Positions 1-64,000 of a stretch of 64,000 nucleotides of DNA are shown piece by piece. Positions within the stretch are counted from its first letter, which is position 1, and the number at the start of each line of letters is the position of its first letter. Under the pieces are notes generated by a model, which saw nothing but the letters and a program-made list of their open reading frames with translations, had not been told where the DNA came from and did not search any database. This DNA is from Pseudonocardia sp. C8 (lineage in GTDB: Bacteria > Actinomycetota > Actinomycetes > Mycobacteriales > Pseudonocardiaceae), in assembly GCF_014267175.1 (NCBI RefSeq), contig NZ_JACMTR010000002.1:2097001-2161000 (forward strand), in the 5' to 3' direction. A program made the translations under genes and the position numbers.

Positions 1-1073
1 AGTACGAGCCGCAGACCGAGAAGGTCCACGAGATCCCGCTGCTCATGAGCCCGCCGTGGATCAACAAGTACTACATCATGGATCTCGCGCCGGGGAAGTC
101 GCTGGTGGAGTGGGCCGTCCAGCACGGCCACACGGTCTTCATGATCAGTTACCGGAACCCGGACTCGGCGCTGTCCGACGTCACGATGAGCGACTACCTG
201 CGCGAGGGCCCGCTCGCCGCGCTGGAGGTCGTCCGGGAGATCACCGGCCAGGACAAGGTCAACGTCGCGGGCCTGTGCCTGGGTGGTGCCCTGTCCGCCG
301 CGACGGTCGCCTGGCTCGAGGCGAAGGGCACCCAGCACGTCAACTCGCTGACGCTGATGAACACCCTGCTGGACTACACCGGGCCCGGGCAGCTGGGCGT
401 GTTCACCGACGAGACGACCGTCAACCGGCTCGAGCGGTCCATGCGCAAGGACGGCTACCTCCCGGCGTCGAGCATGAAGACCACCTTCGACCTGCTCCGC
501 GCCACCGACCTGGTGTGGAACTACGTGGTCAACGACTGGATGCTCGGCGAGGACCCGAAGCCGTTCGACATGCTGAGCTGGAACGCGGACTCCACCCGCA
601 TGCCGGCCGCGATGCAGACCGAGTACCTGCGCACGCTCTACCTGGAGAACCAGTTCGCCGAGGGCAAGCTGGAGCTGGCGGGGGAGCGGCTCGACGTCGC
701 CGACGTCCACCCGGACAGCTACGTCATCTGCGCCGAGAACGACCACATCGCGCCCTGGAAGTCCGTCTACAAGGGGGCGGCGAAGATCGGCGGCACGGTC
801 CGGTTCGTGCTCTCCAACTCCGGCCACATCGCCGGCGTGGTGAACCCGCCCTCGCCGAAGTCGCGGACCTGGTACGGCGAGTCGGACCACCTGCCCGAGT
901 CGGCCGACGACTGGCGCGACGACGCCGGCGAGCGCAAGGCGTCCTGGTGGGAGGACTGGACGCCGTGGATCGCCGAGCGGGCAGGCAAGGAGGTCCCGGC
1001 CCCGTCCCGCATCGGCTCGGACGCCCACCCGCCGCTGGAGCCGGCGCCCGGCCGCTACGTCGTCGCGGGCTGA
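1..1073 (+). CDS. phaC: Polyhydroxyalkanoate synthase, C-terminal part (5' end outside window)
   Basis: Polymerises (R)-3-hydroxyacyl-CoA into cytoplasmic PHA granules. The frame is open from the first full codon at base 3, so the N-terminal part lies upstream of the window; about 356 codons are visible against 560-600 for the family. All catalytic parts are present: the lipase-like box G-L-C-L-G-G with its nucleophilic Cys codon at 276-278, the Asp in D-H-I-A-P-W (codon 741) and the His in S-G-H-I-A-G (codon 825). The segment PPWINKYYIMDLAPG just upstream is a PhaC signature. An XRE regulator and a phasin gene follow on the same strand, giving a synthase-regulator-granule protein order. A related but degenerate PhaC-like gene lies at 8543-10096. 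Confidence 0.93.
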   Translation, partial: YEPQTEKVHEIPLLMSPPWINKYYIMDLAPGKSLVEWAVQHGHTVFMISYRNPDSALSDVTMSDYLREGPLAALEVVREITGQDKVNVAGLCLGGALSAATVAWLEAKGTQHVNSLTLMNTLLDYTGPGQLGVFTDETTVNRLERSMRKDGYLPASSMKTTFDLLRATDLVWNYVVNDWMLGEDPKPFDMLSWNADSTRMPAAMQTEYLRTLYLENQFAEGKLELAGERLDVADVHPDSYVICAENDHIAPWKSVYKGAAKIGGTVRFVLSNSGHIAGVVNPPSPKSRTWYGESDHLPESADDWRDDAGERKASWWEDWTPWIAERAGKEVPAPSRIGSDAHPPLEPAPGRYVVAG

Positions 1074-1240
1074 CCCCGCCCCGGACCAACGCCTGAGGTG
1101 ATCACCGTCGATCGCCGGGGCGGTGCCGTTCCTGCGGCGTCCACAGTGTCCGCGGCGCGGGGCGGTGCGTGCACGACGGCCGGGCAGCGGGGACAATGCG
1201 CGACCATGGACCGGGTACCGAGCCAGGCAGGGGTGGCGCG

Positions 1241-1747
1241 GTGAGCCGCGCGCAGCGCGACCCGGGGACGGACGGCGTGCGCCGCCGGCGAACCGGGTCC
1301 GACGGTGAGAGCGCGGCCTCGGCCGCCGAGGAGCTCCACGTCGCGGGCCGGAAGGCCGCCGAGGAGGCGTGGAACGCCCAGGTGAACGCGCTCGGCGGGT
1401 TCATCCGCTCGCAGCGCCAGATGGCGAAGCTGTCGCTGCGGGAGATGGCGGCGATGACGAAGGTCTCGAACGCCTACCTGAGCCAGGTCGAGCGCGGGCT
1501 GCACCAGCCGTCGCTGAAGGTGCTGCGTTCCATCGCCGAGGCGCTGCACCTCAACACCGACCAGATGCTCAGCCGGGCGGGCTGGTCGATCCACGACGAC
1601 GAGCCCGCTGCCGACCCGGCACCGGCGGCGGACCGGGACGCCGCGCCGCCCGGTGTCGAGGACGCGATCGCGGCCGACCCGCGGCTGTCCGACGAGCAGA
1701 AGACGGCCCTGCTCGGGGTCTACCGCAGCTTCCTGCGGCGGAGCTGA
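1241..1747 (+). CDS. XRE-family HTH regulator, probable PHA regulator
   Basis: A DNA-binding regulator lying between the PHA synthase and the phasin gene. The core is a cI/Cro-type helix-turn-helix (roughly residues 47-105): R-S-Q-R-Q-M-A-K-L-S-L-R-E-M-A is followed by S-N-A-Y-L-S-Q-V-E-R-G. The C-terminal part is acidic and Ala/Pro-rich. I chose the GTG at 1241 because AGGGGTGG sits just upstream; in-frame alternatives are the ATG at 1196 and the GTG at 1169, which would only add a low-complexity N-terminus. By position it is the obvious candidate to bind the operator-like repeat in the phasin promoter at 1792-1803, analogous to PhaR control of phaP in other bacteria. That role is inferred. 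Confidence 0.85.
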   Translation: MSRAQRDPGTDGVRRRRTGSDGESAASAAEELHVAGRKAAEEAWNAQVNALGGFIRSQRQMAKLSLREMAAMTKVSNAYLSQVERGLHQPSLKVLRSIAEALHLNTDQMLSRAGWSIHDDEPAADPAPAADRDAAPPGVEDAIAADPRLSDEQKTALLGVYRSFLRRS

Positions 1748-1779
1748 TCTGTGATGGCACCCACGTTCACCTGGCGTGC

Positions 1780-1808
1780 TTGACATACTTAACGCCGATG
1801 CGTAGTTT
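1780..1808 (+). promoter_or_regulatory. Phasin-gene promoter with operator-like repeat in the spacer
   Basis: A near-consensus housekeeping promoter: TTGACA at 1780-1785, a 17-bp spacer, then TAGTTT at 1803-1808. The spacer carries ACGC-cgat-GCGT (1792-1803), a perfect 4-bp inverted repeat running to the edge of the -10 box, where a bound repressor would block RNA polymerase. The stretch is clearly AT-richer than its surroundings. The leader to the phasin ATG at 1879 is about 65 nt. Confidence 0.7.
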
Positions 1809-1878
1809 TGTGGGCATGGCGAGATGCGAACCCGCATCGCCAGTCCACAAGACCCGTACCCGGGAAGGGGAGACAGCG

Positions 1879-2241
1879 ATGACCGCCTCCACCGAGCAGT
1901 TCGCCGACTTCGCCAAGCGCGGCCAGGACCTCGTCACCGAGTCCGTCCGCACCTGGACCGACGCCGTGCAGGCCTTCACCCAGATCCCCGGCAGCGCCGT
2001 CCCGCAGCTGCCGGACGCCGGCGCCACCGTCGACCGCGTCTTCGACTTCTACGAGCAGGTGCTCGGCCAGCAGCGCGAGTTCGTGAAGACCGTCGTCGGC
2101 GCCGGCACCTCGGTCGTCGACCAGTTCACCGAGCAGGCCACCAAGGCCGCCGAGGCCGTGACCGAGCAGGCGACCCAGGCCGCCGACAAGGCCGAGTCCG
2201 CGCAGAAGCCGGCCCGCACCACCCGTTCGGCCGCGAAGTAA
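1879..2241 (+). CDS. Phasin-family PHA granule-associated protein
   Basis: A small (120 aa) amphipathic helical protein expected to coat PHA granules and limit their coalescence. It begins MTASTEQFADFAKRGQ, followed by repeated W/F-rich helices (T-D-A-V-Q-A-F-T-Q, V-F-D-F-Y-E-Q-V-L-G-Q-Q-R-E-F) and a Lys/Ala-rich tail resembling PhaP-type tails. There is no signal peptide or membrane span. The start ATG follows the strong ribosome site GGGAAGGGG. It has its own promoter upstream and a perfect 15-bp hairpin terminator directly downstream, so it is probably monocistronic and highly expressed, as phasins are. Family assignment rests on length, composition and position behind phaC. Confidence 0.85.
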   Translation: MTASTEQFADFAKRGQDLVTESVRTWTDAVQAFTQIPGSAVPQLPDAGATVDRVFDFYEQVLGQQREFVKTVVGAGTSVVDQFTEQATKAAEAVTEQATQAADKAESAQKPARTTRSAAK

Positions 2242-2255
2242 GCACCACGCGCCAC

Positions 2256-2288
2256 CGAAGGCCCCCGCCCACCGGGCGGGGGCCTTCG
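2256..2288 (+). terminator. Intrinsic terminator after the phasin gene
   Basis: Perfect 15-bp stem, 2256-2270 with 2274-2288, around a 3-nt loop (ACC), fourteen bases after the phasin stop codon. There is no U-tract, as is usual in high-GC actinobacteria. It also faces the end of the convergent yggT-type gene and can serve both strands. Confidence 0.85.
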
Positions 2289-2304
2289 CCGTGCCCGGGT
2301 CAGA

Positions 2305-2589
2305 TCAGAACGGGATCAGCGGCACGATCACCAGCCGGGCGACCAGGACCAGCACGAACACGATCAGGACCGACAGGTCGAGCCCGACGGCGCCCATCCG
2401 GACCGGCTGCACCCGCCGGCGGACCGGCGCGACGACCGGTTCGGTGATCCCGTGCGTGATCCGGCGGGCGGTGGCCAGCGCGGCGCCGCCGCGGCCGGAC
2501 CCCAGCACGTCGATCCAGTCGACGATCACCCGGGCGATCAGCACGAACTGGAACAGCACCAGCACGAGGCCGAGGAGGTATGCGATCAC
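2305..2589 (-). CDS. YggT-family small membrane protein
   Basis: A 94-aa integral membrane protein of the YggT family, usually two helices plus a short Arg-rich loop, found near cell-division genes in many bacteria; the biochemical role is unclear. Visible here are an N-terminal hydrophobic helix (A-Y-L-L-G-L-V-L-V-L-F-Q-F-V-L), the family motif R-V-I-V-D-W-I, a basic loop, T-E-P-V-V-A-P-V-R-R and a C-terminal hydrophobic helix. The start is GTG at 2589, supported by GGAAGGAG seven bases upstream on the minus strand. It is transcribed towards the phasin terminator. No division genes lie beside it here. Confidence 0.82.
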   Translation of the reverse strand: MIAYLLGLVLVLFQFVLIARVIVDWIDVLGSGRGGAALATARRITHGITEPVVAPVRRRVQPVRMGAVGLDLSVLIVFVLVLVARLVIVPLIPF

Positions 2590-2668
2590 GGGCGGACTCC
2601 TTCCGATCCCTCCCGATCCTCCCCCTCCAGCCTGAGAACCGGATGAGAGTCCGCGGCGCGTGCGGTGG

Positions 2669-3127
2669 TCACACCTCGACCAGCACCGTGAACGGGCCGT
2701 CGTTGACCGACTCGACGGCCATGTTCGCCCCGAACTCCCCGGTCTCGACGGTGGCGCCGCGCTCCCGCAGCGCCGCGACGACCGCGTCCACGACCGGGGC
2801 GGCGTCCTCCGGGCGGGCCGCGCCGGACCACGACGGGCGGCGGCCCTTGCGGGTGTCGCCGTGCAGGGTGAACTGGCTGACGACGAGCAGCGGGGCACCG
2901 CTGTCGGCGCACGAACGCTCCTCGCGCAGGATCCGCAGCTCGTGCAGCTTGCGGGCCATCGCGGCGACCCGCGACGCCGTCGTCGCCGGGTCGGCGGTGT
3001 CGTCGCGGTGCACGCCGAGCAGTACGAGCAGCCCGGGCCCGATCGCCCCGGAGACCCGCAGCGGTTCGTCGCCCGCGTCGCAGATCGTCACCGAGGCCCG
3101 GCGCACCCGGGCGACGACGGCCTTCAC
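2669..3127 (-). CDS. dtd: D-aminoacyl-tRNA deacylase
   Basis: Hydrolyses D-aminoacyl-tRNA (and Gly-tRNA(Ala)) to keep D-residues out of translation; cytosolic. The 152-aa protein has the full family outline: start VKAVVARVRRASVT, the S-Q-F-T-L motif and the C-terminal N-D-G-P-F-T-V motif that carries the Gly-cisPro dipeptide used for chiral proofreading. The GTG start at 3127 overlaps the stop of the upstream methyltransferase gene by four bases (GTGA), so the two are translationally coupled. Length and motifs are complete. Confidence 0.93.
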   Translation of the reverse strand: MKAVVARVRRASVTICDAGDEPLRVSGAIGPGLLVLLGVHRDDTADPATTASRVAAMARKLHELRILREERSCADSGAPLLVVSQFTLHGDTRKGRRPSWSGAARPEDAAPVVDAVVAALRERGATVETGEFGANMAVESVNDGPFTVLVEV

Positions 3128-4638
3128 CGCGCCCCGCCGCCGACCGGCAGCAGCAGGCCGTGCCGGACGAGCTCGCGTACGGCCGGCAGGGTCGCCGCGA
3201 CGAGCGCGTCGTACGGCCGGCCGTGCGCGAACGACAGCAGCGCCAGCAGCTCGGACAGCGGCAGCTCGCCCCGGCACCCGGCGAGCAGCGCCGTGGCGGG
3301 ACCGTCCACCTCGTGCTCCCAGCCGGGCCCGCCCCAGCGGCGCACGGTCGCCGACAGCTCGGCCCAGCCGTCCGGGCCGGGGCCGGACACCGACTCGAGG
3401 ACCGCCTCCGGCGCGAGGCGCAGCGTGGCGTCGAGCAGGTCGTCGTCGCGGGCGTGCGCCCGGAGCCAGTCGATCCGGTCCAGCCAGCCGGTCATCTCCC
3501 GGCACAGGCCCTCACCGAGCTCACCGGGCAGGTCCTCGACGACGACGGTCGGCTCGGTGTCGATGTCGCCGGAGCGGCGCAGCAGCAGGAACCCGAACCC
3601 GACGCCCTCGACCCGTTCCCGGTCCATCCAGTCCAGCCAGGCCGAGGCCTGTTCGCGGGCCGTGGGGGAGGTGACGTCCAGCCCGGCGTCGCGCTGCCAG
3701 GTGCCGACGTGCAGCGCCGGGTCGACCACCTCCCGCTGGAGCACCCACGCGTCCACGCCCGCGGGCAGCCAGGCGCGCACCCGGTCCGGCCAGTCCTCGC
3801 CGCGCACGTGCAGCCACGAGCCGAGCAGCTGCGCGATCCCGCCCGGGTTCAGCACGCCCGGCAGCTCGCCCAGCAGCGCCGCCAGCGCCGCGTCCCCGGC
3901 CCGGCCGGAGTCGCGGTAGACGTAGTCGACCCGGGGCGGGCCCGGCACGAACGGCGGGTTCGACACGATCTGGTCGAACCGCTCCCCGTCGACCGGGTCG
4001 AACCATGGACCCTCGCGCAGGTCGACCTCGACCCCGGACAGCCCGCAGGACAGCCGGGCCAGCGCGAGCGCCCGGGGCAGCACGTCGGTCGCGACCACGT
4101 GCTGCGCGTGCCGGGAGGCGTGCAGCGCCTGCACGCCGCACCCGGTGCCGAGATCGAGCAGGGACCCGACCGGGCGGCGCACCGTGGCGGCCGCCAGCGA
4201 CAGCGACGCCCCGCCGACCCCGGTGACGTGCTCGCGGTCCTGCCGGGAGGCGGGAGAGTCCAGGTCCGACACCAGCCACCAGTCGGCGCCCGGCCCGCCG
4301 TCGTCGCCGGACTCGCCGTACGGGCGGACGTCCAGGGCCGCCCGGATGCCGTCCGGGGTCCGCCGCAGGATCCGGCCCTCCAGCAGCGGGTCCAGGTCGC
4401 CCAGCGCGGCGGTCACCGCGGGTTCCGGTTCGACGCCGTCGAGCAGGAACAGCCGCACGAGCGTGCCGAGCTCGCCGCCGTCGCGGCTGGCCCGGGCGGC
4501 CGGCTCGGGTTCGCCGCGGGTCAGCGCGTCGTGCGCGGAGCGGCCCAGCAGGGCGCGGACGCCGTCCGGGGTGTACCCGGCGTCGAGCAGGCAGCCGCGG
4601 ACGCGTGCGGTCGGGCCGGGGTCGAGACGGGGAAGCAC
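3124..4638 (-). CDS. Class I SAM-dependent methyltransferase (HemK/PrmC-like NPPF type)
   Basis: A 504-aa protein with a poorly characterised N-terminal region, a central Rossmann methyltransferase domain and a C-terminal extension. The SAM site L-D-L-G-T-G-C-G-V-Q is followed by the acidic ribose-binding loop V-A-T-D-V-L and the catalytic N-P-P-F-V motif, which in HemK/PrmC, RsmC and N6-adenine enzymes contacts a planar amide or amine substrate. The actinobacterial family with this long N-terminus has no assigned substrate that I know of. The stop overlaps the dtd start by 4 nt, linking it to a translation-quality operon and making tRNA, rRNA or a translation factor a plausible target (inference). 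It is divergent from the HhH-GPD gene. Confidence 0.85.
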   Translation of the reverse strand: MLPRLDPGPTARVRGCLLDAGYTPDGVRALLGRSAHDALTRGEPEPAARASRDGGELGTLVRLFLLDGVEPEPAVTAALGDLDPLLEGRILRRTPDGIRAALDVRPYGESGDDGGPGADWWLVSDLDSPASRQDREHVTGVGGASLSLAAATVRRPVGSLLDLGTGCGVQALHASRHAQHVVATDVLPRALALARLSCGLSGVEVDLREGPWFDPVDGERFDQIVSNPPFVPGPPRVDYVYRDSGRAGDAALAALLGELPGVLNPGGIAQLLGSWLHVRGEDWPDRVRAWLPAGVDAWVLQREVVDPALHVGTWQRDAGLDVTSPTAREQASAWLDWMDRERVEGVGFGFLLLRRSGDIDTEPTVVVEDLPGELGEGLCREMTGWLDRIDWLRAHARDDDLLDATLRLAPEAVLESVSGPGPDGWAELSATVRRWGGPGWEHEVDGPATALLAGCRGELPLSELLALLSFAHGRPYDALVAATLPAVRELVRHGLLLPVGGGAR

Positions 4639-4677
4639 CCGGGCATGATCTCATCGCACCGTGCCATCCTGTCCGGC

Positions 4678-5268
4678 ATGACCGGCATCTGCATCGCCCA
4701 GGACCCCGAGGCGGACGCCCTGCTGGAACGCGACCCGCTGGCGCTGCTGATCGGCATGCTGCTCGACCAGCAGATCCAGATGGAGATCGCGTTCCGCGGG
4801 CCGCTGAAGCTGCACCAGCGGCTCGGCGGCCTCGACGTCCGGGTGATCGCCGACCACGACCCCGCCGAGTTCGCGACGCTCGCGACGACGCCGCCGGCGA
4901 TCCACCGCTACGGCGGCTCGATGGCCCGGCGGGTGCAGGAGATGTGCCGGGCGATCGTCGACGACTGGGACGGCGACCCGGCCGCGATCTGGACCCGCGG
5001 CGATCCGGACGGGCGGGAGGTGCTGCGCCGGCTCAAGGCGCTGCCGGGATACGGCGAGCAGAAGGCGAAGATCTTCCTCGCGATCCTGGGGAAGCAGTAC
5101 GGCGTCACCCCCCAGGGCTGGCGGGAGGCCGCAGGCGACTACGGGAAGCCGGACTCCCGGCTGTCGGCCGCCGACGTCGTCGACGCGCAGACCCTCACCG
5201 AGGTGCGCGACACCAAGAAGGCGATCAAGGCCGCCGCGAAGGAGCGGAAGGCCGCCGCGTCGTCGTAG
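4678..5268 (+). CDS. HhH-GPD base-excision DNA repair family protein
   Basis: A 196-aa protein of the actinobacterial HhH-GPD family, presumably a DNA glycosylase-like repair enzyme. The N-terminal part has D-P-L-A-L-L-I-G-M-L-L-D-Q-Q. The helix-hairpin-helix appears as L-K-A-L-P-G-Y-G-E-Q-K-A-K-I-F, with the Gly pair that contacts the DNA backbone. No C-terminal Cys cluster for an iron-sulfur site is present, and the tail is Lys/Ala-rich. The start ATG at 4678 is preceded by CATCCT exactly seven bases upstream and no Shine-Dalgarno, so the mRNA may be leaderless. Exact lesion specificity cannot be read from sequence. Confidence 0.83.
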   Translation: MTGICIAQDPEADALLERDPLALLIGMLLDQQIQMEIAFRGPLKLHQRLGGLDVRVIADHDPAEFATLATTPPAIHRYGGSMARRVQEMCRAIVDDWDGDPAAIWTRGDPDGREVLRRLKALPGYGEQKAKIFLAILGKQYGVTPQGWREAAGDYGKPDSRLSAADVVDAQTLTEVRDTKKAIKAAAKERKAAASS

Positions 5269-5273
5269 GCCGC

Positions 5274-5289
5274 TAGCATCGGTGGCGTG
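5274..5289 (+). promoter_or_regulatory. Leaderless-type -10 box for the ArsR gene
   Basis: TAGCAT at 5274-5279, then seven bases, then the GTG start at 5287. No Shine-Dalgarno is present. Transcription would begin at or next to the start codon, giving a leaderless mRNA for the ArsR-amn operon. Confidence 0.55.
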
Positions 5290-5694
5290 CACAAGGTTCC
5301 GGAGGCACTCAGCGGCGCCCGCGTGATCGACCCGGACCAGGTCTGCGACGCCGTGGCCGTCCTCGCCGACGGCGACAAGGTCGCCGAGGCGGCCACCGTC
5401 CTCGACATCCTGGGGGAGGCCAACCGGCTGTCGATCCTGCTGGCCCTGCAGCACGCCGGGGACCTGTGCGTCTCCGACCTGGCGGTGGCCGTCGGCATGA
5501 GCGACTCCGCGGTCTCGCACGCGCTGCGGCTGCTGCGCGCGCACGGCATGGTCACCGCGCACCGGCAGGGGCGGCTGGTCCGCTACCGGCTGGTCGACGG
5601 GCTGGCCCGGCGGCTGCTCGAGGTCGTCTCGGCGGCGGCGGTCACGACCGACACCCTGCACGCGCACGGCGGCACCGACGGGGACCCGGCGTGA
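5287..5694 (+). CDS. ArsR/SmtB-family winged-helix regulator
   Basis: A 135-aa DNA-binding regulator. The winged helix spans roughly residues 40-105: L-G-E-A-N-R-L-S-I-L-L-A-L, then the alpha-3 motif D-L-C-V-S-D-L-A-V-A, the recognition helix S-D-S-A-V-S-H-A-L-R-L-L and the wing V-T-A-H-R-Q-G-R-L-V-R-Y. The classical E-L-C-V-C-D-L metal site is reduced to one Cys, while the C-terminus carries H-A-H-G-G, so sensing by C-terminal His (as in NmtR/KmtR types) is more plausible than As/Cd thiolate sensing. It is coupled by a 4-nt overlap to AMP nucleosidase, an unusual partner. A distant possible target is the CDF exporter at 58052. Confidence 0.85.
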   Translation: MHKVPEALSGARVIDPDQVCDAVAVLADGDKVAEAATVLDILGEANRLSILLALQHAGDLCVSDLAVAVGMSDSAVSHALRLLRAHGMVTAHRQGRLVRYRLVDGLARRLLEVVSAAAVTTDTLHAHGGTDGDPA

Positions 5695-6887
5695 CCCCGG
5701 CCATGATCGAGCAGGTCCGCCCGCCGGTCCCGGCCGAGAAGCTCGACCACGAGATCGACCGGCTGCTCGACGCCCTCGACGCCGTCTACCACGAGGGCTG
5801 GTACCCCGAGCTCGAGGTCGTGCGGCCCTGGTCGACGCACAACCCGCGGATCTCCGGCGAGTTCGCCCGGCCCAGCGCGATCCGCCGCTACCTGCAGCGC
5901 GAGCTGCGCGGCCTGGTCGCGGCCGGCGCGACCGTGACGGCCCGGGCGGCCCGCCCGGCGCGGGTGTTCACCGACCCCGAGTTCTTCGCCGCGCTCGACG
6001 AGGACCGCTTCGACCTGCGGGTCAAGAAGCTGTTCCTGTTCGGCCCGGAGCGGATGGCGCTGTCGCTGGACCGCCTCTCGCACTACACCGGGACGCCGGC
6101 CGAGTCGTTCCAGCGGCACGTGCTCTTCACCAACTACGCGATGCACGTGGAGTCGTTCCTGGAACGGTTCCCGGACGCCGAGCGCCCGGACCGCGACGGC
6201 GTGCAGATGCCCGCCTTCCACGCCCGCGGCGGCGCGGACGGCGGCGACGGCGTCACCCTGGTCAACATCGGCGTCGGCCCGGCCAACGCCAAGACGGTCA
6301 CCGACCACCTGGCCGTCCTCCGGCCGGACACGATGATCATGATCGGGCACTGCGGCGGCCTGCGGAACCGGCAGGAGCTGGGCGACTTCGTGCTCGCCAC
6401 CGCCTACCAGCGCGCCGACCACGTGCTCGACGAGGTGCTGCCCGCCGACGTCCCGGTCATCCCCAGCCTGCGGCTCAACGGGTACCTGATGGACGCCCTG
6501 CAGCGCGCGGAGGCGACCTACCGGCCCGGGGTCGTGCACACCACCGACAACCGCAACTGGGAGTTCAACCAGTCCGCGACGCTGCAGCGGATGCGGCTCG
6601 CCCGCGCGGTCGCGGTCGACATGGAGTCGGCGACGATCGCGGCCAACGGCTTCCGGTACCGGATCCCGAACGCGACCCTGCTGTGCGTCTCGGACAAGCC
6701 ACTGCACGCCGAGCCGAAGCTCGCCGGCGGCGCGCGGACGTTCTACGAGACCAGCAAGCGCAAGCACCTCGGGATCGCCCTGGACGCGGTCGAACGGGTC
6801 CGCACCGAGCACCCGGACGGGCTGCCCGGCTCCGAGGTCCGCTCGGTCGACGAGCCGCTGCTCGGCAACGGCCCCGACAGTGCCTGA
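5691..6887 (+). CDS. amn: AMP nucleosidase
   Basis: Hydrolyses AMP to adenine and ribose 5-phosphate, adjusting adenylate pools; cytosolic. The N-terminal AMP-nucleosidase domain (for example V-R-P-W-S-T-H-N-P-R-I-S-G) is followed by a nucleoside phosphorylase-type fold with V-N-I-G-V-G-P-A-N-A-K-T, M-I-G-H-C-G-G-L-R and the substrate motif A-V-D-M-E-S-A-T-I-A-A-N-G-F-R. At 398 aa it is shorter than E. coli Amn (484 aa), mainly at the N-terminus. I chose the GTG at 5691 because it overlaps the ArsR stop codon (GTGA); the ATG at 5703 is possible. Operon linkage implies that the ArsR protein controls purine salvage or responds to its signal. Confidence 0.9.
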   Translation: MTPAMIEQVRPPVPAEKLDHEIDRLLDALDAVYHEGWYPELEVVRPWSTHNPRISGEFARPSAIRRYLQRELRGLVAAGATVTARAARPARVFTDPEFFAALDEDRFDLRVKKLFLFGPERMALSLDRLSHYTGTPAESFQRHVLFTNYAMHVESFLERFPDAERPDRDGVQMPAFHARGGADGGDGVTLVNIGVGPANAKTVTDHLAVLRPDTMIMIGHCGGLRNRQELGDFVLATAYQRADHVLDEVLPADVPVIPSLRLNGYLMDALQRAEATYRPGVVHTTDNRNWEFNQSATLQRMRLARAVAVDMESATIAANGFRYRIPNATLLCVSDKPLHAEPKLAGGARTFYETSKRKHLGIALDAVERVRTEHPDGLPGSEVRSVDEPLLGNGPDSA

Positions 6888-6990
6888 ACCCGGGGCCTGA
6901 ACCCGGGTCTGATCCCGGGGCCTGCCCGTTCGGCCGCCGCGTGCGCGGGAATCCGGCGCGAGTGACACCATGGACGCCGGAGGTGCCGAC

Positions 6991-7341
6991 GTGACCGATC
7001 CGCGACGCGAGGACCCCGTGCTCATCACGGACGCCCAGATGTCCTACGACGAGGAGCTGGAGGTCCGGAAGCGGCGGTACAAGTGGACGATGGGCCTCCG
7101 GATCCCGTGCATGCTGCTGGCCGGGCTCTGCTACGAGACCCCGTGGCTGGCCGTCACCCTGCTGGTCATCTCGATCCCGCTGCCCTGGATCGCGGTCGTC
7201 CGGGCGAACGACCGGCTGCCCCGGAAGGCGGAGCGGCCGAACCGGTACCGGCACGGCCACCGGGAGATCGAGGCCCGGCCGCACGAGGTGATCGACTCGT
7301 CCGGGGACGCCGCACCGGGTGGCGCAGGCGGCTCCGGCTGA
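6991..7341 (+). CDS. DUF3099-family membrane protein
   Basis: A 116-aa actinobacterial membrane protein of unknown function. The conserved start V-L-I-T-D-A-Q-M-S-Y-D-E-E is followed by two adjacent hydrophobic helices (about residues 35-50 and 55-72) and then P-R-K-A-E-R-P-N-R-Y, the family pattern. The GTG at 6991 is preferred because GGAGGTG lies five bases upstream (6979-6985); the ATG at 6970 would place that ribosome site inside the gene. It sits between amn and DUF3039 with no sign of coupling. Confidence 0.85.
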   Translation: MTDPRREDPVLITDAQMSYDEELEVRKRRYKWTMGLRIPCMLLAGLCYETPWLAVTLLVISIPLPWIAVVRANDRLPRKAERPNRYRHGHREIEARPHEVIDSSGDAAPGGAGGSG

Positions 7342-7378
7342 CCCCCGGCCGTCGCCGGGTGTGGTGCATCATGGGGCC

Positions 7379-7630
7379 ATGTCCACGACGACACTTCCCG
7401 AGGTCGACACCCGGCCGGAGGCCACCGACAGCACCGGCGACGACACGCCGGACATGTTCCACTACGTCCAGAAGTCCAAGATCGCCGAGAGCGCGGTCCT
7501 GGGCAACATGGTCGTCGCGCTGTGCGGGGAGACCTTCCCGGTCACCAAGTCGCCCAAGCCCGGCTCGCCGGTCTGCCCGGAGTGCAAGGAGATCTTCGAG
7601 GGTCTGCCCAAGGGCGACGACGACTCCTGA
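7379..7630 (+). CDS. DUF3039-family small protein
   Basis: An 83-aa soluble actinobacterial protein of unknown function. It shows M-F-H-Y-V-Q-K-S-K-I, A-L-C-G-E-T-F-P-V, and the closing C-P-E-C-K-E-I-F. The three Cys residues (C-G-E, C-P-x-C) suggest a small zinc site. The start is ATG at 7379; CATCAT at 7367-7372, six bases before it, is the likely -10 element of a leaderless transcript. It converges on the PHA-depolymerase-like gene with a gap of only 5 bp. Confidence 0.86.
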   Translation: MSTTTLPEVDTRPEATDSTGDDTPDMFHYVQKSKIAESAVLGNMVVALCGETFPVTKSPKPGSPVCPECKEIFEGLPKGDDDS

Positions 7631-7635
7631 CCGGG

Positions 7636-8478
7636 TCACGAGGACAGGAACCGGTCGATCTCGGCGGCGAACGGCGCCGGGTCGAGCAGCAGGTCCAGGT
7701 GACCGCCCGGGTACCGGTACAGGCGCGAGCGCCGGATCCCGCGCTCGAGCAGGGTCGCGTTTCCGCGCGGGACCATCGGGTCGTCGTCCCCGGCGATGAT
7801 CAAGGTGTCGGCGGTGATCGTCGGCAGCAGCGGCAGGCTGGTCCAGCCCGACAGCGCGAGCAGCTGGTAGTAGTAGCCGCGCATCGGAGCGCGGCGCGCT
7901 CCCGAGTGCAGGACCTCCTTCGCCCGCTCGGGGTGTGCGCGGAGGGGGCCGCCGTAGAGGTCCGCGGCGACGGCGTCGACGTAGGCCGGGTCCTGGTGGC
8001 GCTTCGGTGAGGTCAGCACGGCCAGGACCCGCGGCGACGCCGGGATCATCAGCGCGCCGGGCGCGGTCGCGGCCAGCACCAGCTTGCGGACCCGGCGCCG
8101 GCGGCTGATCGCGAGCTGCTGGGCGAGCATCCCGCCCCACGAGAAACCGAGCACGTCGACCTCGTACACGCCCAGCTTCGTCAGGACCTGGGCGACCCGG
8201 TGCGCCATCCACGACAGGTGGTAGGGCATCCGGGGCGGCGGCGAGCCGCCGATCCCGGGCGGGTCGAACCGGATGATGTCGAGATCGGCCGGCAGCGCCG
8301 CGACCAGCGGGTCGAGCACGTCGGTGGCGGCGCCGATGCCGTTGCACAGGAGCAGGGGCGTGCGCCGGGCACCCGGCCCGGACGCGGGGCGTCGCACGAC
8401 GCGCAGGGTGCGGCCCCCGACGAGCACGTCGTGCTCCTCGAGTGCGGCACCGGCGGGCCGGGGAAGTGGAGTGGCCAT
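7636..8478 (-). CDS. Alpha/beta hydrolase, intracellular PHA depolymerase (PhaZ-like)
   Basis: A 280-aa alpha/beta hydrolase resembling the medium-chain PHA depolymerase family (PhaZ of pseudomonads). Landmarks: oxyanion region L-L-L-C-N-G-I-G-A, I-R-F-D-P-P-G-I-G-G-S, nucleophile elbow G-F-S-W-G-G-M-L-A-Q-Q, then K-L-V-L-A-A-T-A-P-G, a cap segment with L-Y-G-G-P-L, the acid in G-D-D-D-P-M-V-P and the catalytic His in G-G-H-L-D-L. The W-G-G-x-L-A-Q-Q and A-A-T-A-P-G-A segments are what separate this family from generic hydrolases. The ATG at 8478 has TACGCT seven bases upstream (leaderless). Its divergently ordered PHA neighbours support a role in granule mobilisation. Confidence 0.72.
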   Translation of the reverse strand: MATPLPRPAGAALEEHDVLVGGRTLRVVRRPASGPGARRTPLLLCNGIGAATDVLDPLVAALPADLDIIRFDPPGIGGSPPPRMPYHLSWMAHRVAQVLTKLGVYEVDVLGFSWGGMLAQQLAISRRRRVRKLVLAATAPGALMIPASPRVLAVLTSPKRHQDPAYVDAVAADLYGGPLRAHPERAKEVLHSGARRAPMRGYYYQLLALSGWTSLPLLPTITADTLIIAGDDDPMVPRGNATLLERGIRRSRLYRYPGGHLDLLLDPAPFAAEIDRFLSS

Positions 8479-8485
8479 CCCGGGG

Positions 8486-8491
8486 AGCGTA
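8486..8491 (-). promoter_or_regulatory. Leaderless-type -10 box for the PhaZ-like gene
   Basis: On the minus strand TACGCT occupies 8491-8486 and is separated by seven bases from the ATG at 8478. There is no Shine-Dalgarno between them. Confidence 0.5.
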
Positions 8492-8542
8492 AGGGCCGTC
8501 GGGCCCCCTGCGGGGGTGACGGCGGGTGTGACGAACCGCCGG

Positions 8543-10096
8543 TCACATCGTGGTGGCCGGCACTCCGCGCTCGGCCGCCAGGTAGGTGCCCGGGGCCGGG
8601 AACAGGGGCCGCAGCCGGCGCCCGCCCAGCTCGGGTGGCGCGTCCCGCAGGCTGCCGGACCGGTCGGCCAGCCAGCCGGCCAGGTCGTCCCACCAGGAGC
8701 CCTCGACGTGCTCGGCGCCCTCCGGCCAGGCCTCCGGGAGTCCCGCACCGGCCTCGCAGGAGGCCACCCGGAACGAGGTCGCGGCCCGCGGCGGCGCGAT
8801 CAGCGCGCCCGCCCGGTCCCCGGGGGCGAGGACCAGCCGGCACGACCCGCCGGGCGCCCGGTCCCCGGTCCACGGCGGCGCCGGGTCGCCGGCCGCGGCG
8901 ACCAGGTAGCCGTCCCGGCGCAGCTCGGCCGGGTGCACGGGTGTGCCGAGCACCCGGATCCCGGCGCCGTCGTCGGCGGCCAGCGCGGCCAGGCCGGCCT
9001 CCAGCGCGGGCGGCAGCGGTCTCAGGTCCGCCGCCCAGGCCCGCAGCGCGGCCGCCGCGCGCTCGCCCACGCCGTCGGGCGGGTCCGGACGCGCCGCGCC
9101 GGCGGGATCGAGCCCGGTCGCCAGGTAGCCGACGGCGGCGACCCGGTCGTCCAGCCCGACCGCGGCCTGGTGGGCCTGCACGGCGGCCGCCAGTAGGCCA
9201 CCGGAGCGCACCCCGAGCAGCGAGGCCCGCGGGGTCCGCGCGATCCGGGTGCCAGCCTCCAGCGCGTCCAGGACGGCGGCGGCGTGCGCGTCGAGGTCCC
9301 GTCCGGTGTCCGCCGGGCCGGCCGGGCGCCAGGACAGCGCGAACACCTGCAGGCCGCGCGCCACCAGGTGCTCGACCAGCGAGTACCCGGGGGCGAGGTC
9401 GGCCAGCCAGTAGGGGTGCGCCGGCGGGGGCACCACGAGCACCGGTGCGTCGTGCACCCGCTCGGTGACCGGCAGGTACTGCAGCAGCTCGAACACCGGG
9501 GTGCGGAGGACGACCGCCCCCGGCGTGGCGGCGACGTCGCGACCGCGGACCGGGCCGTCGCCGGGGGACGGGGTGCCGGGGCCGGCGGGCTCACCGGTGC
9601 GGGCAACCGACCGGGGCGGGCCGCCGGGGGGAGCCGGAGCCGCGGGGCCGGGTGGGGTGGCCGGGCCGCCGGGGCGCAGCGGAGCCGCGGGGCCGGGCGG
9701 GGCGCCGGCGGAACCCGGCGTGCCGCCCAGCAGGGCCCGCAGCCGCGCGGCGTCCCGGGCCGGGAGCGGGAAGTCCGGGCCGGCCTGCGCGTCGTCCAGC
9801 AGCCCGGACAGGGCGTCGGTGGTGACGCGCAGCGCCTGCGTCGCGCGCCGCCGCACCGGACCGGGCAGCAGCCACCCGCCGCCGGGCGGGCCCGCATCCT
9901 CGCGGGGCTCGCCGGCGGAGCAGCCCAGCCCGACCCGGCCGAGCGCGGCGGCCCAGGCCCCGCCGCGGCGCAGGAGCACCGCCGGCCGGGCGGTCAGTGC
10001 GGCCGCCAGCCGCAACCCGGCCGCCGGCAGGGCCGGCGAGCCGTCCCCGGCCCCGGGTGCGTCGCCGGCCGGGCTGCTGGGATCGCGCGTGCTCAT
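8543..10096 (-). CDS. PhaC-like protein lacking the catalytic Cys and His
   Basis: A 517-aa homologue of PHA synthase. The match to PhaC is clear over the core: G-R-D-V-A-A-T-P-G, V-F-E-L-L-Q-Y-L-P-V-T-E-R-V-H, L-A-D-L-A-P-G-Y-S-L-V-E-H and the C-terminal G-S-W-W-D-D-L-A-G-W with P-A-P-G-T-Y-L. However, the nucleophile box reads G-V-R-S-G-G (residues 295-300), with Arg where phaC at 1-1073 has Cys, and the S-G-H-I-A-G His site reads G-D-R-A-G. A Pro/Gly/Ala-rich linker (about 130-180) is inserted before the core. It should not polymerise; it may be a structural or regulatory partner of the true synthase, or a decaying paralogue. It lies upstream of the PhaZ-like gene on the same strand. Confidence 0.8.
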   Translation of the reverse strand: MSTRDPSSPAGDAPGAGDGSPALPAAGLRLAAALTARPAVLLRRGGAWAAALGRVGLGCSAGEPREDAGPPGGGWLLPGPVRRRATQALRVTTDALSGLLDDAQAGPDFPLPARDAARLRALLGGTPGSAGAPPGPAAPLRPGGPATPPGPAAPAPPGGPPRSVARTGEPAGPGTPSPGDGPVRGRDVAATPGAVVLRTPVFELLQYLPVTERVHDAPVLVVPPPAHPYWLADLAPGYSLVEHLVARGLQVFALSWRPAGPADTGRDLDAHAAAVLDALEAGTRIARTPRASLLGVRSGGLLAAAVQAHQAAVGLDDRVAAVGYLATGLDPAGAARPDPPDGVGERAAAALRAWAADLRPLPPALEAGLAALAADDGAGIRVLGTPVHPAELRRDGYLVAAAGDPAPPWTGDRAPGGSCRLVLAPGDRAGALIAPPRAATSFRVASCEAGAGLPEAWPEGAEHVEGSWWDDLAGWLADRSGSLRDAPPELGGRRLRPLFPAPGTYLAAERGVPATTM

Positions 10097-10184
10097 CGCC
10101 GCCCATCATCCCCACCCGTACCCGCCGCGGCGCGTTCACCCCGGTGTCGCCGGGCGGTCAGGCGGACCGGGCAGCGTGGTGCCG

Positions 10185-10823
10185 ATGACCACGACGCCCG
10201 CCGCCCGGCCCGCGACCGCCCCCATCGGTTCCGGTGCGTTCCTGCGCGAGTTCCTCCGTCACCCGGTGCGCACCGCATCCTGCCTGCCCAGCTCCCCGGC
10301 GCTCGCCGCGGCCGCAGGCGCGCCGGTGCCGGAGACCGGCGACCCGGTGGTCGTCGAGCTGGGTGCCGGCACCGGGGCGTTCACCGACGTCATCGCGCGG
10401 CGGCTCGACGGCCGCGGGCACCAGCTCGCGATCGAGCTGAGCCCGCGGCTGGCCGAGCTGCTGCAGCACCGGCACCCGGGCCTCGACGTCGCCGTCGCCG
10501 ACGCGGGCGAGCTGCCCCGGCTGCTGGAGGAACGCGGCCTCGGCGGCGCCGACGTGATCGTCTCCGGGCTGCCGTGGGCCGCCTCCCCGGCGCAGCGCCC
10601 GTGGCTCACCGAGGTGCTCGCCGGGTCGCTGCACCCGGACGGCGCGTTCACCCAGTTCGGCTACACCTGGACCCGGCGGCTGCCCCCGGCCCGGCGGCTG
10701 CGGGAGCGGCTGGCGGAGGCCTTCGAGGAGGTCGTCGTGGGGCGCTCGGTGCTCGCGAACCTGCCGCCGGCGTTCGTGATCACGGCGCGCCGTCCCCGGC
10801 CGGGACGCGCGCCGCGGGCCTGA
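10185..10823 (+). CDS. SAM-dependent methyltransferase, phospholipid N-methyltransferase-like
   Basis: A 212-aa class I methyltransferase. It begins with F-L-R-E-F-L-R-H-P-V-R-T-A-S-C-L-P-S-S, the segment by which PmtA-type phospholipid N-methyltransferases (and KsgA-like enzymes) are recognised, followed by the SAM site V-V-E-L-G-A-G-T-G-A-F-T, the acidic I-E-L-S and the motif IV-like S-G-L-P-W-A. No membrane span is seen, as for soluble PmtA enzymes that dock on membranes. The substrate could be phosphatidylethanolamine, but a small-molecule or rRNA substrate cannot be excluded. It is followed by a clear hairpin terminator. Confidence 0.75.
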   Translation: MTTTPAARPATAPIGSGAFLREFLRHPVRTASCLPSSPALAAAAGAPVPETGDPVVVELGAGTGAFTDVIARRLDGRGHQLAIELSPRLAELLQHRHPGLDVAVADAGELPRLLEERGLGGADVIVSGLPWAASPAQRPWLTEVLAGSLHPDGAFTQFGYTWTRRLPPARRLRERLAEAFEEVVVGRSVLANLPPAFVITARRPRPGRAPRA

Positions 10824-10828
10824 CCTGC

Positions 10829-10850
10829 GTGGGCGCCGACACGCGCCCAC
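10829..10850 (+). terminator. Hairpin terminator after the methyltransferase
   Basis: Eight-bp perfect stem GTGGGCGC / GCGCCCAC (10829-10836 with 10843-10850) around a 6-nt loop, six bases after the stop codon. Confidence 0.65.
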
Positions 10851-10979
10851 CCGTCCGAGCAGGGGGCGGCCGCCGGGCTACCCTGATCGGCGCCCCGCGG
10901 CCGGTCGCCGTCGACCCCCCGAAGCCGGCGGGGCTCGCAGGTTCCCGTCCGGGAACGACCCACGGACCAGGGGAGACGT

Positions 10980-12710
10980 GTGTCGCAAGCCCAGCTCGTG
11001 TCGCCGGAGACCCGCCCGCTGCGCGCCTGGCAGCGCAGCGCGCTCGCCCGCTACCTCGCCACCGCGCCGCGGGACTTCCTCGCCGTCGCGACCCCCGGCG
11101 CGGGAAAGACGACCTTCGCGCTGCGGGTCGCCGCGGAGCTGCTGCGCGACCGGGTGATCGACGCGGTGACGGTCGTCACCCCGACCGAGCACCTGAAGTA
11201 CCAGTGGGCCGCGTCCGCCGCCTCCGCCGGGATCGCGATCGACCCGGAGTTCCGCAACGCCACCGGCGGGACGTCGCGCGACTACCAGGGCATCGCCGTC
11301 ACCTACGCCGGGGTCGCGGCGCACCCGATGTTGCACCGCAACCGCACCGAGAACCGGCGGATGCTGGTCATCCTCGACGAGATCCACCACGCCGGTGACG
11401 CGAAGTCCTGGGGCGATGCCGTCTACGAGGCGTTCGAGCCGGCCACCCGGCGGCTCGCGCTGACCGGTACCCCGTTCCGGTCCGACGACAACCCGATCCC
11501 GTTCGTCGAGTACGTCCCGGACGTCGACGGCGCCCCGCGCAGCCGCGCCGACCACCAGTACGGCTACGCCGAGGCGCTCGCCGACAACGTCGTGCGGCCG
11601 GTGGTGTTCCTGGCCTACTCCGGCACCTCCAACTGGCGGACCAGCGCCGGTGAGGAGATCTCGGCGCGCCTCGGCGAGCCGCTGACCCGCGAGCAGACGG
11701 CGATGGCCTGGCGGACCGCGCTCGACCCGTCCGGCGACTGGATCCCGTCCGTGCTCGCCGCCGCCGACCGGCGGCTGCAGAGCCACCGCGACGGCGGCAT
11801 GCCGGACGCCGGCGGCCTGGTGATCGCCTCCGACCAGACGACCGCGCGGGCGTACGCGGCGATCCTGCAGAGGATCACCGGGGACCGGCCCGCGGTCGTG
11901 CTCTCCGACGAGGCGGGCGCCTCGGACCGGATCGCCGAGTTCGCCGAGTCCCGGGAGCGGTGGATGGTCGCGGTGCGGATGGTGTCCGAGGGCGTCGACG
12001 TGCCGCGGCTGGCGGTCGGGGTGTACGCGACGTCGGCGTCGACCCCGCTGTTCTTCGCCCAGGCCATCGGCCGGTTCGTGCGGTCGAGGCGGCCCGGCGA
12101 GACGGCCTCGGTGTTCCTCCCCAGCGTGCCGGTCCTGCTCGGGCTGGCCAGCGAGCTGGAGGCGCAGCGCGACCACGTCCTCGGCAAGCCGCAGCGCCCC
12201 GAGGAGACCTGGAACGACGCCGAGCTCGTCGAGGCCAACAAGGTCAAGGACGAACCGGGCGAGCAGGAGAAGGCGTTCACCTCGCTGGGCGCCGACGCCG
12301 AGCTCGACCAGCTGATCTACGAGGGCGCGACCTACTCCGCCGACGAGGAGGACTACCTCGGGCTGCCCGGGCTGCTCGAACCCGAGCAGGTGCGGACGCT
12401 GCTGTCGAAGCGGCAGGCCGAGTGGATCGAGAAGGGCTCGCCGCGCACCGGGGCCCAGGCCCGCGCGACGCCGGCGACCGAGCCGACGCCCCCGCCGCCG
12501 TCGCAGCGGGGCACGGTGAGCGTCCGGGAGCGGCTGCAGACGCTGCGCAAGGAGCTGAACACGCTGGTCGCGCTGCACAACCACAAGACCCGCAAGCCGC
12601 ACGGCGCGATCCACAACGAGCTCCGCAAGGCGTGCGGCGGGCCGCCGGTCGCGATGGCGACCATCGAGCAGCTCGAGGAGCGGATCGCGACCCTGCGCTC
12701 CTGGCGCTGA
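10980..12710 (+). CDS. DEAD/DEAH-box SF2 helicase
   Basis: A 576-aa ATP-dependent helicase of the ResIII/UvrB-like superfamily 2. Walker A is A-T-P-G-A-G-K-T-T (about residues 36-44), the DEAH-type Walker B is L-D-E-I-H-H-A-G, motif III is L-T-G-T-P-F-R, and the C-terminal RecA-like lobe carries V-S-E-G-V-D-V-P and Q-A-I-G-R-F-V-R-S (motifs V and VI). A C-terminal extension with a Pro-rich linker and a basic helical tail (L-Q-T-L-R-K-E-L-N-T-L-V) follows. The GTG start at 10980 has AGGGGAG upstream. This actinobacterial helicase type is usually stand-alone and its substrate is unknown. No nuclease or methylase partner is adjacent, so it is not a restriction subunit. Confidence 0.88.
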   Translation: MSQAQLVSPETRPLRAWQRSALARYLATAPRDFLAVATPGAGKTTFALRVAAELLRDRVIDAVTVVTPTEHLKYQWAASAASAGIAIDPEFRNATGGTSRDYQGIAVTYAGVAAHPMLHRNRTENRRMLVILDEIHHAGDAKSWGDAVYEAFEPATRRLALTGTPFRSDDNPIPFVEYVPDVDGAPRSRADHQYGYAEALADNVVRPVVFLAYSGTSNWRTSAGEEISARLGEPLTREQTAMAWRTALDPSGDWIPSVLAAADRRLQSHRDGGMPDAGGLVIASDQTTARAYAAILQRITGDRPAVVLSDEAGASDRIAEFAESRERWMVAVRMVSEGVDVPRLAVGVYATSASTPLFFAQAIGRFVRSRRPGETASVFLPSVPVLLGLASELEAQRDHVLGKPQRPEETWNDAELVEANKVKDEPGEQEKAFTSLGADAELDQLIYEGATYSADEEDYLGLPGLLEPEQVRTLLSKRQAEWIEKGSPRTGAQARATPATEPTPPPPSQRGTVSVRERLQTLRKELNTLVALHNHKTRKPHGAIHNELRKACGGPPVAMATIEQLEERIATLRSWR

Positions 12711-12738
12711 CCGCTCCCGCCCGCCCCGGAGCGGTCAG
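12707..12738. terminator. Bidirectional terminator containing both convergent stop codons
   Basis: Perfect 11-bp stem, 12707-12717 with 12728-12738, around a 10-nt C-rich loop. The left arm contains the helicase TGA (12708-12710) and the right arm contains the TGA of the minus-strand exporter (12735-12737). Confidence 0.75.
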
Positions 12739-13676
12739 CCCGGGAGGGGGCCGGTGTCGCCGGTCCGCACCCGGTCGCCCGCCGGCTCCGGGACGGGCTC
12801 GTCGCCGTCCCGGGACCGCAGCGCCACGGCCGCGATCACCAACAGGATGCCGAGGGCCTCCAGCGCGCCCGGCAGCTGGGAGAGCAGCACGAGCCCGATC
12901 AGGGTCGCCGTCGCCGGCAGCAGCGCCAGCAGCACGGCGAACCGGGCCTGCCCGACCCGGCGCAGCACGACCTGGTCCAGGACGTACGGCACGACCGACG
13001 ACAGCACCCCCAGCCCGACGGACAGGGCGAGCACCCGCGGATCGGCGAGCGGTGCGAGGTTCGCCACACCGAACGCGGTGTCCGACCGGGCGCCGCCGGC
13101 GAGCAGCAGCGGCGCCAGCAGCACGGCCGCGACCGCGAACCCGGTCGCCAGGTCGTCGATCCCGTTGCCGGCCCGCGCGACCCGCTTGCCCAACAGGACG
13201 TAGGCCGCCCACATCGCGGCCGCGCCGAGCGCCCACAGCACACCGGACGGGCTGCCGGACCAGCGGACGTCGGCGATCAGCAGCACGCCCGCAGCGGCCA
13301 GCACGACCGCCCCGACGTCCCGGAACCGGCGCGAGGCCAGGGCCGCGACCAGCACCGGGCCGGTGAACTCGATCGCCACCGCGGTGCCGAGCGGGAGCCG
13401 GGCGATCGCCTCGTAGTAGGCGACGTTCATCAGCGCCGTGGCCAGCCCGAACAGGCCGGCCCGGACCAGCCGGACACCGCGCCAGGCGTCCCGGCCGGGG
13501 CGCCGCCAGGCCAGCAGGACCAGCGCTGCTCCGATCAGCCGCAGCTCGGCCACCGCGGACGGCGCCAAGCGGTCGAACAGGCCTACGGCGAGTGCCGCAC
13601 CGACGTACATCGTGGTCCCGCCCGCCAGGAAGAGGAGCGGAGCGGGTATCCGGTCTCCGATCGGCCGAGCGCTCAC
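12735..13676 (-). CDS. EamA-family transporter (RhtA-like metabolite exporter)
   Basis: A 313-aa inner-membrane protein with about ten hydrophobic segments arranged as two EamA repeats. M-N-V-A-Y-Y-E-A-I-A-R-L-P-L-G-T-A-V-A is the typical inner-repeat motif of RhtA (threonine/homoserine exporter) relatives, and S-S-V-V-P-Y-V-L-D-Q-V-V-L-R-R closes the second repeat. I chose the GTG at 13676 because TATCGT sits seven bases upstream on the minus strand, which fits leaderless transcription; the frame can be extended to a GTG at 13751 but the extra residues look non-conserved. Substrate is not deducible beyond small polar metabolites such as amino acids. Confidence 0.85.
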   Translation of the reverse strand: MSARPIGDRIPAPLLFLAGGTTMYVGAALAVGLFDRLAPSAVAELRLIGAALVLLAWRRPGRDAWRGVRLVRAGLFGLATALMNVAYYEAIARLPLGTAVAIEFTGPVLVAALASRRFRDVGAVVLAAAGVLLIADVRWSGSPSGVLWALGAAAMWAAYVLLGKRVARAGNGIDDLATGFAVAAVLLAPLLLAGGARSDTAFGVANLAPLADPRVLALSVGLGVLSSVVPYVLDQVVLRRVGQARFAVLLALLPATATLIGLVLLSQLPGALEALGILLVIAAVALRSRDGDEPVPEPAGDRVRTGDTGPLPG

Positions 13677-13683
13677 CTGGGTC

Positions 13684-13689
13684 ACGATA
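13684..13689 (-). promoter_or_regulatory. Leaderless-type -10 box for the EamA gene
   Basis: TATCGT on the minus strand (13689-13684), seven bases before the GTG at 13676. The 300 bp from here to 13975 hold no gene that I can see; they are a divergent promoter region and AT-richer than their surroundings around 13745-13790. Confidence 0.5.
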
Positions 13690-13975
13690 CGGCGACACAC
13701 CGTGGCGACGTCGAGCGCTTGCACGAGCGGCTCCGTCCCCTCATGATTCACGCGTAGTCAACTTCATACGCAATCGGTCACCGCGGGTACATCGCGGCGT
13801 CACCGACCCCGGATCGGAACCTCCGAAACGTGACGGTCGTCGCGACGCGCCCCGGGAACACGTGCAGGGGCTTCAAGCGTCTGTTTAGGTGTGGGCGATC
13901 CGCCTGGTGCGGTCGTCACAGTGATACGGCGGAGGGGCCGCCCGAGCCCCGCCGCCGCGACGGAGGGAGACCGCT

Positions 13976-14161
13976 ATGCAGCCCGAAACGCTGACCCGGC
14001 CCGAACTGACCCTCGCCGACCGCTGTGACCGTTGCGGTGCGGCGGCCAAGGTGCGCGCGATCCTGCCCTCCGGTGGGGAACTCCTGTTCTGCAACCACCA
14101 CGGCCGTGCTCACGCCGACAAGCTGCGTGAGTCGGGTGTCGAGGTCCAGAGCGGGGAGTGA
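13976..14161 (+). CDS. DUF7455-family small zinc-ribbon-like protein
   Basis: A 61-aa actinobacterial protein of unknown function. The pattern C-D-R-C-G-A-A-A-K, then about 20 residues with L-P-S-G-G-E-L-L, then F-C-N-H-H-G-R looks like a zinc knuckle (two Cys, then Cys and His-His). It is made from the strong ribosome site GGAGGGAG and ends at a perfect terminator, so it is probably a short, abundant monocistronic mRNA. Homologues of this type are common near sigma-factor or cell-division genes in actinobacteria, but that context is absent here. Confidence 0.88.
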   Translation: MQPETLTRPELTLADRCDRCGAAAKVRAILPSGGELLFCNHHGRAHADKLRESGVEVQSGE

Positions 14162-14179
14162 GGCCCGTACAGACCTGAT

Positions 14180-14220
14180 CGGACGGGGCGGGGATCCACT
14201 GCGGATCCCCGCCCCGTCCG
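14180..14220. terminator. Bidirectional intrinsic terminator
   Basis: Perfect 18-bp stem, 14180-14197 with 14203-14220, around a 5-nt loop (ACTGC). It lies between the DUF7455 gene and the convergent GMC oxidoreductase gene, only four bases from the latter's stop. Confidence 0.9.
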
Positions 14221-14224
14221 TGTC

Positions 14225-15913
14225 TCAGTGCCGGACGAGTTCGGCCGCACCCGCCCGGTCGGGCGGTGCCGCGGTGATCGGCGGGTCCGGCGGCAGCGGT
14301 GTGTTCCCGAGGACGAGGTCGGCCGCCCGCTCGGCCACCATCACGACCGGCCCGTAGGTGTTGGCGTTCGGCACGTCCGGGAACACCGAGGCGTCGACCA
14401 CGCGGAGCCCGCCGACACCGTGCACCCGCATCGTCGCCGGATCCACGACGGCGCCCTCGCCGGTGCCCATCCGCGCGGTGCTCGTCGGGTGGAGGCCGTT
14501 CTGGGCCCTGCGGGCGACCCAGTCGAGCACCTGCTCCGGGGCACGGACCCGCGGTCCCGGGAAGGTCTCGCCCCCGCCCAGCCCGGCGAACGCAGGCTGG
14601 GCGAGGACGTCCCGCGCGATGGCGACCGCCTCCACCCAGCGCTGGCGGTCGTCCGCGGTGGCCAGGTAGTTCATCCGCAGCGCCGGCGGGACGGCGGTGT
14701 CGCGTGAGACGGCCCGCACGGTGCCGCGGGCGTCGCCGGCCATCACGCTCACGTGCAGCTCGAACCCGTGCCCGGTCGGCCGCACGTCCGGCGCGAACCG
14801 CATCGCCACCGGGGCGAAGAGCATCATGACGTCCGGGATCCCGGCGCCGAGCGAGGTCGTGGCGAACCCGCCGATCTCGAAGTGGTTGCTCGCCCCGATG
14901 CCGGTGCCCGAGACGACCCACCGGGCGGCGGCACCGGGCAGTCGGTGGACGCGTCGGTGCGTGGACAGCGAGACCGGCTGCAGGCAGGAGTGCTGCAGGT
15001 GGATCGCGAGATGGTCCTGCAGGTTCTCCCCGACCCCGCCGAGCGCGGCGCGGACCTCGACCCCGAGCGTGGCCAGGTGTGCCGGATCGCCGATCCCGGA
15101 CACCTGCAGCAGCTGCGGGGTGGCGATCGCACCGGCGCAGAGGATCGTCTCGCCCGCGTCGACGTCGTGTGTGGATCCGTCCGCGGCGCGGAACCGGACC
15201 CCGGTCACCCGCCTGCCCCGGGCGTCGAACAACAGCTCCCGCACGGCGGCCCCGGTCCGGACCTGCAGGTTCGGCCGGGACGTCGACACCGGATGCAGGT
15301 AGGCGTCGGTGGCCGAGTACCGACGGCCGCGGAAGATCGTCCGCTCGGTGCGGGAGAAACCCTCCTGCACCGGCCCGTTGACGTTGTCCACCACGGCGTG
15401 CCCGGCCTGGCGGGCCGCGATGAGGAAGGCGTCGTTCAGCAGCCCGCCGGCCGGGGCCCGCTCGAGGATCTGGGGGCCGTGGCCGTCGGCGTCGAACGCG
15501 ATGCGGTGCTCGGAGAGTCGCCGTTCCAGGCGCCGGAAGTAGGGCAGGCAGTGCGCGGAGCTCCAGCCGGCCAGCCCCGCGCCGGTGGCCCACCGGTCGT
15601 AGTCGCCGGGGTGGCCGCGCTGGTAGACCATGCCGTTGATGCTGCTGCTGCCGCCGAGCACCTTCCCTCGCGGGACGGCGAGCCGTCGGCCGGCCAGGCC
15701 CGCCTCAGGCTCGGTGGTGTAGCACCAGTCGTAACGCGGGTTGCCCCAGGCCCGGGACAACGCGGCCGGCATCCGGATCACCGGGTCCCAGCGGTGGTCC
15801 GGCCGGCCGGCCTCCAGCACGAGCACGCGGCGGGCCGGATCGGCACTGAGCCGGTTCGCCAGCACAGCGCCGGCCGAGCCGCCACCGACGATGACGACGT
15901 CGTAGCGCGCCAT
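14225..15913 (-). CDS. GMC-family FAD oxidoreductase (choline/alcohol dehydrogenase type)
   Basis: A 562-aa flavoprotein of the glucose-methanol-choline family, oxidising an alcohol group. The N-terminal FAD site is V-V-I-V-G-G-G-S-A-G-A-V-L-A-N-R-L, followed by the GMC signature around G-K-V-L-G-G-S-S-S-I-N-G-M-V and the second signature G-A-I-A-T-P-Q-L-L-Q-V-S-G-I-G. The catalytic pair is in H-P-T-S-T-A-R-M-G and N-A-N-T-Y-G-P-V-V-M-V-A-E. The ATG at 15913 is chosen because GGGAGGAA lies just upstream and the frame then begins directly at the FAD fold. Substrate could be choline, a polyethylene glycol or another alcohol; no betaine genes adjoin it. Confidence 0.9.
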   Translation of the reverse strand: MARYDVVIVGGGSAGAVLANRLSADPARRVLVLEAGRPDHRWDPVIRMPAALSRAWGNPRYDWCYTTEPEAGLAGRRLAVPRGKVLGGSSSINGMVYQRGHPGDYDRWATGAGLAGWSSAHCLPYFRRLERRLSEHRIAFDADGHGPQILERAPAGGLLNDAFLIAARQAGHAVVDNVNGPVQEGFSRTERTIFRGRRYSATDAYLHPVSTSRPNLQVRTGAAVRELLFDARGRRVTGVRFRAADGSTHDVDAGETILCAGAIATPQLLQVSGIGDPAHLATLGVEVRAALGGVGENLQDHLAIHLQHSCLQPVSLSTHRRVHRLPGAAARWVVSGTGIGASNHFEIGGFATTSLGAGIPDVMMLFAPVAMRFAPDVRPTGHGFELHVSVMAGDARGTVRAVSRDTAVPPALRMNYLATADDRQRWVEAVAIARDVLAQPAFAGLGGGETFPGPRVRAPEQVLDWVARRAQNGLHPTSTARMGTGEGAVVDPATMRVHGVGGLRVVDASVFPDVPNANTYGPVVMVAERAADLVLGNTPLPPDPPITAAPPDRAGAAELVRH

Positions 15914-16021
15914 CCGTTCCTCCCGATCCGCGACCGGCGCCGCGAGTGACCCCTCCAGGGGCGCAACCCCCCTTGCGGCTGTCACGGTACGCGTCGCACC
16001 GGACCGGCGATGAGGGACCCG

Positions 16022-16027
16022 TAGGCT
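16022..16027 (+). promoter_or_regulatory. Leaderless-type -10 box
   Basis: TAGGCT at 16022-16027, seven bases before the GTG at 16035, with no Shine-Dalgarno. Confidence 0.5.
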
Positions 16028-16034
16028 CCGTGGC

Positions 16035-16454
16035 GTGACGACGGCGGGGGACGGCGACCGGACGGCCGGTGCGCGTGCGGCGCCCGGCGGCGCCGACGCG
16101 GCACTGGCCGCGCTGGGCGCCCAGCTGGAGGCGTCGATCGCGGACCTGGAGTCCGCGCGGGAACGGGTGCGGGAACTGCAGGCACTGCGCGCCGAGGGGC
16201 TGGGCTGGCGGGAGATCGTGCCGCGGGAGAAGCGGCCGCTGATCGTGGAGAGCGTGACCCGCGCGCTCGACGGCCTCGGCGCCGTCGGCGGGCGGTTCCG
16301 CCGGGAGGAGGCGGTCGCGCTGCACGATGAGGGCGAGACGATCGCCGGGATCGGCAGGCTGTTCGGCGTCAGCCGCCAGCGCGTGTCGTCCTACCTGCAG
16401 GAACACGTCCAGGTGCAGGGGGAGCGGGCGGCTGGGGAGGACCCCGGGCGCTGA
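16035..16454 (+). CDS. Helix-turn-helix protein of unknown function
   Basis: A 139-aa soluble protein. After a Gly/Ala-rich start, a coiled-coil-like helix (L-G-A-Q-L-E-A-S-I-A-D-L-E-S-A-R-E-R) is followed by R-A-E-G-L-G-W-R-E-I-V-P-R-E and a C-terminal HTH of resolvase/sigma-region-4 type (A-L-H-D-E-G-E-T-I-A-G-I-G-R-L-F-G-V-S-R-Q-R-V). The first W-R-E-I segment may be a second, degenerate HTH, as in small actinobacterial DNA-binding proteins. I do not recognise a named family. The start GTG is supported by the -10 box seven bases upstream. Confidence 0.7.
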   Translation: MTTAGDGDRTAGARAAPGGADAALAALGAQLEASIADLESARERVRELQALRAEGLGWREIVPREKRPLIVESVTRALDGLGAVGGRFRREEAVALHDEGETIAGIGRLFGVSRQRVSSYLQEHVQVQGERAAGEDPGR

Positions 16455-16467
16455 GTCGGTGCTGCGT

Positions 16468-16530
16468 GCTTCGGCCCTCGGCCGCCGGGCCTCAGTGCTG
16501 CTGCTTCGGCCCTCGGCCGCCGGGCCTCAG
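16468..16530 (+). repeat. 28-bp tandem direct repeat at the 3' end of the GAF gene
   Basis: Two identical 28-bp copies (16468-16495 and 16503-16530) with 7 bases between them. The second copy contains the stop codon of the minus-strand GAF gene. Each unit holds a weak GGCCC/GGGCC hairpin, so the pair may act as a doubled terminator, or it may be a simple slippage duplication. Confidence 0.8.
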
Positions 16531-17222
16531 GCATCCCGCCGGCGGTGCCGGGCCCGCCGCGGTGCCGGCACGTGCGGGATCGGTCCGGTGCGCTCCACCT
16601 CCGGGAGCCGCGGCGCCGGCACCCGGGCCTGGGCCCGCTCCGCCGCCCGGGCGACCTCGGCCTCGAGCCGGGCCAGCTCGCGGACGTCGCCGATCCGGGC
16701 CGCCAGTGCCGCCGCCACCGGCCGCAGCCCGGTGGCGAGGTGCTCGGTCAGCCGGTCGCCACCGGGCCCTGCGCGCGCCAGCAGCTGCAGCGCCCCCGCC
16801 GGGCGGCCGGCGAGCGGCACCGGGACCGTGAGCGACCGCACCAGCCCGCAGCCGGCCGCCGCCGCGGCGAGCTCCGGCGGCCCGGACCGGGTGAGGTCGG
16901 GGGTGAGCAGCACGCGGTCGCCGCGCTCGGCAGCCGGCCCCGGACCGGCGTCCGCCCGGCGCTGCAGCTCGCCGAGCCGGGTGGCCGCGGTGTCCGACCC
17001 GAACACCCGCCGCCCCTCGGGGTCGCGCGGGTCGGCCGGCTCCCGCAGCAGCAGGGTCGCGCCCGCCACCCCGGCCGCCGGCACGAGCGCCACGCAGATC
17101 CCGGACAGCAGGGCGGCGACGTCGACGTGCGCCACCGGGGTCGCCCCCGCCTGCAGCGCCACGCGCACGAGCGCGGCCGTCGGGTCGGACGGGGAGCGCC
17201 CGCGGGGGCCGGAGACCGCCAT
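16527..17222 (-). CDS. GAF-domain-like protein
   Basis: A 231-aa soluble protein. Residues about 25-175 read like a GAF sensory domain: I-C-V-A-L-V-P-A-A-G-V-A-G-A-T-L-L-L, a middle loop, L-V-R-S-L-T-V-P-V-P-L-A-G-R-P-A-G-A-L-Q-L-L and a terminal amphipathic helix. The last 50 residues are a charged helix plus a basic Arg/His-rich tail. Actinobacterial proteins of this type often partner ANTAR or sensor kinases, but no output domain is fused here. I set the start at the ATG 17222 because GAGGAAGG stands five bases upstream; the longer frame to 17237 lacks this. No conserved ligand residue can be named. Confidence 0.65.
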   Translation of the reverse strand: MAVSGPRGRSPSDPTAALVRVALQAGATPVAHVDVAALLSGICVALVPAAGVAGATLLLREPADPRDPEGRRVFGSDTAATRLGELQRRADAGPGPAAERGDRVLLTPDLTRSGPPELAAAAAGCGLVRSLTVPVPLAGRPAGALQLLARAGPGGDRLTEHLATGLRPVAAALAARIGDVRELARLEAEVARAAERAQARVPAPRLPEVERTGPIPHVPAPRRARHRRRDA

Positions 17223-17362
17223 GTCGTCCTTCCTCACGTGCCGTCACGCAGCGTCGTCGTTCGGGTCCGGAGGATAACGATCCGGCTGAGCCGTGGGCCG
17301 ACCGGCCGACCACGATCACTGTCCGTCACCCACGGGGAGTGGTCCGGGCGGTCGCACCCGCG

Positions 17363-17368
17363 TAGAGT
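17363..17368 (+). promoter_or_regulatory. -10 box of the TPP-riboswitch transcript
   Basis: TAGAGT, a common actinobacterial -10 hexamer, ends 9-10 bases before the first riboswitch stem. The region 17 bases upstream has only a weak -35. Confidence 0.4.
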
Positions 17369-17377
17369 GATCGCCCG

Positions 17378-17470
17378 TACCGCGGGAGCCCGCGCACCGA
17401 GGCTGAGAGGGCGGCAGGACCGGCCGTCGACCGTTCGAACCTGATCCGGTTGACACCGGCGTAGGGAGGC
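17378..17470 (+). promoter_or_regulatory. TPP (THI-box) riboswitch
   Basis: Carries the conserved core in order: CGGGAGCCCG (17382-17391), GGCTGAGAGGG (17401-17411), GAACCTGATCCGGTT (17437-17451), ACACCGGCGTAGGGA (17453-17467). The last element GTAGGGAGG also contains the Shine-Dalgarno of the next gene, so ligand binding would hide the ribosome site (translational control), the usual mode in actinobacteria. It controls the thiYXZ-type importer. Confidence 0.95.
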
Positions 17471-17478
17471 CCGTCCTC

Positions 17479-18501
17479 GTGCTGTCACGTGCCCGTCCGT
17501 TCGTCCTGCTCGTCGCGCTGCTGCTGGCGCTGTCCGGCTGCGCGGCCGGCGAGACCGCGCCGCAGCAGCCCGGCGGGCCGCCGATCCGGGTCGCGCTGGA
17601 CTGGACGCCCAACACCAACCACATCGGCCTGTTCGCCGCCCAGCAGGCCGGGTACTTCCGCGAGGCCGGGCTGAACGTCGAGTTCCTGCCCTACAACGCG
17701 ACCTCGCCGGACACCCTGGTCGCCAGCGGGGCCGCCGACTTCGGGATCAGCTTCCAGGACTCGTTCACGTTCTCGAAGGCCGCAGGCGCCGACATCACCT
17801 CGGTGATGGCGATCCTGCAGCACTGGGCCACCGAGATCGCGGTGAAGGCCGACCGGCACGACATCCGGAGCCCGCGCGATCTGGACGGCAAGGTGTACGC
17901 CGGGTTCGGCGGTCCGGGGGAGATCCCGAAGATGCAGGCCGTGATCAAGGCCGACGGCGGCCGCGGAGAGTTCCGCACCGAGGTGCTCAACACCGCGGCC
18001 TACGAGGCGCTCTACGCCGGCCAGGCCGACTTCACCGAGCCGTTCGTCAACGTCGAGGGCATCGAGGCGCAGCTGCGTGGCGAACCGGTCAAGACCTTCC
18101 GCTACACCGACTACGGCTTCCCGGACGCCTACAACGTCCTGCTGATCGCCAACTCCACCGTGCTGAAGAACGACCCCGACCGGTCGCGCGCGTTCGTCCA
18201 GGCCGTGCAGCGCGGCTACCGGCTCGCCGCCGACGACCCGGCCACGGCCGCCCGGATGCTCAAGGAGGCCAACCCGGGCGCGTTCACCTCCGACGAGCTC
18301 GTCGACCGCGGCGCCGCGATGCTCGCCGGGAGCTTCCTGCGCGACCCGCAGGGCAGGGTCGGGCACCAGACCCCCGAGCAGTGGGCCCGGTTCTCCGGAT
18401 TCCTCTACGACACCGGCACGGTCGCCGGCCCGGACGGGAAACCGGTCCGGCAGAAGCCCGACTTCACGACGTGGTTCACCAACGACCTGCTCGCGCCATG
18501 A
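17479..18501 (+). CDS. thiY: ABC transporter substrate-binding lipoprotein for thiamine precursor
   Basis: Periplasmic-side binding protein of the NMT1/THI5 family, 340 aa. The N-terminus is a lipoprotein signal: basic start, hydrophobic run, lipobox L-S-G-C at residues 18-21. Mature sequence has the family signature V-A-L-D-W-T-P-N-T-N-H-I-G-L, then A-A-D-F-G-I-S-F-Q-D-S and Y-A-G-F-G-G-P-G-E. ThiY binds formylaminopyrimidine, a thiamine breakdown product that is salvaged to HMP. The TPP riboswitch directly upstream confirms a thiamine role. The GTG start lies at the end of the riboswitch. It is the first gene of a three-gene operon with overlapping ends. Confidence 0.92.
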   Translation: MLSRARPFVLLVALLLALSGCAAGETAPQQPGGPPIRVALDWTPNTNHIGLFAAQQAGYFREAGLNVEFLPYNATSPDTLVASGAADFGISFQDSFTFSKAAGADITSVMAILQHWATEIAVKADRHDIRSPRDLDGKVYAGFGGPGEIPKMQAVIKADGGRGEFRTEVLNTAAYEALYAGQADFTEPFVNVEGIEAQLRGEPVKTFRYTDYGFPDAYNVLLIANSTVLKNDPDRSRAFVQAVQRGYRLAADDPATAARMLKEANPGAFTSDELVDRGAAMLAGSFLRDPQGRVGHQTPEQWARFSGFLYDTGTVAGPDGKPVRQKPDFTTWFTNDLLAP

Positions 18502-19250
18502 CCCGCCGCCTCGCCCCCGCCGCCCTGCTCGTCGCCGCGCTGCTGGTCGCCTGGCAGCTCGCGGTGACGCTGACCGGTGTCCGGCCGCAGGTGCTGCCGT
18601 CGCCGTTGCGGGTCGTCGAGCAGGGCTGGGCGTTCCGGTCCGCGTTGTGGGCGAACACGCTGCCCACGATCCAGGTGACGGCGATCGGCTTCACCGTGTC
18701 GCTGGCCGTGGCCTGGGCGATCGCGGTCGCGGTCGACTTCTCGCCGTGGCTGCGCCGCGCCCTGACCCCGCTGCTGGTGGCCTCGCAGACCCTGCCGGTG
18801 GTGGCGATCGCCCCGCTGCTCATCCTCTGGTTCGGCTTCGGGCTGCTGCCGAAGGTCCTCGTGATCGCGCTGGTGACGTTCTTCCCGGTCGCCGTCGGGC
18901 TGATCGAGGGGTTCGCCGCGACCGACCGGTCGGCGACCGCCCTGCTGCGCTCGATGGGCGCGAGCCGCTGGCAGCGGTTCCGCTACGTGCGGCTGCCGGG
19001 CGCGCTGCCGTCGTTCTTCACCGCGCTGCGGATCGCGATCACCTACGCGGTCACCGGGGCGATCTTCGCCGAGTACGTCGGCGCCCGCGCCGGGCTGGGG
19101 ATCTTCATGCAGCTGCAGAAGAACCAGTTCCGCACCGACCTGGTGCTGGCCGCGGTCGGGGTGACCGCGGTGCTCTCGGTGGCCCTGTTCGGGCTCACCT
19201 ACCTGGTGCAACGCCTGGTCACGCCCTGGTACCGGGGTGATCACCGGTGA
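18498..19250 (+). CDS. thiX: ABC transporter permease for thiamine precursor
   Basis: A 250-aa inner-membrane permease of the SsuC/TauC type with about six hydrophobic helices. The cytoplasmic coupling loop (EAA motif) is visible as L-L-R-S-M-G-A-S-R-W-Q-R-F-R-Y-V-R-L-P-G-A-L. The ATG at 18498 overlaps the stop of the binding-protein gene (ATGA). It forms the membrane channel with the ATPase encoded next, importing a pyrimidine precursor of thiamine under TPP-riboswitch control. Confidence 0.9.
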   Translation: MTRRLAPAALLVAALLVAWQLAVTLTGVRPQVLPSPLRVVEQGWAFRSALWANTLPTIQVTAIGFTVSLAVAWAIAVAVDFSPWLRRALTPLLVASQTLPVVAIAPLLILWFGFGLLPKVLVIALVTFFPVAVGLIEGFAATDRSATALLRSMGASRWQRFRYVRLPGALPSFFTALRIAITYAVTGAIFAEYVGARAGLGIFMQLQKNQFRTDLVLAAVGVTAVLSVALFGLTYLVQRLVTPWYRGDHR

Positions 19251-19984
19251 AGGTGGCGGTGCGGGACCTGTCGGTGTCCTACGGCGACCTCGACGTGCTG
19301 TCGGGTGTCTCGCTGGACGTGGTCGCCGGGGAGTTCGTCGCGATCGTCGGGCCGTCCGGGTGCGGCAAGTCGACGCTGTTCGGGGCGCTGGCCGGGATCC
19401 TCGACGGGGCCGACGTGCGCGGCACCGTCGAGGTCGACGACACCGCCGTGCGCGGGGCGCCGTTCGGGCTGATGCCGCAGCAGGACCTGCTGTTCCCGTG
19501 GCGGTCCGTGCTGGACAACACCACGCTCGGGCTGGAGGTCGCCGGGGTGCCCCGGCGGGAGGCCCGCGAGCGCGCGCGGGCGCTGTTCGCACCGTTCGGC
19601 CTGGCCGGGTTCGAGAACGCCCGGCCGGGCGAGCTCTCCGGCGGGATGCGGCAGCGGGCGGCGCTGCTGCGGACCGTGGTCGGCGGGCACTCGGCGCTGC
19701 TGCTCGACGAGCCCCTCGGCGCGCTGGACGCCATCACCCGCCTGGAGACCCAGGAGTGGCTCGAGGACATGCGGTCCCGCTACGGCTGGACCATGCTGCT
19801 CATCACGCACGACGTCCGGGAGGCCGCGTTCCTCGCCGACCGGGTCCTGGTGTTCTCGCCGCGCCCGGCCACGGTGCGGACCGAGGTCGTCGTGGACCTG
19901 CCCCGCCCGCGGACGCGGACGGTGCTGACCGACCCGCGCCTGGCCGCCGTGGAGGCGGAGCTGCTGGACGCGCTGCGGGCCTGA
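19247..19984 (+). CDS. thiZ: ABC transporter ATP-binding protein for thiamine precursor
   Basis: A 245-aa ATPase subunit. Walker A G-P-S-G-C-G-K-S-T (about residues 36-44), Q-loop P-Q-Q-D-L-L-F-P-W, signature L-S-G-G-M-R-Q-R, Walker B A-L-L-L-D-E-P-L-G-A-L-D and switch His in L-I-T-H-D-V-R-E-A are all intact. The D-L-L-F-P-W-R segment after the Q-loop is typical of the nitrate/sulfonate/taurine subfamily to which ThiZ belongs. The GTG start overlaps the permease stop by 4 nt. A hairpin at 20000-20021 ends the operon. Confidence 0.92.
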   Translation: MKVAVRDLSVSYGDLDVLSGVSLDVVAGEFVAIVGPSGCGKSTLFGALAGILDGADVRGTVEVDDTAVRGAPFGLMPQQDLLFPWRSVLDNTTLGLEVAGVPRREARERARALFAPFGLAGFENARPGELSGGMRQRAALLRTVVGGHSALLLDEPLGALDAITRLETQEWLEDMRSRYGWTMLLITHDVREAAFLADRVLVFSPRPATVRTEVVVDLPRPRTRTVLTDPRLAAVEAELLDALRA

Positions 19985-19999
19985 CCCCCGGAACCGGCC

Positions 20000-20021
20000 G
20001 CGCCGCCTGCTCCGGCGGCGC
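20000..20021. terminator. Hairpin terminator between thiZ and the convergent HAD gene
   Basis: Perfect 8-bp GC stem (20000-20007 with 20014-20021) and a 6-nt loop, 15 bases after the ATPase stop and 9 before the convergent stop. Confidence 0.6.
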
Positions 20022-20030
20022 CCGGCCCGG

Positions 20031-20693
20031 TCAGGCCAGCCGCGGCGCCAGCTCCGGCAGCGCCCGCACGGTGTGGGTCGGCGGGTCCAGGTGGCCCGGC
20101 CAGGTCTCGCCCGCCCGGTCCAGCCACGCGGTCGCCATCCCGACCCGGCCGGCGCCGTGCAGGTCCCACGGGTGCACCGCGACCATGACCGCCTCGGACG
20201 CGGCGACCCCGCAGGTCCGCAGCGCGTACTCGTAGGGGGCCCGGGCCGGCTTCCAGAGACCGGCGTCCTCCACGGACAGGACCGCGTCGAACTGCCCGCG
20301 CAGCCCGTGGTCGGAGAGCAGCTTCTCCGCCACCGCCGTGGCGCCGTTGGACAGCGTCACCAGCCGCAGCCCGGCGGCGCGCAGGGCGGCGACGCCGTCG
20401 TGGACGTCGGGGTGGACCGGAAGTTCCAGGAACGCCTCCAGCAGCTCGCGGGCGCGGGCGTCGGCCCAGCGCACGCCGAGCCGGCGCAGCAGCTGCGCCG
20501 CCGTCTCCCGGCCGATCTCGGCGAAGGGCCGCAGCTCGCCGCCCGCGGCCAGCGCGATGCCCTCGCGCAGGGTGGTCGCGAACCAGTAGGGCCCGGACCA
20601 GTCGGGCGCGCCGATCTCGCCGAACCGCCGGTGCAGCGGCGTGAGGTCGGAGAGGGTCTCGTTGACGTCGAACACCACGGTCGTGATCGCCAT
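20031..20693 (-). CDS. Haloacid dehalogenase type II family hydrolase
   Basis: A 220-aa HAD-superfamily enzyme. Motif I is V-F-D-V-N-E-T-L-S-D with the nucleophilic Asp, motif II is V-T-L-S-N-G, the Lys of motif III is in G-L-W-K-P-A, and the motif IV region is M-V-A-V-H-P-W-D-L-H-G-A. The H-P-W-D-x-x-G-A segment and the N-E-T-L start are typical of L-2-haloacid dehalogenases. The usual substrate is a 2-haloalkanoate, but many family members are annotated only by homology. It is divergent from cobK with 18 bp between the starts, so the two share one very short promoter region. Confidence 0.85.
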   Translation of the reverse strand: MAITTVVFDVNETLSDLTPLHRRFGEIGAPDWSGPYWFATTLREGIALAAGGELRPFAEIGRETAAQLLRRLGVRWADARARELLEAFLELPVHPDVHDGVAALRAAGLRLVTLSNGATAVAEKLLSDHGLRGQFDAVLSVEDAGLWKPARAPYEYALRTCGVAASEAVMVAVHPWDLHGAGRVGMATAWLDRAGETWPGHLDPPTHTVRALPELAPRLA

Positions 20694-20698
20694 CCGCC

Positions 20699-20704
20699 TA
20701 CCCT
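20699..20704 (+). promoter_or_regulatory. Leaderless-type -10 box for cobK
   Basis: TACCCT at 20699-20704, seven bases before the GTG start of cobK at 20712; the divergent HAD gene begins six bases to its left, at 20693. Confidence 0.5.
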
Positions 20705-20711
20705 GGCGGGT

Positions 20712-21476
20712 GTGAGCGATCCGCGCACGGTGCTCGTACTCGGCGGCACCACCGAGGGACGGGCCGCGGCCGCCGCGCTGTCCGGCGTCGACGGTGTGCG
20801 GGTGGTGTCGTCGCTGGCCGGGGCGGTGCGCAGCCCGCGGCTGCCCGACGGTGAGGTCCGCATCGGCGGGTTCGGCGGCGCCGACGGCCTCGCCGCGCAC
20901 CTCCGCGCGGAACGGGTGGCCGGGGTGCTCGACGCCACGCACCCGTTCGCGGCCCGGATGACGGCCAACGCCGCGGCCGCGTGCACCGCCGCCGGCGTGC
21001 CCCTGGTCGTGCTGCGCCGTCCCGGGTGGACGGCCGGGCCGGGGGACCGCTGGCACCGCGCCGCCTCGGTCGGGGAGGCCGCCGCCGCACTGCCCGCGCT
21101 GCTGCCCGGCCGCGACGGGCGGGTGCTGCTCACGACCGGCCGGGGCGGGCTCGCGTCGTTTGCGCCGGTCGACGCCGCGTTCTGGATCCGCGCCGTCGAC
21201 CCGCCGGAGCCGCCGCTGCCCCGGCGGCACACCCTCCTGCTGGACCGCGGCCCGTTCCACCTCGACGCCGAGCGGGCCCTGTTCGCGGAGATCCGGCCGG
21301 ACGTGCTGGTCACCAAGGACTCGGGCGGGGCGGCGACGGCACCGAAGCTGGCGGTGGCCCGCGAGCGCGAGGTGCCGGTCGTCGTGGTGGACCGGCCGCC
21401 GCTGCCGGCGGGGGTCGCCCACGCGGCCGACGTGGACGGCGCGGTGGCCGCGTTGCTCGGCCGGCTCCTCCGATAG
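20712..21476 (+). CDS. cobK: Precorrin-6A reductase
   Basis: Reduces precorrin-6A to the dihydro form with NADPH in aerobic cobalamin synthesis; cytosolic. The 254-aa protein opens with the nucleotide loop V-L-V-L-G-G-T-T-E-G-R-A, then V-L-D-A-T-H-P-F-A-A-R-M-T-A-N-A and the C-terminal V-T-K-D-S-G-G-A-A-T-A-P-K, all diagnostic for CobK/CbiJ. It is separate from but close to cobIJ-cobH-cobG, which run on the opposite strand. The GTG start follows a -10 box by seven bases. A second HAD gene follows 27 bp downstream, possibly from its own promoter (TAGACT at 21474-21479). Confidence 0.92.
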   Translation: MSDPRTVLVLGGTTEGRAAAAALSGVDGVRVVSSLAGAVRSPRLPDGEVRIGGFGGADGLAAHLRAERVAGVLDATHPFAARMTANAAAACTAAGVPLVVLRRPGWTAGPGDRWHRAASVGEAAAALPALLPGRDGRVLLTTGRGGLASFAPVDAAFWIRAVDPPEPPLPRRHTLLLDRGPFHLDAERALFAEIRPDVLVTKDSGGAATAPKLAVAREREVPVVVVDRPPLPAGVAHAADVDGAVAALLGRLLR

Positions 21477-21503
21477 ACTCGCTGCGCGAGGAAAGGGGTG
21501 GCG

Positions 21504-22124
21504 GTGCTCGACGCGGTGCTCTTCGACATGGACGGCACGTTGATCTCCTCCGACGCGGCCGTGGCCCGCGCCTGGGCGAGCTGGGCCCGGGAGTTCGGCG
21601 TGCCGGAGTCCGCGCTGGCGGCGGTGGCCCACGGTGTCCCGTCGGACGGCACGATCCGGGTGCTGCGGCCCGACCTGGACGGTGCCGCGCTCGACGCCGC
21701 CGCGGCCCGGCAGCTGGAGCTGCAGTACGACGACCTCGACGACGTCCGCGCCCTGCCCGGCGCGCACGCCCTGCTCGCCGGCCTCGACGCCGCCCGGATC
21801 CCGTGGGCCGTCGTGACCAGCGCGGACCGCCGGCTCGCCCGGGCCCGGCTCGGCGCGGCCGGGATCGACGCGCCCGTCCTCGTCGCGCGGGACGACGTCG
21901 CCCGCGGCAAGCCCGACCCGGAGAGCTACCTCGCCGGGGCCGCCGCCCTCGGGGTGGAGCCGGGCGCCTGCCTGGTCGTCGAGGACGCCGAGGCCGGGCT
22001 CGCCGCCGGGCGCGCGGCCGGGGCCCGGACCGCGGCGCTGCGCGGGCTGGACGGGGACCTGCGGCCGTCCGACCTGCACGATCTGGCCGGGATGCTGGGG
22101 ATCGCCGTCGCGGCCGGCCGGTGA
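21504..22124 (+). CDS. HAD-family phosphatase (beta-phosphoglucomutase-like)
   Basis: A 206-aa hydrolase with a helical cap after motif I. Motif I is L-F-D-M-D-G-T-L-I-S-S-D, motif II V-V-T-S-A-D, motif III Lys in R-G-K-P-D-P-E-S-Y and motif IV V-V-E-D-A-E-A-G. This pattern matches sugar-phosphate phosphatases and phosphomutases (GPH, PGMB, DOG types). GAGGAAAGG lies seven bases before the GTG at 21504, preferred over the GTG at 21498. A link to cobalamin (for example alpha-ribazole phosphate dephosphorylation) is conceivable only from position. Confidence 0.82.
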   Translation: MLDAVLFDMDGTLISSDAAVARAWASWAREFGVPESALAAVAHGVPSDGTIRVLRPDLDGAALDAAAARQLELQYDDLDDVRALPGAHALLAGLDAARIPWAVVTSADRRLARARLGAAGIDAPVLVARDDVARGKPDPESYLAGAAALGVEPGACLVVEDAEAGLAAGRAAGARTAALRGLDGDLRPSDLHDLAGMLGIAVAAGR

Positions 22125-22459
22125 CCCGGCCGGACCGCGACGCCCGACCCGCGCGCACCGTCGCCGGCTGAGCCGGGTCCGCCGCGGGCGCTGCCGGGGC
22201 CGCCGGGTAGTGGCCGGCGGAATCCCCTCCGGTGGCGGCCGCTCGGCCCCGGGTGGGCGAGAACGTGCTGCTCGGGTGCGCCCGGCGCGTCGATCTGCGC
22301 GTTCTCGCCCCGGGTCGGGCGGCATCGTGCTGCTCGCCCCGCAGGCGGAACGCACCTGCCGGGAGCGCGGAGCGGCGGGCGGGCCCGACCGCGGGCTCGC
22401 CGGCGTCCCACGTGGGGCCGGGTCACGGCACGGTCCGCGTTCCGCGGAACGTGCCGCGC
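22125..22459. other. Intergenic region between convergent genes with inverted and direct repeats
   Basis: 335 bp without a gene that I can support on either strand. It holds a perfect 11-bp inverted repeat (GGGCGAGAACG at 22255-22265 and its complement at 22300-22310, spacer 34 nt) and an 11-bp direct repeat CGTGCTGCTCG (22264-22274 and 22326-22336). The inverted repeat is well placed to end transcripts from both sides. Confidence 0.6.
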
Positions 22460-24019
22460 TCAGCCGGTCGTCGTCCTGCCCGGCCCGTAGTGGCGTGGCG
22501 TGAAGACGACCGGCTCGCCGCTCCGCTCCACGACCCGGGTGGTCGACGACCCGACGATCACCAGCGTGCGCATGTCGACCAGCTCCGGATCCAGCGCGCC
22601 GAGCGTGGTGACGGTGACCCGCTGACCGGGGCCGCCGACGTCGCGGCCCAGCACGACCGGCGTGTCCGGGGAACGGTGCTCCAGCAGCACGTCGCGGGCC
22701 GCACCCACCTGCCACGGCCGGGCCTTCGACCGCGGGTTGTAGATCGCGATCGCGAGGTCGGCGGACGCGGCCGCCCGCAGCCGGCCGGCGACGACGTCCC
22801 AGGGCTTCAGCCGGTCGGACAGCGAGATCATCGCGTGGTCGTGACCCAGCGGGGCGCCGACCGCGGCGGCGACCGCCTGGGCCGCGGACAGCCCGGGCAG
22901 CACCCGTACCGGCACGTCGCGGTACTTCGGCCCGGCCGCCACCTCCAGCACGGCGGCGGCCATCGCGAAGATCCCCGGGTCACCGGCCGAGACGACCGCG
23001 ACCCGCCGCCCGGACGCGGCCAGGTCCAGCGCGTGCGCCGCCCGCTCGGCCTCCACCCGGTTGTCCGACGGGTGCCGGGCCTGGCGCGGGTTCGCCGGCA
23101 CCCGGTCCAGGTACGGGCCGTACCCGACGAGGTCGTCGGCCTCGGCCAGCGCCGCGGCGACCTGCGGGGTCAGCCAGTCCCGCCCGGCCGGACCGGTCCC
23201 GACCACGACCACCTCGCCCGGCCCCGGGGCGGGGGCCGGGCCGGCCCCGTCCGGGACGGAGGCGGCGACCTCGCCGGGGACCAGCGCGACCGCGAAGTAC
23301 GGGACCTCGCCCGGGTCCACGCCGGCCAGCTCGCCGGTGCGCTGGTCGGCCGTCGTGGCCCGCTCGACGTAGCGGGCCCGGTCCAGCTTGCCGGCGTCGG
23401 CGAGGGCGTCGCGGACGGTGCCGAACGTCCGGCCCAGCTTGAGCACGGCGGCCGCGTCGGTGCCGGCGAGCCGGCGGGCCAGCTCGTCGCGGGGGAGCGT
23501 GCCGGGCAGCACGGTGAGCACCTCGTCGCGCTCCACGAGGGGCTGCCGGAGCGCGGCCGCGGCCCCGCTGACCGACGTGACCCCCGGGACGACCTCGGTG
23601 CGGTAGCGCCCCGCGAGCCGCTTGTGCATGTGCATGTAGGAGCCGTAGAAGAGCGGGTCGCCCTCGGCGAGCAGGACGACGTCCCGGCCCGCGTCCAGGT
23701 GCGCGGCGAGCCGGGCGGCCGCCTCGGCGTAGAACTCGTCGATCGCGCCCTGGTAGCCACCCGGATGATCGGTGACCTCGGTGGTGACCGGGTAGACCAG
23801 CGCCTCCTCGATCGCGGTGCCGGACAGGTGCGGCTCGGCGATCCGGCGGGCGATCGAGCGGCCGTGCCGGGCGGAGTGGTAGGCGACGACGTCGGCGTCG
23901 CGGATCAGCCGGGCCGCCTTGATCGTGGTCAGCTCGGGGTCGCCGGGGCCGAGCCCGACGCCGTACAGGGTGCCGGTGCCGTCCGGCCCCTCCGCCGGAG
24001 GTCGTACGTCGGGGCTCAC
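22460..24019 (-). CDS. cobIJ: Fused precorrin-2 C20- / precorrin-3B C17-methyltransferase
   Basis: A bifunctional 519-aa enzyme of aerobic cobalamin synthesis. The CobI half (about 1-250) begins L-Y-G-V-G-L-G-P-G-D-P-E-L-T-T-I-K-A and has L-A-E-G-D-P-L-F-Y-G-S. The CobJ half (about 265-519) has V-V-V-G-T-G-P-A-G, V-G-Y-G-P-Y, S-A-G-D-P-G-I-F-A-M and A-I-Y-N-P-R-S-K-A-R. Both SAM-binding G-D-P loops are intact. Fusion of these two steps is common in actinobacteria. The GTG start at 24019 overlaps the cobH stop (GTGA), continuing the chain cobG-cobH-cobIJ in which every junction overlaps by four bases. Confidence 0.95.
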   Translation of the reverse strand: MSPDVRPPAEGPDGTGTLYGVGLGPGDPELTTIKAARLIRDADVVAYHSARHGRSIARRIAEPHLSGTAIEEALVYPVTTEVTDHPGGYQGAIDEFYAEAAARLAAHLDAGRDVVLLAEGDPLFYGSYMHMHKRLAGRYRTEVVPGVTSVSGAAAALRQPLVERDEVLTVLPGTLPRDELARRLAGTDAAAVLKLGRTFGTVRDALADAGKLDRARYVERATTADQRTGELAGVDPGEVPYFAVALVPGEVAASVPDGAGPAPAPGPGEVVVVGTGPAGRDWLTPQVAAALAEADDLVGYGPYLDRVPANPRQARHPSDNRVEAERAAHALDLAASGRRVAVVSAGDPGIFAMAAAVLEVAAGPKYRDVPVRVLPGLSAAQAVAAAVGAPLGHDHAMISLSDRLKPWDVVAGRLRAAASADLAIAIYNPRSKARPWQVGAARDVLLEHRSPDTPVVLGRDVGGPGQRVTVTTLGALDPELVDMRTLVIVGSSTTRVVERSGEPVVFTPRHYGPGRTTTG

Positions 24020-24654
24020 GCGAGGATCTCCTGTTCGTGGGCCAGCGCGTTGAGCGCGGCCGCGGTGATCGCCGACCCGCCGCGCCGGCCGTGGACGACG
24101 AGGTGCTCCAGGTCGGTGCGCGCGGCGAGGGCCTGCTTGGACTCGACGGCCCCGACGAACCCGACCGGGATGCCGAGGACCGCCGCCGGCCGCGGCGCGC
24201 CTCGGTCGAGGAGGTCGAGCACGTGGAACAGCGCGGTCGGGGCGTTCCCGATCGCGATCACCGCGCCGTCGAACCGGTCCGCGAGCAGGTCGAGCGCGGC
24301 CGCCGAGCGGGTGTTGCCGATCGCGCGGGCGTGCTCCGGGACGCGCGGGTCGCGCAGCAGGCAGACCACGTCGTTGCCGGCGGGCAGGCGGGCCGCGGTG
24401 ACCCCGGACGCGACCATCATCGCGTCGCACAGGATCGGTGCGCCCGCCTTCAGCGCCCGGCGGGCGTTCTCGACGACGTGCGCGGAGGCCGCGATGTCGG
24501 CGGTGAGGTCGACCTGGCCGCAGGCGTGGATCATGCGGACGGCGACGTCGGCCATCCCGGGCGGCAGCCCGGACAGGTCCGCCTCGGCGCGGATCGTGGC
24601 GAACGAGCGCCGGTAGATCTCGGCACCGTCGGTGATGTAGTCGTGGCCGCTCAG
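24016..24654 (-). CDS. cobH: Precorrin-8X methylmutase, apparent CTG start
   Basis: Moves the C11 methyl group to C12, making hydrogenobyrinate; cytosolic. Homology starts at H-D-Y-I-T-D-G-A-E-I-Y-R-R-S-F-A-T-I-R and runs through M-I-H-A-C-G-Q-V-D and G-V-T-A-A-R-L to the C-terminal helix, about 212 aa, the normal CobH length. No ATG, GTG or TTG lies in frame just upstream of the conserved start. The only well-placed candidate is a CTG at 24654: GAGGAG stands six bases before it and it overlaps the cobG stop (CTGA), matching the 4-nt overlap at the cobH-cobIJ junction. The first downstream ATG would delete about 35 conserved residues. Confidence 0.88.
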   Translation of the reverse strand: MSGHDYITDGAEIYRRSFATIRAEADLSGLPPGMADVAVRMIHACGQVDLTADIAASAHVVENARRALKAGAPILCDAMMVASGVTAARLPAGNDVVCLLRDPRVPEHARAIGNTRSAAALDLLADRFDGAVIAIGNAPTALFHVLDLLDRGAPRPAAVLGIPVGFVGAVESKQALAARTDLEHLVVHGRRGGSAITAAALNALAHEQEILA

Positions 24655-26036
24655 CGGGAACTCCTCGGTCGGTCCTGCGGGGACGGGGGCGCGCCGCGAT
24701 GCGGTGTCGGATCGGGCGGTGTCGGGTCGCGCAGCGGGGTCGCGGACGGTCGCCCTGCGCCGGCTGGAGCGGCCGCCACCTGGTGCAGCGGGCCGGACGG
24801 GCCGTCGCCGTCGATCTCGTAGGCCTGCGGCCCGGTGGCGACGGCGTCGGCGTGCAGGGTGTGCGGGGCCCCGCAGCGGCGGGAACACCCCGCCACGTGC
24901 ACCGGTCGGGCGGGTGCCAGCCGGATCAGCTCGCGGGCGTCGGCCCGGACGTCGGCCAGCGACCGGGCGCACCCCGGCCTCCCGGCGCAGGCGCTCACCC
25001 GCAGTGCCGGGTGGTCCGGGTCCACGACCAGCCCGGCCGCGCGCAGCCGGTCGGCCGCGTCCCCGGCCGGGGCGGGCAGTACGAGGGAGCGCCACGGGGT
25101 GACCAGCAGCTCCGGCGCGAGGCCGGCGAGCAGCTCCAGCTGGGCCGCGGACACCTCGCCGAGCACCGGAGCGGCGCCGAGCGCCCGGTCGCCGAGGGGG
25201 CCGACGGGTGGTCCGGCGGTCTCCCGATCGGAAAGCCGCCCGGCGGGACGGTGCGGCCCCGGCGCCCGGGCGGCGTGGTCGCCCGGGACCGGTGGGGCGT
25301 CGGGTGGCTCGGCCGGCGACGGCCGGGGCGGCGTACCGGCGCCGGGCGCGGCCCTCCCGCCCAGGGCCGCGGCGATGCGCGCCGGCGCGCCGGGCAGCTC
25401 GGCGGCCCGCCAGGCCCGGGCGGCCGGGTCGCCGGCGTGCGCGGCCCGCAGGTCCAGGAACGCGGCCGCGGCGTCCACCAGCAGCGCCGGGGCGGACCCC
25501 GGGGTGCAGCGCAGGCCGGTGGCGCTCCCGGCGACGTGCAGCTCGCCGTCGTCCGGGGCGCTCGCCCGCCAGCACAGGTCGGGACGCTCGCCGGCGACGT
25601 CGCCGCGGCCGTCGTCGAGGGCGACCAGGAACCGGCCGGGCAGCGCCGCGAGCTCCGGGCGGGCACACAGACCGCGGTCGACGGCGGCGGCGAGCCCGCG
25701 GACGTCGGCGAGCCCGCCGCGGATCCCGGACAGCGGCGAGGCCAGGACGTTCCGGACCCGCTCGTGGGTGAACGACGGCAGCAGCCCCGCCTCGGCGAGC
25801 CGCCGCACCGGGCGCGGGTCGGCCGGGTCGAGGCCGCGCAGCTGCAGGTTCCCGCGGGAGGTGAGGTGGACGGTGCCGTCGCCGGCGTCGGCCGCGAGCC
25901 GGGCGACCGCGCGCAGCGCCGGCGCGGTGATCACGCCGCCGGGCAGCCGGATCCGGGCCAGCGCACCGTCCGCCGCGAGGTGCGGCGACACGACGCCCGG
26001 GCAGGCGTCGGCGCGGGTACGGGCGGTCGTCGGCAC
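24651..26036 (-). CDS. cobG: Precorrin-3B synthase
   Basis: Oxygen-dependent monooxygenase of the aerobic cobalamin route, related to siroheme sulfite/nitrite reductases. The 461-aa protein has two ferredoxin-like halves (first: V-H-L-T-S-R-G-N-L-Q-L-R-G-L) separated by a Pro/Gly-rich linker, and the [4Fe-4S] ligands in S-A-C-A-G-R-P-G-C and V-A-G-C-S-R-R-C-G (C-x5-C and C-x3-C). CobG implies an aerobic pathway. The C-terminal 45 residues are low-complexity. The GTG at 26036 has TACAGT six bases upstream, so this is probably the leaderless first gene of cobG-cobH-cobIJ; no B12 riboswitch precedes it. Confidence 0.9.
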   Translation of the reverse strand: MPTTARTRADACPGVVSPHLAADGALARIRLPGGVITAPALRAVARLAADAGDGTVHLTSRGNLQLRGLDPADPRPVRRLAEAGLLPSFTHERVRNVLASPLSGIRGGLADVRGLAAAVDRGLCARPELAALPGRFLVALDDGRGDVAGERPDLCWRASAPDDGELHVAGSATGLRCTPGSAPALLVDAAAAFLDLRAAHAGDPAARAWRAAELPGAPARIAAALGGRAAPGAGTPPRPSPAEPPDAPPVPGDHAARAPGPHRPAGRLSDRETAGPPVGPLGDRALGAAPVLGEVSAAQLELLAGLAPELLVTPWRSLVLPAPAGDAADRLRAAGLVVDPDHPALRVSACAGRPGCARSLADVRADARELIRLAPARPVHVAGCSRRCGAPHTLHADAVATGPQAYEIDGDGPSGPLHQVAAAPAGAGRPSATPLRDPTPPDPTPHRGAPPSPQDRPRSSR

Positions 26037-26042
26037 CCGGTC

Positions 26043-26048
26043 ACTGTA
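26043..26048 (-). promoter_or_regulatory. Leaderless-type -10 box for the cobG operon
   Basis: TACAGT on the minus strand (26048-26043), six bases before the GTG at 26036. Confidence 0.45.
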
Positions 26049-26115
26049 GGCACGGACCGCGCCGCCCGACCCCGTGCGGGTGCGGCGGGATCGATCACAT
26101 ACCTCGGGCGCGCCC

Positions 26116-26913
26116 TCAGGCCGGCCGCTCACCCACGGCCGCGCTGAGCCGGCGCGCCGCCTTCCGCACCGCGGCGGCCCGGACGTCGCCCTCCGGGCCG
26201 GTGAAGTCCTCGCTGCGGCCACCCAGGCTGATCGTGGCCTCGAGCGCGCGGTCCCGGCCGAGCACCGGTGCCGCGACCGCGGACACGCCCCGGAGGAAGT
26301 CGTCCCGGCTGACGGCGACACCGGCGGCTCTGACCTCGTCGAGATGTGCGGCGAACGCGACGGGGTCGACATACGTCGTTTCGGTGAAGGCGGCGAGACC
26401 GGCGGCGAGCACGCGTTCCCGGATCGCCTGATCGAAGGCCGTCATCACCACCGGAGCCGCCGCCGCGTGGTACGGGAGCACCGACCCGATCCCGATACCG
26501 GCGACCACCAGCGGTTTCCCGCCCTCGACCCGGTCGATGCAGACTGCGCCGGCATCCGACGGGACCATCAAGAACGCTGTGTCGCCGAACCGTGCCGCGA
26601 GGTCCTCGAGTGCTGGGCGCGCCTCGGTCCGCAGATCGAACTCCGCCAGCGCCGCCGCGCCGACGGCGAAGACCGGCATCCGGATCCGGTACGCGCCGGC
26701 AGGGTCCCGGTGCACCCATCCGGCCTCGACGAACGAGGTCATGAGCCGGTGCACGGTCGGCTTGTTGAGCCCGCTCGCGGCCGTCAGCTCGGCCAGCGTG
26801 ATCACCGGCCGATGGGCGCCGAACTGTTCGAGCAGCCTGCACGCCCGCAGGACCGAACCCACGGTCTCCCGGCTCGTCGCGTCACCGCCCTCGACGGGGG
26901 ACGCACCGCCCAC
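26116..26913 (-). CDS. IclR-family transcriptional regulator
   Basis: A 265-aa regulator divergent from the lyase/dehydratase operon. The N-terminal winged helix reads R-A-C-R-L-L-E-Q-F then T-L-A-E-L-T-A-A-S-G-L-N-K-P-T-V-H-R-L-M, and the C-terminal IclR effector domain has V-C-I-D-R-V-E-G and G-S-V-L-P-Y-H-A-A-A-A-P with a final D-F-L-R-G-V-S-A-V-A-A-P-V. The GTG at 26913 fits GAGGGAG at six bases better than the GTG at 26919. TAATCT at 26950-26945 is a good -10 box for it. Its likely operator is the palindrome at 27014-27030; the effector is probably the carboxylate used by the operon. Confidence 0.9.
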   Translation of the reverse strand: MGGASPVEGGDATSRETVGSVLRACRLLEQFGAHRPVITLAELTAASGLNKPTVHRLMTSFVEAGWVHRDPAGAYRIRMPVFAVGAAALAEFDLRTEARPALEDLAARFGDTAFLMVPSDAGAVCIDRVEGGKPLVVAGIGIGSVLPYHAAAAPVVMTAFDQAIRERVLAAGLAAFTETTYVDPVAFAAHLDEVRAAGVAVSRDDFLRGVSAVAAPVLGRDRALEATISLGGRSEDFTGPEGDVRAAAVRKAARRLSAAVGERPA

Positions 26914-27013
26914 GGTCACCTCCCTCGTCGCCTCGTCCTGCGCCAGATTATCGACCGGTTCGCGCCGGTGCCTTGACAGAGCGCCATCCGCCCGGCCACA
27001 TTTCTCGGAACGC

Positions 27014-27030
27014 GTATCGCATGACGATAC
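27014..27030. promoter_or_regulatory. Palindromic operator, probable IclR site
   Basis: GTATCG-CATGA-CGATAC is a perfect 6-bp inverted repeat with a 5-nt centre. It ends one base before the Shine-Dalgarno AGGGAGG (27031-27037, abutting) of the lyase gene, and about 35 bp after TTGACA (26973-26978), so a bound protein would sit at the transcription start region. Confidence 0.6.
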
Positions 27031-27043
27031 AGGGAGGCGTGCA

Positions 27044-27898
27044 GTGGAACTACGCGAGATGATCTCCAGGGGCCTCGTCCGTGCCCCCGGCGTGTGGGAC
27101 GGTCTGACCGCACGGCTGGCCGAGCAGGCAGGCTTCGGAGCGCTGTGCGCATCCGGCTTCGCGATCTCGGCATCGCTGGGCTACCCGGACGCCGAGCTCT
27201 ACACGATGTCGGAAAACCTGCAGGCCGTCCGGACCGTGCGGGAAGCCAGCGCGCTGCCGCTGATCGCCGACATCGACACCGGATACGGCAACGCCGTCAA
27301 CGCGGCCCGGACGGCTCGCCGGTTCGCTGACGCCGGGGTGGCGGCGGTCTTCATGGAGGACCAGCGCTCGCCCAAGCGTTGCCCGTTGATCCCGGGCGCC
27401 GAGGTCGAGCTCGTCGACACCGCCGAGGCCGAGGGCAAGGTCCGGGCGGTGAAGGACGCGGCCGGTGACATGATCGTCATCGCACGCACCGACGCGAGGG
27501 GCGACGAGGCGCTGCGCCGGGCAGAGGCGTACGTGCGGGCCGGTGCCGACATGATCATGCCGGTGACGAGGACGTTCTCCACCGTCGAGGAGTGGGCCCG
27601 TTGCCGGGAGGTCGCCGGCGTGCCACTGACCGCGACCCTGACTGCGTCGGCGTGGACCGAGCGGGAGTTCACCACCGATGTCATGGATGAGGTCGGTGTC
27701 CGGCTCGCCCTGCTGCCGACGCAGGTTCTGATGGCGGTCACCGGGGCCGCGCAGCACTGCCTGCGGCGCCTGGCCGCGGGCGAGCCGCCGGCGTCGGTGA
27801 GCGCGGACGGCCTGGGACACCACGACTTCATCGGACTGATCGGGATGGACGAGATCGAGCGCCAGCAGCACGCCTACCTGCCCGCGGCGGTGGTGTGA
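27044..27898 (+). CDS. Isocitrate lyase/PEP mutase-family C-C lyase (methylisocitrate or dimethylmalate lyase-like)
   Basis: A 284-aa TIM-barrel enzyme splitting a 2-hydroxy-acid to pyruvate (or a 2-oxoacid) plus a smaller acid. Family marks: A-P-G-V-W-D-G-L-T-A-R-L, I-A-D-I-D-T-G-Y-G-N-A (metal Asp pair), F-M-E-D-Q-R-S-P-K-R-C (the K-R-C-G-H-type catalytic loop, here K-R-C-P-L) and I-A-R-T-D-A-R. The Cys is kept but the loop lacks the canonical G-H, so it is not a standard isocitrate or 2-methylisocitrate lyase. It is coupled to aconitase-like subunits, the arrangement used for dimethylmaleate hydratase plus 2,3-dimethylmalate lyase in anaerobic nicotinate breakdown. GTG 27044 has AGGGAGG six bases upstream. 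Confidence 0.82.
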   Translation: MELREMISRGLVRAPGVWDGLTARLAEQAGFGALCASGFAISASLGYPDAELYTMSENLQAVRTVREASALPLIADIDTGYGNAVNAARTARRFADAGVAAVFMEDQRSPKRCPLIPGAEVELVDTAEAEGKVRAVKDAAGDMIVIARTDARGDEALRRAEAYVRAGADMIMPVTRTFSTVEEWARCREVAGVPLTATLTASAWTEREFTTDVMDEVGVRLALLPTQVLMAVTGAAQHCLRRLAAGEPPASVSADGLGHHDFIGLIGMDEIERQQHAYLPAAVV

Positions 27899-29163
27899 CC
27901 GTGGGCGGCACGATCGCCGAGAAGATCCTCGCCCGAGCGGCGGGCGTCGCGTCCGTGCGGGCCGGGGAGAACCTCCCGGTCCGGCCCGACTACATGATCG
28001 CCTACGACTTCCCCGGCTACACCGACGTCATGTTCCGGCAGATGCACGACGAATTCGGTATCCGCGAGCTCGCCGAGCGGGACCGCTACGTGGTGTTCAT
28101 CGACCACATGCTGACCCGTGGTGATGAGCGGGAGCAGGAGGTCCATCAGGTCACCCGTGACTGGTGCGAGTACTACGGGATCGCGCTGCACGAGGCCCGG
28201 GGGATCGGACACCAGGTGATGGCCGAGCTCGGATATGCGCAGCCCGGCAACTTCCTCATCCATTTCGACGGGCACATCTCCGGTGCGGGGGCGTTCGGTG
28301 CACTCGGCTGGGGCGTTCGGCGGGACCTGCTCGAGGCCTGGGTGTCCGGTCGGATCTTCCTCGACGTCCCGGCGACCACCCGGTTCGAACTGGCCGGGGA
28401 GTTCCGGCCCGGCGTGGACAGTCGCGACCTGGTGCACCGCATCATCTCCGACCTCGGCGCCGACGGCTGCGCGCACCAGGTGATGGAGTTCGGCGGACCC
28501 GGTGCCCGGGCGATGTCGATCGATCACCGGCAGGGCTTGTGCGGGATGGCGATGTTCACCGGCGCGGTATCCGCGGTCTTCGAACCGGACGAGGCCGCTC
28601 TGGAGCACGCGCACCGGGTCGGGGGTGGAGGGTTCACGCCGCAGTCGCCGGACCACGACGCCGGGTACCACGCCGTCCATCACTACGATCTCGCGACGAT
28701 CGTGCCGCAGGTGGTGCTGCCCGGGTCGGCCCGTTCAGCACACACCCGTGACGCCGCCGAGCTCGGTGGCACGGCGGTGACCAAGGCGTTCATCGGGTCT
28801 TGTGCATCGGGCCGGATCGAGGACATCCGCGCGGCCGCCCGTGTCCTGCGCGGCCGGTCGGTGGCACCGGGGGTCGAGCTGAACGTGGTCCCGACCTCGG
28901 AGGCGGTGCACCGCCAGGCGGAGGAGGAGGGGCTGCTCGAGGTGCTCCGCGAGGCCGGCGCGCAGATCGCCCGGTCGAGCTGTGACTTCTGCTTCGGGTA
29001 CCAGAAGCCGCTCCAGCCGGAGGAGAACTGCATCTCCACCGGCGTGCTGAACATCTCCGGCCGGATGGGCAGCACCGCCGCCAACATCTACATGGGATCC
29101 GCGTCGACGGTCGCAGCCAGCGCCGTGGCGGGGAGCATCTCCGCAGCCGAGGAGGTCCGGTGA
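27895..29163 (+). CDS. Aconitase/isopropylmalate dehydratase-like large subunit
   Basis: A 422-aa [4Fe-4S] hydro-lyase subunit of the LeuC/HacA/DmdA class. It begins G-T-I-A-E-K-I-L-A-R-A-A-G and carries the cluster ligands C303 in G-S-C-A-S-G-R-I-E-D and C363/C366 in S-C-D-F-C, with N-I-S-G-R-M-G-S near the end. The pattern C-x2-C with a variant loop (D-F in place of the usual small residues) suggests a divergent substrate. The GTG at 27895 overlaps the lyase stop, and its own stop overlaps the small subunit start. Together with the next gene it should hydrate or isomerise an unsaturated dicarboxylate feeding the lyase. True leucine synthesis is unlikely in this context. Confidence 0.87.
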   Translation: MTVGGTIAEKILARAAGVASVRAGENLPVRPDYMIAYDFPGYTDVMFRQMHDEFGIRELAERDRYVVFIDHMLTRGDEREQEVHQVTRDWCEYYGIALHEARGIGHQVMAELGYAQPGNFLIHFDGHISGAGAFGALGWGVRRDLLEAWVSGRIFLDVPATTRFELAGEFRPGVDSRDLVHRIISDLGADGCAHQVMEFGGPGARAMSIDHRQGLCGMAMFTGAVSAVFEPDEAALEHAHRVGGGGFTPQSPDHDAGYHAVHHYDLATIVPQVVLPGSARSAHTRDAAELGGTAVTKAFIGSCASGRIEDIRAAARVLRGRSVAPGVELNVVPTSEAVHRQAEEEGLLEVLREAGAQIARSSCDFCFGYQKPLQPEENCISTGVLNISGRMGSTAANIYMGSASTVAASAVAGSISAAEEVR

Positions 29164-29690
29164 GCGCCAGCCGTGACTACCCGCCACCGGCCGATGTGAT
29201 CAGCGGGCGGGTGGCGTGGGTGTTCGGTGACGACTTCGACATCGACCTGGTGATCGGTGTCGAGAACATCAAGTCCTACGAAGCCGAGTTCCTCCGCAGC
29301 AAGGTCATGCAGGACTACGACCCGACCTTCGCCGACCGGGTACGGCCCGGTGACGTGATCGTGGGGGGCCGGAACTTCGGCTACGGTCACCCGCACTACC
29401 CCCCGATGGTCGCCCTGCGCGACCTCGGCATCGCCGCGGTCCTCGCCGAGTCCTTCTCGCCGGGGTTCTGGCGCGGCGAAACCTACAACGGGATGCCGCT
29501 GGTCACCGTCCCGGGGATCGCCTCCGCCGTGGCCGTGGGCGACGCCGTGCATCTCGACTGGCGGGCGGCCGCGGTCACGCTGCCCGGCGGCCGGGAGCTG
29601 CGAGGCACTCCGCCGAGCGCGCGGGTGATCCGCGTGATCGAGGCGGGGGGGTCGCTGAACCTGCTGCTCGCGGAGCACGCCCGGACCTGA
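29160..29690 (+). CDS. Aconitase/isopropylmalate dehydratase-like small subunit
   Basis: A 176-aa swivel-domain subunit (LeuD/HacB/DmdB class). The start G-R-V-A-W-V-F-G-D-D-F-D-I-D-L and the K-V-M-Q-D-Y-D-P-T-F segment match the family. The substrate-recognition loop, normally G-x-N-F-G-C-G-S-S-R-E-H-A, is N-F-G-Y-G-H-P-H-Y-P-P (Tyr75, His77, His79), replacing the Ser and Arg that bind the substrate carboxylate. This argues for a substrate other than isopropylmalate or homoisocitrate. The GTG start overlaps the large-subunit stop by 4 nt, so equal synthesis of the two chains is expected. Confidence 0.85.
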   Translation: MSASRDYPPPADVISGRVAWVFGDDFDIDLVIGVENIKSYEAEFLRSKVMQDYDPTFADRVRPGDVIVGGRNFGYGHPHYPPMVALRDLGIAAVLAESFSPGFWRGETYNGMPLVTVPGIASAVAVGDAVHLDWRAAAVTLPGGRELRGTPPSARVIRVIEAGGSLNLLLAEHART

Positions 29691-29703
29691 CCCCGGGCCC
29701 ACC

Positions 29704-29756
29704 ACCACGCCGGCCCACGCCGGCCCATGCCGGTCCATGCCGATCAACGCTGATCA
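29704..29756 (+). repeat. 10-bp imperfect tandem repeat before the MFS gene
   Basis: About five units with period 10 related to CCCACGCCGG, degrading stepwise to CCATGCCGAT and CAACGCTGAT. The array lies in the 75-bp gap between the small-subunit stop and the transporter ribosome site. One unit per helical turn would present the same DNA face five times. Confidence 0.7.
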
Positions 29757-29765
29757 GGAGCTCAC

Positions 29766-31085
29766 GTGTCCGAGACGACCTCCGCGCCCGGTGCCACGGC
29801 GGCACCGCCACACTCCGTCCTGTCCGCCCGCCGGGCCGCGCTCGCCGGCGGGGTGGGAACGCTGATCGAGTACTACGACTTCAGCGTCTACGCCTTCCTC
29901 GCCGTCACCCTCGGGCCGCTGTTCTTCCCCAGCGACGAACCCGGCGTCTCGATCCTGCTCACCCTGGCCGTCTTCGGGTCGGCCTACGTCATGCGGCCGC
30001 TCGGAGGCTGGTTCTTCGGCCGCCTCGGTGACCGGCGCGGCCGCAAGCACGCCCTGGTCGTCACCGTGGTCACGATGGGGGCGTTCTCCGGGTTGCTGGG
30101 CCTCCTGCCGGACTTCGCGACGGCCGGGATGCTGGCGCCGATCCTGCTCGTCCTGGTCCGGCTCGCCCAGGGCTTCTCCGCAGGCGGTGAGATCGGTGGT
30201 GCTGCCACCTACGTCGCCGAGTCGGCGCCGCCCGGTAGGCGAGGCCTCTACGGTTCGCTCACCCCGGTCGGGTCGACCCTCGGCTTCGCGGTGGCCGCGG
30301 CGGTGGTCGGGCTGGTGACGGCGGTGACGACGCCCGAGCAGATGTCCGCGTGGGGCTGGCGGGTTCCGTTCCTGATCGCCGTCCCGCTGGCCCTGATCTG
30401 CCTGTGGGTCCGCGTGAAGCTCGAGGACACCGCCGAGTTCGAAGCCATGGCCGAGCGCCGCGAGGTCGTTCGCAGCCCGCTGCTGAACGTGCTCCGGGAG
30501 CGCCCCGGGGCGGTGCTGCGCGTCGTCGGGATCGCGATCGCCATGAACGGCACCGGGTACGTCGGGCTCACCTACTTCAGCACCTACCTGATCCAGACCC
30601 AGGGGTTCGGCAAGCAGGCCGTCTACTGGGCGTCGGCGATCGGGATCGCGCTCGCGTGTGCCACGTACCCGCTCGCAGGCATGCTCACCGACCGGTTCGG
30701 GCGCCGGCCGGTGCTGCTCGCCGCCTACGTGCTCTACCTGGCGCTGGCCTGGCCGGTGTTCGCACTGCTCGGTGCCACGTCGAGCATCGTCGTGGTCACG
30801 GTCACCTACGTCGTCTACATGGCGGTGAACGGCTTGGCGCAGGTTCCGGCGTTCCCACAGTTCACCGAGCTGTTCCCGCGGCGGATCCGCTACACCGGCG
30901 TCGCGCTCGGCTTCAACGTCGGCACGATCCTGGCCGGTGGCTCTGCGCCCTACGTCGCCGCGCAGCTCGTGCAGAGCACCGGGAACCCGATGTCGCCGGC
31001 GTTCTGGGTGCTGGGGGTCGCGCTGGTCGGCATCGTCACCGTCCTGTCCATGCGGGAGACCGGCCGGGACCGCCTCCCGGTGTAG
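29766..31085 (+). CDS. MFS transporter, metabolite:H+ symporter (MHS) type
   Basis: A 439-aa inner-membrane carrier with twelve hydrophobic segments. The opening G-T-L-I-E-Y-Y-D-F-S-V-Y, V-M-R-P-L-G-G-W-F-F-G-R-L-G-D-R-R-G-R-K and R-L-A-Q-G-F-S-A-G-G-E-I-G-G-A mark the MHS subfamily of citrate, alpha-ketoglutarate, shikimate and proline/betaine symporters. It closes the IclR-controlled operon and presumably imports the carboxylate substrate handled by the lyase and dehydratase. The GTG at 29766 lies eight bases after the ribosome site AGGAG. Confidence 0.87.
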   Translation: MSETTSAPGATAAPPHSVLSARRAALAGGVGTLIEYYDFSVYAFLAVTLGPLFFPSDEPGVSILLTLAVFGSAYVMRPLGGWFFGRLGDRRGRKHALVVTVVTMGAFSGLLGLLPDFATAGMLAPILLVLVRLAQGFSAGGEIGGAATYVAESAPPGRRGLYGSLTPVGSTLGFAVAAAVVGLVTAVTTPEQMSAWGWRVPFLIAVPLALICLWVRVKLEDTAEFEAMAERREVVRSPLLNVLRERPGAVLRVVGIAIAMNGTGYVGLTYFSTYLIQTQGFGKQAVYWASAIGIALACATYPLAGMLTDRFGRRPVLLAAYVLYLALAWPVFALLGATSSIVVVTVTYVVYMAVNGLAQVPAFPQFTELFPRRIRYTGVALGFNVGTILAGGSAPYVAAQLVQSTGNPMSPAFWVLGVALVGIVTVLSMRETGRDRLPV

Positions 31086-31093
31086 GCCCCGCA

Positions 31094-31222
31094 TCAGCCC
31101 AGGTACCGGCGGGCCCCGGAGTACGTGCCGTCGAACCGGACCGGCGTGATCCGCACCGGGGTCGCCGCGTCGAACGCCTCGATCATCCGTCCGTCCCCGG
31201 CGTACAGCGCGACAAAGGAGGC
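31094..31222 (-). pseudogene. C-terminal remnant of an NlpC/P60 cell-wall hydrolase
   Basis: On the minus strand, ending at the TGA at 31094-31096, a frame reads A-S-F-V-A-L-Y-A-G-D-G-R-M-I-E-A, then F-D-A-A-T-P-V-R-I-T-P-V and Y-S-G-A-R-R-Y-L-G. This is the end of an NlpC/P60 endopeptidase domain (catalytic His normally replaced or lying just upstream of A-L-Y-A-G). The catalytic Cys, the rest of the domain and any start codon are missing; upstream the frame runs into the B12 riboswitch region. It looks like the stub of a gene cut when the operon or riboswitch was joined here. Confidence 0.6.
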
Positions 31223-31284
31223 GCACCGCGCCGTCCCCGACCGTGCCGATCACCACCGTCAGCAGCGGTCGCCTTGACGCCGTC

Positions 31285-31445
31285 CCGGCCCGCCCGTGAA
31301 GGTGAGCCGACAACCGAAGACGGCGGGCGGGAGGCAGGAAGCCGGTGCGAGTCCGGCGCGGTCCCGCCACTGTGTCCCCCGATCGAACCCCGACGGGGCA
31401 GCCAGACACTGCACCCACCCGCCGCGCCACCTCCACCCGGGACGA
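31285..31445 (+). promoter_or_regulatory. Cobalamin (B12) riboswitch
   Basis: The conserved core GGAAGCCGGTGCGAGTCC (from 31337) followed by GGCGCGGTCCCGCCACTGT is diagnostic, and the kissing/B12-box region GGCAGCCAGACACTGC follows at 31397-31412. Boundaries are approximate. A short hairpin CGGGA/TCCCG (31438-31442 with 31449-31453) touches the ribosome site GAGGAAGG (31453-31460), suggesting translational control. It represses the cobN transcript when B12 is abundant. Confidence 0.93.
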
Positions 31446-31468
31446 GGATCCCGAGGAAGGTCCGCCGA

Positions 31469-31497
31469 ATGACGCGCGCCCGTACCGGTGAAGTCCG

Positions 31498-31501
<4 letters not shown>
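31469..31501 (+). CDS. Ten-codon leader peptide ORF overlapping cobN
   Basis: ATG at 31469 starts a 10-residue frame (MTRARTGEVR) whose stop TGA overlaps the cobN GTG (GTGA). The best ribosome site in the leader, GAGGAAGG, is eight bases before this ATG; the cobN start itself has only GGTGAAG. The riboswitch could therefore act on the leader ORF and control cobN through coupling. No homologue is known to me. Confidence 0.45.
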
Positions 31502-35124
<3,623 letters not shown>

Positions 35125-35133
35125 CCTGGCCCC

Positions 35134-36570
35134 GTGGCAGGGGCATCGCACGATCCACGGGCCGGCGCCGGCCCGTTCGAGCGGCCGGTCCCGCCGTCGC
35201 GGCGGCGGGACCGGCGGACCGACGCCGTCACCTACCGGGTCCGGGTGGGCCTCGCCGGAACCGAGCCGCCGCTGTGGCGCCGTCTCGAGCTGGCCTCCGA
35301 CCTGTTCCTGGACGAGCTGCACGACGTCCTGCAGGTCGCGTTCGGCTGGACCGACAGCCACTTGCACCGCTTCGGCTCCGGTCGCGGCTTCCACGACCGG
35401 GACACCGAGTACTACCTGTGCCCGTTCGAGGTCGAGGAGGGCGAGTCCGGGATCCCGGAGGGCGAGGTCCGCCTCGACGAGGTGCTCGCCGACCCCGGCG
35501 ACACGCTGCTCTACCTTTACGACTTCGGCGACGACTGGCAGCACACCGTGCGCCTGGAGGCCGTCCTGCCGCGGGACCGGGATGCGCCGCGGGCGGTGTG
35601 CACGGCAGGAGGGCGGCCGGGCCCGCCCGAGGACATCGGCGGCGTCCACGGCTACGAGCTCCACGACGCCGCCACCGACCCGGCCCGCCCCGACCACGCC
35701 GCGGCCCGTGCCGAGTTCGCCGCGAAGTTCGGCTCTGAGGTCGATCCCGCCGCGATCGACGCGACGCCGTTCGACGCCGGCTCGATCACTGCGGAGCTCG
35801 TCGAGGCCGGGCCCGCGCCGCGACCGGCCGCCGCGCTGCCCGGCCGCCTCGCGGATCTGGTGAGCGAGGTCCGGGACCAGCGGGAGGCCGTCCGGCTCGT
35901 CCGGTGGATCGCGCGGACCCGGCCGGGCGAGCCGGTCACGATCGACCCGGACGTCGCCGCGGGCATGGTCCGCCCGTACACCTGGCTGCTCGACCGGATC
36001 GGCGACGGCGGGATCACCCTGACCTCGGCCGGTTACCTGCCGCCCGCCCATGTCGAGGCGGCGGCGACCGAGCTGGGCATCGCCGACGAGTGGATCGGCA
36101 CGCTCAACCGGGAGGCCCACACCCTGCCCGTGCTGGAGCTGCGCGAGTCCGCGCGGAAGGCCGGACTGGTCCGGAGGAACCGCGGAAAGCTGCTGCTCAC
36201 GGCCCGTGCACGACGGCTGCGGGCCGACCCGGTCGCGCTGTGGTGGCACCTGGCCGAGCAGCTTCCGCCCACGTCCCGGGACGCGTGCGAGAACCAGGCG
36301 GGGCTCCTGGTCCTGGTCGGTGTGGCCGGTGGCCGGGCCGAGGGCCTCGACAGCGCCGTCGCGCGGACGCTCGGCGCGCTCGGATGGGTGAGTGGCGACC
36401 GCGTCCCGCTGACGTCCCACGACGTGGTCGGGATCGCCCGCGAGACGTGGACCGTGCTGCAGCGGTTGGGCGCCGTCACCGGCCGGCGGTTCCGCGAGCA
36501 GGAGCGGGTGACGCCGGGAGGGATCGCCTTCGCCCGCGCCGCCCTGACGCACTGGCCCGCGGGACGCTGA
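35134..36570 (+). CDS. Plasmid pRiA4b ORF-3 family protein
   Basis: A 478-aa protein. Residues about 25-205 form the PRiA4-ORF3 domain: Y-R-V-R-V-G-L-A-G-T-E-P-P-L-W-R-R-L-E, F-L-D-E-L-H-D-V-L-Q-V-A-F-G-W and Y-D-F-G-D-D-W-Q-H-T-V-R-L-E. The family was first seen on plasmids and beside insertion elements; its function is unknown. The C-terminal 270 residues contain an actinobacterial extension with winged-helix-like stretches (L-R-E-S-A-R-K-A-G-L-V-R-R-N-R-G-K). No transposase or plasmid genes adjoin it. The next gene downstream is itself truncated, so this stretch may have been a recombination site. Confidence 0.85.
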   Translation: MAGASHDPRAGAGPFERPVPPSRRRDRRTDAVTYRVRVGLAGTEPPLWRRLELASDLFLDELHDVLQVAFGWTDSHLHRFGSGRGFHDRDTEYYLCPFEVEEGESGIPEGEVRLDEVLADPGDTLLYLYDFGDDWQHTVRLEAVLPRDRDAPRAVCTAGGRPGPPEDIGGVHGYELHDAATDPARPDHAAARAEFAAKFGSEVDPAAIDATPFDAGSITAELVEAGPAPRPAAALPGRLADLVSEVRDQREAVRLVRWIARTRPGEPVTIDPDVAAGMVRPYTWLLDRIGDGGITLTSAGYLPPAHVEAAATELGIADEWIGTLNREAHTLPVLELRESARKAGLVRRNRGKLLLTARARRLRADPVALWWHLAEQLPPTSRDACENQAGLLVLVGVAGGRAEGLDSAVARTLGALGWVSGDRVPLTSHDVVGIARETWTVLQRLGAVTGRRFREQERVTPGGIAFARAALTHWPAGR

Positions 36571-36652
36571 GGAGCCGGGCCGTGCGGCCTCGGCGCGCCC
36601 GGCGGCCATGCCGGCGGTCCCGCTCCTTCGCTGACGGGCGCGTGGCCCCAGC

Positions 36653-37270
36653 TCAGGCGTCTCCGTCGATGCGTGGCCGGGGAGCACGCTCGTTCGGGTG
36701 CCACAACGCGGAGAACGGGAGCGCCCAGATGGGCCCACCCAGGTGCCGGGCTTCGGGGATGGTGCACAGCACGATGCCTGCCGAGAAGTCTGCGCCGAGG
36801 CGCTGTTCGAGGAGACGCAGCCCGCGAAGATCGTCGGCTCGCACCGTGGCGCCGGCCTTGATCTCGACCCCGACGACGTGGCCGTCGCCGGACTCCAGGA
36901 CGATGTCGACCTCGACACCGGTCCGGTCCCGGAAGTGGAACAGGCTGGGTCTCGTCCGGGACCACTCGCACTGGGCTCGGAGCTCGCCCGCGACGAAGGT
37001 CTCGAGGAGACGCCCGGCAAGGTCGGGATCGGTGCGCAGACGGCCGCCGAGGAGCCGTGCGGCAAGCCCCGTGTCGGTGATGGTGAGCTTGGGTCTGCCC
37101 CCCAGCGGTCTTGCGATTCGCAGCCCTGCTGTCTGCGATTCGCAGAGGCTATCTCTGCGATTCGCAGCTGTACGGCCTGCGATTCGCAGCGAGATCTCCT
37201 GCGCGTCGCGGTCGACGTGAACTTCGGACGGGAAGTCGGTGTGGTGGGGCCACGTCTCCGGAACGGGCAC
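36653..37270 (-). CDS. N-terminally truncated DUF4143 (AAA-14 ATPase family) protein, probably decayed
   Basis: The C-terminal about 140 of 205 residues are the DUF4143 domain that ends AAA-14 ATPases: T-I-T-D-T-G-L-A-A-R-L-L-G, E-T-F-V-A-G-E-L, F-H-F-R-D-R-T-G-V-E-V-D-I-V-L and V-G-V-E-I-K-A-G-A-T. The ATPase half (Walker A/B) and winged helix are absent; a whole member has about 400 aa. In their place, codons about 28-54 are made of four copies of a palindromic repeat (37112-37189), which is unlikely to be real protein. The PD-(D/E)xK-like residues (E-V-D, E-I-K) remain. I read it as the remnant of a truncated gene whose frame happens to be open. Confidence 0.7.
   Translation of the reverse strand: MPVPETWPHHTDFPSEVHVDRDAQEISLRIAGRTAANRRDSLCESQTAGLRIARPLGGRPKLTITDTGLAARLLGGRLRTDPDLAGRLLETFVAGELRAQCEWSRTRPSLFHFRDRTGVEVDIVLESGDGHVVGVEIKAGATVRADDLRGLRLLEQRLGADFSAGIVLCTIPEARHLGGPIWALPFSALWHPNERAPRPRIDGDA
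37112..37189. repeat. Iteron-like array: four palindromic 12-bp units at exact 22-bp period
   Basis: TGCGATTCGCAG occurs at 37112, 37134, 37156 and 37178, each start exactly 22 bp from the next. With the preceding C (copies 2-4) each unit is CTGCGA-T-TCGCAG, a perfect 6-bp inverted repeat about one base. Spacers of 10 bp differ in sequence. Four dyads on the same helix face (two turns apart) suggest cooperative protein binding. Confidence 0.9.
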
Positions 37271-37281
37271 GATCGACCGCG

Positions 37282-38040
37282 ATGGCTTCCGCGCTGCTCG
37301 CCGTCCGCCCGCATCCCGAGCTGTGGCCGTTCCTCGCCCCGCGCCGCCGTCGGGAGGTCGTCGAGGTCGGCCACGACCCGGACGCGACGGTCGGGCACGT
37401 CGTGCAGTCGCTCGGGATCCCGCTGACCGAGGTGGGCCCGCTCGCCGTCGACGGCGCCGGTGCCGGCCCCGCGCACCGGCCCCGGCCCGGCGCGCGGATC
37501 GACGTCGGCCCGGTGTCCCGGCCGCAGCGGGTGCCGGGCGCGACCGGGTTCCTGCTCGACGTCCACCTCGGCACGCTCGCCCGCCGGTTGCGCGTGCTGG
37601 GCGTGGACGCCGCCTACCGCAACCCGGCCGACGACGACGCGCTGGTGCGGCAGGCCGCCACCGAGCAGCGGGTGCTGCTGACCCGGGACCGGGGCCTGCT
37701 CATGCGGCGCGCGCTCTGGGCCGGTGCGCACGTGCGCGGCGACCGGCCCGCCGACCAGCTGGCCGACGTGCTCGACCGGTTCGCGCCTGCCCTGGACCCG
37801 TGGACCCGGTGCCCGGCCTGCAACGGGCTGCTGGACGAGGTCGCGAAGGCCGACGTCGCCGACCGGCTCGAGCCCGGCACCCGCCGCTGCTACGAGCGGT
37901 TCGCCCGCTGCCGCGCGTGCGACCGGGTGTTCTGGCACGGCGCGCACGGCCGCGGGCTGGACGCCGTCGTCGCGGCGGCCCGGGCGCAGCTCGGGACCGC
38001 GGGGCGCCCGGACGGACCCCCCACCGCGGGCGGCCGCTGA
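37282..38040 (+). CDS. Mut7-C RNase-domain protein with N-terminal ubiquitin-like domain
   Basis: A 252-aa protein combining a ubiquitin-like domain (about 1-80: V-E-V-G-H-D-P-D-A-T-V-G-H-V-V-Q-S-L-G-I-P) and a PIN-like Mut7-C nuclease domain (about 85-235). The latter has F-L-L-D-V-H-L-G-T-L-A-R-R-L-R-V-L-G, A-D-D-D-A-L-V, L-L-T-R-D-R-G-L and a zinc ribbon C-P-A-C-N-G ... C-R-A-C-D-R-V-F-W. The acidic residues are those expected to hold metal in the active site. The RNA target is unknown. The ATG at 37282 lies only 12 bp from the divergent frame's start, giving little room for a promoter except within the iteron array. Confidence 0.88.
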   Translation: MASALLAVRPHPELWPFLAPRRRREVVEVGHDPDATVGHVVQSLGIPLTEVGPLAVDGAGAGPAHRPRPGARIDVGPVSRPQRVPGATGFLLDVHLGTLARRLRVLGVDAAYRNPADDDALVRQAATEQRVLLTRDRGLLMRRALWAGAHVRGDRPADQLADVLDRFAPALDPWTRCPACNGLLDEVAKADVADRLEPGTRRCYERFARCRACDRVFWHGAHGRGLDAVVAAARAQLGTAGRPDGPPTAGGR

Positions 38041-38088
38041 TCGCGCCCGGCACCGTCCGCGCCGAGGACGGCCGAGCGGGCGGCGTGC

Positions 38089-38640
38089 TCACCCCCGGCC
38101 CAGCGGCCACGACACCAGCAGCTCGTGCCGGGCCCGGCCGTCCGGGCCCGCGCCCAGGCGGCTGCGCACCAGGTGCAGCTCGCGGGCGGTCCAGGCCCGG
38201 CCGTCGAACCCGCCCAGCGCTGCCACCGCGGGCCGCAGGTCGGTTTCGCCCCGCGCGCGGGCCAGCGTGAGATGGGGCCGGTAGGGGCGGTCCTCGACGG
38301 CGAGCCGGGCGCGCCGGGCCGCGGCCCGCACGGACGCGGCCAGGCGGCCCAGCCGCTCGACGTCGCCCTGGACCCGGGTCCACAGCACCCGGTGCCCGAA
38401 CCGGCCGGCACCGGCCAGCGACAGCGTGAGGGGTTCGTGCCGGGCCGCCGCCCGCGCCAGCCGTCCGACCAGGTCCTGCCGCGCGTCGTCGTCGACCTCG
38501 CCGAGGAACGCCAGCGTGAGGTGCCACTGCTCCGGCACCGCCCAGCGCAGCGCGGGGGAGCCGTCGCGCAGGGCCGCCGTCGCGGACCGCAGCTCGTCGA
38601 CCACCTCCTGCGGGGGCGTCACCGCGACGAACAACCGCAC
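38089..38640 (-). CDS. thpR: RNA 2',3'-cyclic phosphodiesterase
   Basis: A 183-aa member of the 2H phosphoesterase family, which opens 2',3'-cyclic phosphate ends (and can ligate tRNA halves in vitro). Both catalytic H-x-T motifs are present: W-H-L-T-L-A-F-L-G near residue 40 and P-H-L-T-L-A-R near residue 125. The start M-R-L-F-V-A-V-T-P-P is typical. Start is GTG at 38640. Facing the Mut7-C RNase across a 48-bp gap, it may belong to the same RNA-repair theme, although the genes converge and are not an operon. Confidence 0.92.
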   Translation of the reverse strand: MRLFVAVTPPQEVVDELRSATAALRDGSPALRWAVPEQWHLTLAFLGEVDDDARQDLVGRLARAAARHEPLTLSLAGAGRFGHRVLWTRVQGDVERLGRLAASVRAAARRARLAVEDRPYRPHLTLARARGETDLRPAVAALGGFDGRAWTARELHLVRSRLGAGPDGRARHELLVSWPLGRG

Positions 38641-38701
38641 CCCGGCATGTTCGCACGGGCCGGGCGGGCGTGACCGTGCCGCGGCGGGGTAGGCGCGGGG
38701 T

Positions 38702-38905
38702 GTGACCGAGCCGAACGACTATCCCGAGGACGACCCGCGCCACCACACGACGCGGCTGCGCGGCCTGCTCGACCAGCTGGCCGACCATGCGCTGGCCGAC
38801 GTGGACAAGGTCAGCGACCCGGGGGCGCAGGCGCTGTTCGAGACCACCGCCGAGGTCTGCCGCGGGCTCGCGGCCGCGATGCGCCGCCACGAGCAGCGGA
38901 CCTGA
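38702..38905 (+). CDS. Small acidic actinobacterial protein of unknown function
   Basis: A 67-aa soluble protein beginning T-E-P-N-D-Y-P-E-D-D-P-R-H-H-T-T-R-L, then one amphipathic helix (L-R-G-L-L-D-Q-L-A-D-H-A-L-A-D-V) and a second (F-E-T-T-A-E-V-C-R-G-L-A-A-A). The start GTG at 38702 has TAGGCG six bases upstream, consistent with leaderless expression. No catalytic motif; one Cys. It is followed directly by the repeat-rich region 38915-39130. Function unknown. Confidence 0.65.
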   Translation: MTEPNDYPEDDPRHHTTRLRGLLDQLADHALADVDKVSDPGAQALFETTAEVCRGLAAAMRRHEQRT

Positions 38906-38925
38906 CCCGTCCCTGGCACCTGGCA

Positions 38926-38952
38926 CCCCGGCACCCGGCGCCCCGGCACCCC
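38926..38952 (-). repeat. G-quadruplex-type tract on the minus strand within a GGCACCCC repeat
   Basis: C-runs at 38926-38929, 38934-38936, 38941-38944 and 38949-38952 separated by 4-nt loops (GGCA/GGCG). The surrounding stretch 38915-38990 is an imperfect 8-bp tandem repeat of GGCACCCC. Confidence 0.6.
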
Positions 38953-38982
38953 GGCACCAGGCACCAGGCACCCCGGCGCCCG

Positions 38983-39053
38983 GTACCCCGGCACACTCAT
39001 GGAGCTTTAGTCCTGCGGGACGGGACCAAAGCTCCATGAGTGTGCCGGGGTAC
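38983..39053. repeat. 26-bp perfect inverted repeat (cruciform/hairpin)
   Basis: Arms 38983-39008 and 39028-39053 are exact reverse complements over 26 bp; the 19-nt loop adds four more pairs (39010-39013 with 39023-39026). The arm contains ACTCATGGAGCTTT, much AT-richer than its surroundings. It separates the small gene at 38702 from the sirtuin gene and may act as a terminator, but it is far longer than other terminators here. Confidence 0.9.
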
Positions 39054-39096
39054 GCGGTACCGTCCGGGGTGCGCGGAGCGTCGGGGTGCGCGCGTC

Positions 39097-39129
39097 GGGG
39101 GTGTGCGGGGGTGTGCGGGGGCGTCCGGG
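39097..39129 (+). repeat. G-quadruplex-type tract on the plus strand upstream of the sirtuin gene
   Basis: Runs GGGGG (39097), GGGGG (39107), GGGGG (39117) and GGG (39127) with loops TGTGC, TGTGC and CGTCC. This meets the usual G3+N1-7 quadruplex rule and ends 38 bp before the sirtuin start. Confidence 0.65.
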
Positions 39130-39166
39130 CGTGCGCAGGAGTGGCGGGCGTGCCACGGTCGTCGTC

Positions 39167-39922
39167 GTGCAGGAGCAGCTGGAGCGGGCGGCCGCGCTGC
39201 TGGCCCGCGCCCGCCGGGTGACCGTCCTGACCGGGGCCGGGGTGTCCACCGACTCGGGCATCCCGGACTTCCGCGGACCGCAGGGCGTGTGGACGCGCAA
39301 CCCCGAGGCCGAGCGGCTGTCGTCGTACCAGGCCTACCGCGACGACCCGGAGGTGCGCCGCGAGTCCTGGCGGCAGCGCGCCGCCCACCCGGTCTGGTCG
39401 GCCCGCCCGGGACCCGCACACGAGGCACTGGTCGCACTGGAACGGTCCGGGCGGCTTCGGGCGCTGCTCACCCAGAACATCGACGAGCTGCACCAGGCCG
39501 CGGGCTCCGCACCGGAGCGGGTGGTGGAGCTCCACGGCACCGTGCACCGCACCCGGTGCCTGTCCTGTGGCGCGCTGGCTCCGATGTCCGAGGCCCTCGA
39601 CCGGGTCGCCGCAGGCGAGGAGGACCCGCCGTGCCCGGACTGCGGCGGGATCCTCAAGTCGGCGACGATCTCGTTCGGGCAGGCGCTGGACCTCGACGTG
39701 CTGCGGCGCGCCCAGGACGCCGCCCAGGACTGCGACGTGCTGCTCGTCGTGGGGAGCTCGCTCGGCGTCCACCCGGCGGCCGGCCTGGTCGACGTGGCCG
39801 CGGCGGCGGGTGCCGACGTCGTGATCGTCAATGCGGAGCCGACCCCCTACGACGACGTCGCGACCGTCGTCCTGCGCGGCGGTGCCGGGGAGTTGCTACC
39901 CCGGATTCTCGGCGGCGGTTGA
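39167..39922 (+). CDS. NAD-dependent protein deacylase (sirtuin, Sir2 family)
   Basis: A 251-aa cytosolic sirtuin removing acyl groups from lysines with NAD+. The NAD site is T-G-A-G-V-S-T-D-S-G-I-P-D-F-R, followed by L-L-T-Q-N-I-D-E-L-H and the catalytic His in V-E-L-H-G-T. The zinc site is C-L-S-C ... C-P-D-C, and the end has V-V-G-S-S-L-G-V-H-P-A-A. No Ala-Tyr-Arg CobB desuccinylase pair is evident (A-H-P-V-W region instead), so a deacetylase is more likely. GTG 39167 is the best start; earlier starts would run through the G-rich tract. PHA, acyl-CoA and CoA-ligase enzymes are typical sirtuin targets in actinobacteria. Confidence 0.92.
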   Translation: MQEQLERAAALLARARRVTVLTGAGVSTDSGIPDFRGPQGVWTRNPEAERLSSYQAYRDDPEVRRESWRQRAAHPVWSARPGPAHEALVALERSGRLRALLTQNIDELHQAAGSAPERVVELHGTVHRTRCLSCGALAPMSEALDRVAAGEEDPPCPDCGGILKSATISFGQALDLDVLRRAQDAAQDCDVLLVVGSSLGVHPAAGLVDVAAAAGADVVIVNAEPTPYDDVATVVLRGGAGELLPRILGGG

Positions 39923-40330
39923 CGGGGTCGGCGGCGCGAACCGTCCGTGCTCGGATCACCTCCGTCGAGGTGCACCTCAGCGCGAATTGTCGATCTTCGC
40001 CGAACCCTGGGCTCCATCTCGGCGGGAATCTCGCCGGTGGCCCGGTCCCGCCCGGCGCAGCGGTCGTTCTCGCGGGCGTCCGGGTCAGCGCGACCGGCGG
40101 ACGCGGCGCGAGGTCCGCCAGCGGGTCCCGAACAGGGCGCCGGTCCAGGTCACGGTCCGGCTTTGCCGGGACCGGCGCACCGTGCGCCGGAGCGGGCCGA
40201 ACCGGAGCATCGTGCGGCGCCGCGTGCTCATGCGTCCCGAGGCTACGCCCGGCTCGGGGAGATGTAGGCCGAACCGGCCGGACCACAGCTCCGCGAGTCG
40301 TCGCGTCAGGGAGTACGCCGGCGGGGCGCG
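39923..40330. other. Intergenic region, 408 bp, with one possible small gene
   Basis: Apart from a possible 48-codon frame on the minus strand (40085-40231) I see no gene. An AT-richer island at 39985-40020 includes GCGCGAATTGTCGATC. Open frames on the plus strand here have no ribosome site and atypical composition. Confidence 0.5.
40085..40231 (-). CDS. Possible 48-aa Arg-rich small protein
   Basis: ATG at 40231 to TGA at 40085-40087 encodes a basic peptide: MSTRRRTMLRFGPLRRT, then V-R-R-S-R-Q-S-R-T-V-T-W-T-G-A-L-F-G-T-R-W-R-T-S-R-R. About a third of residues are Arg, with a Trp/Phe-containing centre. No clear ribosome site. It could be a ribosome- or nucleic-acid-associated peptide, or chance. 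Confidence 0.35.
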   Translation of the reverse strand: MSTRRRTMLRFGPLRRTVRRSRQSRTVTWTGALFGTRWRTSRRVRRSR

Positions 40331-41686
40331 TCAGGGGCGTGCCGGCAGCCGGGTCCGGGACGCGGCCGCGACGCCGGTCAGGGCCGGCACCGCCACCACC
40401 GCGAGCAGCACCGGGAGCGCGACCGCGGGCGAGGACAGCAGCACGAGCAGCGCCCCGCCGAGGCCGACGAACGCGGCCGTCGCGAGCTGGTCGAGCAGCT
40501 GGGCCGCCGACGAGTGGGAGCCGACGTCGGCCGGCGCCGAGTGGGCGAGGGTGAGGAACGCGATCGCGGAGAACGCGACGCCCATCCCGAGCCCCGCGAG
40601 CCCCGAGGCGCCGATCGCGACCCAGCCCGGGAGCACGCCGGCCGCGACCGGGAGCAGGCCCAGCTGACCCGCCAGGATCACCGCGAAGCCGGAACGCAGC
40701 ATGACCGACCGGTCGCGGTCCGGGTGGCGCGCCTGCCACGCGGCGGCGCCGGACCAGCCCAGCGAGGCGACGATCAGCGGGATCCCGGCCGTGGCGGGCG
40801 ACCACCCGTGGGTGGCGGTCATCAGCAGCGGCAGGAACGACACCACCGTGAAGAACGCCGCCGCGACCAGACCGCGGGCCGCCACCACGGCGGGGACGCC
40901 CGGGCGGGCGGCGAACGTCCCGCGCGGCAGGAGCCGCCGCAGCGCCGGGACGAGCACGACCAGCGCGACCGCCCCGACGGCCGCGCCCCGCGTGTCGAGG
41001 TGCTCCGAGGCCCAGCTCAGCGCCGCGACACCGGCGGCGGCACCCAGCGCGGCGAGCACCGTCCCCCCACCTCCGGAGGGCGGGTGCGGGGCGGGCGGGC
41101 CCAGCCGCCGTACCGCGGGGAGGACCAGCACGAGGGCGAGTCCCACGACCGGCAGCAGCCCGAGGAACACCCAGTGCCACGAGAGCCGTTCGGTGACCAC
41201 CCCGGCGAGCGGCGGCCCGGCCAGCGAGGGCAGCACCCACGCCGAGGAGATCAGCCCGAACACCGCGGGCCGCAGCCGCGCCGGGTACACCGCCGCGACG
41301 AGCACGTACACCGCGACGCCCTGCACGCCCGCGCCGAGGCCCTGCAGCACGCGGCCGGACAGCAGCCCGGCCATCGTCGTCGCGACCCCGGCGACGAGCA
41401 GCCCCGCGCCGAACACCGCGGGCGCGACGACCAGCGGGACCCGCGGCCCGCGGGCGTCGCACCACCAGCCGCCGAACGCCGTCCCGAACACGGCGGCGGC
41501 CAGGAACACCACGAACGGCCACGCGTAGTCGGCGATCCCGCCGAGATCGGAGACGACGACGGGCATCGCGGTGCCGACCCCCATCGCCTCGAACGCGGTG
41601 AGGCTGATCAGCAGCAGGATGCCGACCGTCGTCGGTGCCCGCCCGTGCGACCAGACCCCGTCTGCGCGACCCACGGTTCCGACCAC
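40331..41686 (-). CDS. MFS transporter (drug:H+ antiporter type)
   Basis: A 451-aa inner-membrane carrier with about 14 hydrophobic segments. The start F-E-A-M-G-V-G-T-A-M-P-V-V, the loop G-G-W-W-C-D-A-R-G-P-R and R-V-L-Q-G-L-G-A-G-V-Q-G (motif C-like G-x-x-x-G-P-P-L-A-G) fit the DHA2 efflux family. GTG 41686 is chosen because GGAAGG lies seven bases upstream; the frame can be extended to 41980, but that region is the promoter side of the divergent gene. The substrate is unknown. Confidence 0.85.
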   Translation of the reverse strand: MVGTVGRADGVWSHGRAPTTVGILLLISLTAFEAMGVGTAMPVVVSDLGGIADYAWPFVVFLAAAVFGTAFGGWWCDARGPRVPLVVAPAVFGAGLLVAGVATTMAGLLSGRVLQGLGAGVQGVAVYVLVAAVYPARLRPAVFGLISSAWVLPSLAGPPLAGVVTERLSWHWVFLGLLPVVGLALVLVLPAVRRLGPPAPHPPSGGGGTVLAALGAAAGVAALSWASEHLDTRGAAVGAVALVVLVPALRRLLPRGTFAARPGVPAVVAARGLVAAAFFTVVSFLPLLMTATHGWSPATAGIPLIVASLGWSGAAAWQARHPDRDRSVMLRSGFAVILAGQLGLLPVAAGVLPGWVAIGASGLAGLGMGVAFSAIAFLTLAHSAPADVGSHSSAAQLLDQLATAAFVGLGGALLVLLSSPAVALPVLLAVVAVPALTGVAAASRTRLPARP

Positions 41687-41783
41687 GGGAGCACCTTCCG
41701 CCCCGGACCCGCCCGGAGGCCAGCCGAATTCCGTGCCGCGTACGCTCCGCGTTTCCGGTGGCCGCGACCGGGTACACGCGGTC

Positions 41784-42536
41784 ATGACCGACCTCACAAC
41801 GATCATCCTGCTCGTGGTGGTGGTGATCGTCGTCGCGGCGCTCGCCGTGGTTGCGGCGACGATGCTGCGCCGCCGCCACTCGGAGAAGCTCCGCGAGCAG
41901 TTCGGACCCGAGTACGACCGCACCGTCCGCGACGCCGACGACCCGCGGGCGGCGGAGAAGGAGCTGGAGCAGCGCCGCAAGCGGCACCGGGCGCTGCGGC
42001 TGCGCGACCTCGAACCGGGCGAGCGCGACGGCTACCGGCAGCGCTGGACTCAGGTCCAGCAGGGCTTCGTCGACGACCCGGCCACCGCGGTCCGGGACGC
42101 CGACCGGCTCGTCGCCGAGATCATGTCCGCCCGTGGCTACCCGATCGAGGACGTCGACCGGCAGGCCGAGGACCTGTCCGTCCGGTACCCCGTGGTCACC
42201 CAGCGCTACCGGGAGGCGCGCGCGATCTCGCGCGAGCACGCGGCCGGGCGCGCCGGCACCGAGGACCTCCGCCACGCCGTGACCAGCTACCGGTCGCTCG
42301 TCGAGGCCCTCCTCGAGGACGACGACGCCGACCGCGGTCCGGACCGGGCCGGCACGCCCGACCGCGGCGGGGCCGGCGGCACACACGACCGCGGCGAGGC
42401 GCACGGCCGTGACGACGCGCACGGCCGCGCCGGGAGCGACGGGAGCGGCAACGGGGCCCGCCGCCGCGACGGGAGCGCGATGCACGCGACACCGCCGCAG
42501 CAGGCGGACGACTCACGACGGGAGACCAGGACATGA
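41784..42536 (+). CDS. Single-pass membrane protein, paralogue of the next gene
   Basis: A 250-aa protein with one N-terminal hydrophobic helix (about residues 5-24: I-I-L-L-V-V-V-V-I-V-V-A-A-L-A-V-V-A) and a soluble, charged region. Residues about 75-175 form a helical domain (Y-R-Q-R-W-T-Q-V-Q-Q-G-F-V-D-D-P ... T-E-D-L-R-H-A-V-T-S-Y-R-S-L-V-E-A-L-L) that recurs at the C-terminus of the next protein. The last 60 residues are Gly/Asp/Arg/His low-complexity. The stop overlaps the next start (ATGA). Topology suggests a membrane-anchored partner of a soluble paralogue; function unknown. Confidence 0.75.
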   Translation: MTDLTTIILLVVVVIVVAALAVVAATMLRRRHSEKLREQFGPEYDRTVRDADDPRAAEKELEQRRKRHRALRLRDLEPGERDGYRQRWTQVQQGFVDDPATAVRDADRLVAEIMSARGYPIEDVDRQAEDLSVRYPVVTQRYREARAISREHAAGRAGTEDLRHAVTSYRSLVEALLEDDDADRGPDRAGTPDRGGAGGTHDRGEAHGRDDAHGRAGSDGSGNGARRRDGSAMHATPPQQADDSRRETRT

Positions 42537-43915
42537 ACGAGCGTTCGGGCCGCCGGCACGAGGGCCGCGCCGCGCGGCTGGCAGGAGAGCTGAAGGACCG
42601 GATCGTCGGGACCCGCGACCACGAACGTGACGCCGCCTGGGACCCCGACGAGGCCGCGACGACCGCGGAGCGGGACGCCGGCGTGCCCGGGCAGCGGGAC
42701 CGCGACCCCCTCCCACCCGACGAGGGACAGCCGCCGGCGCGCCCGCGGCCCGGGGAGCCGGAGCAGGCCCCGCCCCCCGCCGGGCCGGGCGGCGCACCCG
42801 CGCACCCGGGGTCGGCACCGGCCGGGGCGGGCGGCGGGTCCGCGCGTCCGGGTCCGGGACCGGACGGGCCCGGCGGGACCGCGTACCCGGGTCCGGGACC
42901 GGCCGGGGCGAGCGGGTCCGCGCGCCCGGGTCCGGGACCGGCCGAGGCGGGCGGGTCCGCGCGCCCGGGTCCGGGACCGGCCGAGGCGGGCGGTGCGCCG
43001 GCAGAGCCGGGGCCGCCGCCGGCGGGGACGACCGGGCGGCACGCGACGCCGTCCTCGGAGATGGGCGGCGCGACCGCGCAGCCGACCCGGCGACCGGCCG
43101 GCGCGCCACCGCCGCAGCAGGACCAGGCATCGCAGCAGGACCAGGCGCCGCAGCGGGGCCAGGCGCCGCCGCCGCAGGCCCAGCCGCAGCACGGCCAGGT
43201 GCAGCAGACCCCGCCGCAGCACGGCCAGACGCAGTACGCCCAGTCGCAGCACGGCCAGGCGCAGTACGGCCAGCCGCAGCACGGCCAGGCGCAGCACGCT
43301 CAGGCACAGCAGGCCCCGCCCCAGCACGCCCAGCCGCAGCAAGCGCCGCCCCAACACACCCAGGCGCAGGTGGCCCCGCCGCAGTACGACCAGCCGCGGC
43401 ACGCCCAGGCTCCGCAGCAGGGACACACCGACGCCGGACCGGCGTCCGGCTACGACGGCCCACCCACCCCGGACATGCCCGAGGGACCGCGGACCCACCA
43501 CGGCGCCGCGGCACCGGGCGCCGGCGGCACCATCGACGCCCCGGGCGCCGCGGACGCCCCCGGTGCCCCGGGCGGCGGAGTCGACGCGGCCACCGGCGCC
43601 CCGGGCGGCGGAGTCGACCCGACCACCGGCACCCAGGGTGGCGGCGCGGCGTCGTCGCTCATCCCGCCGGGCCGGGCCCGGGACTACCAGGAGCGCTGGA
43701 ACGTCCTGAAGGGAGAGTTCGTCGACGAGCCCCGCCAGGCCGTGCACGGCGCCAACCAGCTGGTCGGGGAGGTGCTCGACGAGCTGGAGGAGCTGTTCCG
43801 GCGCCAGCGCGACGACCTGGAGCACCAGTTCTCCCGGCAGGACGCCTCCACCGAGGACCTCCGGCAGGCGCTCGGCCGTTACCGGGAGTTCTTCGACCGC
43901 CTGCTGTCGCTCTGA
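42533..43915 (+). CDS. Low-complexity Gln/His/Pro/Gly repeat protein with C-terminal paralogous helical domain
   Basis: A 460-aa protein with no signal or membrane span. Residues 1-60 are charged helix; about 60-180 Pro/Gly-rich with 13-residue units like P-G-P-G-P-A-E-A-G-G-S-A-R (39-bp DNA repeats near 42880-42990); about 190-305 a Gln/His tract built from Q-H-G-Q-A-Q and Q-A-P-P-Q-H units; about 305-385 Gly/Ala-rich. The final 80 residues (Y-Q-E-R-W-N-V-L-K-G-E-F-V-D-E-P ... T-E-D-L-R-Q-A-L-G-R-Y-R-E-F) match the domain of the upstream membrane protein. Composition resembles intrinsically disordered, phase-separating proteins. Translationally coupled to its paralogue. Confidence 0.75.
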   Translation: MNERSGRRHEGRAARLAGELKDRIVGTRDHERDAAWDPDEAATTAERDAGVPGQRDRDPLPPDEGQPPARPRPGEPEQAPPPAGPGGAPAHPGSAPAGAGGGSARPGPGPDGPGGTAYPGPGPAGASGSARPGPGPAEAGGSARPGPGPAEAGGAPAEPGPPPAGTTGRHATPSSEMGGATAQPTRRPAGAPPPQQDQASQQDQAPQRGQAPPPQAQPQHGQVQQTPPQHGQTQYAQSQHGQAQYGQPQHGQAQHAQAQQAPPQHAQPQQAPPQHTQAQVAPPQYDQPRHAQAPQQGHTDAGPASGYDGPPTPDMPEGPRTHHGAAAPGAGGTIDAPGAADAPGAPGGGVDAATGAPGGGVDPTTGTQGGGAASSLIPPGRARDYQERWNVLKGEFVDEPRQAVHGANQLVGEVLDELEELFRRQRDDLEHQFSRQDASTEDLRQALGRYREFFDRLLSL

Positions 43916-43927
43916 CCGGCCGGACCG

Positions 43928-45484
43928 TCATCCCAGCGGCGGCACGATCGCCTCGACGAGGTGCGGCCCCGGCTCGCTCCGCGCCCAGCGGAGCGCGTCG
44001 AGCAGCTCCTCGGTGGTCTCCGCCCGCCGGGCCGGGACGCCGAGCCCGGTCGCCAGCGACACGAAGTCCGGCGTCGGGTCGGACAGGTCCAGCATTCGTC
44101 CCGCCCGCCCGGACCGTGCGGCCTCCCCGGCCCCGGTCCGGGCGAGCTCGACCCGCAGGATCGCGTACGCCGAGTTGTTGACCAGCACGGTCGTCACGTC
44201 GAGCCGCTCCCGGGCCTGCGTCCACAGCGCCTGGAGGGTGTAGAGCGCGCTGCCCTCGGCCTGCACCGCCACGACCGGACGGTCCGGGGCGGCGACCGCC
44301 GCACCCACCGCCACGGGCGGGCCGTGCCCGATCGCGCCGCCGGTCAGGGCCAGCTGGGTGTGCGGGGCCGCGGTCTGCAGGGCGGACGCGAGCGCTGCCG
44401 CGGCCGTCAGTGCCTCGTCCACCACGATCGCGCCCTCCGGCAGGGACGCGGCCACCGCGGCACACAGCGAGCGGACGTCCAGCGGCCCGGGCGGCGGGGC
44501 GGGCGCGTCGAGCGGCGCGGCGACCGCCACCGCGCCGGGCGCCACCGTGGCGGCCAGCTCCTCGAGGGCCGCGGCGGCGTCGGTGGCGGCGTCGGCGAGC
44601 CCGACCACCGCGCAGCCGTCCGGCACCAGGTCCCCGGGCACGCCCGGGTAGCCGAAGAACGACACCGGTGCCCGTGCCCCGGCCAGGACCAGCGACGACG
44701 CGCCGTCCAGCTGGGCGAGCGCGTGCTCGGCGAAGTAGCCGAGCTTGTCCACCCGGGGCCGTCCGGCGCCGGTGTCCCAGCACCGCGGGAACGTCTCCAC
44801 CAGCAGCCGGGCCCCGGTCGCCGCGGCGATCCGGCCGGCCGCGTCCATGCCCCGGGCGGACAGGGCGGACCCGCCGAGCAGGACGACGGCGCCGGGCCGG
44901 GTCACCGCGTCCGCCGCGGCCTCGACCCGGGTCTTGCACGGCGCCTCCGGCGGGAGCGACGTCCGCGGGGCAGCGACGGCGCCGCCCTCGGACCAGGAGA
45001 CGTCGGCCGGCAGCACGAGGGTCGCCACCTGGCCGCCGCGCTCCGAGGTCGCCGCGACCGCCCGCATCGCGTCCTCGGCCACGTCGCGCACGTCACCGGA
45101 GGTGTGCACCCACCCCGACACGGTCCGCGCGACCGCGGTGATGTCGGATTCGAGCGGGGCGTCGTGCCGCACGTGCCCGGTCGCGTGCGCCCCCACCACG
45201 CACAGCAGGGGAGTGCCGGCCCGGCGGGCGTTGTGCAGGTTCGCCAGCCCGTTGCCCAGACCCGGCCCCAGGTGCAGCAGCACGGCGGCCGGCCGGCCGG
45301 TGATCCGGGCGTAGCCGTCGGCGGCGCCGGTCGCGACCCCCTCGAACAACGTCAGCACGCCCCGCATCTCCGGGACGTCGTCGAGGGCCTGCACGAAGTG
45401 CATCTCGGAGGTTCCGGGGTTCATGAAGCACACGTCGACGCCGGCCCCGACCAGCGATCCGACCAGCGCCTGCGCGCCCCTCAC
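43928..45484 (-). CDS. ThDP-dependent enzyme, acetolactate synthase/benzoylformate decarboxylase-like
   Basis: A 518-aa ThDP enzyme. The PYR domain carries the activating Glu in F-E-G-V-A-T-G-A-A-D-G-Y-A-R; the central domain and the PP domain follow, with V-V-A-V-Q-A-E-G-S-A-L-Y-T-L-Q-A-L-W and V-L-V-N-N-S-A-Y. In the cofactor motif the usual G-D-G-S is A-E-G-S, as in a subset of IlvB-like decarboxylases. The start F-M-N-P-G-T-S-E-M-H-F is typical of the actinobacterial 'acetolactate synthase large subunit' relatives with no ilvN nearby, so it is probably a catabolic 2-oxoacid decarboxylase or carboligase rather than the biosynthetic enzyme. The start is GTG 45484. Confidence 0.85.
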   Translation of the reverse strand: MRGAQALVGSLVGAGVDVCFMNPGTSEMHFVQALDDVPEMRGVLTLFEGVATGAADGYARITGRPAAVLLHLGPGLGNGLANLHNARRAGTPLLCVVGAHATGHVRHDAPLESDITAVARTVSGWVHTSGDVRDVAEDAMRAVAATSERGGQVATLVLPADVSWSEGGAVAAPRTSLPPEAPCKTRVEAAADAVTRPGAVVLLGGSALSARGMDAAGRIAAATGARLLVETFPRCWDTGAGRPRVDKLGYFAEHALAQLDGASSLVLAGARAPVSFFGYPGVPGDLVPDGCAVVGLADAATDAAAALEELAATVAPGAVAVAAPLDAPAPPPGPLDVRSLCAAVAASLPEGAIVVDEALTAAAALASALQTAAPHTQLALTGGAIGHGPPVAVGAAVAAPDRPVVAVQAEGSALYTLQALWTQARERLDVTTVLVNNSAYAILRVELARTGAGEAARSGRAGRMLDLSDPTPDFVSLATGLGVPARRAETTEELLDALRWARSEPGPHLVEAIVPPLG

Positions 45485-45607
45485 CCGTCGGTCCCCGTAC
45501 TCGTCGTCATCATGATCCCCAGTTCACACGGTGCGGGCCCGCCACGGAAGCGGGGGTTGTCGCCGGGCCCGGCTCTGGGAACGATGGGTGCGGAGGTGAT
45601 GACGTCC

Positions 45608-46078
45608 ATGTCGCTGGATCGCGTGTGGCTGCGCCTGCCCGACGGCGGCCTCGTCCGGGCCGACCAGGCCATCGGCATCGAGGTGCACCGGACCCCGGAG
45701 ACGCTCGGGAAGCGGTCCCACTGGCTGCTCGACGTCGTGCTGGCCGTCCCGTCGGGCGGCGGCGGCTCCGAGGACGGGTGGCGCACCGGGCCGCTGTACC
45801 GGACGCTCGCCCAGACCGACGACGAGGAGCCGGTCGAGGCCCCGGCCGCACTCGCCCGGCTGCTCGCCCAGCTCGACGACGTCGACGCCGCCGGGGTCGT
45901 GCGGGCCGACACCGGCCGGCTGGGCCGCGACCCGCACCCGGACCGGACCGTCGCGGCCGGCCCCATCCGGTTCGCCTACACCGCCTTCGCCCCGGTGGCG
46001 TCCGACGGCGTCCCGATCGGGCTGCCGGAGGCCGGCGAGGCGCAGCGGATCGGCGCCGGCGTCGTCGACGGGGACTGA
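45608..46078 (+). CDS. Hypothetical protein
   Basis: A 156-aa soluble protein that I do not recognise. It starts S-L-D-R-V-W-L-R-L-P-D-G-G-L-V-R-A-D-Q-A-I-G-I-E-V, contains H-W-L-L-D-V-V-L-A-V-P and the acidic A-Q-T-D-D-E-E-P, and ends with F-A-Y-T-A-F-A-P-V. The layout of beta strands could be a small beta-sandwich. The ATG at 45608 is set by a nine-base match to the anti-Shine-Dalgarno, GGAGGTGAT at 45592-45600, seven bases upstream, the strongest ribosome site in the window; the ATG at 45599 would lie inside it. Confidence 0.65.
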   Translation: MSLDRVWLRLPDGGLVRADQAIGIEVHRTPETLGKRSHWLLDVVLAVPSGGGGSEDGWRTGPLYRTLAQTDDEEPVEAPAALARLLAQLDDVDAAGVVRADTGRLGRDPHPDRTVAAGPIRFAYTAFAPVASDGVPIGLPEAGEAQRIGAGVVDGD

Positions 46079-46144
46079 CGGGGCCTGACGGGGCCTGACG
46101 ACCGGGACCGACGGCAGACCGCTGCCGGCGGTGCGGGCGGGCTG

Positions 46145-47344
46145 CTACCGGTGCCCCGACCGGGCCGGCAGCACGGCCGCGAGCACCAGCACGACCAGCC
46201 CGGCGAGCGGTACGACCAGCAGCCCGACCTGCAGCCGGGTCGCGTCGGCGATCACGCCCACCACGGGCGGCGAGAGCAGGAAGCCGACCCGCATCAGCCA
46301 GGTGACGACGGTCAGCCCGGTCCCGGGGGCGAGGCCGGGGAGCCGGTCGGCGGCCGTCATCGCGGCCGGGACCAGGGTCGCCACCCCGAACCCGGCCACG
46401 CCGAACCCGGCGATCGTGCCGGGCACGGTCGGGAACGCCAGGGCGAGCCCCATCCCGGCCAGCACCAGCCCGCCGCCGGTGCGGGCCACGGCCCGCTGCC
46501 CGAACCGGTCGACCAGGCGGTCGCCCAGCACGCGCCCGACGAACTGGCAGCCCTGCAGCGCGACGAACCCGAACCCGGCCACGGCCGCGCCGGACCCGAG
46601 CCCCTCGAGGTAGATCGCGGCCCAGGTGGAGCCCGAGTCCTCGACGACCGTCCCGGAGTTCGCGATCACCCCGAACGCGAGCAGCAGCACGACCGTGCGC
46701 GGCCCGAGCCCGGTCCACGGCCGCCGCGCGCCCTGATCACCGGTCCGCTCGGCGTCCTCGTCGCCCGGCAGCAGCAGCGGGTGGACCGACAGCGCGATCA
46801 CCACCGACAGCAGCGACGACAGCCCCAGGTGCAGGCCGAGGGGCAGCGCGATCCCGGCCGCGGCCGACCCCATCAGGCCACCGGCCACCGCACCGACCGA
46901 CCACAGCGCGTGGAACGAGTTGAGGATCGACCGCCCGTAGCGGCGCTGCACCCGCAGGCCGTGCGCGTTCTGCGCGACGTCGACGATCGCGTCGGAGGCC
47001 CCGACCAGGAACATCGCAGCGGCGAACAACCCCCAGGACGGCGCGAACGCGACCAGCACCATGCCGAGCGCGATGGCCGCCATCCCGAACGACGCGACCC
47101 GCGACGACCGGAACCGGGCGATCAGCGCGCCCGCGGTCAGCCCGGCGAGCAGCGCCCCGACCGGCATCGCCGCCACGGCGACGCCGAACTGTGCGTTGCT
47201 CAACGCGAGATCCGTCTTGATCTGCGGGAAGCGCGGCAGCACGTTCGCGAACACCAGGCCGTTGGTGAGGAATACCAGCGCGACACCGGTGCGGGCCCGT
47301 CGTTCGGTGGGGCCGGGCAGGACCGCCGTGGTTCGTTGCGTCAC
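46145..47344 (-). CDS. MFS transporter
   Basis: A 399-aa carrier with twelve hydrophobic segments. Seen are F-L-T-N-G-L-V-F-A-N-V-L-P-R-F-P-Q-I-K, L-I-A-R-F-R-S-S-R-V, G-A-S-D-A-I-V-D-V-A-Q-N-A-H-G and N-S-F-H-A-L-W-S-V-G-A; these occur in a fucose-permease/YbjJ-like group of MFS proteins. The GTG at 47344 has CATCAT seven bases upstream on the minus strand. Substrate is unknown; sugar or drug efflux are both possible. Confidence 0.83.
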   Translation of the reverse strand: MTQRTTAVLPGPTERRARTGVALVFLTNGLVFANVLPRFPQIKTDLALSNAQFGVAVAAMPVGALLAGLTAGALIARFRSSRVASFGMAAIALGMVLVAFAPSWGLFAAAMFLVGASDAIVDVAQNAHGLRVQRRYGRSILNSFHALWSVGAVAGGLMGSAAAGIALPLGLHLGLSSLLSVVIALSVHPLLLPGDEDAERTGDQGARRPWTGLGPRTVVLLLAFGVIANSGTVVEDSGSTWAAIYLEGLGSGAAVAGFGFVALQGCQFVGRVLGDRLVDRFGQRAVARTGGGLVLAGMGLALAFPTVPGTIAGFGVAGFGVATLVPAAMTAADRLPGLAPGTGLTVVTWLMRVGFLLSPPVVGVIADATRLQVGLLVVPLAGLVVLVLAAVLPARSGHR

Positions 47345-47400
47345 TGATCTGATGATGCCCGAGGGCCACCGGGCGGGGCGGACCCCGTGTGACGGGGTCG

Positions 47401-48402
47401 TCAGCCCCGCAGCTGCTGGAGCCGCCCGGCGGTGCGCAGCGCACCGGACATGCCCCGGTAGGCGCCGCTGCGGGCGCCGTCGCGCAGGCTGCGCAGCCGG
47501 GCGCGGCGGTCCCGGCCGGCCCCGTTCCAGGCCAGCAGCGCGCGGCCCCACGAGTCCCGGGCCAGCTCCCGGGTCCCGGCCTCCCGGGCGAGCAGCGCCC
47601 AGCGGTCGCCGAAGTCGTCCAGGCCGTCGCGGTAGGCGAACACCGCGGGCCGGATGTAGGCCATCCCCGGGTGCAGCCGCTGCATGGCCGGCGCGTAGTC
47701 GGCGAGGACCTTGTCGAGGCACTCGAAGCGGCGCCTGCGGTTCGAGCTGATCGATCCGGTCCGCATCAGCCGCATGTCGAGCAGGTAGCGCCGGGTCCCC
47801 CACATGAGCGGGTAGTTCGAGCCGGTCGCGATCCGCAGCCACATCTCGAAGTCGACGGCCGAGGGCAGCGAGGAGTCGAACCCGCCGACCTGGTCGAAGC
47901 AGGCGCGGCGGATCATCAGCGAGCTGCCGTTGTGCGGCGGGTTGTTCTCGACGAGCTGCTTGTCGACGTCGACCTTCCCGGACGGCTGCCAGCGCAGCGC
48001 CACGACCTGGCCGCTCTCCAGCATCACCCGGGTGTGGCAGTAGGCCATGCCGACGCCGGGCGGTGCGGTGTGCAGCGTCTGGAGCATGTGCCGCAGGAAC
48101 TGCGGGTGCCAGCGGTCGTCGCCGTCGAGGAAGGCGACGAACGGGGCGGCGCTCTCGGCGAGTGCCCGGTTGCGCGCGGCGCCCGAGCCGCCGTTCGCCA
48201 CCTGGACCAGCCGGATCCGCGGGTCGCGGCCCGCCCGCGCGCGGACGATGTCGGCGGTGTCGTCGGTCGAGCCGTCGTCGACGACCACGTACTCGAAGCG
48301 GGTCTCGGTCTGTGCGAGGACGGAGTCGATCGCGTCACCGATCCACGGCCCCACGTTGTAGGCCGGTGTGATCACCGTCACCAGCCGGTCGCAGCTGCGC
48401 AC
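47401..48402 (-). CDS. Family 2 glycosyltransferase
   Basis: A 333-aa inverting GT-A glycosyltransferase acting on a cell-surface glycan at the cytoplasmic face. The N-terminal fold has V-T-V-I-T-P-A-Y-N-V-G-P-W, V-V-V-D-D-G-S-T-D-D-T, G-S-G-A-A-R-N-R-A-L and the metal-binding D-G-D-D-R-W, followed by an E-M-W-L-R acceptor-side segment. The GTG at 48402 is preferred because TAGCGT lies eight bases upstream; a TTG at 48420 is an alternative. Divergent from the TupA-like gene and near a flippase, forming a small envelope-polysaccharide locus. Confidence 0.87.
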   Translation of the reverse strand: MRSCDRLVTVITPAYNVGPWIGDAIDSVLAQTETRFEYVVVDDGSTDDTADIVRARAGRDPRIRLVQVANGGSGAARNRALAESAAPFVAFLDGDDRWHPQFLRHMLQTLHTAPPGVGMAYCHTRVMLESGQVVALRWQPSGKVDVDKQLVENNPPHNGSSLMIRRACFDQVGGFDSSLPSAVDFEMWLRIATGSNYPLMWGTRRYLLDMRLMRTGSISSNRRRRFECLDKVLADYAPAMQRLHPGMAYIRPAVFAYRDGLDDFGDRWALLAREAGTRELARDSWGRALLAWNGAGRDRRARLRSLRDGARSGAYRGMSGALRTAGRLQQLRG

Positions 48403-48410
48403 GGAGCGAA

Positions 48411-48416
48411 ACGCTA
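48411..48416 (-). promoter_or_regulatory. Leaderless-type -10 box for the glycosyltransferase
   Basis: TAGCGT on the minus strand (48416-48411), eight bases before the GTG at 48402. Confidence 0.4.
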
Positions 48417-48615
48417 TCAAGCCCCCGTCCGAGTGTGCAGGCGGTCGGGCACCCCCACCCGGGGGCGCCCGGACGGAGCAGCACCGGCGGACGCCGGCCG
48501 CGGCGTTGGGCCGGCCGCGTGATCAACTGAGAGGGGACACTCCACAAATGATCTCCCTGGGTGATGGACCCGCTCCGTTCCGTGTACCCGGCGGAGCCCG
48601 CGACAGGGGGTCGAC

Positions 48616-48621
48616 TATCCT
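48616..48621 (+). promoter_or_regulatory. Leaderless-type -10 box for the TupA-like gene
   Basis: TATCCT at 48616-48621, seven bases before the ATG at 48629. It fixes that start over the earlier in-frame ATG at 48548. The 226-bp divergent region also holds a GCCGGCC/GGCCGGC inverted repeat near 48500-48530. Confidence 0.5.
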
Positions 48622-48628
48622 CCGGGGA

Positions 48629-49519
48629 ATGTCGTACGACGTACGGGTCGCACTGTCGCGGCGCCTGCGGTTCCTCCCGCACCGGGCCTTCGCGGTCCTG
48701 CACCACGCCCTGTTCCAGGGCGAGCTCACGACCCTGCGCCACCCGACGACCTACTCGCAGCTGCTCGCCGCGAAGAACCTCGGCGCCCAGCCCGAGCTGG
48801 TGCGCATCACGGCGGACAAGTACCTGGTCCGCGAGCACGTCGCGGAGCGGATCGGCGCCGAGCACCTCATCCCGCTGCTCCAGGTCGTCGAGCGGGCCGA
48901 GCACCTCGACCTCGACTCCCCGCAGCGCCCGTACGTCGTCAAGGGCACGCACGGCTGCAACATGACGATCCTGGTCCCGTACCCGGCCGCGGCCGACCAC
49001 GCGGGGATCCGGGCGACGGCCGCCCGCTGGCTGCGCACGGACTTCTACCGGCAGGGCTGGCGGGAGCGCCCCTACCAGGGGATCACCCCGCGGGTGGTCG
49101 TCGAGGAGTTCCTCGGTGACGGCCGCACGCCGCCGGCGGACTACAAGTTCTTCGTGTTCCACGGCGAGCCCGCGATGGTCGTCGTCGACCAGGACCGGTT
49201 CGTCGCGCACACCTCGACGCTGCTGCACCCGGACTGGGTGCCGTTCCGGATCTCGGGGCGCTTCGCGCAGGCCGCGGTGCGTCCCGAGAAGCCGGCCTCC
49301 TACGAGCGGATGCTGGAGATCGCGCGCACGCTGGGCAAGGACTTCACGTTCGCCCGGATCGACCTCTACGACGTCGACGGCCACGTCTACTTCGGCGAGA
49401 TCACCCACAACCCGGGCGGGGGGCTCGTGCGGCTGCGCCCGCGCGACTTCGACCGTGCGCTGGGGGAGCTGTGGCGCAACGGCGTGCCGATCCCCGAGCG
49501 GTTCGTCGACCGGGACTGA
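48629..49519 (+). CDS. TupA-like ATP-grasp ligase for a surface polymer
   Basis: A 296-aa protein of the teichuronopeptide (TupA)-like ATP-grasp family, which joins an amino acid or peptide to a polysaccharide. Visible are L-A-A-K-N-L-G-A-Q-P-E-L-V-R-I-T-A-D-K, V-V-K-G-T-H-G-C-N (ATP lid), V-V-E-E-F-L and A-D-Y-K-F-F-V-F-H-G, and the metal site F-A-R-I-D-L-Y-D-V-D-G-H-V-Y-F-G-E-I-T-H-N-P. All ATP-grasp acidic residues are in place. Together with the GT2 gene and the flippase it likely decorates an exported glycan. Confidence 0.82.
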   Translation: MSYDVRVALSRRLRFLPHRAFAVLHHALFQGELTTLRHPTTYSQLLAAKNLGAQPELVRITADKYLVREHVAERIGAEHLIPLLQVVERAEHLDLDSPQRPYVVKGTHGCNMTILVPYPAAADHAGIRATAARWLRTDFYRQGWRERPYQGITPRVVVEEFLGDGRTPPADYKFFVFHGEPAMVVVDQDRFVAHTSTLLHPDWVPFRISGRFAQAAVRPEKPASYERMLEIARTLGKDFTFARIDLYDVDGHVYFGEITHNPGGGLVRLRPRDFDRALGELWRNGVPIPERFVDRD

Positions 49520-49535
49520 AGCCCGGGCTCGAGCC

Positions 49536-50936
49536 CTACTCGCGCACCCGCGGGAGTTCCTGGGTCGGGGTGTCCGGGCCGGCGACCGGGCCGGTGTCGT
49601 CGCCCGGCGCGGCCGTCCCGCCCGGCTCCTCCGGCGGAGCCGGCCGGCGCATCCAGCGGATCACTGACGGGGCCATCACGCACGCCAGCAGCAGCTCGCC
49701 GGCCAGCCAGGACCAGCCGACCGCGTCGACGCCGAGCGCGGGAGCCAGCAGCGGCACGCCACCGAGCACGATGATCGCGTGCACCAGCTGCTGGACGGCC
49801 AGCCCGCCGGTGCGGTTGGTGAGCCGGCTCTTCGCCATCCACAGCGTCACGATCACCCGCGGGAACATCGACGCCATCAGCAGCTGCAGCAGCAGGGTCG
49901 AGTTCGCGACGTACTGCGGCCCGTAGAACCACAGCAGCAGCGGCGCCCCGAGCCCGATCACCACCGACGCCGGCAGGACGATCACGCAGATCCGGCGCAG
50001 CACGGCGCGGGCGAACACGTGCGCCCGTTCCGGCTTCCGGGACCCCTCGACGACCAGCGCCGAGCTGATCGCGACCGAGAGCATCGTCATCGCGAGGAAC
50101 ACGGTCTGGGCGGGCAGCAGGTAGGCGCTGGCCGCCTGCCCGATGACCATCACGACGAGGACCGGCAGGAACGACGACATGGCCTGGTTGAACACCTGGC
50201 CGAGGTAGTCGCCCGCCATGTAGCGGACGAGCACGGCGCGCTCCGGGGCGCCGGTGCCGGTGCGGGTGGCCGACTCCGCCACGTGCCGGGGCAGCAGCCG
50301 CCGGGAGATCAGCAGGGTGAACGGCACGAGCAGCGCGATGACCGGCGCCGTCCACGAGGTGAAGACGCCGTCGGCGACCGAGGTGAACGAGACGACGACG
50401 AGCAGGACGAGCTTGACGACGCCGTAGACGCCGTTCTCCAGCACCACCCACATCGCCGAGCGGAGGCCGGTGAGGACCTGGTCCTGCATGTTGAAGATCG
50501 ACCATGCGGCGGTGGAGACGACGAACCACGCGCCGAACGCGGGGGACACGTGCAGCGGGTCGCCGGGGGAGTAGGCGAGGTGGCAGTAGGTCATCACGCC
50601 GGCCGACCCGAGCACGGCCGCGCCCGCCGAGATGCCGTAGGCGGTGCGCACCAGCGACGCGGAGTCCCGGCCCGCGTTGGGGAGGAAGCGGATGATCGCC
50701 TGACCGAAGTTCAGCGAGGTCAGCACCGAGATCATCATCATCAGGTTGACCAGCGCGTTGCCGCGCCCGACGTCGTCGGTGCTGAAGACCCGGGCGGCGA
50801 AGACCCAGTAGACGAGGCCGAACCCGGAGTTGACGACCGTGTTCAGCATCAGGGCGTACGCGTTGCGGTAGAGGGGGTTGCCCATCTCGCTGCGTACCGA
50901 CCGCACGCGGCCCGCCACCATCCCGCCGAGGCTCAT
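49536..50936 (-). CDS. Polysaccharide flippase (MATE/MOP superfamily)
   Basis: A 466-aa integral membrane protein with about 12-14 hydrophobic segments, flipping lipid-linked oligosaccharide to the outer face. It begins N-P-L-Y-R-N-A-Y-A-L-M-L-N-T-V-V-N-S-G-F-G-L-V-Y-W, has F-S-T-D-D-V-G-R-G-N-A-L-V and F-Y-G-P-Q-Y-V-A-N-S-T, and ends with a 45-aa Pro/Asp-rich cytoplasmic tail. The ATG at 50936 starts the conserved region; the frame is open further upstream but without homology. It converges on the TupA-like gene with a 16-bp gap. Confidence 0.87.
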   Translation of the reverse strand: MSLGGMVAGRVRSVRSEMGNPLYRNAYALMLNTVVNSGFGLVYWVFAARVFSTDDVGRGNALVNLMMMISVLTSLNFGQAIIRFLPNAGRDSASLVRTAYGISAGAAVLGSAGVMTYCHLAYSPGDPLHVSPAFGAWFVVSTAAWSIFNMQDQVLTGLRSAMWVVLENGVYGVVKLVLLVVVSFTSVADGVFTSWTAPVIALLVPFTLLISRRLLPRHVAESATRTGTGAPERAVLVRYMAGDYLGQVFNQAMSSFLPVLVVMVIGQAASAYLLPAQTVFLAMTMLSVAISSALVVEGSRKPERAHVFARAVLRRICVIVLPASVVIGLGAPLLLWFYGPQYVANSTLLLQLLMASMFPRVIVTLWMAKSRLTNRTGGLAVQQLVHAIIVLGGVPLLAPALGVDAVGWSWLAGELLLACVMAPSVIRWMRRPAPPEEPGGTAAPGDDTGPVAGPDTPTQELPRVRE

Positions 50937-50987
50937 CGGATGCGGGTCCGGGGCGTCCGCGGGTGCCCCGTCCGGGAGGCCACGTTC

Positions 50988-51001
50988 GTTGCGTGCACAA
51001 C
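50988..51001. promoter_or_regulatory. Operator-like motif between flippase and first FAD monooxygenase
   Basis: GTTGCGTGCACAAC resembles the second operator at 52494-52508 (GTTGTGTCGCACAAC) with one substitution and one missing centre base. It lies about 140 bp before the first monooxygenase start and about 50 bp before the flippase start. Confidence 0.4.
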
Positions 51002-51143
51002 ACCACGCTAACGGCGTAACGGCCGGGCCGGTGGCGCGGGGCCGCACCGGGTCGCCGGAGGCGTCCGCCACCCGGCGGCGCCGGGTGACCGCTGCGCTAC
51101 CGTACGTCGGTTCCGATGGACGTCCCGACGCGAAGGGGGCCGC

Positions 51144-52409
51144 GTGCGTATCGCCTGCGCCGGAGGGGGGCCCGCCGGGCTCTACCTGGCCGTGCTGGCC
51201 GCGATCCGGTCCGGGGGCCGGGACGAGGTCGTCGTCCTCGAGCGGAACGAGCCCGGGCGCACCCACGGCTTCGCCGTGACGTTCGGTGAGGACCTGCTCG
51301 ACGACGCCTTCCGCAACGACCCGGCCGGGGGAGCCGCGCTGCGCCGCGCGGCCCGGCTGTGGAGCGCCCAGGAGATCCGGGTCGGCGACCACCGCCCGGC
51401 GCACGTCGGCGGCAAGTACGGCTACAGCATCGCCCGCGTCGAGCTGCTCGACGTGCTGGCCCGGCGGGCCGAGCAGCTGGGCGTGCGGATCGAGTACGGC
51501 CGGGCCGTCGAGTCCCGCGAGGAGGTCGACGCCGACGTCGTCGTCGCCGCCGACGGCATCGGCAGCCGGCTGCGCGGCGCCCGCGCCGAGCACTTCGGCA
51601 CGACGATCACCGACGGCGCCAACCGCTATGTCTGGCTCGGCGCCGACCGCGATTCGGACACCTTCGTCTGGGACTTCCAGCGCACCGACGCCGGCTGGAT
51701 GTGGATCCACCTGTACCCGTCGTCGAACGGGCTCAGCACCTGCATCGCCGAGTGCGAGCCCGGCACCTGGACGGCGCTGGGCCTGGACGCGATGTCCGGG
51801 CCCGAGGCCATCACGCTGATCGAGTCGGTCTTCGGGCGCACCCTCGGCGGGTGCCGGATCGTCGAGCCGCCCGGCGGGCTGGACGCGCAGCCGTGGCTGC
51901 GCTTCCGGGAGGTCCGCAACCGCACCTGGCGCGACGGCGAGCTGGTCCTGGCCGGCGACGCCGCGCACACGACCCACTTCGGCATCGGCTCGGGCACCGT
52001 CCTGGCGATGCAGGACTCGATGGCGCTGGCCGACGCGCTGTACGGCACGGACGGCGCGGCCGGTCGCGACGTCGTCGACCTGCGGGACGGGAACGGCCGC
52101 GGTGCCGCGCTGGCCGCCTACGACGCGCGCCGGCGGGCCCAGGTCGGGCCCGTCCAGGACGCGGCCCACCGGAACATGCAGTGGTTCGAGCAGGCCGGCC
52201 GCCAGCTGGAGCGGGCCGACGACCCGGTGGACTTCGCCTGGTCGCTCGCCGACCGGCGCGGGGACATGGGGCGGATCCACTACCAGCTGCACCGGGCGAC
52301 CCAGGTGCCCGCGCTGCGCCAGGTCCGCCGCGGCCTGACCACGGCCCGGCGGGTGCGCCGCGCCGTGCTGCGGGAGGCGTCCGGCCGCTCCCGCGGACCG
52401 CAGGACTGA
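51144..52409 (+). CDS. FAD-dependent aromatic monooxygenase (copy 1)
   Basis: A 421-aa class A flavoprotein hydroxylase. The FAD fold starts at R-I-A-C-A-G-G-G-P-A-G-L-Y, the acidic ribose contact is V-V-V-L-E-R-N, and the second FAD motif is G-D-A-A-H-T-T-H-F-G-I-G-S-G-T. The D-G motif appears as V-V-V-A-A-D-G-I-G-S-R-L-R. H-G-F-A-V-T-F-G-E-D-L-L-D resembles VioD and the salicylyl-CoA/anthraniloyl-CoA hydroxylases, so a CoA-thioester or indole-type aromatic is a reasonable substrate guess. GAAGGGGG precedes the GTG. Paralogue of the gene at 52536, with which it probably arose by tandem duplication. Confidence 0.85.
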   Translation: MRIACAGGGPAGLYLAVLAAIRSGGRDEVVVLERNEPGRTHGFAVTFGEDLLDDAFRNDPAGGAALRRAARLWSAQEIRVGDHRPAHVGGKYGYSIARVELLDVLARRAEQLGVRIEYGRAVESREEVDADVVVAADGIGSRLRGARAEHFGTTITDGANRYVWLGADRDSDTFVWDFQRTDAGWMWIHLYPSSNGLSTCIAECEPGTWTALGLDAMSGPEAITLIESVFGRTLGGCRIVEPPGGLDAQPWLRFREVRNRTWRDGELVLAGDAAHTTHFGIGSGTVLAMQDSMALADALYGTDGAAGRDVVDLRDGNGRGAALAAYDARRRAQVGPVQDAAHRNMQWFEQAGRQLERADDPVDFAWSLADRRGDMGRIHYQLHRATQVPALRQVRRGLTTARRVRRAVLREASGRSRGPQD

Positions 52410-52491
52410 TCCGGACCGCCATTCGGCGTATCTGCACGCACCGTCACCGAGTCGGAGCGCTCGCGCCCTTGAGGTGCGCCCGGGCGCTTGT

Positions 52492-52510
52492 ACGTTGTGT
52501 CGCACAACGT
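52492..52510. promoter_or_regulatory. Palindromic operator upstream of the second FAD monooxygenase
   Basis: ACGTTGTG-TCG-CACAACGT, a perfect 8-bp inverted repeat with a 3-nt centre, 26 bp before the GTG at 52536. Size and symmetry fit a TetR- or MarR-type dimer. No regulator gene is adjacent. Confidence 0.65.
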
Positions 52511-52535
52511 TGACGGACTGCGATCGGTGGGACGC

Positions 52536-53783
52536 GTGAAGATCGTCTGCATTGGCGGTGGACCTGCGGGTTTGTACCTCTCGGTGCTGGCCCGGCTGCG
52601 GTCGGGGGGCCGCGACGAGGTCGTGGTGGCCGAGCGGAACGAACGGGGGACGGCGTCCGGCTTCGCGGTCACTCTCGGTGAGGACGTTCTGGACGAGTTC
52701 TTCCGGACGGACCCGGTCGGGGCCGAACGGGTGCGGGCCGCCGCCCACATGTGGGACTCGCAGGTGGTCGAGGTGGCCGGCGAGCGGGTGCACCTCGGTG
52801 GCCGCTACGGCTACGCGATCGGCCGCGCACGGCTGCTGGAGCTGCTCGCCGAGCGCGCCGAGGAGCTCGGCGTGACCCTGCGGCACGGCACGGCCGCGGC
52901 GGCGGGCGGCGACGTCGCGGCCGACCCGCTCACCGCGGACGCGGACGTCGTGGTCGCCGCCGACGGCGTCAACTCCGCGGTACGGACGGCGCGGGCGCCG
53001 GCGTTCGGGACCCGGGTCGCGCACGGCGCCAACCGCTACGCCTGGTTCGGCACCGGCAAGCGGTTCCGGCCGTTCACGTTCGCGTTCGAGCCGACCGAGG
53101 CCGGCTGGGTCTGGTTCCACGCCTACCCGGCCGCGGACTGCCCGAGCACCTGCATCGTCGAGTGCGCGCCGGAGACCTGGACCGGTCTCGGCCTGGACCG
53201 GATGGACCCCGGCGAGGGCAGGCGGCTGCTCGAACGGATCTTCGCCCGCGCCCTCGACGGCCACCAGCTGATCGCCCCGCCCGGCGTGGACGCCTCGCCG
53301 TGGCTGCGGTTCCGCGAGATCCGCACCATGTCCTGGCGGGACGGCAACGTCGTCCTCGCCGGGGACGCCGCGCACACCACGCACTTCGCGATCGGCTCCG
53401 GCACCGTGCTCGCGGTGTCCGACGCGATCGTCCTGGCCGAGCACCTGTACCCGCGCGGCAGCACCGGCACCGACGACGTCGAGGCCGCGCTGGCCGGCTA
53501 CGACGCCTGCCGGCGGGCCGCGATGGCCCCGGTGCACCAGCTGGCGCGCGCGAGCATGGAGTGGTTCGAGACCGTGCCCGCCCGGCTCGCCACCGCGGAC
53601 GCGCTGGAGTTCTCCTGGTCGCTGCTGGACCGGCGGCACGACCAGGGGCGGCTCAACCAGCGGCTGCACCGCGCCACCCAGGTCGAGTCGATCCGCCGGG
53701 TCCGGCGCGGCCTCACGACGGCGCGGCGGGTGCGCCGGGCGCTGCGCCGCAAGGAGATCAACCCGCGGCTGACCCTGCGCTGA
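52536..53783 (+). CDS. FAD-dependent aromatic monooxygenase (copy 2)
   Basis: A 415-aa paralogue of the preceding protein. V-K-I-V-C-I-G-G-G-P-A-G-L-Y starts the FAD domain; G-F-A-V-T-L-G-E-D-V-L-D, R-Y-G-Y-A-I-G-R, A-D-G-V-N-S-A-V-R and G-D-A-A-H-T-T-H-F-A-I-G-S-G-T align with copy 1, as does the C-terminal R-R-G-L-T-T-A-R-R-V-R-R. The substrate-pocket segment differs (A-W-F-G-T-G-K-R-F-R-P-F against V-W-L-G-A-D-R-D-S-D), so the two may act on different or successive substrates. The GTG at 52536 follows GGTGGGA, and the gene has its own operator rather than reading through from copy 1. Confidence 0.86.
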   Translation: MKIVCIGGGPAGLYLSVLARLRSGGRDEVVVAERNERGTASGFAVTLGEDVLDEFFRTDPVGAERVRAAAHMWDSQVVEVAGERVHLGGRYGYAIGRARLLELLAERAEELGVTLRHGTAAAAGGDVAADPLTADADVVVAADGVNSAVRTARAPAFGTRVAHGANRYAWFGTGKRFRPFTFAFEPTEAGWVWFHAYPAADCPSTCIVECAPETWTGLGLDRMDPGEGRRLLERIFARALDGHQLIAPPGVDASPWLRFREIRTMSWRDGNVVLAGDAAHTTHFAIGSGTVLAVSDAIVLAEHLYPRGSTGTDDVEAALAGYDACRRAAMAPVHQLARASMEWFETVPARLATADALEFSWSLLDRRHDQGRLNQRLHRATQVESIRRVRRGLTTARRVRRALRRKEINPRLTLR

Positions 53784-53823
53784 GCGGAGCTTGCGGAGCG
53801 AACATCTGCGCTGCGCCGCTCAG
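53780..53823. terminator. Inverted repeat holding both convergent stop codons
   Basis: CTGAGCGG (53780-53787) pairs with CCGCTCAG (53816-53823). The monooxygenase TGA (53781-53783) and the permease stop (53820-53822) are both inside the arms. The 28-nt loop has further GCG/CGC complementarity. Confidence 0.55.
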
Positions 53824-55280
53824 GCCTGGTCCCTGGCGGCCTCCTTCCCCATGAGGGAGTGCCTGCGGCCGTAGACGGCGTAGACGACCAGGCCCAGCGC
53901 CAGCCAGGCCGCGAACCGGATCCAGGTGTCCAGGTTCAGGTTGAGCATCAGGTAGAGGCAGGCGAGCGCGGTGAGCGCCGGGACGACCGGCGAGAACGGC
54001 ACCCGGAACGGGCGCTCCAGGTCGGGCCGGGTCCGCCGGAGCACCGGCACCGCGACCGCGACGATGATCATCGCGGCGAGGGCGCCGATCGAGACCATGT
54101 CGGCCAGCGCCGTGATCGGGGTGAAGGCCGCGATCGCCGCGCAGACCACGCCACCGATGATCGTCATCCGGTGCGGGGTGCCCCAGCGCGGGTGCGCCGT
54201 GCCGATCTTCTCGGGCAGCAGGCCGTCGCGGCCCATCGCGAAGCCGATCCGGCCGATCGTGACCAGCTCGACCATCATCACCGAGGTGAGCCCGGTGACG
54301 GCGCCGAGCGCGATCAGCGCGCCGATCCAGGGCAGGCCCACGCGCGAGAACGCGGCGGCCAGCGGGGCACCGGTGTCGATCTCGGTGTAGGGGACCATCC
54401 CGGTCAGGACCAGCGACACGCCCACGTAGAGCAGCGCGCACACGCCGAGGGCGCCGAGCAGGCCGATCTTGAGGTCCCGGTTGGGCCGCCGGGTCTCCTC
54501 GCCGAGGTTGGCCAGCGCCTCGAAGCCGGTGTAGGCGAAGAAGACCACCGCGGCCGCGCTGAGCATGCCGCCGATGCCGTAGACGGTCGGTTCCAGGCCG
54601 AACACGCCGGAGACGACCGGCTGGGTGAACACGCTGCCCCCGCCCTCCGGCGGCTGGGCCTGCGGGATGAACGGCGTCAGGTTGGCCGGGTCGACGTAGA
54701 ACACGCCGACGGCCAGGATCAGCACGCACACCGCCAGCTTGACCAGCACCAGCGCGTTCGTCAGCCAGGCCGACTCGCGGATGCCCACCACGGCGACCAC
54801 GGTGAGCACCGCGATGATCGCGACGGCGCCGACGTTCACGGTCGCGTCCTCGCCGAACCACTCCGGCGGGAGCCCGAACAGCTCCGACAGGTAGCCCGAC
54901 CAGCTCCGCGACACGACCGCGAGGCCGAGCCCGAACTCGAGCAGCAGGTCCCACCCGATGATCCACGCGAAGACCTCGCCGAGGGTGGCGAACGCGTAGG
55001 TGTAGGCCGAGCCCGCGGTCGGGACGGACGAGGCGAGCTCGGCGTAGCAGACCGCGGCCAGCCCGGCGACGATCGCGCCGATCAGGAACGACAGCGTGAC
55101 GGCCGGGCCGGCGTGCTGCTGGGCCTCCACCCCGGCGAGGGTGAAGATGCCGGTGCCGATGATGATGCCGACGCCGAAGCCGACCATGTCCCGGGCCCGC
55201 AGCGTGCGCTTCAGGGGCGACCCGCCGCCCTCACCGTCCACTCCGGCCAGTCCGCGGGCCAGGATCCGTTCCACCGGCAT
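53820..55280 (-). CDS. APC-family amino acid permease (cationic amino acid transporter type)
   Basis: A 486-aa inner-membrane permease with about 12-13 hydrophobic helices. It has the family start L-K-R-T-L-R-A-R-D-M-V-G-F-G-V-G-I-I-I-G-T-G-I-F-T (substrate/ion site in unwound helix 1), C-Y-A-E-L-A-S-S-V-P-T-A-G-S-A-Y-T-Y and F-F-A-Y-T-G-F-E-A-L-A-N-L-G-E-E. These match the YfnA/CAT branch. The ATG at 55280 has no strong ribosome site. It is divergent from clpC across a 195-bp region in which I see no CIRCE or HAIR element. Confidence 0.88.
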   Translation of the reverse strand: MPVERILARGLAGVDGEGGGSPLKRTLRARDMVGFGVGIIIGTGIFTLAGVEAQQHAGPAVTLSFLIGAIVAGLAAVCYAELASSVPTAGSAYTYAFATLGEVFAWIIGWDLLLEFGLGLAVVSRSWSGYLSELFGLPPEWFGEDATVNVGAVAIIAVLTVVAVVGIRESAWLTNALVLVKLAVCVLILAVGVFYVDPANLTPFIPQAQPPEGGGSVFTQPVVSGVFGLEPTVYGIGGMLSAAAVVFFAYTGFEALANLGEETRRPNRDLKIGLLGALGVCALLYVGVSLVLTGMVPYTEIDTGAPLAAAFSRVGLPWIGALIALGAVTGLTSVMMVELVTIGRIGFAMGRDGLLPEKIGTAHPRWGTPHRMTIIGGVVCAAIAAFTPITALADMVSIGALAAMIIVAVAVPVLRRTRPDLERPFRVPFSPVVPALTALACLYLMLNLNLDTWIRFAAWLALGLVVYAVYGRRHSLMGKEAARDQA

Positions 55281-55475
55281 CGTGCGGGACCACCCCACGC
55301 CGTCACCCCCAGGTCGATCGACTGCCGGGTGACCGTATGCCGCCCGGACCGGTGACGCCCGCCGGGACGCGCACGAGTCCGGATCGTTACCCGGCGTGCG
55401 ACGCGCCGGCGCGGCGTTTCGCGGGTGGGCGTGCCGGGAATGCCCGCGACCGGCCGACTCGATGAGAGGTGAGCG

Positions 55476-57983
55476 ATGACCGGCTTCTTCGGTCCCGGCG
55501 ACCCGCGGGGCCCCGTGCACCGGATCGACCTCACCCGCCTGATGAGCGCGGGTGCCCGGGAGATCATGGCCAGGGCCGCGCAGGAGGCGATGGAGCGCGG
55601 TGACACCGACCTGGACGCCACGCACATCCTGCTGGCCTGTGCCCGCAGCGAGACCACCCGGCGCTGGATCGCCCGGGCCGGCGGCGACCCGGACGTCATC
55701 GCGCGCACCCTCGAGGAGCGCCTGCCCCGGACCGACGGGGCCGACAACCGGCCACCGGCGCTGACGCCGTCGGCGAAGCGGGCCCTGCTCGACGCGCACC
55801 AGATCTCGCGCTCGCTCGGCTCGACCTACATCGGCCCCGAGCACCTGCTGCTCGCGCTCGCCGCGAACGAGGAGTCCGCGGCCGGGCGGCTGCTGGCCCG
55901 CTCCCGCTTCACCCCCGGCTCGATGGCACCCGGACCCGGGCCGCAGCCCGGGGCCGCCGCCCCCGCCGGCGGCCCCGTCCCCGAGCAGCCCGAGGTGTCG
56001 ACGCCGACCCTGGACCAGTACGGGCAGGACCTCACCGCCGCCGCCCGCGGCGGCCAGCTCGACCCGGTGATCGGCCGCGACGACGAGATCGAGCAGACCG
56101 TCGAGGTGCTGTCCCGGCGCACCAAGAACAACCCGGTGCTGATCGGCGAGGCCGGCGTCGGCAAGACCGCCGTCGTCGAGGGCATCGCCCAGCGGATCGC
56201 CGACGGCGAGGTCCCGGACACCCTGCGCGGGCGCCGCGTCGTGCAGCTCGACCTGGCCGGCGTCGTCGCCGGGACCAAGTACCGCGGCGACTTCGAGGAG
56301 CGGATGCGGACGCTGATCGAGGAGATCCGCGAGCACACGAACGATCTGATCGTCTTCATCGACGAGCTGCACACCATGGTCGGTGCGGGCACCGGTGGCG
56401 GCGAGGGTGGCGGCGCGATGGACGCCGGCAACCTGCTCAAGCCGGCACTGGCCCGGGGCGAGCTGCACGTCATCGGCGCCACCACGCTCGACGAGTACCG
56501 GCGCCACATCGAGTCCGACTCGGCGCTGGCCCGGCGGTTCCAGCCGGTCATGGTGCCGGAGCCGTCGGTCGAGGACACGGTCGCGATCCTGCGCGGGCTC
56601 GCCGACCGGTACGAGGCACACCACCAGGTGCGCTACACCCCGGAGGCGCTGCGCGCCGCCGTCGAGATGTCCGACCGGTACGTCACCGAACGGTTCCTGC
56701 CGGACAAGGCGATCGACCTGCTCGACCAGGCCGGCGCCCGGGTCCGGCTGCGCACCCGCACGCCGACCGTGGACCGCCGCGAGATCGAGCACCGGATCGA
56801 GCAGCTGACCCGGGACAAGGACCAGGCCGTCGCGCACGAGGACTACGAGAAGGCCTCCCAGCTGCGCGACGAGATCACCGCGGCCCGGGAGCACCTCGCC
56901 GCCGACCCCACCGACCCGGACCGCAAGGCGCCGGTGGTCGGCGTCGACGAGATCGCCGAGGTCGTCTCGCGCGCCACCGGCATCCCGGTCACCCAGCTGA
57001 CCGAGGCCGAGCGGGACCGGCTGATGAAGCTGGAGGACGAGCTGCACCGGCGCGTCGTGGGGCAGGACGCCGCGGTCACCGCCGTCGCCGAGGCCATCCG
57101 CCGCTCGCGGTCCGGGCTCGGCGACCCGGACCGGCCGGTCGGGAGCTTCCTGTTCCTCGGCCCGACCGGTGTGGGCAAGACCGAGCTCGCCCGCGCGCTC
57201 GCGGTGGCGCTGTTCGGCGACGAGGACCGGATGGTCCGGCTCGACATGAGCGAGTACGGCGAGAAGCACACCGTCGCGCGGATGGTCGGTGCCCCGCCCG
57301 GCTACGTGGGCTACGGCGAGTCCGGCGAGCTGACCGAGGCGGTGCGCCGCAGGCCGTACTCGGTGCTGCTGCTCGACGAGATCGAGAAGGCCCACCCGGA
57401 CGTGTTCAACACCCTGCTCCAGGTGCTCGACGACGGCCGCCTCACCGACGGCCAGGGCCGCACCGTCGACTTCCGGCACACCGTCGTCATCATGACCTCG
57501 AACGTCGGCTCCGAGCTGATCACCGGGCACGGGATGACGCTCGGGTTCGGCTCGGCTGCCTCCCGGGAGGCCTCCGCCGCGGAGCGCGAGGACGCCGTGC
57601 TGCGGGAGCGGCTGATGCCCCGGCTGCGCGAGGTCTTCCGGCCGGAGTTCCTCAACCGGATCGACGAGACGATCGTGTTCCGGCGGCTCGACACCGAGCA
57701 GCTCGCCGAGATCACCCGGCTGCTGCTCGACGACACCCGGTCCCGCCTCGCCGCCCAGGACATCGGATTCGACATCTCCGAGGACGCCGTCCGGCTGCTC
57801 GCCGAGCACGGCTACCAGCCCGACTTCGGGGCCCGCCCGCTGCGCCGCACCATCCGGCGGGAGCTGGACAACCCGCTGTCGGCGATGCTGCTCGACGGCC
57901 GCATCGGTCCCGGCCGGTCGGTGACGGTGGACGCGGACGACGGCGAGCTGGTGATCGAGAGCACGGCGCCCGCGTCGGTGTAG
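55476..57983 (+). CDS. Clp ATPase, ClpC-type unfoldase
   Basis: An 835-aa AAA+ unfoldase that feeds ClpP. Two Clp-N repeats (about 15-150) are followed by a Pro/Gly linker, AAA1 (Walker A G-E-A-G-V-G-K-T about 224, Walker B F-I-D-E-L-H), a short UVR-like coiled coil ([13 protein letters not shown] about 455), AAA2 (Walker A G-P-T-G-V-G-K-T about 565) and a D2-small domain. L-G-F near residue 689 is at the place of the ClpP-docking I/L/V-G-F loop. The middle domain is short, so this is ClpC, not ClpB. It has atypical N-terminal residues and may be a second ClpC; the housekeeping copy normally lies elsewhere. AGAGGTGA precedes the ATG. Confidence 0.9.
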
Positions 57984-58051
57984 GGCTGTAGCTCATACTT
58001 CCGGGCCATCCGTTTAGACATGCGAATGTATGCATGGGTAGGGTGTGCGGC

Positions 58052-58957
58052 ATGGGGCACGGACACGGGCACGGCGGGGCGCAGACGGACCGGCGGCGGC
58101 TGGCGGTCGCGCTGGGCGTCACCGTGTTCACCGCGGTGGCCGGCGCGCTCGGCGCCCTGCTCACCGGCTCGCTCGCCCTGCTCGCCGACCTCGGGCACCT
58201 GCTCACCGACTCCGGGGCGCTGGTCGCGGCGCTGATCGCGTCCGTGCTGGCGGGCCGCCCGGCCACCGACCGGCGGACCTACGGGCTGGGCCGGGCCGAG
58301 GTGCTGGTCGCGGCGCTGAACGCCCTCACCCTGGTCGCGGTCGTGGTCTGGGTGGCGGTCGAGGCCGTGCAGCGGCTGTTCGAGCCGGTCGGGATCCCCG
58401 GCCTGCCGCTGCTCGTCGTCGGCGTGCTCGGACTCGTCGGCAACCTGGTCTCGCTGGCCGTGCTCGCCGGCGGCGATCGCGGCAACATGAACCTGCGTGG
58501 CGCGATGCTGCACGTGCTCGGCGACGCGCTGGGGTCGGTCGGGGTGCTCGCGGCCGCCGTCGTGCTCATGACGACGGGCTGGCCCTACGCCGACACCGTC
58601 GCCTCGATGGTCATCGTCGCGCTGGTCCTGCCGCGGGCGGTCGGGCTGCTCCGCGAGGCCTCGCACGTGCTGCTCGAGGGCGCGCCGAAGGGCGTCGACG
58701 CCGGCGCGGTCAAGGACGCGCTGCTCGGCGTGCCGGGGGTGACCGACGTGCACGACCTGCACCTGTGGGCGATCAACGACCGCACCCCGGCGATGTCGGC
58801 GCACCTGGTGGTGGACGAGGAGGTCTCGGCGCACTGCGGCGACGGCTCGGTGCTCGACCGGGCCGCGCACGTGCTGCGCGAGCGGTTCGGGCTGGACCAC
58901 TCCACCCTGCAGGTCGAGCACGACGCGCACACCGGCCACGAGAACCACTGCGGCTGA
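58052..58957 (+). CDS. Cation diffusion facilitator (CDF) metal exporter
   Basis: A 301-aa inner-membrane Zn2+/Co2+/Cd2+:H+ antiporter. The His-rich start M-G-H-G-H-G-H, six hydrophobic helices, the transport-site pair L-L-A-D-L-G-H-L-L-T-D (helix 2) and H-V-L-G-D-A-L-G-S-V-G (helix 5), and a C-terminal cytoplasmic domain with V-H-D-L-H-L-W-A-I are all present; the end H-D-A-H-T-G-H-E-N-H is again His-rich. I start at 58052; ATG 58034 is in frame but adds nothing conserved. The AT-rich leader contains ATGCGAATGTATGCAT, a partial palindrome that could bind an ArsR-type sensor such as the one at 5287. Confidence 0.9.
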   Translation: MGHGHGHGGAQTDRRRLAVALGVTVFTAVAGALGALLTGSLALLADLGHLLTDSGALVAALIASVLAGRPATDRRTYGLGRAEVLVAALNALTLVAVVVWVAVEAVQRLFEPVGIPGLPLLVVGVLGLVGNLVSLAVLAGGDRGNMNLRGAMLHVLGDALGSVGVLAAAVVLMTTGWPYADTVASMVIVALVLPRAVGLLREASHVLLEGAPKGVDAGAVKDALLGVPGVTDVHDLHLWAINDRTPAMSAHLVVDEEVSAHCGDGSVLDRAAHVLRERFGLDHSTLQVEHDAHTGHENHCG

Positions 58958-58958
58958 C

Positions 58959-61900
58959 TCAGCCCGCCAGGTGCGACCAGCGCGGCGCCAGCTCCGACCA
59001 CGGACCCTCGTCGGCGACCCGGCCGTGCTCGAGCACGACGACCCGGTCGGCCCGGGCCAGCGCGGCCCGCTTCGTGCTCGCGCCGACCACCGTGCTGCCC
59101 CGGCGGCGCAGCGCCGCCCACAGCTCGATCTCGGTGCGGACGTCCAGCGCCGAGGACACGTCGTCGGCGACGATCAGTTCCGCGTCCGTCGCGAGCGCAC
59201 GGGCCATCGCCAGGCGCTGCACCTGCCCGCCGGACAGCCGGATGCCCCGGTGGCCGACGACGGCGTCCGGCCCGCCGGCCGCCGCCACGTCCGGGCCGAG
59301 CCGGGCGTCGTCGACGGCGGCGCCGATCGGGCGCCGGTGCCCGAGGGCGATGTTGTCGCCGAACGAGCCGGACAGCACCCGCGGGACCTGCCCGACGTAC
59401 GCGACCTGGCCGGGGCGCAGGAACCGCTGCGGGTCGTCCACGGCACGCCCGTTCCACCGGATGACGCCCTCGTGCCCGACGAGCCCGGCCAGCCCGGCGA
59501 GCAGGCTGGACTTGCCGGCGCCGACCTGGCCGGTGACCAGCACCAGCGAGCCGGCGTCGACGTCGAGGTCGACCCCCTCGACGCCGACGGTGCCGTCGTC
59601 GTGCACGGCCGTCAGCTTCTCCAGGCTCAGCCGGTGCAGGGGTTCCCGCGGCGCCGGTGCCGGGGCCGGCGCGGTACCGGCCACCAGGTCGACGCCGGCC
59701 GGGAGGGCGGTGAGGTCCGCGGACCCGGCGAACGGGGCGACCGTCCGCAGCCAGCGGCGCGCGATCGGCGCCTCGGTGACCGCGGCCGCGCACACCTGAC
59801 CGAGGAACCCGGCCCCGTTCAGGGTGGTCGACACCAGCAGCGCGGTCGCCAGGTCCCACGTCCCGGCCGCGTAGAGCGCCCAGGTCAGCACCACCGCGGC
59901 CTGCACGAGCAGGCCCGGCACGCCGTCCAGCAGCGTCCGGATCCGGTACTCGCGCACCGTGGCCCGGACCCGGCGGGCGTCGACCGCGGAGAGGTGCGCC
60001 CGCACGGCCCCGGTCGCCGCGGCCAGCTTCACCGTCCGCACCGCGTCGAGGGTGGACCCGAGCGCGGTGCCGAACCGGGCGCGGGCGTCGGCCGCGCGCC
60101 GGCCCGCCCGCCCCGCGAACGGCGCGCCGAGCGCCGCGACCGCCGCGCAGAGCAGCAGGAACGCCCCGATGACCGCGGCGACCCGCACGTCACCCGCGAC
60201 GAGGCCGGCCGCCACGACGACGATCACCGAGTTCGTGACGTCCACCCAGCGGTCGACGTAGAGCGTGAGCCGGTCCGAGTCGAGCGCGCGGGCCACGACC
60301 TCGCCTGCCGGCGCCCGCCCGGACCGGTGCTGCATGGTCTGGCCGCGCAGCACGGCCAGCCGCAGCCGGAGGGTGACCGCCGACCACCAGCGAGGGTAGG
60401 TGCGGAACGCGACCGCGATCCACAGCGGGAACAGCAGCAGCACCCCGGTGAGGGCGATCGCCGGGGCCCACGGCGCGGCCCCGTCCTGCAACGAGGCCGC
60501 GACCAGCCCCCACAGCCAGCCGGTGACCACACCGGTCGCCCCGGCGAGGGTGGCGAGGGTGAACATGAGCCCGCCCGCCAGGCCCCAGCGCTTGTGCGCG
60601 AACGCCAGGCGCAGGACCGCCCGCCACAGCGCGGGCGCGGGCGCCGGTGCCGCGGCGGGCGCCGGCCGCCGCCGGGTACGGCGGGCGATCGGGTCCGGGT
60701 CGGGCGCCGTGCCCGGTGCGAGCGTCGCCACCCGGGCCCCGGTGCCGCCGCCGGGCATCACGACCGCGCCGGGAAGGTGCGGGGAGCCGACCGGGGCGAC
60801 CCCGTCGCCGCCCGCGCGGCCGGCCGCCGTGCCGCTGCTGCCGGTCGGGCCGTCGCCGCCGGCGTCGTGCTCGCCGGCCGTGCGCCCGGCGTGACTCGGC
60901 CCCGGGGCGCCGTGTTCCGGATCGCCGTGGTCGGCGGCCAGCAGGTCGGCGTAGCGGCCCGGCTCGGTGGCCAGCCGGGTCCGGTCACCGTGCTGGACCA
61001 GCCGCCCGTCCTCCAGGACCGCGACGGCGTCGGCCCGCCGGACCGTCGACAGGCGGTGCGCGACGACGATCCCGGTCCGCCCGGACAGCAGTGCCCGGGA
61101 GGCCCGGTTCACCCGCTCCTCGGTGCGCGGGTCCATCCGGGCGGTCGCCTCGTCGAGCACGACGACGGCGACGTCGCGCACCAGCAGCCGCGCGAACGCC
61201 ACCAGCTGCTGCTCCCCGGCCGAGAGCGTCACCCCGCCGCTGCCGAGCCGGGTGTCGAGCCCGTCCGGCAGCGCCGCGACCCAGCCGTCCAGCCCGAGCG
61301 CGGACACCGCTTGCGCCACCGCGGAGCGGGACACGGCCGGGTCGAACAGCGTGACGTTCTCCGCGAGCGTGGCGGCGAGGATCTCGGTGCGCTGGGTGAC
61401 GACGCCGACCGCGCGCCGCAGGTCCTCGAGACCGGTGTCGCGGACGTCCCGGCCGCCGACGAACACCTGGCCGCGGGGCGGCTCGACCGCCCGGGACAGC
61501 ACCTTCGCCACGGTGGACTTGCCGGAACCGGTCCGGCCCAGCAGCGCGCACGTCGTCCCGGCCGGGACGACGAGGTCGATCCCGGCCAGCCGGAACCCGC
61601 CGTCGTAGCCGGCGGTGAGGCCGCGCAGCTCCACCGCGGCCGGCCCGGCGGGGACCGGGGCGCCGCCCACCGGCTCCCGCTCGGCGTGCAGCAGCGACCG
61701 GACCCGGGTGAGCGCGCCGACGCCGGCCTGGATGTCGGGCATCCGGTCGACGATCGCGTCCACCTGGGACACGAACGCGGTGACCAGGATCCACAGCGAC
61801 ACGAGCGCGGCGATCCCGCCCGGGTCGCCTGCGACCAGCCACACCCCGCCGAGCGCGACCGCGCCCAGCAGGGCGTGCGCGACGAACCCGGTCCGCAGGC

Positions 61901-62627
61901 CGACCTTCGTCGCCGCGACGCTGACGGTCTGCACCCGCCGGAGCACCTCCGCCGCGCGGGCGGCGAACCCGGCGACCACGTGCGCCTGCCCGAGCGAGGT
62001 GCGCACGTCGTCCTGCCCGGCGATCGCCTCCTCCAGCTGCGCGGAGTGATCCGACCATGCCGCCTCCTCGGCGAGCTTGGCCCGCGCGACCACCGGTGTC
62101 AGCGGCCGTGCCACCAGCACGATCAGGCCGGCGACCAGCGGGAACGCGAGCCAGGCCGGCCAGAACACCAGCCCGGCGACGACCCAGGCGAGCACCGAGC
62201 GCAGCAGCGCGCGGCCGGTCTCCCAGCCGATCCGCCGGAACAGCGTGGCGAGCTGGCGGGAGTCGTCGTCGACCCGGTCGAGCAGCTCACCGACCGCCTG
62301 GTCCTCCAGGCGGGGGAGCGGCTGGGCCAGTGCCGCGTCCAGCAGGTCGGCCCGCAGCCGCCCCTCGGCGCGGCTCACGACCCCGGCGAACAGCAGCCGG
62401 CCGAGGGTGTCGAGCGCCGCCGCGCCGAGCAGCAGCGCCCCGAGCACCGCGACCAGCGCCGGCGACGGCCCCACCGCGACCCGGCCGGCAACGGTCGCGG
62501 CGACCGCCTCCGCGACCGCGGCGACCACGGCCGCGGTGACCGCGACGGACGACGCCGCCCCGCTCAACCGCCGCCACGACAGCGCGCGCACGTCAGGACA
62601 CCCCCGCAGGACCGGACCGGGAGGCAC
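58959..62627 (-). CDS. Four-domain ABC exporter (TMD-NBD-TMD-NBD) with degenerate second ATPase
   Basis: A 1222-aa single-chain exporter, a head-to-tail fusion of two half-transporters. First half: six helices, then NBD1 with Walker A G-R-T-G-S-G-K-S-T (about 365), signature L-S-A-G-E-Q-Q, Walker B V-V-V-L-D-E-A-T and switch His in V-A-H-R-L-S-T, all canonical. A Gly/Pro-rich linker (about 575-660) leads to the second half. NBD2 has Walker A G-Q-V-G-A-G-K-S-S and signature L-S-G-G-Q, but the catalytic Glu is Asp (I-V-A-D-D-V-S) and the switch His is replaced (V-G-A-S-T-K-R). Only one ATP site should hydrolyse, as in asymmetric exporters. Drug or lipid export is likely. Confidence 0.88.
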   Translation of the reverse strand: MPPGPVLRGCPDVRALSWRRLSGAASSVAVTAAVVAAVAEAVAATVAGRVAVGPSPALVAVLGALLLGAAALDTLGRLLFAGVVSRAEGRLRADLLDAALAQPLPRLEDQAVGELLDRVDDDSRQLATLFRRIGWETGRALLRSVLAWVVAGLVFWPAWLAFPLVAGLIVLVARPLTPVVARAKLAEEAAWSDHSAQLEEAIAGQDDVRTSLGQAHVVAGFAARAAEVLRRVQTVSVAATKVGLRTGFVAHALLGAVALGGVWLVAGDPGGIAALVSLWILVTAFVSQVDAIVDRMPDIQAGVGALTRVRSLLHAEREPVGGAPVPAGPAAVELRGLTAGYDGGFRLAGIDLVVPAGTTCALLGRTGSGKSTVAKVLSRAVEPPRGQVFVGGRDVRDTGLEDLRRAVGVVTQRTEILAATLAENVTLFDPAVSRSAVAQAVSALGLDGWVAALPDGLDTRLGSGGVTLSAGEQQLVAFARLLVRDVAVVVLDEATARMDPRTEERVNRASRALLSGRTGIVVAHRLSTVRRADAVAVLEDGRLVQHGDRTRLATEPGRYADLLAADHGDPEHGAPGPSHAGRTAGEHDAGGDGPTGSSGTAAGRAGGDGVAPVGSPHLPGAVVMPGGGTGARVATLAPGTAPDPDPIARRTRRRPAPAAAPAPAPALWRAVLRLAFAHKRWGLAGGLMFTLATLAGATGVVTGWLWGLVAASLQDGAAPWAPAIALTGVLLLFPLWIAVAFRTYPRWWSAVTLRLRLAVLRGQTMQHRSGRAPAGEVVARALDSDRLTLYVDRWVDVTNSVIVVVAAGLVAGDVRVAAVIGAFLLLCAAVAALGAPFAGRAGRRAADARARFGTALGSTLDAVRTVKLAAATGAVRAHLSAVDARRVRATVREYRIRTLLDGVPGLLVQAAVVLTWALYAAGTWDLATALLVSTTLNGAGFLGQVCAAAVTEAPIARRWLRTVAPFAGSADLTALPAGVDLVAGTAPAPAPAPREPLHRLSLEKLTAVHDDGTVGVEGVDLDVDAGSLVLVTGQVGAGKSSLLAGLAGLVGHEGVIRWNGRAVDDPQRFLRPGQVAYVGQVPRVLSGSFGDNIALGHRRPIGAAVDDARLGPDVAAAGGPDAVVGHRGIRLSGGQVQRLAMARALATDAELIVADDVSSALDVRTEIELWAALRRRGSTVVGASTKRAALARADRVVVLEHGRVADEGPWSELAPRWSHLAG

Positions 62628-62731
62628 GGGATCTCCGGCGCCGGTCCGCGGGCGACGCTAGCCCCGGCCCCCGGCCGGAATCGCCCGGTTTTCCGCTGCG
62701 GGCCGGCACCTCACACCGGTTGACGGTGCGA

Positions 62732-62773
62732 CACACCCGTTGCACGGGGTGTGCCGCGGCGCGAACGGGTGTG
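62732..62773. promoter_or_regulatory. Inverted-repeat operator region before the PEP-synthase-like gene
   Basis: CACACCCGTT (62732-62741) and its complement AACGGGTGTG (62764-62773) form a perfect 10-bp inverted repeat with a 22-bp spacer; GGGTGTG inside the spacer and a further CACACCGGTT at 62712-62721 are related half-sites. The 19-bp rifamycin-associated element (GGGGCTTGC-type) is not seen. Confidence 0.5.
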
Positions 62774-62837
62774 ACGACGAGGGGGCCTCTATTTCATCAA
62801 GCGTTGAGTTCTGGGGGGTGCGGCGCTACCGTGAGCC

Positions 62838-64000
62838 ATGGACACGGCATTCGTCACCGGACTGGACCGGGTGGACCCGGCCGACCTCGCCGCGGCCGGT
62901 GGTAAGGCCGCCAACCTCGCCGAGCTGATCGGGGCCGGGTTCCGGGTGCCGGACGGCTTCTGCCTCGGCACCGCCGCCTACGCCCGGGCCGCGACGGCGG
63001 CCGGCCTCGGCACCGGCCCGGACGCCGCGGTCGCCGGGGACGCGCTGCGTGCGGTCACCGTGGCCGAGGAGATCGCCCGGGAGGTCCGCGCCGCCTACGC
63101 CGCGCTCGGCCCGGACGTGCCGGTCGCGGTCCGGTCCTCGGCGACCGCGGAGGACCTGCCCACCGCGAGCTTCGCCGGGCAGCAGGACACCTACCTCAAC
63201 GTCGTCGGGCCGGGCGCGCTGCTCGACGCGGTGCGCCGCTGCTGGGCGTCGCTGTGGACCGGGCGCGCCGTCGCCTACCGCGCCACCGCGGGCGTCGACC
63301 CCGGCGGCGTGCGGCTCGCCGTGGTCGTCCAGCGCATGGTGGACGCCGACGTCGCCGGCGTGCTGTTCACCGCGGACCCGGTGACCGGCCACCGGGGCCG
63401 CACCGTGATCGACGCCGCGCCCGGGCTGGGGGAGGCGGTCGTGTCCGGGGCGGTGAACCCGGACCGGATCGTCGTCGAACCGGACGGGGCGGTCGCCGAG
63501 TACCGGGTCGGCGACAAGGCGACGGCCGTGCGGGCCGTGGCCGGCGGCGGCGTCGAGCGGACGGCGGTGCCGGCCGGCGGCGACCGCTGCCTGTCCGCGG
63601 CCCGGATCGCCGAGCTCGTCGCCCTCGGCCGGCAGGTGGAGGCGCATTTCGGCGCCCCGCAGGACCTGGAGTGGGCGTTCGACACCTCGGGGACGTTGTG
63701 GCTGCTGCAGGCCCGGCCGATCACCACGCTGTACCCGCTGCCCGCCCCGGCCGCACCGGGCCTGCGGGCCTACCTGTGCGTGAGCCTGGCCCAGGGACTG
63801 ACCCGGCCGATCACCCCGATGGGGATCTCCGCGTTCCGGGTGATCGCCGCGCGGGCCGCGCGGGAGGCGTTCCGGGCCCCGGTGGCCGACCCGCTGGCCG
63901 GGCCCGCCGCGTTCGCCACCGCCGGTGGCCGGGTGTTCGCCGACATCACGCCGGTGCTGCACAGCCCCGGCGGGAGCCGGCTCGCCCCGGCGCTGCTGGA
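62838..64000 (+). CDS. PEP/pyruvate-binding domain enzyme, N-terminal part (3' end outside window)
   Basis: The first about 387 codons of a PEP-synthase/rifamycin-phosphotransferase-like enzyme; no stop occurs before the window edge. The ATP-grasp-like domain shows A-A-G-G-K-A-A-N-L-A-E-L, G-F-R-V-P-D-G-F-C, V-A-V-R-S-S-A-T-A-E-D-L-P-T-A-S-F-A-G-Q-Q and D-L-E-W-A-F; after L-L-Q-A-R-P-I-T a second domain begins. This order matches Rph, which phosphorylates rifamycin at its C21 hydroxyl, as well as PEP synthase. Absence of the usual Rph promoter element and of the C-terminal His domain from view leaves the choice open. ATG 62838 lies shortly after TACCGT. Confidence 0.82.
   Translation, partial: MDTAFVTGLDRVDPADLAAAGGKAANLAELIGAGFRVPDGFCLGTAAYARAATAAGLGTGPDAAVAGDALRAVTVAEEIAREVRAAYAALGPDVPVAVRSSATAEDLPTASFAGQQDTYLNVVGPGALLDAVRRCWASLWTGRAVAYRATAGVDPGGVRLAVVVQRMVDADVAGVLFTADPVTGHRGRTVIDAAPGLGEAVVSGAVNPDRIVVEPDGAVAEYRVGDKATAVRAVAGGGVERTAVPAGGDRCLSAARIAELVALGRQVEAHFGAPQDLEWAFDTSGTLWLLQARPITTLYPLPAPAAPGLRAYLCVSLAQGLTRPITPMGISAFRVIAARAAREAFRAPVADPLAGPAAFATAGGRVFADITPVLHSPGGSRLAPALL

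Follow-up and report, generated by a model that had tools for sequence, protein, structure and literature searches.

In the fermentation of nicotinate, dimethylmaleate hydratase (DmdAB) and 2,3-dimethylmalate lyase combine a LeuCD-type hydratase with a lyase of the isocitrate lyase (ICL) fold. The operon described here resembles this system in the pairing of enzymes and differs from it in that many of its loci carry ligases and varied uptake genes; PDB entry 3fa3, named 2,3-dimethylmalate lyase, matches its lyase with 94 bits. By sequence, the best PDB matches of the hydratase are archaeal-type LeuCD (4nqy and 4kp1 for the large subunit, 3vba for the small subunit, which has three PDB relatives, archaeal-type LeuD/HacB small subunits), and these share the two subunits, the three cluster cysteines, and the Asp/His network of the iron site. 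E. coli PrpB (1mum) resembles the lyase in its fold (TM 0.84), Mg-binding and catalytic residues, and loop cysteine, and differs at G124, H125, E188, and N210. Aconitase X (cis-3-hydroxyproline dehydratase and mevalonate-5-phosphate dehydratase) is a precedent for re-made pockets in the aconitase superfamily; according to PMC8184944, the known subfamilies other than AcnX share more than 15 of 20 aconitase active-site residues, and in AcnX type I the base position is still a serine (Ser70). The cluster ligands of AcnX type I are different ones. In the family described here, by contrast, it is the serine that differs, while the cluster ligands are retained.

The window, that is the whole analysed stretch of 64,000 nucleotides from Pseudonocardia sp. 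C8, contains a gene for an IclR-family regulator (positions 26116-26919, minus strand; PF01614, IclR_C, 89.2 bits; PF09339, HTH_IclR, 54.7 bits), whose best NCBIfam models, PcaR/PcaU (105.2 bits) and BhcR (101.9 bits), are both far below cut-off. Divergent from it, on the plus strand, the operon begins with a lyase of the ICL/PEP mutase superfamily (27044-27898; PEP_mutase PF13714, 147.5 bits), assigned to a KRCPL subtype by its catalytic loop K111-R-C113-P114-L115 (27374-27388; PKRCPLIPG in the window sequence). An aconitase/LeuC-like large subunit with cluster cysteines C303, C363, and C366 (27895-29163; Aconitase PF00330, 237.6 bits) is followed by a LeuD/DmdB-like small subunit (29160-29690), which scores 104.3 bits with TIGR02087, slightly below the cut-off of 108.95, and 20.2 bits with Pfam Aconitase_C, below the cut-off of 22.8. 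The active-site loop of the small subunit (29373-29399; GRNFGYGHPHYPP in the window sequence) reads N72-F-G-Y-G-H77-P78-H79-Y80 and replaces N-F-G-x-G-S-S-R-E. The last gene encodes an MHS-type (MFS) metabolite/H+ symporter (29766-31085), which is below the cut-off of TIGR00883 (395.8 of 443.45 bits) with an alignment spanning nearly the whole model. All these genes and both loops, KRCPL and NFGYGHPH, were found in the open reading frames as originally read. The overlapping gene order claimed for them holds for the lyase, large-subunit, and small-subunit genes, with 4 bp at each junction, and does not extend to the transporter gene, which lies 75 bp beyond the small-subunit gene.

The original prediction had suggested a search for the same gene order with the YGHPH loop in other genomes, and the gene set was found to recur with it. 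Among 80 related loci, the large subunit (80), the lyase (79), and an IclR-type regulator (74) are encoded near the small subunit, and the sole locus without the lyase, L040, is at a contig edge; the lyase of L026 (38% of length) and the large subunit of L084 (82%), both cut by contig ends, are counted as present. Since the lyase is near the hydratase genes in 79 of the 80 loci, the operon is a real module, not a chance gene set. An MHS gene lies near the small subunit in 58/80 loci, a HAAT-type ABC permease in 9/80, and a Bug-type binding protein in 9/80. The module is not confined to one organism and spans Actinobacteria, Betaproteobacteria, and Alphaproteobacteria; several of the related loci belong to close strains, so the row counts are not independent events. 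Genes were called by a codon-usage script, and the large subunits of L032 and L069 were settled by tblastn. A scan of 385 alphaproteobacterial genomes, the seed among them, places the lyase subtype (E <= 1e-75) in six genomes and the small subunit of the hydratase (E <= 1e-45) in eight; each of the nine lyase places has a hydratase place no more than 4.9 kb away. The two enzymes are not inseparable, because two of the eight hydratase-bearing genomes (G751 and G829, whose assemblies may be incomplete) have ordinary lyase relatives only, the best at 161-163 bits. Among the papers listed from the open-access literature, none deals with this module in its title or in the opening of its abstract, and a search for the loop letters themselves gave none.

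The candidate operator GTATCG-N5-CGATAC (27014-27030), an exact inverted repeat, is at chance level within the window itself when up to two mismatches are allowed (one match versus 1.05 expected). Across 54 divergent gaps between IclR and operon genes, at least 10 of the 12 arm bases were found in 26, compared with about 0.2 expected from base shuffles that ignore kinship among the gaps; all 12 were found in nine, the window included. None of the eight proteobacterial gaps in this set has at least 10 arm bases.

The hydratase retains its cluster site and has replaced residues of its substrate pocket. The equivalents of C358, C421, and C424 are cysteines in 77/77 large subunits, and those of D100, H101, H147, D165, H167, and R452 are invariant in the same rows; D165, H147, and H167 are hydratase residues with roles described in PMC8184944. 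The AlphaFold model of the large subunit (pLDDT 87.6) has 4kp1, an IPM isomerase large subunit, as its best PDB fold (TM 0.90), and also resembles homoaconitase (TM 0.88) and aconitase (TM 0.85-0.87). Thus the aconitase-superfamily fold and the three cluster cysteines are present; the catalytic Ser642 of the swivel-domain GSS loop is absent and histidine stands in its place. Unlike archaeal-type LeuCD, the family has S642H, S643P, and R644H in 73/73 small subunits and S166G, E262F, and R447L in 77/77 large subunits; in controls S642 is kept in 26/26 and R447 in 25/25. These controls comprise 24 large and 25 small subunits from other loci plus the genome's own LeuC and LeuD, with L002 (one-chain aconitase-like), L004 (the same gene as L003), and L005 (an aconitase) omitted and L108 without a large subunit. 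As one of the small-subunit patterns that found the 80 loci includes part of the loop, the loop is conditioned within that set; it is unconditioned in the listed homologues, the other-locus controls, and the further distant loci, and the large-subunit and lyase sites were never conditioned. NFGYGHPH is present in all 120 homologues among the matches listed, and GYGHPH in 10/10 further distant loci (one a re-fetch of L085), which also have the family residues in 10/10 large subunits and 8/8 lyases. A chance loop or a sequencing error is ruled out by the 120/120 listed homologues and the 73/73 family rows, and the loop differences from LeuCD- and PrpB-type enzymes noticed in the original prediction are real and clade-wide.

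The hydratase family forms its own clade (100/100) on a long stem, with the LeuC of E. coli and that of this genome grouping elsewhere; the tree holds 26 of the 77 family rows, several of its branches are long, and its deep joins are weak. Leucine biosynthesis was rejected as the role of the pair: the genome has a true LeuC at another place (in the region G000:C2:4380287-4381516; 62.7% to that of E. coli), and the LeuCD models stay below cut-off (TIGR00170, 168.8 of 560.25 bits; TIGR02083, 260.8 of 610.65; TIGR02084, 72.7 of 245.85), in agreement with the earlier opinion that a substrate of leucine metabolism is unlikely. AcnX was rejected as well, as Pfam AcnX reaches 25.8 bits (cut-off 31.5) over residues 306-375 only, the cysteines are those of canonical aconitase, and the fold gives TM 0.54-0.55. 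The pair forms a clade of the aconitase superfamily with histidine at the catalytic-serine position.

The lyase has changed in a parallel way. The equivalents of D58, D85, D87, E115, K121, C123, and R158 are kept in 77/77 lyases, so that each ICL/PEPM superfamily feature (the Asp/Glu Mg site, the loop Lys-x-Cys, and Arg158) is present, and the fold is matched: the 50 PDB folds listed for its AlphaFold model (pLDDT 85) are methylisocitrate lyases, PEP mutases, and their relatives (TM 0.80-0.88). PMC7609661 gives the equivalents of D58, C123, and Arg228 as the cleavage core. All 77 lyases have replaced G124 (by P), H125 (by I, L, A, V, or C), E188 (by K or R in 76, P in one), and N210 (by T, Q, S, or A), residues that are intact in the 20 nearest controls; the 20/20 applies to this nearest set only, since nine of the 29 controls were dropped as distant or partial (L142, L145, L146, L147, L151, L152, L153, L154, and L155), among them L151 with KRPVY (without the loop cysteine), L153 with RRCGH, and L142 with CNSF. 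The family is a clade separate from PrpB (99/100; 26 of the 77 rows in the tree) and falls below the PrpB model TIGR02317 (189.6 of 354.4 bits), and with the pocket changes this upholds the view that a substrate of methylcitrate metabolism is unlikely. H125, E188, and N210 of the lyase, like R447 and R644 of the hydratase, are residues that contact substrate carboxylates in known relatives. With lysine or arginine at the E188 position, a carboxylate could still bind via another residue. The two fold searches, with the lyase and the large subunit, did not narrow the substrate. The catalytic residues are kept and the substrate pockets are replaced in both enzymes, with the exception of the hydratase catalytic serine, which is replaced by histidine.

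The gene set probably imports and degrades an organic acid, and the hydratase likely acts before the lyase. We give an even chance to an inducible cassette in which the IclR regulator and the palindrome would control a proton symporter and two sequential enzymes acting on an unsaturated acid. The two-subunit Fe-S hydratase would add water to the double bond of this acid and yield a 2-hydroxy acid, with H77 of the small subunit, judged by its position only, most likely replacing the catalytic serine as the base. The Mg-dependent ICL-fold lyase would then cleave this product between C2 and C3 into a 2-oxo acid, either pyruvate or glyoxylate, and another fragment, which in some lineages may be activated by an acyl-CoA ligase encoded nearby; the reaction order, the histidine base, and the products are what we infer. 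In both enzymes, the active-site region that holds the second carboxylate of the substrate in relatives has been remodelled, and because of this the substrate is probably an acid with a hydrophobic or differently charged beta-side group, not a simple homologue of malate or maleate. Tentatively, and with less than even confidence, the pair may be a functionally new aconitase-superfamily branch whose base is a histidine instead of the serine that the characterised branches, AcnX type I among them, retain; coupled to a co-adapted ICL-fold lyase, it would act on an acid without the usual second carboxylate, two unrelated folds having changed the same recognition together.

It is possible, if rather unlikely, that the imported compound is a maleate or fumarate with an alkyl substituent; hydration would then yield an alkylmalate, and the lyase would split this into pyruvate (or a different 2-oxo acid) and a short acid, the dicarboxylate being bound by new residues (K/R188 of the lyase and the new hydratase histidines). 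Such a route mirrors the pairing of dimethylmaleate hydratase with dimethylmalate lyase, would suit the positive residue in 76/77 lyases, and agrees with MHS, HAAT, and Bug transporters, families fit for hydrophobic or dicarboxylic acids; the ligases, which fall into three or more distinct subgroups (<45% identity) within the related loci and in several Nocardia loci are encoded with a 4-bp overlap with the transporter gene, suggest an acid product. However, alkyl-malates are handled by IPMI-type enzymes whose serine and arginines are canonical, and a plain alkyl-maleate alone would not explain the loss of the catalytic serine. Moreover, seven related lyase and LeuCD modules (L160-L163, L101, L112, and L118), which are operons of another kind, share the pairing with the window operon and are canonical at all sites counted in both enzymes together (7/7), with SSR in the small subunit and KxCGH in the lyase. 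Four of these (L160-L163) are from other genomes of the genus; L161 and L163 share the regulator, lyase, large, and small order of the window, and L160 and L162 adjoin an isochorismatase-family hydrolase, a luciferase-like monooxygenase, and a MatC-type carrier.

A 4-oxo (or ketone- or amide-activated) 2-enoic acid, whose carbonyl would stabilise the carbanion in both steps so that the lyase acts as a retro-aldolase releasing a ketone-bearing fragment, seems unlikely to us. It would suit the replacement of carboxylate contacts in both enzymes, and a KSTD-like flavoprotein in 10/81 loci is best matched by 3-ketosteroid dehydrogenase models (287.5 of 789 bits) and also scores with 4-oxocyclohexanecarboxylate dehydrogenase (211 of 1000), each score being far short of its cut-off; such enzymes desaturate beside a ketone. 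Genes for lactonase-like, PF04199 cyclase-like, and alpha/beta hydrolase proteins also stand beside some operons. Yet the flavoprotein occurs in few lineages and also scores with the polycarboxylate enzyme tricarballylate dehydrogenase (101.2 of 369 bits), the lactonase-like proteins are far below cut-off (59-78 of 360 bits), and a linked ligase is more in keeping with an acid product. Neither the flavoprotein nor a linked ligase is present in the window operon; in the same genome, the flavoprotein has no real match (best 20.8 bits), and a 62% relative of the ligase sits far from the operon. The 62% ligase in L170 has no obvious operon partner by eye among its unannotated neighbours.

That the aconitase-like pair is not a hydratase at all, catalysing instead an isomerisation or decarboxylation or serving as a sensor or carrier, is improbable: even AcnX type I has an equivalent of the serine base (Ser70; PMC8184944), here histidine in 73/73, but the cluster ligands and the iron-site network are invariant, and the pair nearly always has as its neighbour a lyase from a group of enzymes that cleave 2-hydroxy acids. 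Finally, methylisocitrate lyase and hydratase for propionate, with the window lyase as the PrpB of this genome, is very improbable, for although the genome encodes four homologues of MmgE/PrpD and, at E 1e-10, this is its one ICL/PEPM-type lyase, the true PrpB is contradicted by the four sites replaced in 77/77, by the separate clade, and by tblastn with E. coli PrpC and PrpD, which at E 1e-8 gave no match in any of the 80 related loci.

The cassette of regulated import, hydratase, and C-C lyase that was predicted at the outset is supported, as a candidate function, by the conserved gene set, the protein families, and the kept residues. The source names "3-isopropylmalate dehydratase", "methylisocitrate lyase", and "oxaloacetate decarboxylase" are unsafe for this clade. 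This clade, spread over several phyla, is a natural experiment on chemistry change in the superfamily: the serine and the pocket residues near it are replaced throughout, and the cluster site has stayed as it was. The partner lyase, with its parallel pocket change, offers a two-enzyme handle for finding the substrate.

The five genes of the module lie where the original prediction placed them, as borne out by open reading frames and sequence: an IclR regulator (26116-26919, minus strand), a lyase (27044-27898), LeuC-like large (27895-29163) and LeuD-like small (29160-29690) hydratase subunits, and an MHS-type transporter (29766-31085). The proposed overlapping order holds for the lyase/large and large/small pairs, which share 4 bp each, but not for the MHS gene, which starts 75 bp downstream. 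The families found by Pfam and NCBIfam are IclR, PEP_mutase/ICL, aconitase/LeuC, LeuD/DmdB and MHS-type; since none of the NCBIfam models listed for the module proteins exceeds its curated cut-off, the proteins are treated as relatives, not members, of the named families. The source genome consists of two contigs (6.24 Mb), and in a scan of species genomes the named loci matching the module best were those of Saccharopolyspora and Pseudonocardia.

Window-type loci with an H-P-H small-subunit loop (the family) were aligned to E. coli LeuC, LeuD and PrpB, and named sites were counted; active-site assignments rest on these alignments. Ser642, Cys358, Cys421, Cys424, Asp165, His147 and His167 of aconitase are sites named in PMC8184944. 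In the large subunit (77 family rows versus 25 controls, namely the 24 nearest non-family relatives and the organism's own LeuC), family and controls alike carry D100, H101, H147, D165, H167, C358, C421, C424 and R452 without exception, whereas S166 is replaced by G and R447 by L in all 77 family proteins, both being retained in 25/25 controls; the E262 position is F throughout the family (controls E 24, D 1). In the small subunit (73 family rows versus 26 controls), S642 is H in 73/73 and S in every control, S643 is P in 73/73 (controls S 25, G 1), and R644 is H in 73/73 (controls R 19, T 7). As family rows share descent, the counts for all three proteins reflect fixation in one clade and not independent events. 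N258, N446 and D568 differ or vary among the controls as well. The remaining counted hydratase sites likewise follow aconitase numbering. A different loop, GSSTPAHYS, with R644 changed to T and the serines retained, occurs in the LeuD-like proteins of loci L106, L107, L108, L119, L120, L121 and L124, possibly another re-specified branch.

The same pattern is observed in the lyase, where D58, D85, D87, E115, K121, C123 and R158 are invariant in 77 family rows and the 20 nearest controls. G, H, E and N occupy positions 124, 125, 188 and 210 in 20/20 controls, whereas the 77 family lyases have P at 124 without exception, I (41), L (16), A (11), V (8) or C (1) at 125, K (65), R (11) or P (1) at 188, and T (61), Q (11), S (4) or A (1) at 210. 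PMC7609661 describes a cleavage core of D108 (D58 in methylisocitrate lyase), the catalytic acid C191 (C123) and R228, so C2-C3 cleavage should remain within reach of the family lyase. Isocitrate lyase was not found in the organism's own genome, the sole PF00463 match being the window lyase (26.1 bits); four MmgE/PrpD homologues are present there despite this.

Structure models agree with the family assignments at the level of fold. The lyase model (pLDDT 85, pTM 0.82, 17 sequences) is about equally close to methylisocitrate lyases and PEP mutases (TM 0.80-0.88 among 50 listed matches). The large-subunit model (pLDDT 87.6, pTM 0.89, 16 sequences) matches large subunits of IPM isomerase and homoaconitase at TM 0.87-0.90 and aconitase at 0.85-0.87, in contrast to just 0.54-0.55 for AcnX. 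Neither of these two comparisons narrowed the substrate.

A database search with the small subunit yielded 1153 relatives at E 1e-3 (from 1963 candidates), and the loop GRNFGYGHPHYP is present in 120/120 of those listed. The species-genome scan found 107 loci; the 80 best were retained, and their neighbor genes were scored by tblastn up to 8 kb from the small subunit. The large subunit was found nearby in 80/80, an IclR-type gene in 74/80, and the lyase in 79/80; in the exception, L040, it would fall off the contig, because the locus starts 70 bases before its large subunit. Transporters vary: MHS in 58 loci, a HAAT-type ABC permease in 9, a Bug-type binding protein in 9 (the last two together in 2/80), and none of the three within 8 kb in 6/80. 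The order is lyase-large-small in 68 loci and large-small-lyase in 11, the latter being the 11 proteobacterial ones.

Among 399 genomes of the taxonomic order of L078 (its own included), the small subunit occurs in five at 277-303 bits, the next relative scoring 124 bits (reporting limit E <= 1e-25). The loop is GS-type, not HPH, in 24/25 fetched lower-scoring relatives, and L103 gave no pattern match. In 385 alphaproteobacterial genomes (the class of L083, included), the lyase subtype was detected in six (E <= 1e-75) and the hydratase small subunit in eight (E <= 1e-45); all 9 lyase places adjoin a hydratase place, the distances running from about 15 bases up to 4.9 kb. Two of the hydratase-bearing genomes have ordinary lyase relatives only. 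Both taxon searches together gave ten further loci (one a re-fetch of the L085 contig), with the GYGHPH loop in 10/10 and family residues in 10/10 large subunits and 8/8 lyases, two loci being without a lyase. At L189:8420-10227 and L190:7922-9699, HPH-type hydratase genes, in which the loop reads HPHF and not HPHY, have no window-type lyase among the genes called around them.

Lyase and LeuCD modules with canonical residues occur in other Pseudonocardia genomes, together with three of Burkholderiales-type order. Every counted site is canonical in all three proteins of 7/7 canonical modules compared, and all three proteins of 7/7 window-type modules carry replacements at these positions. Among the genus relatives, L161:6998-9687 and L163:5518-8862 have the gene order of the window; L160:4332-10725 and L162:4576-10963 lie with genes for an isochorismatase-family hydrolase, a luciferase-like monooxygenase and a MatC-type dicarboxylate carrier (identified by family search in L160, and by likeness of gene order and sequence starts in L162). 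Comparison of the two types indicates that the lyase and LeuCD pairing is a general device, the window type being a predicted branch with recognition changed in both enzymes. The trees agree with such a branch: the family forms one clade for the lyase (99/100) and for the large subunit (100/100, stem 1.3), the latter separate from E. coli LeuC and weakly grouped near the canonical modules (43/80). Two tandem LeuCD-like pairs lie at L165:6154-9722 beside creatinase/prolidase-N-type and ornithine-cyclodeaminase-like genes.

The candidate operator palindrome is exact in the window. All 12 arm bases match in 9/54 divergent IclR-operon gaps (the window's included), and at least 10 match in 26/54, where shuffling the bases of these gaps, with kinship among the loci ignored, would yield about 0.2. 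Only 7 or 8 match in the eight proteobacterial gaps, and 8 or 9 in most Rhodococcus gaps, which marks the candidate operator as a predicted site of a subset of Actinobacteria. The operon itself stands between minus-strand genes that look cob-like by eye (about 22460-26036) and a cobalamin riboswitch (RF00174, 31335-31411, plus strand, 37.4 bits, cut-off 31.5), just after which lies a large, by eye cobN-like, open reading frame (31498-35124).

Accessory genes provide hints to the substrate, not proof. Within the locus stretches covered, AMP-forming acyl-CoA ligases of at least three sequence subgroups occur in 37/81 loci, though not all of them need be linked to the module. A 3-ketosteroid-dehydrogenase-like flavoprotein, which also scores with tricarballylate dehydrogenase, is present in 10/81, an Ohr-type peroxiredoxin in 6, PF04199-type (cyclase-like) proteins in 3, and tandem alpha/beta hydrolases in 6. 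Directly upstream in Zhengella (L083), Variovorax SRS16 and Azospirillum lipoferum 4B are a lactonase-like MBL protein and a GlcD-like flavoprotein, with scores far below the family cut-offs. Given a constant core with varying uptake and upstream enzymes, the module may well receive one and the same intermediate in different organisms. At L187:2115-8390, a caprolactamase-like HyuA (575.5 of 1000 bits), HyuB and a Rieske oxygenase are convergent with the module.

Similar two-step routes convert 2-methyl-cis-aconitate via methylisocitrate to pyruvate and succinate, and dimethylmaleate via dimethylmalate to pyruvate and propionate. Hydration followed by C2-C3 cleavage would be the simplest mechanism here too, because the cluster site and the lyase catalytic residues are intact; His77 of the small subunit occupies the position of the serine base. 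Positions R447, R644, H125, E188 and N210 contact substrate carboxylates in relatives. Some of the residues that replace the canonical ones are hydrophobic (F, L, P, I) and others bring in a new charge (K/R at 188, H at 642 and 644), from which we infer that the beta-side group of the substrate is not a normally placed carboxylate. No paper on the module was found in searches of an open-access library. Overall, the original prediction of import, hydration and cleavage in an alkyl-malate/maleate catabolic operon is partly supported, its gene set being confirmed. The most interesting point is not the alkyl-malate guess but that, throughout the clade, the serine base and pocket typical of aconitases have been exchanged, in step with the partner lyase.
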